In this document: piece by piece, positions 1 through 21,792 of the stretch
Layout: every line of letters starts with the position of its first letter
How positions within the stretch are numbered: the stretch's first letter is position 1
DNA from: a virus
IMG/VR virus record: IMGVR_UViG_3300029990_000062
Location: 1 to 21,792 of that record
Direction: 5' to 3' (one strand)
Length of the DNA stretch: 21,792 nucleotides
Notes under the pieces: generated by a model
The model's database searches: none
What the model saw: the letters and a program-made list of their open reading frames with translations, nothing else
What the model was told of the DNA's origin: nothing
Position numbers and translations under genes: made by a program

Positions 1-33
1 GCAGTTCTTGCCCCTACAGAGCGGCCACGCTGA
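1..33 (+). CDS. 3' end of an upstream gene (partial)
   Basis: Frame 1 is open from the first base and ends in TGA at 31-33 after about ten codons. This stop overlaps the terminase ATG at 33-35 (TGATG), the same coupling style seen throughout the operon. The position directly before the large terminase subunit would suit a small terminase subunit or an HNH endonuclease. Too little is visible to tell, and the identity is inference from position only. Confidence 0.4.
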   Translation, partial: AVLAPTERPR

Positions 34-1523
34 TGCGCAACCCCGAGGGGAACGCGGCCAAGCGCGTCGCCATCGCCACGCCAGGCCCCTGGAGGTCGTG
101 GCGCATCCGGACCCGCCACGGCCGCGCCATCCGGTTCATGGAGACGTACTGCCGGGCGCCCAAGGGCAAGGGCCACGGCCAGCCGATGAAGCTCGCCGGC
201 TTCCAGAAGGAGTTCCTCGAGGAGGCGCTCGCGGACGGCATCGACGCGGCCGTGCTGTCCACACCCCGGGGCAATGGGAAGTCCTCGCTTGGCGGTGCGC
301 TCGCCACGTGGGCGCTGTTCGACGATGACGCGACGGGCTCGCCCCAGGTGCCGATCATCGCAACCACGATCACCCAGGCCGTCCGTTCGTGCTACGGCGT
401 CGCGGCGGCCATGGTCAGGGCCGAGCCCGAGCTGCTGCGCCGGTCGCTGATCTTCACGGGGTTCGCCCAGCCACGCATCGTCGCGCCGTTCAACGGTGGC
501 GAGATGTTCCCGATGTCGAACCAGCCGGAGGGCATCCAAGGGCTCGACGCCAGCCTGGCCATCGTGGACGAGATCGGGTTCCAGCCGCAGGACTCGTGGG
601 ACAGCCTGCGGCTGGCGTCGGGCAAGCGCGAGCGGTCCCTGTCGGTCGGTCTCGGGACTCCCGGGACAGACCGGGACAACGCCCTGTGGTTCCTGCGCCG
701 GCTGGTCAGGGAGGGTGGCGACCTGCCCGGGTTCGTGTTCCGCGAGCACGCGGCGCCGGAGGGGTGCGCGCTCGATGACCGGCAGGCATGGCGCAAGGCG
801 AACCCTGCGATCCGGGCCGGGTTCCTGCGCATGTCGGCACTGGAGACGGACCTCGGCATCACGCCCGAGGGGCACTTCCGGACCTTCCGCCTGGGCCAGT
901 GGGTCGATGGCGTGGACGCCTGGCTGGGCGCGGACGGCGCTGCACTGTGGGAGGGCCTGACAAACCCCTATGGGTTCGTGGAGGGAGCGCCCACGTGGGT
1001 CGGTGTGGACATCGCGCTGAAGAGGGACACCAGCGCCGTGGTCGCCATCCAGCGGCGTCCCGACGGGCGCTATCACGCGGTCTGCCGCATCTGGACGCCG
1101 ACCCCGGATCGGCCGGTGGACGTGACGGACGTCATGCAGCACATCCGGGACCTCGATGCGGCGTATTCGGTCGAGGCCGTCAGCTTCGACCCGCGCTTCT
1201 TCGACGTGCCGGCAAAGATGCTCCTCGATGAGGGGTTGCCGATGATGGAGCTGCCCCAGTCGGTCGACCGCATGACCATGGCCGTCGGCGGCCTGTACGA
1301 GGCCATCGTCCACCGCCAGGTGACCCACGATGGCGACCAGTCCTTCGCCGCCCAGGTCCTCAACGCCGTCGCTCGGTCCAACGACCGAGGCTTCACGCTC
1401 GCCAAGTCGAAGTCGCGGGGCAAGATCGACGCGGCCATCGCGCTCGCCCTGGCCCTCGACCGTGCCCAACGCCACGAGGACGACAGCTCCGTCTATGCCG
1501 ACCGCGGGGCCATCGAGCTGTGA
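33..1523 (+). CDS. terL: terminase large subunit (HK97/Terminase_1-like)
   Basis: This is the DNA-packaging motor ATPase and nuclease, which docks on the portal, pumps DNA into the prohead and cuts the concatemer. The 496 residues are full length for the family. The N-terminal ATPase shows a Walker A-type loop at residues 76-85 (STPRGNGKSS, Lys83), a Walker B strand at 175-180 (LAIVDE) and a coupling-like GLGTPG at 206-211. The C-terminal RNase H-like nuclease has well-placed acidic residues: Asp326 in GVDIALKRD, Asp386 in SFDPRF and Asp466 in GKIDAAIAL. The ATG at 33 overlaps the upstream stop; the ribosome site is weak, so translational coupling is likely. All expected catalytic residues are present and I see no truncation. 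Confidence 0.95.
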   Translation: MRNPEGNAAKRVAIATPGPWRSWRIRTRHGRAIRFMETYCRAPKGKGHGQPMKLAGFQKEFLEEALADGIDAAVLSTPRGNGKSSLGGALATWALFDDDATGSPQVPIIATTITQAVRSCYGVAAAMVRAEPELLRRSLIFTGFAQPRIVAPFNGGEMFPMSNQPEGIQGLDASLAIVDEIGFQPQDSWDSLRLASGKRERSLSVGLGTPGTDRDNALWFLRRLVREGGDLPGFVFREHAAPEGCALDDRQAWRKANPAIRAGFLRMSALETDLGITPEGHFRTFRLGQWVDGVDAWLGADGAALWEGLTNPYGFVEGAPTWVGVDIALKRDTSAVVAIQRRPDGRYHAVCRIWTPTPDRPVDVTDVMQHIRDLDAAYSVEAVSFDPRFFDVPAKMLLDEGLPMMELPQSVDRMTMAVGGLYEAIVHRQVTHDGDQSFAAQVLNAVARSNDRGFTLAKSKSRGKIDAAIALALALDRAQRHEDDSSVYADRGAIEL

Positions 1524-1720
1524 GCATGGCCGGCATGACCGAGACCGAGATGGAGCCCCCGGAGCGGCTCACCCGGGCGTGGCCCGTGGACCGTCTCGAC
1601 GTCATGCTGGTCGTGGGGGTCATGCTTCTCTCGCTCGGGATGGCCTGGCTCATCCATCCCGCGATGGCGCTCGTCATCCTCGGCGTCTCGCTCATGGCCT
1701 ATGCACTGAGGGTCGGATGA
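1520..1720 (+). CDS. small two-helix membrane protein
   Basis: This is a 66-residue protein of unknown function. The GTG start at 1520 overlaps the terminase stop (GTGA); ATG 1526 is the alternative start. Residues 1-25 are polar and acid-rich, followed by two hydrophobic helices at about 26-45 and 48-64, separated by a His-Pro turn, with almost no C-terminal tail. Small membrane proteins between terminase and portal are common in phages of Actinomycetota, from general knowledge. Size and topology would also fit a holin, but no endolysin lies nearby, so that remains a guess. The stop overlaps the portal start. Confidence 0.7.
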   Translation: MSMAGMTETEMEPPERLTRAWPVDRLDVMLVVGVMLLSLGMAWLIHPAMALVILGVSLMAYALRVG

Positions 1721-3018
1721 TGGGCGCGCTGGTCAGAGGACTCAAGACGGGAAGCTTCGACATCATGCCGGGCTGGGCGTCACCACCGTCCGGTTACCTG
1801 GGCCGAGCGACGACCGGCCACGACGTGTCCACCGATTCCGCGATGACGGTCAGCGTCATCTGGCGCTGCATCAACCTCGTGGGCGGCACGCTCGCCAAGC
1901 TGCCGCTCCAGCTCTACCGGGACCTTCCGGATGACGCGGGCCGGGAACGCGCGACCGACCGACCCGAGTACCCGATCCTGCACCGGCGCCCCAACGAGTC
2001 CATGACCAGCTACACGTGGCGCAAGACGACGATGCTCCACCTCCTGACGTGGGGCAACGGCTACAGCGAACAGGTCCGGAATGGATACGGCGAGCTGGTC
2101 GCCTTGGAGACGATGCGCCCCGACCGGATGCAGAAGGTCGCATGGGAGGGCGGAGCTCGCGTCTACTACTACCGCAACGCTGACGGCGAGGTCGTCCGGA
2201 TGACGCAGGACCAGGTCTTCCACGTTCCGGGCCTGAGCTTCGACGGGCTGGTGGGCAAGCCTCCCCTGACCCTGATGCGCGAGACGCTGGGGTCCTTCAG
2301 CGCCGCTCGGGAGTACGGGTCCTCGTTCTTCCGGAACGGCGCGCGCCCGGCGGTCGTCGTCAAGCACCCAAAGACGATGACCAATCCCGCGATCGAACGC
2401 CTCACGGCCCAGTTCGATCGGCTCCGCGGATCCGGCAACGCCGGCAAGACCATCCTGCTCGAGGAGGGGGCTGACTTCCAGGATGTCGGCTTCCCACCCG
2501 AGGACGCCCAGTTCATCCAGACGAAGGACCACGAGCTCGGCGAGTTCGCCACCTGGTTCGGGGTGCCGCCGCACATGGTCGGCCTGACCGACCGAAGCAC
2601 GTCCTGGGGGACCGGTATCGAGCAGCAGACGCTGGGCTTCTTCCTCTACACGATGGATGACTGGCTGGTCAACTGGGAACAGTCCTATGACACCCAGCTC
2701 CTGTGGGATACCGGCGTCACCTCCGAGCACACCCGGGACGCGATGCTGCGCGGAGACACCGCCACCCGGTTCGCGGCGTACAAGCTGGGCCGGGACATGG
2801 GCATCTACTCGCCGAACCGGATCCTGCGCCTGGAGAACCAGGAGCCTCGGACCGACCCCGGCGGCGACGAGTACCTGCGACCCCTCAACTTCGCGGCCGA
2901 AGGCAGCATGGATGCCTCGGGCAACCCCGTCGTGCGCACCATCGCGGTCGCCGACGCTCGACCGATGCCGACGATGCCAGACCCCGGCATGATCCAGCAG
3001 GGTGAGGTGCCCGTATGA
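1717..3018 (+). CDS. portal protein (HK97 family)
   Basis: The portal forms the dodecameric ring at the unique capsid vertex through which DNA enters and leaves, and on which terminase and neck assemble. At 433 residues it is normal for HK97-type portals. Family hallmarks are the early helix around residues 42-68 (MTVSVIWRCINLVGGTLAKL), a mid-protein QVFHVPG segment, and EFATWFGVPPHMVGL near residue 276. The C-terminus has a Pro/Met-rich tail. The ATG at 1717 overlaps the preceding stop (ATGA), and a second in-frame ATG follows at 1720; GAGGG just upstream is a plausible ribosome site. The open frame extends left to 1330, but that part only shadows the terminase gene. The next gene starts inside this stop codon. 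Confidence 0.93.
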   Translation: MMGALVRGLKTGSFDIMPGWASPPSGYLGRATTGHDVSTDSAMTVSVIWRCINLVGGTLAKLPLQLYRDLPDDAGRERATDRPEYPILHRRPNESMTSYTWRKTTMLHLLTWGNGYSEQVRNGYGELVALETMRPDRMQKVAWEGGARVYYYRNADGEVVRMTQDQVFHVPGLSFDGLVGKPPLTLMRETLGSFSAAREYGSSFFRNGARPAVVVKHPKTMTNPAIERLTAQFDRLRGSGNAGKTILLEEGADFQDVGFPPEDAQFIQTKDHELGEFATWFGVPPHMVGLTDRSTSWGTGIEQQTLGFFLYTMDDWLVNWEQSYDTQLLWDTGVTSEHTRDAMLRGDTATRFAAYKLGRDMGIYSPNRILRLENQEPRTDPGGDEYLRPLNFAAEGSMDASGNPVVRTIAVADARPMPTMPDPGMIQQGEVPV

Positions 3019-4043
3019 GCTACGCCACCAACGCCGACGCGCCGTCCGATGTGCGCGACCGCTTCAAGGGGCACTGTCTTTGGATCTGGCGGACGACATG
3101 GAACGACACGTTCGACCGTCACGGCGACGAGGGCCGAGCCTTCGCCACCGCGGAGATGGCCGCCAAGAGCTGCATGGAGGCAGGCGCCATGGGACACCCG
3201 GACAAGGCCATCAAGTTCGTCAAGGACGACCCGGACATGATCGAGGGTCTGGCCATCCCGTTCGGTGGCCCGCTCACGGGAGGCCGGGACCTCGACGGCG
3301 AGATGTTCTCCAAGGACACGGACCTGTGCCTTGACTGGTTCAGCGAACGGCCCGTGCTCTACCACCACGGCACCGACGACGCGGTCAAGACGTCCGTCAT
3401 CGGTCGACAGGTCCAGGCGGAGGTCACCGACGATGGTGTCTGGGTCCGGGCGCAGCTCGACAAGAACCACCGCTATCGCGCCGCGGTCGGCAAGCTCATC
3501 GAGCAGGACGCACTCGCCTTCAGCTCGGGCGCCATGCCGCATCTGGTCAAGGTCGGCAAGAGCGGCCACATCGACCGCTGGCCGTGGGTCGAGCTGTCGG
3601 CAACCCCCACGGCGGCCAACCCGACGGCCGTCATCTACGCGGTCAAGTCGTCGGATGTCCTCTTGCACCTGGCGTCTATCATGGAGGTGCCTGAGTCCCT
3701 CTCGGCGCTGGTGACAGCGCTCGATGACGGGGCCGCCACGAAGTCGGGCCTGGAGCACGGGTCCTATACCGAACACGGACAGCGGGTGCTAGCTGACCTC
3801 TCGGCCTTCGTGCAGCGAACCGGTGAGCGCGCCATCTCCCGCGACAAGGTCGGTCGGGTCCTGTCCGCAGCCAACCGGGATCTGCTCACCTCCTACCTGG
3901 GGCAGCTGGACGCCCTCGCCGCATCGAGCGACGAGATCCGCAGGCTCCTCCGAGAGACCGACCCGGAAGCGGCGAAGTCCGCGACCGCAGTGCTCGCCGA
4001 GTTCGCGGCCATCGAGGCCAGGATCGCCGGCGTCATCGTCTGA
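3015..4043 (+). CDS. HK97-type prohead protease with N-terminal and C-terminal extensions
   Basis: This serine protease should cleave capsid delta domains during prohead maturation. The core (residues 70-220) carries the family signatures: IEGLAIPFGG near 76, YHHGTDD with the likely catalytic His at 117/118, and AFSSGAMPH with the nucleophile at Ser170 or Ser171. Two parts lie outside the core. Residues 17-55 resemble a ChaB-like helical motif (an aromatic/Asn stretch followed by GDEGRAFATAEMAAK). Residues 222-342 form a helical, charged extension that could act as scaffold. The start overlaps the portal stop (ATGA), with GGTGAGG at 3001-3007. The protease assignment is strong; the roles of the extensions are inferred. 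Confidence 0.9.
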   Translation: MSYATNADAPSDVRDRFKGHCLWIWRTTWNDTFDRHGDEGRAFATAEMAAKSCMEAGAMGHPDKAIKFVKDDPDMIEGLAIPFGGPLTGGRDLDGEMFSKDTDLCLDWFSERPVLYHHGTDDAVKTSVIGRQVQAEVTDDGVWVRAQLDKNHRYRAAVGKLIEQDALAFSSGAMPHLVKVGKSGHIDRWPWVELSATPTAANPTAVIYAVKSSDVLLHLASIMEVPESLSALVTALDDGAATKSGLEHGSYTEHGQRVLADLSAFVQRTGERAISRDKVGRVLSAANRDLLTSYLGQLDALAASSDEIRRLLRETDPEAAKSATAVLAEFAAIEARIAGVIV

Positions 4044-4104
4044 ACCGACACCCCATCTGCCCGAGTGCGAGTGGAGGCAGATCCGCGGGGACATCCCTAC
4101 TCGC

Positions 4105-4110
4105 GGGAGG
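4105..4110 (+). promoter_or_regulatory. ribosome binding site of the major capsid gene
   Basis: GGGAGG sits 6 nt before ATG 4117. It is one of the clearest Shine-Dalgarno sequences in the operon, as expected for the most abundant virion protein. It decides the start against the longer open frame that begins at 3823 inside the protease gene. Confidence 0.75.
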
Positions 4111-4116
4111 CAACCC

Positions 4117-5382
4117 ATGGCGACCGTCGCACAGCTCGGAACCGAGCTGCGAGACCTGCGCGAGACGCAGGCCAAGTTCTTCACCGACCACAAGGCCGAG
4201 GACGGCACCCCGGCCCTGAGCGCGGAGCAGGTGGCCGAGGCGCGCAAGCGCAACGACGACATCACCGCGAAGGCCAAGGAATACGAGACGGCGCAGGACG
4301 TCGAGACGATGGCGTCCGGCAACGATGCCGAGCTGAAGCGCATGTCGCGGACGAAGCGCATCACCAGCCCGATCATCGACCAGGCGGACATCGAGGGCAA
4401 GGCCCCCGCTTCTTCCAAGACGCTCGGCGAGCTGTTCGTCGAGTCGGATGCGTTCAAGGCCTGGAAGCCCGGCATGAAGTCGTCCGACGTCTTCGAGATC
4501 GACCTTGAGGCGCAGTACGGCAAGGGCGTCGCCGCCCGTGGCATCAAGGCCGTCTTCGACAGCGTGACCACGACGGGCTGGGCACCTCAGGCGATGCGCC
4601 TGCCGGACGCCATCATCCCGGGCTCCGAGGTCGTGTCGGTCGCCTCGCTCATGCCCCAGGGCCGCACGTCGAGCAACGCCGTCCCGTACATGCTGGAGAC
4701 GACCTCCACAAGCGGTGCTGCCGAGGTCGCCGAGAGCGGCGCCAAGGGTGAGTCGGCCCTCGGTCTGACCGAGCAGACGAGCGCCGTGCGCAAGATCGCC
4801 ACCTGGCTCCCGGTGACCGATGAGGCCCTCGAGGATGTCCCGATGGTCGAGTCGTACATCGACACGCGGCTGCGGACCTTCGTCCAACTGCGCGAGAACC
4901 TCCAGCTCCTGCGCGGCGACGGGGCACCCCCGAACCTCCGCGGCATCCTCAACACGGCCAACGTCCAGACGCAGGCCAAGGGCGCCGATCCGACGCCGGA
5001 TGCGGTCTACAAGGCGATGACGAAGATCCGGGTCAACTCGTTCTTCGAGCCGACCGCGGGCGTCTTCCACCCGAACGACTGGCAGGACGTGCGCCTCCTG
5101 CGCACGGTGGACGGCATCTACATCTGGGGCAGCCCGGCCGACGCCGGGCCGGAGCGCATCTGGGGCATCAACGTGCTTCAGACCAGCCAGATGCTGGAAA
5201 ACACCGGTCTCGTCGGGAGCTTCCGCGCTGGTGCGCAGATCTTCCGCCGGTCTGACATCGCCCTGTCGGTGGGTTGGATCAACGAGCAGTTCACGCATAA
5301 CCAGCGGACGATCCTGCTGGAGGAGCGTCTCGCGCTCGTGGTCTTCCGCCCGGCGGCGTTCTGCACCATCACGGGGATCTAG
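4117..5382 (+). CDS. major capsid protein, HK97 fold
   Basis: This is the main shell protein, 421 residues. Residues 1 to about 100 are charged and helical with coiled-coil character (LGTELRDLRETQAKF onwards), fitting an HK97 delta domain that acts as internal scaffold and is removed by the protease encoded just upstream. The remainder reads as an HK97-fold capsid protein: a spine-helix-like stretch around LPVTDEALEDVPMVESYIDTR, then RENLQLLRGDGAPPNLRGI, a HPNDWQDVRLLR segment, and a C-terminal LEERLALVVFRPAAF. Translation starts at ATG 4117 behind GGGAGG. A 73-nt gap separates it from the protease. I cannot place the cleavage site from sequence alone. Confidence 0.93.
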   Translation: MATVAQLGTELRDLRETQAKFFTDHKAEDGTPALSAEQVAEARKRNDDITAKAKEYETAQDVETMASGNDAELKRMSRTKRITSPIIDQADIEGKAPASSKTLGELFVESDAFKAWKPGMKSSDVFEIDLEAQYGKGVAARGIKAVFDSVTTTGWAPQAMRLPDAIIPGSEVVSVASLMPQGRTSSNAVPYMLETTSTSGAAEVAESGAKGESALGLTEQTSAVRKIATWLPVTDEALEDVPMVESYIDTRLRTFVQLRENLQLLRGDGAPPNLRGILNTANVQTQAKGADPTPDAVYKAMTKIRVNSFFEPTAGVFHPNDWQDVRLLRTVDGIYIWGSPADAGPERIWGINVLQTSQMLENTGLVGSFRAGAQIFRRSDIALSVGWINEQFTHNQRTILLEERLALVVFRPAAFCTITGI

Positions 5383-5385
5383 GCC

Positions 5386-6216
5386 ATGTCCGTCATCACC
5401 GGCGGCACGATCATCGAAGGGGGCTCCCCGCCACGCCTGGGTGGCGCAGGGGCTCCTGTCAACGGCACCGATGAGATCCAGACCATCACGATCGGTGGCG
5501 CTCCAGAAGCAGGCTCGACCTTCCGCCTGACGTATGACGGGTGGAGGACGGCCGCGATCGCATGGAGCGCGACGAACAACACGCTGCGTGACAACGTCGA
5601 CGCGGCCCTGGAGGCGCTGCCGAACATCGGGTCCGGCGGTGTCACCACGGCGGTCGGCACGATGACGCTCGGCGTGGGAACGCTCACCGTCACGTTCGTC
5701 GCGCAGAACGGCAAACGGGACGTGGCGCTCATGGTGGGCTCCGAGTTCCTCCAGTCCACCGGTGCCGCATCCGCGTCGGGCACCGTCGCGGTCGCGACCA
5801 CCACACCGGGGGTCGACGCCACCGGACGGGGGACCGCCGCGGGCAGCGTCTACTACGACCGCACCAACGGCGTCATGTACATGAACACCGGGACGGCCGT
5901 CGCACCCACATGGGTATCGACCGACGTCTCGGGCATCAACACGGAGCTGACCACGCTCGCCTCGGCCGTCCCGACGGCGGCCGTCGCGGACCTCGGAGCC
6001 GTCACCTCGGCTGCCGTGGCGGGGACGACACCCGCGGGCGGCACCGGTGCCACTGCGGGCGCCTATGACACGGCAAACAACCGGGACGCCCTCATCGCCA
6101 CCGTGGCCGAGATGAAGGTCACGGTGAACGCCATCAGGGTCGACCTGGCGGCTGACCGGGCGAAGCTGAACGACCTGCTCGCCAAGCTCCGTACGGCAGG
6201 AATCGTCACGCCATGA
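5386..6216 (+). CDS. probable head fibre / capsid decoration protein
   Basis: This 276-residue protein directly follows the capsid gene. Residues about 30-125 (DEIQTITIGG through GEFLQ-like strands) form a beta-sandwich-like domain of a type recurring in phage virion proteins, in which a glycine-rich strand repeat is followed by an 'ALEALPNIGSGGVTT' helix and strand. A middle segment with SVYYDRTNGVMYMNTG resembles surface-exposed fibre domains. The C-terminus (about 225-276) is a helical stretch ending LNDLLAKLRTAGIV, like the trimerising tail of head fibre proteins (phi29 gp8.5/Phage_fiber_2-like). Position and C-terminus point to a decoration fibre on the head. The family assignment rests on recognition, not on a search. 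The stop overlaps the next start. Confidence 0.65.
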   Translation: MSVITGGTIIEGGSPPRLGGAGAPVNGTDEIQTITIGGAPEAGSTFRLTYDGWRTAAIAWSATNNTLRDNVDAALEALPNIGSGGVTTAVGTMTLGVGTLTVTFVAQNGKRDVALMVGSEFLQSTGAASASGTVAVATTTPGVDATGRGTAAGSVYYDRTNGVMYMNTGTAVAPTWVSTDVSGINTELTTLASAVPTAAVADLGAVTSAAVAGTTPAGGTGATAGAYDTANNRDALIATVAEMKVTVNAIRVDLAADRAKLNDLLAKLRTAGIVTP

Positions 6217-6437
6217 ACCACGTCCTGATCGGACGCACCTACGTCGACGCTGACCGCTCCGCGATCGTTTCGGAGGACTCGCCACAAGCGGCGTTCCTCC
6301 TGGGCGTCGCGGGCGATGAGGTGGACGAGACCACAGCCTCCCGGCTGGGGCTCACGAGCAAGGAGGCAGCACCGATGGAGCCGACCCCCGATTCCGATCC
6401 GGTACCCGGAGCCGAGCCCAAGGCTCGCAAGCGATGA
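6213..6437 (+). CDS. small hypothetical head/neck protein
   Basis: This 74-residue protein lies between the head fibre and the head-tail adaptor, with ATGA overlaps at both ends and AGGA about 10 nt before the start. The first 50 residues look folded (VLIGRTYVDADRSAIV, an Ala/Leu-rich middle). The C-terminal third is Pro/Glu/Lys-rich and probably disordered. I do not recognise a family. Small acidic genes at this position occur in many siphovirus head operons, but no function follows from that. The coupled overlaps support it being a genuine translated gene. Confidence 0.7.
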   Translation: MNHVLIGRTYVDADRSAIVSEDSPQAAFLLGVAGDEVDETTASRLGLTSKEAAPMEPTPDSDPVPGAEPKARKR

Positions 6438-6970
6438 TCCTCACCCTCGCACGACTCCGTGCGTTCGTGGCGTATGCCGCGGGCACGGACGCGGACGCCT
6501 ATCTGCAACTGCTCCTCGACCAGGCAGAGGCCGAGATCGAGCGGGTGGCAGGCGTGTCCGGTCCGGTCACGGAGCTGTGCGAGGGTGGCTACCCTGGGCT
6601 TGTCCTGTCCCGGCCCATCGTCTCGATCACGAGCGTCACAGAGGACCCGGACGGCTCGCCGCTCATCCTTGCTTCCGATGACCATCGCTTCACCGTCGGG
6701 GGCTACGTCCTGCACCGCCTGGCGGGTGGAACGAACCCGCGGGGTGCCTGGTCGGGCAGGGTGCAGGTCACCTACACGCCCGTCTCCGACACCGCGCTGC
6801 GCGAAGGCGTCCAGCTCGACCTCGTGCGCATGGACCTCGCCGCCACGCCCGGTGTCTCGTCGCGCACCATCGGTGCATGGAGCGAGTCGTATGGCAACAG
6901 CGCCGCCTCGGCATCGCGGGCGGACATCCTGTCCCGACTGGTCCAGGGTCCGGGGATGGTCGTGCTGTGA
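6434..6970 (+). CDS. head-tail adaptor (HK97 gp6-like connector)
   Basis: This 178-residue protein fits the first neck ring that binds the portal from below. The N-terminus (LARLRAFVAYAAGTDADAYLQLLLDQAEAEIERVAG) matches the helical beginning of gp6-like connectors, in which a short helix precedes a long helix with the pattern D-x-x-L-x-x-L-I/L-x-x-A. Beta strands follow (LVLSRPIVSITSV, RFTVGGYVLHRL, VQVTYTP), then a helix LREGVQLDLVRMDLA and a C-terminal segment ending in SRLVQGPGMVVL. The start lies within the preceding stop (ATGA). The gene order adaptor, head closure, tail terminator supports the call. Confidence 0.8.
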   Translation: MILTLARLRAFVAYAAGTDADAYLQLLLDQAEAEIERVAGVSGPVTELCEGGYPGLVLSRPIVSITSVTEDPDGSPLILASDDHRFTVGGYVLHRLAGGTNPRGAWSGRVQVTYTPVSDTALREGVQLDLVRMDLAATPGVSSRTIGAWSESYGNSAASASRADILSRLVQGPGMVVL

Positions 6971-7365
6971 GCCTCGGCGCGCTGCTCACCCATCGCGTCC
7001 AGATCGTCCGCCAGACGGAAGGCGCCCTTGACGATTACGGCCAGCCGATCGTCACCCCCGTCACCATCGCGCTCGACGTGCCTGCGGCCATCCAGCCGAG
7101 GTCCGCACGTGAGATGGCCCTCGTCTCGCAGGCCGGCGCCGCGGTGTCGGACCACACGATCTACCTGTTCCCCCAGGACCTGACCACGGCCGACTCCATC
7201 GTCCACGAACCCGACGACTGCCCGATGCGCGTCGACCTGCCGCAGGGCACCTACCAGGTGGTCGCGGTTCCGTCGGGGGCTGGCCTGGGCCACCATCTGG
7301 AGATCGCGGCCAACCTCATCGAGGGTGCCGGCGTCGCGGCCGCTCCGAAGGCCGTCGTCCCCTGA
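6967..7365 (+). CDS. head closure / head-tail stopper protein
   Basis: This 132-residue protein starts at GTG 6967, overlapping the adaptor stop (GTGA). The open frame runs further left to 6877, but that part shadows the adaptor gene. The sequence begins LGALLTHRVQIVRQTEGALDDYGQP, the classic opening of small beta-barrel neck proteins (Phage_H_T_join/gp7-like, often a T-H-x-V/A-x-V pattern with 'D-x-Y/W-G'). Strands with a mid-segment of DHTIYLFPQDLTTADSIV follow, then TYQVVAVPSGAGLGHHLEI. In the virion such proteins close the DNA channel after packaging. The assignment is by pattern and by position between the adaptor and tail terminator genes. Confidence 0.75.
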   Translation: MSLGALLTHRVQIVRQTEGALDDYGQPIVTPVTIALDVPAAIQPRSAREMALVSQAGAAVSDHTIYLFPQDLTTADSIVHEPDDCPMRVDLPQGTYQVVAVPSGAGLGHHLEIAANLIEGAGVAAAPKAVVP

Positions 7366-7781
7366 TGTTCGACCCCATCGGCAAGCTCATCACGGAGCTG
7401 CGCGCGGACCCCGCCGTCGCTGCGCTCACGACCCGCATCCGCGGCGGAGAGCCTGCTCCCGGCGATGCCACGACACCGTTCCAGCGGTTCGTCGTCCTGG
7501 TCCGGCTGGGTCGCATGCGGCATCGGAGGGTGCCGTTCCAATCGCAGCTCATCGGGATCAACTGCTACGGCACGACGTTCGCCGATGCCGCCGTCCTCTC
7601 CGGCGCCGTGTCCGACGCGCTCCACGCAGCCGGTCCGCGCCTGACAAGCGCCGGCCTTGTCTACAACACCTATGAGGAGAGCGGCGGCGACGCGACGAAG
7701 GACCCCGGGACGGGTCAGCCCTTCGAGACGATCGTCGTCGAGGTGCTCGCCACGACGGCTCCGGTGGCGGCGCCGGCATAG
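7365..7781 (+). CDS. tail terminator protein
   Basis: This 138-residue protein shares one base with the previous stop (TGATG). It opens with a helix (DPIGKLITELRADPAVAAL), followed by a strand with PFQRFVVLVRLG, the segment QSQLIGINCYGTTFADAAVLSGAVSDALH and a strand ending FETIVVEVLATT. This alternation is typical of tail terminator/tail completion proteins that cap the tail tube and attach it to the neck. It closes the neck series, and after it the gene spacing opens to about 100 nt before the tail genes. I am fairly sure of the class from context; sequence similarity in this family is low. Confidence 0.7.
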   Translation: MFDPIGKLITELRADPAVAALTTRIRGGEPAPGDATTPFQRFVVLVRLGRMRHRRVPFQSQLIGINCYGTTFADAAVLSGAVSDALHAAGPRLTSAGLVYNTYEESGGDATKDPGTGQPFETIVVEVLATTAPVAAPA

Positions 7782-7789
7782 GCCGGGTG

Positions 7790-7795
7790 TAGACT
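7790..7795 (+). promoter_or_regulatory. possible -10 element (TAGACT) ahead of the tail genes
   Basis: TAGACT, preceded by TG, lies in the first real gap of the operon, 85 nt before the next start. It fits the loose TANNNT -10 pattern of GC-rich bacteria. No convincing -35 hexamer is present, so this is only a candidate. Confidence 0.2.
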
Positions 7796-7866
7796 CGGAT
7801 CAGTTCCGCGTCGGCGCCCAGGCACCGGCGATGAGCAGACCGGGTGGCACGTCCATCAGGCCAGCG

Positions 7867-7872
7867 AAGGAG
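7867..7872 (+). promoter_or_regulatory. strong ribosome binding site
   Basis: AAGGAG lies 8 nt before ATG 7881 and fixes the start of the small gene 7881-8126. Confidence 0.7.
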
Positions 7873-7880
7873 AACAGGGA

Positions 7881-8126
7881 ATGAAGAACGAGACCGAACA
7901 GGTCGATGCGGGGCGCCTCGAGCGCCAGCCGCTCCCGTTCGTCAACAGCGGTCCCGATCCCGTCGCGTTCCGCGATGACGCCCCCGGCAAGCACGTGATC
8001 GAGCCCGGCGAGTCCTTCGACGTCGTCGGCGCCCAGCATCTCCCCCATGTCCTGTCCCTGCCCGGTGTCCGCGCGAGCGCGGAGCCGAAGGCCAAGGAGC
8101 CGCGGAAGGCGCCCGTCCACGAGTGA
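7881..8126 (+). CDS. small hypothetical protein before the tail tube
   Basis: This 81-residue protein has a strong ribosome site, so it is probably well expressed. It is polar, with a central stretch (LPFVNSGPDPVAFRDD, then GKHVIEPGESFDVVGAQHLPHVLSLPGV) that looks like a compact beta fold, and a charged Lys/Glu/Pro tail. I do not recognise a family. Its position between tail terminator and tail tube, with leader gaps on both sides, suggests a virion or tail assembly accessory protein, but that is inference only. Confidence 0.7.
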   Translation: MKNETEQVDAGRLERQPLPFVNSGPDPVAFRDDAPGKHVIEPGESFDVVGAQHLPHVLSLPGVRASAEPKAKEPRKAPVHE

Positions 8127-8185
8127 GTGACAGGGGCCAGGCGCCCCGCATGAACCCCGACCGGCATGAGACGCGAGCGGTTGCC

Positions 8186-8197
8186 GGACCCGGGTCC
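8186..8197. repeat. 12-bp perfect palindrome in the tail-tube leader
   Basis: GGACCCGGGTCC is a perfect 12-bp palindrome in the 94-nt gap before the tail tube start. A second short inverted repeat, GGGGC/GCCCC, lies at 8133-8147 right after the preceding stop. Either could form an mRNA hairpin shielding or terminating transcripts. Neither is followed by a clear T-tract, and in GC-rich DNA such palindromes arise by chance. Confidence 0.35.
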
Positions 8198-8207
8198 CTT
8201 TGCTCGC

Positions 8208-8213
8208 AGGGAG
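8208..8213 (+). promoter_or_regulatory. ribosome binding site of the tail tube gene
   Basis: AGGGAG lies 7 nt before GTG 8221. It lies inside any reading that begins at the upstream TTG 8200, so it favours GTG 8221 as the start. Confidence 0.6.
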
Positions 8214-8220
8214 CAACACA

Positions 8221-9006
8221 GTGGTCGCAGTCATCGATCCAACCACCTACGTGCTCGGGCCAGCGGCCGTGTACTACCGCGCCGTGGGGGTCCTCACCCC
8301 CTGGACCAGCATCGGATCCACCCTCGATGACGCGGTGATGCGCGTCACGACCGAGCGTTGGCAGCCGGACAACCTCAGCGGCGTCCCGGGCGCCGTCATG
8401 GGCCTCGACGTGCTGCGCAAGGTGAACGCCGAGATCGAGTTCACGATGCCGGAGATCACGGGCAGCAAGCTGGGCCTCGTCCTCCCCGGCGCCGCGATCA
8501 CCGCCGAGACCCACGCCGCCGCGGCCACGCCGTTGGCGACCACGCTCTCCGCCACCGCCGTGGCTGGGTCGACGAGCATCGCCTGCGTCGCGGTCACGAA
8601 CGCGGCGGTCGGCGACCCGATCTCCATCGCAGGCGCCGGCGGCATCGAGTACCGCACGATCACGTCCATCACGTCGCTGGTCCTCGGCTTCCGTGACCCG
8701 CTGCTCTGGGACCACGCCTCGGGCCAGGCCGTCGGCGAGCTCACGGGCGACTACCGGACCATGATCGAGGCGCCCCGCAACATGGGCCGGATCGCGGACA
8801 GCGAGTACCGCGAGTGGGCGCTGGTCGCGTCGAACGGCCGCGGCTACCAGGAGCTGCGCATCCCGCGGGGCATCAGCACCACGGAGTCGGCCGAGGTCAC
8901 CATCGGCGACTCCGCGCTGGCGGGTATCAAGGTGACCATCGGGGCTCGCTACCTCGGCTCGGACCTGACCCAGAGCCCCTTCAAACTGTTTGGCCCCGCC
9001 AACTAG
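8221..9006 (+). CDS. major tail tube protein with inserted beta module
   Basis: This 261-residue protein should polymerise as hexameric rings into the tail tube around the tape measure. It opens with VVAVIDPTTYVLGPAAVYYRAVG and has a central core typical of long-tail tube proteins: WQPDNLSGVPGAVMGLDVLRKVNAEIEFTMPEI near residues 50-85. The C-terminal part reads REWALVASNGRGYQELRIPRG, then VTIGDSALAGIKVTIGARYLGS. Between them, residues about 100-175 form a separable module (TTLSATAVAGSTSIACVAV, VGDPISIAGAGGIEYRTI, LLWDHASGQAVG). This module recurs in the spike and tail hub genes and probably decorates the tube surface. Position directly before the assembly chaperone supports the call. Confidence 0.85.
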   Translation: MVAVIDPTTYVLGPAAVYYRAVGVLTPWTSIGSTLDDAVMRVTTERWQPDNLSGVPGAVMGLDVLRKVNAEIEFTMPEITGSKLGLVLPGAAITAETHAAAATPLATTLSATAVAGSTSIACVAVTNAAVGDPISIAGAGGIEYRTITSITSLVLGFRDPLLWDHASGQAVGELTGDYRTMIEAPRNMGRIADSEYREWALVASNGRGYQELRIPRGISTTESAEVTIGDSALAGIKVTIGARYLGSDLTQSPFKLFGPAN

Positions 9007-9012
9007 ACCGGC

Positions 9013-9606
9013 GTGGACCCCCGCAGCGAGGATGCCGGGCTGGCCGGCATCCTCACCTTCACCATGGGTGGGCGCGTGCTGGTCGTGCCCACCCTCAAGA
9101 TCCGCCAGTCGCGGGAGTGGAAGTCTCGGATCGGGGCGATCGCGCAGGCGGTCGACATCCCCGACGGGGCCGACATGGCGACGACGATCGGCGCGCTCGC
9201 CAATGCGCCCATCGACGCCGTGCTGGCGCTCGTGCTGGCGTATGACACCGCCTGCGAGACACGCCCGGGCATCCTGGGCGGGCGCGACGCGGTCGAGGAC
9301 ATGGCGACCGATGCGGAGGCGTACGAGGCCTTCCGCCTGATGGTGATCGCGACCTACCCAAAAGCTCTGGACCTGCTCCGTTCGGCGGTCGAGGAATATG
9401 GGCCGCAGCTCCGCGTGGCGGCCATGCTGGCGATGCAGCGGATCAGCGAGACATCGAGCCGGGAGAGGCCTACGAATGGGCCCTCGCCCGATGGGGACTC
9501 GACCCCGACGCCCTTGAAGCCCGTCTCTCCGACGAGCAGTTCCTCATCCTCTGGACGCATGCGCAGCGACGGCTCCGGCGCGAGTCGGAGGAAGGCGTCC
9601 TCGTGA
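9013..9606 (+). CDS. tail assembly chaperone, upstream frame (gpG-like)
   Basis: This is the helper that keeps the tape measure protein soluble and recruits tube subunits, the equivalent of lambda gpG. The frame begins at GTG 9013, 6 nt after the tail tube stop, and is 197 codons long. Codons to about 9447 look genuinely coding (GRVLVVPTLKIRQSREWKSR, AFRLMVIATYPKALDLL, an amphipathic helix to AMQRISE). The remaining 50 codons turn into a Ser/Pro/Thr/Arg-rich low-complexity tail typical of an out-of-frame reading. Meanwhile the -1 frame becomes protein-like from the same point. The stop overlaps a GTG of the second frame. The native product is therefore probably a shorter protein plus a frameshifted longer one. 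Confidence 0.75.
   Translation: MDPRSEDAGLAGILTFTMGGRVLVVPTLKIRQSREWKSRIGAIAQAVDIPDGADMATTIGALANAPIDAVLALVLAYDTACETRPGILGGRDAVEDMATDAEAYEAFRLMVIATYPKALDLLRSAVEEYGPQLRVAAMLAMQRISETSSRERPTNGPSPDGDSTPTPLKPVSPTSSSSSSGRMRSDGSGASRRKASS
9357..9363 (+). promoter_or_regulatory. candidate -1 slippery heptamer C CCA AAA
   Basis: In the zero frame the codons read tac cca aaa gct, so CCCAAAA matches the X XXY YYZ slip pattern exactly. A -1 slip here enters the frame that ends at 9800 with no stop in between. However, the zero frame continues to look coding for about 85-90 nt beyond this point, so the true slip site may lie further downstream, near 9445-9470. I found no canonical heptamer there. Confidence 0.4.
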
Positions 9607-9800
9607 CCGAGCTGGGCGTCTACCACGGCTACATGACGGCCCGTGAGAAGGGCTACGGGGAGAAGCGAGCGCGCGACCGACGCAAGCACATGCCTGCGCG
9701 CGCTCGCTCCGATCCCAGCCAGATGGCCTCGGACCTCGCGAAGCTGGGCGCCTACGTGGCCGGCCCCTCCCCCGACGGTCCCATGAGCGGACCGCACTGA
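9603..9800 (+). CDS. tail assembly chaperone, downstream frame (gpT-like extension)
   Basis: This frame is the second part of the chaperone. As a stand-alone gene it would start at GTG 9603 (GTGA overlap) and give 65 residues. The same frame, however, is open and protein-like from about 9445, encoding EAYEWALARWGLDPDALEAR, SDEQFLILWTHAQRR and onwards into TELGVYHGYMTAREKGYGEKRARDRR. No ATG, GTG or TTG occurs in that frame between 9363 and 9603. The upstream half can therefore only be made by frameshifting from the 9013 frame, as in lambda gpGT. The likely long product is about 262 residues. The C-terminus is basic and then Gly/Pro-rich. The tape measure gene follows after one further gene. 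Confidence 0.65.
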   Translation: MTELGVYHGYMTAREKGYGEKRARDRRKHMPARARSDPSQMASDLAKLGAYVAGPSPDGPMSGPH

Positions 9801-9801
9801 C

Positions 9802-10257
9802 ATGGCGGTCAAGGGGCGGGCCAGGGTCGAGATCAACCGGGAGGCGGTCGCCGAGATCGACATGGCGATGGCCCGCGGGCTGGAGTCGCTGGCGTTCAAG
9901 GTGCTGCGAACGGTCCACGTGCCCGATGCCGCGCCATTCGGAGAGGGCCTGATCGAGGGCGGGGCATTCATGTCCTACGTGGATGGAAAGCGCATCGGGG
10001 GAGACCCGGCTGCCAAGAAGCCGCGGGCATTCCTGGTCCGGGGCAGAGGCGTCTCCGTGGCCGTCGGTTTCGGATTCCCTGGTCGGTTCCAAGAGCTGGG
10101 GACCGTGAACCAACCGCCGCGCCCGTTCCTCACCCCGGCCGTGATGGGCGTGGTCGGTGACGACGGCGCCGTGGAGGCGGCCCTGCGTTCGGCCTTCGCG
10201 GCGGCGCTCCAGAAGAAGCAGCGCAAGCTCCTGAAGTACAGCCTGAAGGCGCCATGA
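9802..10257 (+). CDS. HK97 gp10-like tail/neck protein
   Basis: This 151-residue protein begins one base after the preceding stop. The N-terminal half is helical (NREAVAEIDMAMARGLESLAFKVLRTV) and is followed by FGEGLIEGGAFMSYVDG, a strand segment VSVAVGFGFPGRFQELGTVNQPPRPFLTPAV and a C-terminal helix rich in Ala, Lys and Arg. The pairing of an 'F/Y-x-x-x-x-E-x-GT' strand with 'PPRPFLTPA' is the hallmark of HK97_gp10 family proteins, which normally lie with the neck genes before the tail terminator. Here the gene lies between the chaperone and the tape measure, an unusual place. The family call is recognition-based. Confidence 0.65.
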   Translation: MAVKGRARVEINREAVAEIDMAMARGLESLAFKVLRTVHVPDAAPFGEGLIEGGAFMSYVDGKRIGGDPAAKKPRAFLVRGRGVSVAVGFGFPGRFQELGTVNQPPRPFLTPAVMGVVGDDGAVEAALRSAFAAALQKKQRKLLKYSLKAP

Positions 10258-12683
10258 ACATCGGCGACATCTTCTTCGCGTTTCGTGGGGCGAGCGAGCA
10301 GCTTGAAGCTGACGCCAAGGCGGGTGGTGCGAAGGCGGGCGACGCCGGCGCCAAGAGCTTCGGTGACAGCTTCAAGAAGGGCGTCAAGGTCGTCGGCGGA
10401 GCGGTGGCGGCTGGCCTCACCGTCGCCCTGGTCGGCCGCTTCGCGGCGCTCGAATCGGCGACCGCCAGCTTCCGCCAAGAGACGGGGGCGACCGCGGAGG
10501 AGGCCGCCCGCGCGAGCAAGGCCATCAACGACATGGCGGGCGGCAACGTCCAGTCGGTCGAGGAGATCGGGCAGGCGCTGACCAAGGTCCACACCGATCT
10601 GGGCCTGACGGGAACCGAGGCCGAGAAGGCCACGGAGCAGTTCCTGAAGTTCGCGACGGCGTCCGGGCAGGACGCATCGGGCGCGGTCCTCGCCTTCGAC
10701 GACATCCTCGACGCCTGGGGCCTGACCGCCGCGTCCTCCGGCGACATCATGGACAAGCTGGTCCTGTCGCACCAGAAGTACGGCGGCTCGATCGAGGAGA
10801 ACCAGGCGGCGCTATCCGACCTGGCCCCCGCCATGCGCGCGGCCAACCTCACCTACGACGACGGCATCGGGCTGCTGAACCTGTTCGCCGCGTCGGGTGT
10901 CGACGCCTCGGCCGCGTCGACGGCCATGACCAAGGCGCTCACCAAGGTCAAGTCGCCCGAGGAGCTCAAGAAGCTCATCGACGACATCACCGCCACCGAG
11001 GACCCGCTGAAGCGGGCAGCCAAGGCGGCCGACCTGTTCGGCGTCCGCGCGGGCGCGAAGCTCGCCAACGCGCTCGCCAACGGCGGCATGGATGACTTCA
11101 AGGTGAGCGCCGAGGAAGCGGCCGGCGCCACCGTCAAGGCCGCGGATGCCTCGCTCACGATGGTCGACCGCATCAAGCTGGCGTTCTCGGGCTTCATCTC
11201 GGGCACCGTGGACCTGCTCGGCCCGTACGGCCCCCTGCTGACCGCGGTCGGCTCGCTGGGCACCCTGTTCGCGCCTCTTCTGGGCAAGGCGTTCTCGGGC
11301 TCGGTCGGACTTGCGGCGAAGGCCATCGCGGCTGCGGGCACTGCGGCTGGCATCACATTCGCGGGTGCCGAGGCGGGCGGCGGGATGCTGGGCGCGCTCG
11401 CGTCCAGGCTCACGGCCGCCCTGCCGGCGTTGCTGGCCCGGCTCGGCCCTTTGGCATTCATCGGCGTGGCGCTCACGCCGCGGGACACCGAGGGCGAGAA
11501 AGCCGGCCTCGCCGCCATGCGCGAGGAGCTGGCCCTGGCCCAGGCCCTGCGCGACCTGAGCAACGCGAGGGCCGGCGGCTGGACCCCCGAGCCGATGGCG
11601 GTCAAGGGCTCCATCCTCGATGAGGGCCTGTGGGCCGAGCTGATCGCGAAGTCCAAGGAGGCCTCCAGCGCCGCCAAGGCTGCGGTCGTGGACTGGCAGG
11701 CGCTCGGCGCGGAGCTGTATGGCGCGGGCGCCGAGGTCGGCCAAGCGACCGTCTCGCTCCAGCCGTACTTCGACGCGCTCGACGCGCTGATGACGAACGC
11801 CACCCGCATCGCCGTGCGCAAGGCCGCTGACGAGATGGCCCTGCTCGCACCGTCCTTCAAATCGGAGATCCAGGGGTCGCGCTCCACCATCGAGGGCGCC
11901 ATGGATGACCTGATGTGGGCCATCGAGCACCCCATGAAGCGCGCCAAGAGGACGGCCCAGGTCGAGGGTGACCTGACCGGGAAGGCCCTGGCGAAGGCGC
12001 TGCGGTCCACCAACCCCGACGTCCGCGCCGAGGGTGAGCGCGTCCGCGCCGTCCTCATCGCCGAGTGGGAGAAGCTCACCAACAGGACCTGGGACTACGG
12101 CAAGAGCATCAACCAGAACCTGGCCCGCGGCCAGAAGGCCAGCCAGCACGTCCCTGTCGATGCCGCGGAGACCACGGCGACGCAGGTCGCGGCTCCGTTC
12201 AAGGGCCTCGGCCCAGACATGTGGACCTGGGGCAACCGCGCGGGGATGTCGTGGGCGAAGGGTCTGACCGCGGCCACGCAGGCCGCGATCGAAGCGGGCG
12301 CGGGCGTGGTCAGAGCCGTGGGCGGGGTCTTTCGCGCGTCGTCGCCACCCACCCATCCGCTGAACCCGATGCGGGACATCGTCAAGTGGGGCCAGGCCAC
12401 CATCGAGGCCTACGGCACCGGGATGCTGAAGGGGGCCGCTGGACTCCCGTTCGGGGACATGTTCGGTGGTCTCGGGCTCACGGCGCCGGTGTCGCTGGTG
12501 CCCAGCATGGGCGCGTTGTCGGCCTACGGGGGAGGCATGGCGTCCTCCTCATCGTCGAGCGTCACCCACGGCCCCACGTACAACGTGAACGTCCAGGGGC
12601 TCATCCGCGCGGAGACGCCCGAGGACATCGGGCGTGCGCTGCGACGCGTCGGGCGGCTCGGCAACGGGGGTGCTCCAGCATGA
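10254..12683 (+). CDS. tape measure protein
   Basis: This 809-residue protein sets tail length and is expelled during DNA injection. The start overlaps the previous stop (ATGA). Residues about 60-290 form a TP901-type tape measure core: EIGQALTKVHTDLGLTGTEAEKATEQFL, FDDILDAWGLTAAS, then LSDLAPAMRAANLTYDDGIGLLNLFAASGVDAS and a DLFGVRAGAKLANAL segment. Residues about 320-410 are strongly hydrophobic and Ala/Gly/Leu-rich, the predicted membrane-inserting part. The rest is helical, and the C-terminal 60 residues are Gly/Ser-rich before a short VNVQGLIRAETPEDIGRALRR end. Using the rough rule of 0.15 nm per residue the tail would be near 120 nm, an estimate only. No peptidase or lysozyme domain is visible. 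Confidence 0.9.
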   Translation: MNIGDIFFAFRGASEQLEADAKAGGAKAGDAGAKSFGDSFKKGVKVVGGAVAAGLTVALVGRFAALESATASFRQETGATAEEAARASKAINDMAGGNVQSVEEIGQALTKVHTDLGLTGTEAEKATEQFLKFATASGQDASGAVLAFDDILDAWGLTAASSGDIMDKLVLSHQKYGGSIEENQAALSDLAPAMRAANLTYDDGIGLLNLFAASGVDASAASTAMTKALTKVKSPEELKKLIDDITATEDPLKRAAKAADLFGVRAGAKLANALANGGMDDFKVSAEEAAGATVKAADASLTMVDRIKLAFSGFISGTVDLLGPYGPLLTAVGSLGTLFAPLLGKAFSGSVGLAAKAIAAAGTAAGITFAGAEAGGGMLGALASRLTAALPALLARLGPLAFIGVALTPRDTEGEKAGLAAMREELALAQALRDLSNARAGGWTPEPMAVKGSILDEGLWAELIAKSKEASSAAKAAVVDWQALGAELYGAGAEVGQATVSLQPYFDALDALMTNATRIAVRKAADEMALLAPSFKSEIQGSRSTIEGAMDDLMWAIEHPMKRAKRTAQVEGDLTGKALAKALRSTNPDVRAEGERVRAVLIAEWEKLTNRTWDYGKSINQNLARGQKASQHVPVDAAETTATQVAAPFKGLGPDMWTWGNRAGMSWAKGLTAATQAAIEAGAGVVRAVGGVFRASSPPTHPLNPMRDIVKWGQATIEAYGTGMLKGAAGLPFGDMFGGLGLTAPVSLVPSMGALSAYGGGMASSSSSSVTHGPTYNVNVQGLIRAETPEDIGRALRRVGRLGNGGAPA

Positions 12684-13546
12684 CCGAGGGGATGCTCCAG
12701 GCTCTCGTGTGGACGAGCCATTCGGGCGACGTGCTCGACCTCATGAGCATCCCCGGCCTGTGGTGCGTGATCACCTCGGGCCTCGACGACCTGCCGCGCC
12801 TGCGGGTCGCGCAGGACATCGTCCCGTTCCGTCCCGGACGGCTCCAGGCCGTGCCCATCGGCGACGCCCGCCCGGTGGTCGTCGAGGGGCGGATCATCCC
12901 CGATCAGAACGGGGACTACGTCCGGATCATCTCTGACGTGAAGCGGGCGCTGGATCCCTTCGAGGAGGGCCGCGGCACGCTCAGGGCGACGCTGGAGGAC
13001 GGCACCGTCCTGGCCATCGCGGCGACGCCCGCGTCGGTCCTGCTGGGCGAACCGCTCCGGATCATGCCGAGCATCTCGATCGAGCTCGACGCCGAGCCGT
13101 TCTGGCGGGGTGTCGCGTGGGGCACCGCGTGGCGCGCCGACATGGGTCTGCGCGCCGACACCGGGCTCGTGGCGGACATGTCGGCCGGGCCCATCACGAT
13201 GGCACCGACCTCCGACCCCTTCTCCCAGGCCTACGTGACGCTCGGCACCACGGGGACGCTCGACGCGGTCGTGCATGTCGATGGCCCGAGCACCGGCGCC
13301 ATCACGGTCCGCAACGCCGACGGCATCGGCTTCGGATACCCGGCGCTGTCGGGCGGCCAGACGCTGGTCGTCGACGCCGGCGCCCACACCGCGAGGATCG
13401 CCGGCGTATCCGTGCGGGGCTCCCTGACGCTGCTGACTCCCAACCGCAACCGCGAGTTCTTCCGCCTGCGCGGCGGCAACGAGACCCTGACGGTGACCGG
13501 CCACCCCGCCGAGGTCCGGATCGTCTTCCATCCCACGTATGTCTGA
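12680..13546 (+). CDS. distal tail protein (Dit)
   Basis: This 288-residue protein starts at ATG 12680, inside the tape measure stop; the open frame further left only shadows the tape measure gene. It begins ALVWTSHSGDVLDLMSIPGLWCVITSGLDDLPRLR, has VVEGRIIPDQNGDYVRIISDVKRALDPF around residues 70-100 and a SISIELDAEPFWRG strand near 140. These match the N-terminal belt domain of siphovirus distal tail proteins, where the 'EGRI-I' strand and the 'D-x-E-PFWR' strand recur. The C-terminal half is a beta sandwich (TTGTLDAVVHVDGPSTGAIT, TLVVDAGAHTARI). Dit forms the hexameric hub platform at the tail tip, next to the tail-hub protein encoded downstream. Confidence 0.85.
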   Translation: MTEGMLQALVWTSHSGDVLDLMSIPGLWCVITSGLDDLPRLRVAQDIVPFRPGRLQAVPIGDARPVVVEGRIIPDQNGDYVRIISDVKRALDPFEEGRGTLRATLEDGTVLAIAATPASVLLGEPLRIMPSISIELDAEPFWRGVAWGTAWRADMGLRADTGLVADMSAGPITMAPTSDPFSQAYVTLGTTGTLDAVVHVDGPSTGAITVRNADGIGFGYPALSGGQTLVVDAGAHTARIAGVSVRGSLTLLTPNRNREFFRLRGGNETLTVTGHPAEVRIVFHPTYV

Positions 13547-13548
13547 CC

Positions 13549-13555
13549 GGGGAGG
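13549..13555 (+). promoter_or_regulatory. ribosome binding site of the tailspike
   Basis: GGGGAGG lies 6 nt before GTG 13562 and fixes this non-ATG start. Confidence 0.7.
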
Positions 13556-13561
13556 CCTCCA

Positions 13562-15976
13562 GTGACCCAGACCTATCACAGCCCGCACGTCCTCGGCTTC
13601 GACCTCACCACGACCGAGCTCGAACGTCCACTGGGCGAGCTCGACGCCGCGCTGGGCCGCGAGGCCGACGCGCGCGCCGCCGCGGATGCCACGATCGCCG
13701 TGACTGGCTCCGGCGCCACCACGACGCTCGACGGCTCGGCCGCCTCGGGCCAGAAGGTCATCCCGCTGGCCAGCACGACCGGCATCACGCCCGGCGAGTC
13801 GTTCTTCCTCACCGATGGCACGAACAGCGAATCGGGCATCGTCGCCACGGTCTCCGCCGGCGTCAGTGTCACGGCGATCGGGAACCTCGCTGCCACCTAC
13901 GCCGCAGGCGCCGTCTTCTCCCTGAGCTCCGCCGAGCTTGCGCTGGCGCGTGGCGGCTACAGGTCCCTGGGGGAGAGACTCACCGCCCTCGGCATCCACA
14001 CCGCCGACTTCTGTCCGGTCCGCGATGGCACCACCGATAACACCGCTGGCGTCCAGGCTGCCGTGATCGCCGCGGGGACGACGCGGAGGCTCATCTGGGA
14101 CGCGGGAACCTACCTCATCACTGACTCCCTGACAGTTTCACACTCCTATTCGTGGGAGGGTGAACGGACCGCTCGTGGTACTCATGCCCAGTCAGCGGGC
14201 AGCGATGTCTACTACGCGACCACCATCAGGTTCCGGCCGGTGGACACGACCAAGCATCTCGTCCAGGTGTCGGATGTCTCCGATCCCGCCTACATGATCG
14301 GACCGTTCGAACACCGGAACATCCTGTTCGACCTCGGGGACGCCAACGGCTTCGACCTCGGCCTGGATGACGGTGCGACGGTGGTGGATGGTGCCGGTCA
14401 GGCATACGTGTTCGGGGTCCGCTTCGAGGATTGCGCCATCGAAGCGACCGCGGCGAACAGGGTGTCGACCGCGGGCGTCATCACGCGCAGCGGTCGACAC
14501 ATGATCGCATTGACCAAGTGCTTTGAAGCCGTTCTTCAGAACGTCTCGCTCTTTGGATGCGACACCCAGATCAAGACGTGGGGCTGCGACAAGCCGGTCT
14601 TCCGGAACGTCAGATCCCAGGGGTCGCACCTGCCGTTCGACCTCAACGGCAGCGGCACGTTCGGCGTGCAGCACACGATGGAGACCATCCAGATCGAGGG
14701 GTGGACGTTCACACCGATCCGGGTCACAGCCTGCACGCTCTCCGCGGTCGATATCCGGACCGAGCAGAACGACGGAGCACCGACGGGCTCGGGTCGGTGG
14801 GCGATCCCCGGCACATTCACGCGCGAGGCCGGGACGGACTACTTCTACTACTCCGGCACAACGCTGTCGGGCATCGTGTTCCCCGACCTGTCGCTGGTGG
14901 AGCTGACGGACGGGACCCACACGGACCTCGTCAGCGTCAGGTCCATCGGGGACGGGACCATCCTCTACGCCCACGCCCTGGACACGGACACGACGGTCCT
15001 CTCCGTGACCGGCACAGGGATCACGGCGACCCGTATCCACGGATACGGCCCGATCAACACCGCGAATGCCTGCTCCACCTACGTCAACGCATCGGTCGGT
15101 GCGTCCGAGGACTGCCCGGCGTTCGTCCACATCGTGGGTGTGGCATCCATGTCCATCGTCAACGCGGCCGCGCTGCCGGGCGCGTATGGCGACATCGGGG
15201 CCGAGGTCATCGGCAACCGGACCATCGGGGCCGCGGGCCTCGGGGGGACGTACACGGACTCCAACCTCAACCTCGTGAACGTGTCCCCGATGCTCGTCAA
15301 GGACCCCGACCATCCGTTCGTGTTCACCTGGCCGCAGCGCGCCATCGGCGGCACGCAGTCGCATCGACAGCGATACGGCGACGCGCTGGGGGAGCGTCTC
15401 ACTGCTCGTCGCTGGTCGTGGACGCCGAAGGACACCGCCACCGGGAACAACGACAGCCATCTCGTGCCTTCGTTCCCCTATGCAGGGGACGCGAACACCA
15501 CGCAGCGGGTGTGGGCGTGGAAGGTCCAGAGCACCGGCCCGCGGTTGAACCTGTACGACGACACGCTGCCAGGGGTGGCGGGCTACCTGCGTCTGCGTAT
15601 CCGGGCTCGGTCGCTTGATGCCGCTGCCGATATGGTGTTCCATCTCGAGGGGAACGGGAGCACCGCCGGGGCCACGGTCGCGCTCACTGATGCGTGGTCG
15701 ACCACCGAGTCGATCATCGCCGTGCCCGCCGCGTGGATCGGATCGAAGGCGTCGGCGGGCATCACCGGCATCGTGTTCGATGTCCCCGCGTCGTCGACCC
15801 ATGATTTCGCCCTGGCCGCCGTGAGCATCGAGGAGATCACTCCCGCCAGCGCTTACACCATCACGAATGTCACCCCAGACAGGTCCTGCGACGCTGACAC
15901 CGTCGCGGTCGCAGGACTGGCTGACATCGTGGGCACGCTCATCGCGGACCTGCGAAGCAAGGGGCTCGTGCTCTAG
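13562..15976 (+). CDS. tailspike / tail fibre with pectate-lyase-like beta-helix
   Basis: This is an 804-residue receptor-binding candidate. Residues 1-50 are an anchoring segment with a short coiled coil (LGELDAALGREADARAAADATI). Residues about 55-122 hold the beta module also seen in the tail tube and hub. From about 150 a beta-helix begins with DGTTDNTAGVQAAV, the opening typical of pectate-lyase-like phage depolymerases, and runs to about 540 with repeated short strands and Asn/Gly turns (FEDCAIEA, LQNVSLFGCDTQIKT, FRNVRSQG). Residues about 610-770 look like a carbohydrate-binding jelly roll (LRLRIRARSLDAAADMVFHLEG). The C-terminus ends VGTLIADLRSKGLVL, a likely trimerisation motif. Substrate and catalytic residues cannot be named. 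GTG start behind GGGGAGG. Confidence 0.85.
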   Translation: MTQTYHSPHVLGFDLTTTELERPLGELDAALGREADARAAADATIAVTGSGATTTLDGSAASGQKVIPLASTTGITPGESFFLTDGTNSESGIVATVSAGVSVTAIGNLAATYAAGAVFSLSSAELALARGGYRSLGERLTALGIHTADFCPVRDGTTDNTAGVQAAVIAAGTTRRLIWDAGTYLITDSLTVSHSYSWEGERTARGTHAQSAGSDVYYATTIRFRPVDTTKHLVQVSDVSDPAYMIGPFEHRNILFDLGDANGFDLGLDDGATVVDGAGQAYVFGVRFEDCAIEATAANRVSTAGVITRSGRHMIALTKCFEAVLQNVSLFGCDTQIKTWGCDKPVFRNVRSQGSHLPFDLNGSGTFGVQHTMETIQIEGWTFTPIRVTACTLSAVDIRTEQNDGAPTGSGRWAIPGTFTREAGTDYFYYSGTTLSGIVFPDLSLVELTDGTHTDLVSVRSIGDGTILYAHALDTDTTVLSVTGTGITATRIHGYGPINTANACSTYVNASVGASEDCPAFVHIVGVASMSIVNAAALPGAYGDIGAEVIGNRTIGAAGLGGTYTDSNLNLVNVSPMLVKDPDHPFVFTWPQRAIGGTQSHRQRYGDALGERLTARRWSWTPKDTATGNNDSHLVPSFPYAGDANTTQRVWAWKVQSTGPRLNLYDDTLPGVAGYLRLRIRARSLDAAADMVFHLEGNGSTAGATVALTDAWSTTESIIAVPAAWIGSKASAGITGIVFDVPASSTHDFALAAVSIEEITPASAYTITNVTPDRSCDADTVAVAGLADIVGTLIADLRSKGLVL

Positions 15977-16001
15977 ATGCGACTCCCCGCGCTCACCCGA
16001 T

Positions 16002-16009
16002 AAAGGAGG
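16002..16009 (+). promoter_or_regulatory. strong ribosome binding site
   Basis: AAAGGAGG, the best match to anti-Shine-Dalgarno in the window, lies 6 nt before ATG 16016. It suggests high translation of the small tail protein. Confidence 0.75.
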
Positions 16010-16015
16010 ACCACC

Positions 16016-16372
16016 ATGGCAAGCACCCTCTCCAACAACGGCAAGCACGCCGCCCTCGACGGCCTGGCCGCGGTCGCGGTCTATGCCTCGCTCCACACAG
16101 ACGACCCCTCGACGACGGGCGCCAACGAGGTCGCCGGCGGGTCGCCCGCCTACGCCCGCAAGGCGGCGGCCTGGGCGGCGGCCTCCGGCGGCAGCGTCGC
16201 GCTCGCGGCGACCCTTCCGGTCTTCGACGTGCCGGCGGGGACGACCGTCAAGTACGTCGGCCTGTGGTCGGCCCTGACGACGGGGACGTTCTACGGTGCC
16301 TGGGACGTGACGGATGAGGCGTACGTGGCGCAGGGCACCTACACGGTCGCGTCCGGTTCCGTCTCGCTTTGA
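16016..16372 (+). CDS. small tail protein
   Basis: This 118-residue protein is of a type often found among tail genes of phages of Actinomycetota. The opening LSNNGKHAALDGLAAVAVYASLHTDDPSTTGANEVAGGSPAYARKAAAW is characteristic. The second half is beta-rich: LAATLPVFDVPAGTTVKYVGLWSA, then FYGAWDVTDEAYVAQGTYTVA. It probably forms part of the tail tip or a fibre, judging only from this recurring gene neighbourhood; its precise role is not known to me. The strong ribosome site implies many copies. It is separated by 39 nt from the spike and 32 nt from the hub gene. Confidence 0.75.
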   Translation: MASTLSNNGKHAALDGLAAVAVYASLHTDDPSTTGANEVAGGSPAYARKAAAWAAASGGSVALAATLPVFDVPAGTTVKYVGLWSALTTGTFYGAWDVTDEAYVAQGTYTVASGSVSL

Positions 16373-16404
16373 TCCACCGGGGGCGGAACCCATGATGGGG
16401 TGAC

Positions 16405-19400
16405 ATGAGCACCTTCTCCGACCTCGTCCTCGCGACCGCCGACCTGGTCGCCTACTACCGGCTCGGCGAGCCGTCCGGCACGGCGGCGGTCGACGCGGTC
16501 GCGGCCTCTGACGGCACCTATGTCGGCTCCCCGACGCTCGGTGAGCCGAGCCTGGTCGTCGGCGAGACGGGGACGGCGGTCGCCTTCGACGGGTCGACGC
16601 AGCACGTCGTGCTGCCTGACGCCCTTCGGCCCACGAGCGCGTTCTCGTGGGTCGTCTGGGTCAAGACCTCCACCTGGAACGCTCCCGGCTTCCTGATGGG
16701 CGACATCGACTACTCGGGCGGCATGGGCCGCTTCGTCGGGTGCTACCTGCGGATCGAGGCCGATGGCAGGCCGCAGTTCAGCGTCGAGACGCCCGCCATC
16801 GAGGCGGCCGGCGCCATCGCGGCTGGTGCGGCACACATGATCGTCGGGACCTACGACGGGGCGGACGCGCGGCTGTACGTCAACGGAGCACTCGCGGCCG
16901 GTCCGACCGCCGTCCCGACGCCGACCGCCGCGTCGACGTTCTACGCTGGAGCCGCCTATGGCGGCAACTACCACTGGGCGGGGACCCTCGACGATCTCGC
17001 CCTGTTCAGCCGAGCCCTGACCGCCGGTGAGGTCGCGGCCCTCTTCGTCGCAGGCAGCAAGAACGTCAGCGCGGCGGCCGGGGCCATCGCCATCACGCAG
17101 TCGTTCGCCGCAGTCGGCGGGAAGAGCGCGATCGGGGCCGCCACGCTCATCGCCTCGCCCGCGCTGTCCGCAGTCGGCGGGAAGGGAGGGGCAGGCGCCG
17201 GCACGCTGGCCACCGCATCCTCCCTGTCAGTGGTCGGCTCCATCGAGTGTTGGGTCACGGAGCCCGATGGGACCTACATCACCCACCTGGACCGCAGCGA
17301 AGAGTCGCCCTTCCGGCGCTTCGCGTTCAGCGTCGAACGCAGCGCAGCCGGCGCTGGCTCGTTGGAGTACGCGACCCCGAACGCGCTCCTCGACGAGACT
17401 CCCACGCTGTTCGACCAGGGCAACCTGGTCTGGATGAGGTACCGCGGGTGCACCGTGACCTGGGTCATCGAGCAGGTCACCCGTGCGCTCGGCGGAGAGC
17501 AGATCGATTGGGTCCAGGTGTCCGGGCGGGGCGCCCTCCAGCTGCTCGCGGACCGCCTGATCTGGCCCGACGGGTTCAGCGAGGACGACCTGGACCCCTC
17601 GGTCTGGTCGGGGCCGGGCGTGCTCACGACGACGCTGGCGGCCACGGCTGCCGCGGACCAGCGGCGCATCGTCGTGGTCGACGGCGACCGCCTGCGCGAG
17701 GGCCAGAAGGTAACGGTCAGCGGTGGCGGCCACTCGCAGACCAGCCACATCCGGCGGATGCGCGTCCGGGAGAGCGACGACCGCTGGGTGCTGACGCTGG
17801 GCGCGGACCTCGCCTTCGCCTACACGGCCGGGTCCGACGTCACCCGCCACGGCCCGGCGTTCGTGGCCACGACGCTCACGGCGGCCGTGGTCGCGGGCAA
17901 GCGGCATCTCCACGTCGACAGCGCCAAGCGGCTCCACCCCGGCCAGAAGGTGCTCATCTCCAGCGGCATCGTGGGCGAGCACGCCATCGTGCGCGAGGTC
18001 GAGCACGTCCGGGCGAAGAGCGCCGACAGCACGCCGACGGAGACGAGCTCGGCGAGCGGCCAGCGCAAGGTCGTCATCGGTGGCAAGCACTTCAGCGTCG
18101 GCCAGACGGTCACGATCACCGGCGGCGGTCACAGCGAGAGCCACGTCGTCTCGGACCGGGTGCTCACGGACACCTCGCCGCTGCGCCACCGGCTCGTGCT
18201 CGACGGCGACCTCGCGCACACCTACGCCGCAGGCGCCACCGTCTCGCGCACCTCGGTCGCCGAGTCCTGGACCGTCACGCTCCGGCGACCGCTCCAGCAC
18301 GGGTTCCCCATCGGCGCCGATGTGTCGCGTCCCTCCGACCAGTGGCGGACCGTCGTGGGCCAGGCCGCCGGCGAGATGCTGTGGGACCTCATCGACGAGA
18401 GCAACGCCCGATTCACGACGCCGATCGCCCAGGGGACCATCGAGACGGACCCCGAGGACGATGACCAGTGGACGCAGCGGTTCCGGTTCGACACCCTGCT
18501 GGACGTCGTGGAGGCGGTCACGAACGCCTACGGCGACGTGCGGATGGACGGCCTCACGTTCCGCTACCTGGTCGACCCGGGCACCGATCGCTCGGCTGAC
18601 GTCATCTTCGAGGAGGGCGCGGACATCCGCCGCGTGGAGCGCGACCGCGACTGGCGCGAGGCGGTCACATGGGTCGTCGCGGAGGGCGTCGGCGAGGGCG
18701 TCCGCGCCAAGCTCGCGGTGTCGGCGGATGACACGGCGACGCGCCGGCGCGAGGGCTACCTCGACGCCCACGACGCGACGAACCTGCCGATGCTCGAGGC
18801 GGCCGCCGATGCCGCCCTGGCGGAGAACGGGCCCCGCGATGTGCTGGCGCTCGACGTGACCGAGGAGCGGTACGCGGCGTTCACCGACTACGACGTCGGC
18901 GACTGGATCCGGGCCGCCGCCCCGTCCCGCGCCGTCGACGAGCTCATGCGGGTCGTCGCCATCTACGTCGCGGAGACCGACGACGAGCAGACGCGGGTGT
19001 CGCTCGACGTCAACAGCAGGCGCACCGAGTGGCTGCTGGAGCTGGACCGCGCCCAGCAGGCGTCGAAGCGCACCCTCGGCGTCAACAGCCGGCAGCCCCA
19101 GGGCCAGCTCGTGCCGTTCACCTTCAGCGGTTCCGGCGTGTTCGACGAGGACGAGGCGATGGAGACGTTCCTCCACCTGCCCGACCGCGCGTTCCTCGTG
19201 GCCGAGGTCACCGCGAACATCCAGCTGCGCCGGTTCTGGGCGACCGCTCGGAGCGCGGCTGGCGGTGGCGGCAGCACGGCGACGTCGGGATCGTCGAGCG
19301 CGTCCACGACGGCGACCGATGGTGCCGACACGCGGACGAGCTCGACCAAGGCATCCACCTCGCCGACCACGACCGGGTCGCTGGAATCGACCGATCACTG

Positions 19401-19917
19401 GCACACCATGTTCAGCTTCATGAGCGACACGCCGGGAGGATGGGAGGCTGACAAGTGGATCGACGGCAACAGCCACTACGTGGACCTCAACGCTGCCACG
19501 AGTGCCAGCCTGGAGACCACCACCACAGCCGTCCCGCACCACCATGACGTCACGATCGGGGCGCACAGCCACACGGTCGACATCCCGAACCACACCCACG
19601 GGATGGCCCACACCCACGGCGTGGCCATCCCCAGCCACACGCACGGCCTGGTCTACGGCACCTATGCCGAGACGCTGCCCGCGTCCTGGGCGGTCAAGGT
19701 GTACGTCGACCAGCTCGACGGCAGCTCGTGGACGAACGTCTGGACCAGCGCGACGGTCGCGGATCCTGATCAGTTCGTGGAACTGGACCTGACGGCCGTC
19801 ATCGCGGAGCCCGGATCCTGGCGCATCCGCGTCAGGTCGGTTGCGGGCCAGCCGAACAACGGACGTCTGGCGTGCGACGTCTGGGGTGTGGTGCTGGCGG
19901 GATTGGAAAGCTCGTAG
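16405..19917 (+). CDS. tail hub (Siphovirus Gp37-like) with N-terminal LamG and C-terminal His-x-His region
   Basis: This 1170-residue multidomain tail-tip protein has the following parts. Residues about 8-218: LamG/concanavalin-like lectin domain (LVAYYRLGEPSG, AVAFDGSTQHVVLPD, IVGTYDGADARLYVNG, GTLDDLALFSRALTAGEV). Residues about 222-283: three roughly 20-residue Ala/Gly repeats. Residues about 278-890: hub of the Gp37-like type (SIECWVTEPDGTYITHLDRS, GALQLLADRLIWP, LLDVVEAVTNAYGDVRMDG), interrupted at about 405-620 by three beta modules. Residues about 953-995: Ser/Thr linker. Residues 998-1080: six His-x-His units. The end is a beta-strand domain (WAVKVYVDQLDGSSW, RIRVRSVAG). Hubs plug the tube and link it to receptor-binding parts. 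The start ATG 16405 has only a weak GGGGTG upstream. It is the last + strand gene in the window. Confidence 0.85.
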   Translation: MSTFSDLVLATADLVAYYRLGEPSGTAAVDAVAASDGTYVGSPTLGEPSLVVGETGTAVAFDGSTQHVVLPDALRPTSAFSWVVWVKTSTWNAPGFLMGDIDYSGGMGRFVGCYLRIEADGRPQFSVETPAIEAAGAIAAGAAHMIVGTYDGADARLYVNGALAAGPTAVPTPTAASTFYAGAAYGGNYHWAGTLDDLALFSRALTAGEVAALFVAGSKNVSAAAGAIAITQSFAAVGGKSAIGAATLIASPALSAVGGKGGAGAGTLATASSLSVVGSIECWVTEPDGTYITHLDRSEESPFRRFAFSVERSAAGAGSLEYATPNALLDETPTLFDQGNLVWMRYRGCTVTWVIEQVTRALGGEQIDWVQVSGRGALQLLADRLIWPDGFSEDDLDPSVWSGPGVLTTTLAATAAADQRRIVVVDGDRLREGQKVTVSGGGHSQTSHIRRMRVRESDDRWVLTLGADLAFAYTAGSDVTRHGPAFVATTLTAAVVAGKRHLHVDSAKRLHPGQKVLISSGIVGEHAIVREVEHVRAKSADSTPTETSSASGQRKVVIGGKHFSVGQTVTITGGGHSESHVVSDRVLTDTSPLRHRLVLDGDLAHTYAAGATVSRTSVAESWTVTLRRPLQHGFPIGADVSRPSDQWRTVVGQAAGEMLWDLIDESNARFTTPIAQGTIETDPEDDDQWTQRFRFDTLLDVVEAVTNAYGDVRMDGLTFRYLVDPGTDRSADVIFEEGADIRRVERDRDWREAVTWVVAEGVGEGVRAKLAVSADDTATRRREGYLDAHDATNLPMLEAAADAALAENGPRDVLALDVTEERYAAFTDYDVGDWIRAAAPSRAVDELMRVVAIYVAETDDEQTRVSLDVNSRRTEWLLELDRAQQASKRTLGVNSRQPQGQLVPFTFSGSGVFDEDEAMETFLHLPDRAFLVAEVTANIQLRRFWATARSAAGGGGSTATSGSSSASTTATDGADTRTSSTKASTSPTTTGSLESTDHWHTMFSFMSDTPGGWEADKWIDGNSHYVDLNAATSASLETTTTAVPHHHDVTIGAHSHTVDIPNHTHGMAHTHGVAIPSHTHGLVYGTYAETLPASWAVKVYVDQLDGSSWTNVWTSATVADPDQFVELDLTAVIAEPGSWRIRVRSVAGQPNNGRLACDVWGVVLAGLESS
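17108..17184 (+). repeat. direct repeat of 17 nt with 60-nt period in the hub linker
   Basis: The 17-mer CCGCAGTCGGCGGGAAG occurs at 17108-17124 and again at 17168-17184, exactly 20 codons apart. At protein level three imperfect copies are seen, centred on FAAVGGKS, LSAVGGKG and LSVVGS, each preceded by an Ala/Gly/Thr run. This indicates recent duplication of a flexible linker unit between lectin and hub domains. Confidence 0.8.
17623..18260 (+). repeat. three tandem beta modules inside the hub gene
   Basis: The three modules share a core at residues 433 (GQKVTVSGGGHSQ), 513 (GQKVLISSGIVGEH) and 566 (GQTVTITGGGHSE). Two of them begin with an LTTT/ATTLTA strand, and two end in F/H-x-YTAG or TYAAG followed by a V-S/T-R strand. 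The pattern is repeated at protein level; the DNA is diverged. Boundaries are approximate. Confidence 0.65.
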
Positions 19918-20308
19918 CGGTCATCGACCGCGGCCAGGGCGGCAGGACCATGGAGCCATTGACCGTGCTTGTCGTCCTCATCCACGATGTCGGTGCGGTG
20001 CTGCATCGTCCTCGTCGAGAGGCCCGGCTCGGTGGTCGCTCGACGGTGACCATCGGCGGTGCCGCGCGCATCTCGCGGCGGTCGTCCATCCAACCGGGCG
20101 GCCGCCTCTTCACGTCGCCGACCCCGATCACGAGGAGTACGCTGCGCGGGACCGACGCCCGGCGGAGGAGCCCCACCCTCGCGGGGGCGAGAACAGGTGA
20201 TCGCTGGGCGTCGGTCACCGGCCGCAGCGACGCCCGGCCGACCACCCAGCCAGGTGGGAGCGCGGCGTGCATCTGGTCCCAGGCGGCCGCGAGGGCGGGG
20301 TCGGTCAA
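19832..20308 (-). CDS. doubtful open frame, possible small gene at the end of the minus operon
   Basis: This frame has 158 codons from a TTG at 20308, reading TDPALAAAWDQMHAALPPGWVVGR, which resembles the N-terminus of small hypothetical proteins I recall from GC-rich bacteria. Codon third positions stay GC-rich to about 20040. After that the frame becomes Arg/Ser/Pro/Thr-rich, while a neighbouring minus frame looks better (TMQHRTDIVDEDDKHGQW). It also overlaps the last 86 nt of the tail hub gene on the other strand. It may be a decayed or frameshifted gene, or only the first 90 codons may be real. The start codon lies 43 nt after the lipoprotein stop, with no clear ribosome site. Besides this frame, region 19918-20351 holds only a CTCGC-GGGG-GCGAG hairpin at 20178-20191. 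Confidence 0.3.
   Translation of the reverse strand: MTDPALAAAWDQMHAALPPGWVVGRASLRPVTDAQRSPVLAPARVGLLRRASVPRSVLLVIGVGDVKRRPPGWMDDRREMRAAPPMVTVERPPSRASRRGRCSTAPTSWMRTTSTVNGSMVLPPWPRSMTATSFPIPPAPHPRRRTPDVRCSAGPQPT
19917..19931 (+). terminator. short hairpin right after the tail hub stop
   Basis: GCGGTC-ATC-GACCGC forms a perfect 6-bp stem with a 3-nt loop, beginning at the last base of the hub stop codon and lying between convergent gene groups. That is where a terminator is expected. There is no T-tract on either strand, so intrinsic termination is uncertain. Confidence 0.25.
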
Positions 20309-20351
20309 GACGGCTCAGGGAAGAGCTGGGAGATCCCGTGTGACGCTGAGG

Positions 20352-20681
20352 TCACGGTGCGCGTGCCGGGTCCTTGCAGAGTGCGGTATCCGCCAGCGAT
20401 GACTCCAGGCAGCGACCGCCGAGGAAGTCCAGTGGAACGACCTCGCTGCCGTGCGCCTTGGGGTGTGCAGCCCACGCCGCTTGCCACTCCGTCACCGTCG
20501 CGCAAAGCCTGACCGCCGGGTCCAAAGACTCGACGCCCTGACCTCCACCGGCTGCATTCTCGGCTGTCTTGAATGCCGCGTCGCATGCCGCGGTGACGCC
20601 TGCCGGGAGCGAGGATCCGCAGGCACCCAGACCCAGCGCGGCAAAGGCGATCGCCGTGACCATGGCCAGTGCTCGCCGCAT
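20352..20681 (-). CDS. small Cys-containing lipoprotein
   Basis: This 109-residue protein starts at ATG 20681, which shares one base with the stop of the upstream gene (TGATG), so the two are coupled. The N-terminus is a lipoprotein signal: two Arg, a hydrophobic stretch ALAMVTAIAFAALGL, and a lipobox LGAC with Cys21. The mature part contains four further Cys, enough for two disulfides. It carries the pattern ESLDPAVRLCATVTEWQAAWAAHP followed by VVPLDFLGGRC and ALC. I recall similar small domains in lipoproteins of Actinomycetota, function unknown. It should sit on the outer face of the host membrane. Its place next to a phage regulator suggests a conversion or superinfection-exclusion gene, which is inference. 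Confidence 0.75.
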   Translation of the reverse strand: MRRALAMVTAIAFAALGLGACGSSLPAGVTAACDAAFKTAENAAGGGQGVESLDPAVRLCATVTEWQAAWAAHPKAHGSEVVPLDFLGGRCLESSLADTALCKDPARAP

Positions 20682-21265
20682 CAGCCCCCTCCGATGGAGA
20701 GGTCGAGTCGCCAGCCCTGGGCGTCCATCTCCGCGCGCGAGTAGGTCGGGCCACCCCGGTCGGCGATGCCCACGGCGTAGAACGACGCATCCGGGACCTC
20801 CGGGATGTCGTAAGGGAAGGTGCACTGTCCATGCTTGCCAGTGGACGGCTTCCCGACCCCCAGGCGGCCGGTGGCCAGGAGCGATCCGTCACCATCCCGC
20901 ACCGACACGAGCGCCCCCTCGGCGATGTCGGCGAACGCGTCTCGGCCCCAGCAGACGCCATCGGCGAGGGTCCAGGTGGCGTATCCGCTGTCCCACCTGA
21001 TCTCGACGCTTCCGCTCAGGTCGTGCGTGGCCGCCGGGCTCGGTTGGCCGGCACTCGCGCAGAGCGCGGGGTCCGCCACAATCGCGAAGGAGGCATCTCC
21101 GGCGGCGATCGCGGTCCCGAGAGACACCGGGTCCCAGCCGGATCCGGGAGCCTGGCCGATGACAGCGACGCAAAGCATCGTCGTCGGTTGCTGGCCGACC
21201 GCGGAGGACGTCGGCACCACCAGTGACAGCGCCAAGGCGATGACGATCACGATCCGGATCCTCAC
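20681..21265 (-). CDS. secreted protein with signal peptide
   Basis: This 194-residue protein starts at GTG 21265 behind AAGGGGGG (21270-21277, 4 nt spacing). The open frame extends right to 21400 but lacks a better start. The signal peptide is RIRIVIVIALALSLVVPTSSA, with cleavage expected near Ala/Gly 22-24 and no lipobox. The mature protein has four Cys, in LCVAV, ALCAS, GVCWG and GQCTF. The last third (LVSVRDGDGSLLATGRLGVGK, CTFPYDIPEVPDASFYAVGI, TYSRAEMDAQGWRLDLSIGG) resembles a small beta-sandwich domain seen in secreted proteins and lipoproteins of Actinomycetota, function unknown. The middle segment VEIRWDSGYATWTLADGVCWG looks like a second beta domain. It forms an operon with the lipoprotein gene. 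Confidence 0.75.
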   Translation of the reverse strand: MRIRIVIVIALALSLVVPTSSAVGQQPTTMLCVAVIGQAPGSGWDPVSLGTAIAAGDASFAIVADPALCASAGQPSPAATHDLSGSVEIRWDSGYATWTLADGVCWGRDAFADIAEGALVSVRDGDGSLLATGRLGVGKPSTGKHGQCTFPYDIPEVPDASFYAVGIADRGGPTYSRAEMDAQGWRLDLSIGGG

Positions 21266-21443
21266 GGGACCCCCCTTGTTGACAACCTGTGGACCGTCAG
21301 AAGCGTCCCGGCCGTATTTCGTGGACAGAGACTCTTGACCCCTCTGGCCGACCGGAGCACGCTTGCGCGCTCGACTGGGAGCACCCAGCGCCGGCACCAA
21401 CGGAGGTCCGGCGTCATGGGACCAGTCACCGATCCTGTCGAGG
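21266..21443. other. 178-nt gap between regulator and secreted-protein operon
   Basis: This gap should hold the leader of the secreted-protein operon and the end of the regulator transcript. I see a short inverted repeat, GTTG-A-CAAC, at 21278-21286, next to the ribosome site of the secreted gene. There is a TTGACA hexamer on the + strand at 21279-21284 without a matching -10. No convincing promoter or gene is visible on either strand. Confidence 0.3.
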
Positions 21444-21792
21444 TCATGCTGCGCCGCGTGCTGCGGTTGGTCGACGAGGGCCTACGCGCTCGTCTAGCAG
21501 CGCCTCCAGCCGAGGCTCCAACTGCGCCAGGATCGTCTCCATCGCCTGAGCGCTCAGCGCCGGAGCCGGTTCGTCCCCGTCCATCGCAGCCACGATCGCC
21601 GAGCGCCTGACGCCGAATGCTTCCGCCAACGCGCGGAGGTGGGCCAGACTCGGCTCGCGTTCGTCCCGGAACCATTCGTACATGGTCTCGGCCGTGGTGT
21701 TGATGGCCACCGCAAGTCCCCGGATGCCGCCCCGCTTGCGGTCCCAGTGGTCATCGACATAGGCGCGCAGACGGCTCCCGGTCGTGTCCGGT
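21444..21792 (-). CDS. XRE-like helix-turn-helix regulator, 5' end outside the window
   Basis: The minus-strand frame ending at 21444 is open to the right edge. A start at GTG 21710 would cut the DNA-binding domain. Reading on to the edge gives SRLRAYVDDHWDRKRGG, then IRGLAVAINTTAETMYEWF as helices 2-3, then SLAHLRALAEAFGVRRSAIVAAMDG. This is a complete XRE/Cro-C1-type arrangement, so the true start probably lies beyond base 21792. The C-terminal part, METILAQLEPRLEALLDER, could be a dimerising coiled coil. It lies upstream of the secreted-protein operon on the same strand and could be an immunity repressor or a host-type regulator. The HTH class is clear; its targets are unknown. Confidence 0.7.
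   Translation of the reverse strand, partial: PDTTGSRLRAYVDDHWDRKRGGIRGLAVAINTTAETMYEWFRDEREPSLAHLRALAEAFGVRRSAIVAAMDGDEPAPALSAQAMETILAQLEPRLEALLDERVGPRRPTAARGAA

Follow-up and report, generated by a model that had tools for sequence, protein, structure and literature searches.

Tail assembly chaperone frameshifts: phage lambda and a predicted case in the present locus

The slip heptamer of phage lambda in the G/G-T system is GGGAAAG. In lambda, the tape measure is bound by gpG and by the G moiety of gpGT, and the tail tube protein by the T moiety; the slip site is located near the 3' end of G (PMC5009743). Among actinobacteriophages, an annotated tail assembly chaperone frameshift is present in 2397 of the 3679 genomes of the SEA-PHAGES set (PMC10885494). 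The locus investigated here was found in IMG/VR virus record IMGVR_UViG_3300029990_000062, of which positions 1 to 21,792 were analyzed (21,792 bases; this whole stretch is referred to as the window). Very probably, the locus encodes two tail assembly chaperones on one mRNA by means of a predicted −1 ribosomal slip at the heptamer C_CCA_AAA, positions 9357–9363. The majority of ribosomes would stay in the frame that starts at 9013 (zero frame) until the stop codon at 9604, producing a short, G-like protein. We infer both the slip and its efficiency: a minority of ribosomes would slip back one base at the heptamer, where the Pro and Lys tRNAs would pair anew with CCC_AAA, and would then translate the −1 frame as far as 9800, giving a less abundant G-T-like fusion of 262 residues. 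Binding roles for the products can be proposed from position and by analogy with lambda: the N-terminal domain common to both products would coat the tape measure, and recruitment of the tail tube protein would fall to the −1 domain.

As in lambda G/G-T, the locus is located between the tail tube and tape measure genes, a −1 shift is predicted at a canonical heptamer, the predicted short and long products have a common N terminus, and the −1 domain has no start of its own. The initial annotation had likened the locus to lambda gpG/gpGT. This likeness is supported, and a −1 switch in a chaperone locus is supported, because the in-frame heptamer is conserved, −1-frame stops precede it in relatives, substitutions by codon position change frame, and synteny is kept. 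The locus differs from lambda in several respects. The heptamer is CCCAAAA in the window and CCCTTTA, CCCTTTC, or CCCTTTT in most relatives, compared with GGGAAAG in lambda. The slip site is placed 80 codons before the zero-frame stop, whereas the lambda site lies close to the end of G. One gene (9802–10257) intervenes before the tape measure, and there is no detectable sequence similarity to G/G-T. The 80-codon zero-frame remainder lies mostly over the −1 domain, where the substitutions among relatives follow the −1 wobble position. With the SEA-PHAGES actinobacteriophage chaperones the locus shares a joined frameshifted gene, which is predicted here. Unlike that set, its proteins had no match among 50,697 phage records, as determined by tblastn with both frames and the tail tube protein.

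Gene neighborhood

All features lie on the plus strand unless stated otherwise. A 268-amino acid reading frame with a TTG start (8200–9006) encodes the probable major tail (tube) protein. It gave a weak PHROG match to phrog_885, "major tail protein" (E 0.0013), and shares 57, 46, and 40% identity with its positional counterparts in the related loci L007, L009, and L011, respectively. TTG at 8200 is not certain as the start codon of this gene; it is overlapped by a CCCTTTG heptamer at 8196–8202, probably by chance. The GTG at 9013 is placed directly 3' of the stop codon of the probable tail tube gene. Downstream of the chaperone locus follow an ORF of 151 amino acids (9802–10257) with a weak match to tail completion/Neck1 families (phrog_5, E 1.2e-4) and, from 10254, the gene for the tail length tape measure protein (10254–12683, 809 amino acids; phrog_991, E 2.3e-24; PF10145, E 8.5e-17). 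The order of tail tube, this locus, and tape measure given initially is correct as far as the position between the two genes is concerned; the extra ORF at 9802–10257 was not mentioned there. In L007, unlike in the window, no gene separates the chaperone locus from the tape measure. Homologues of the extra ORF in L009, L011, and L015 are found upstream of the tail terminator, indicating a local gene rearrangement. A small ORF on the minus strand of the window (21444–21710) has a sequence that is reminiscent of the N terminus of a helix-turn-helix repressor.

The two reading frames

The zero frame starts with the GTG at 9013 and extends to 9606 (stop codon 9604–9606), encoding the G-like short product of 197 amino acids. 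Its protein consists of a conserved domain to about residue 117, a helix-like stretch to about position 9446, and a Ser/Pro-rich tail overlapping the −1 domain. The open stretch of the −1 frame spans 9246–9800, and the T-like extension comprises 145 amino acids (9363–9800, with the stop codon TGA at 9798–9800). As had been noted before, this frame has no ATG, GTG, or TTG between 9363 and 9603; the first such codon is the GTG at 9603. Its sequence suggests that the extension is entered by frameshift only. The predicted fusion (9013–9800) has 117 + 145 = 262 residues and 28.2 kDa, which agrees with the length of about 262 residues anticipated in the initial annotation.

The G+C content at zero-frame codon positions 1/2/3 was 0.70/0.50/0.94 in 9013–9356, 0.79/0.43/0.85 in 9364–9446, and 0.46/0.79/0.81 in 9447–9603. 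This switch at about 9447 confirms that the 9013 frame looks coding up to there and that the −1 frame is protein-like from there. The frame switch itself had also been assigned to about 9447. The change in composition does occur at that point, but the slip site most likely does not coincide with it, as the conserved heptamer is found about 85 nt upstream. The compositional switch marks the end of 9013-frame composition and most likely not the point of slippage.

The probable slip site

Relatives were collected first via the tape measure and then via the −1 domain itself, yielding 22 distinct loci with both frames. A canonical in-frame heptamer was present at the same aligned place in 21 of these, as CCCTTTC (n = 10), CCCTTTA (n = 8), CCCAAAA (n = 2, the window and L037), or CCCTTTT (n = 1). 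The heptamer of the window, C_CCA_AAA at 9357–9363, had been missed previously. It is canonical, is in X_XXY_YYZ phase with the 9013 frame, and corresponds to zero-frame residues 116–117. Judged from these alignments, 9357–9363 is most likely the slip site, about 85 nt upstream of the switch near 9447. L048 (~2950) is the exception; it has no canonical heptamer, and TCCTATTTC stands at the aligned place with both frames kept. This is either a contig error or another slip site.

The residues encoded by the heptamer vary among loci (Pro-Phe, Pro-Leu, and Pro-Lys). The exchange between CCCTTT and CCCAAA, which alters the protein and keeps the slipperiness, points clearly, as evolutionary evidence, to a frameshift that is used. 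The heptamer at 9357–9363 is far from a chance occurrence, because just one other in-frame XXX(A/T)3Z heptamer exists among the 4470 codons of the window, its codons are rare in this phage (AAA, 2.6% of Lys codons; CCA, 6.2% of Pro codons), and the site is retained in 21 of the 22 loci. CCA and CCT together account for 12% of the Pro codons of the window, and TTA for 0 of 374 Leu codons. In L014, L019, L034, and L036, a −1-frame stop codon ends 6–9 nt upstream of the heptamer, and these stops therefore set the left bound of the frame switch. The sequence C_CCA_AAG, one base off the heptamer of the window, has a high propensity to shift in E. coli (PMC5009743).

An in-frame CCCGGGC at 9264 was set aside as a slip site; every base of its slip codons is G or C, and relatives do not retain it at that position. 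No unusually stable RNA structure was detected directly downstream of the heptamer in 14 loci (z −1.6 to 0.8 compared with shuffles, for pseudoknot-free folds). With energies like those of the shuffles, such structure is not proposed as a stimulator.

Substitution patterns in the two frames and in their overlap

Substitutions were counted by zero-frame codon position in seven independent pairs of close relatives. The counts at positions 1/2/3 upstream of the heptamer were 117/91/227, favoring the zero-frame third position. In the conserved −1 domain the counts were 125/211/141, with the excess at zero-frame position 2, where the −1 frame has its wobble position. For the pair L009 and L027, the shift of the wobble position had a chi-square p value of 1.6e-7. 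The counts thus reveal purifying selection in the −1 frame 3' of the shift.

The stretch 9364–9446 is open in both frames and encodes the helix-like stretch in the zero frame and a Gly-Ala-Arg-rich linker in the −1 frame. The zero-frame G+C pattern persists here, and substitutions are even over the codon positions (33/38/42, seven pairs). Between the window and L007, 13 of 21 substitutions in the overlap were at the −1 wobble position (nominal p value, 0.007); this sample is small and was selected among several comparisons. Because the substitution data favor neither frame, the overlap may either be translated under constraint in both frames or be loosely constrained.

These data also bear on a frameshift with the slip near 9447, at the change in composition, instead of at the heptamer. 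Such a slip would be in line with the zero-frame composition and helix-like sequence that persist to about 9446, and with overlap substitutions that favor neither frame. However, there is no properly phased canonical heptamer near 9447 in the window, and it is the heptamer at 9357–9363 that 21 of the 22 loci retain. Furthermore, the distance from the heptamer to the conserved −1 domain ranges from 53 to 107 nt among the loci, so that no fixed site near the domain is apparent. We regard a slip near 9447 as improbable.

With the slip at 9357–9363, the approximately 28 codons 3' of the slip site could have a different role in each product: read in the zero frame, they would give the short product a functional helix, and read in the −1 frame, they would supply the fusion with a flexible linker. 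This is a tentative proposal that we consider possible but somewhat doubtful. If true, the two chaperone forms would have alternative, mutually exclusive C termini, rather than differing by simple domain addition.

Improbable alternatives: separate translation, sequence errors, and transcriptional slippage

The −1 frame could also be a separate gene whose translation begins at an unusual codon or through coupled re-initiation. The GTG at 9603 and the ATG at 9633 could yield a short C-terminal fragment, but the conserved ELYEW block precedes both codons. In all 14 loci scanned, the stretch from the heptamer to a point well inside the conserved −1 domain is free of ATG, GTG, and TTG, and a separate gene would leave the conserved heptamer unexplained. 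This possibility is less probable still than a slip near 9447.

A frame change in mid-gene usually signals an indel introduced by sequencing or assembly, an objection that the initial annotation had raised itself, and could likewise reflect a decayed gene. The same stretch is present in two other IMG/VR contigs, which differ from the window at 0 of 788 and 1 of 773 bases, and an indel error is very unlikely because both contigs carry the identical arrangement. All 14 of the first loci examined have their two frames in the −1 relation, and 20 diverged loci have the same frame relation together with the conserved slip site, which leaves indel and gene decay with a negligible probability. Transcriptional slippage instead of ribosomal frameshifting is similarly remote: runs of identical bases can make RNA polymerase slip, but the runs here are merely CCC plus AAAA or TTT, whereas the usual runs are much longer, and the X_XXY_YYZ codon phase is kept.

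Protein models and family searches

The structure model of the zero-frame protein had a mean pLDDT of 78 and showed a small hairpin followed by helices. It was confident to about residue 115 and weaker beyond, near the heptamer residues 116–117. The model of the −1 product began with about 30 residues of low confidence (low pLDDT), followed by helices. Pfam and PHROG scans with both frames from the window and 14 relatives gave no credible family. A PDB sequence profile search gave no match, and Foldseek against the PDB, with VIA-align as a second look, yielded nothing above background. In the Foldseek viral library, the N-terminal domain gave weak matches (E 0.011 and up), which included N15 GT (E 0.13) as well as several entries that carry the name tail assembly chaperone; these fold matches are suggestive only. 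Nothing significant was obtained with the −1 model in the same library. A search of genome contigs with the tape measure profile gave no match. Members of the chaperone family turned up here solely in viral contigs from metagenomes and in three metagenome-assembled genomes, and the relatives include Chloroflexi and Nanopelagicales metagenome assemblies.

Two relatives by tape measure, L013 (~2739) and L020 (~2923), have a different chaperone gene with a lambda-like GGGAAAC heptamer and the same layout. Their zero-frame remainder after GGGAAAC is 11 codons long, and the −1 frame comprises 111–112 codons. This suggests that chaperone modules have been exchanged beside related tape measures.

On the sequence evidence, the locus appears to be an orphan-sequence member of the lambda G/GT kind and an ordinary example of the tailed-phage chaperone frameshift. 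The understanding of tail assembly is unchanged by it. The locus adds a chaperone family from uncultivated viruses that is unmatched in the protein libraries used here, and the conserved slip site can serve to find such chaperone genes.
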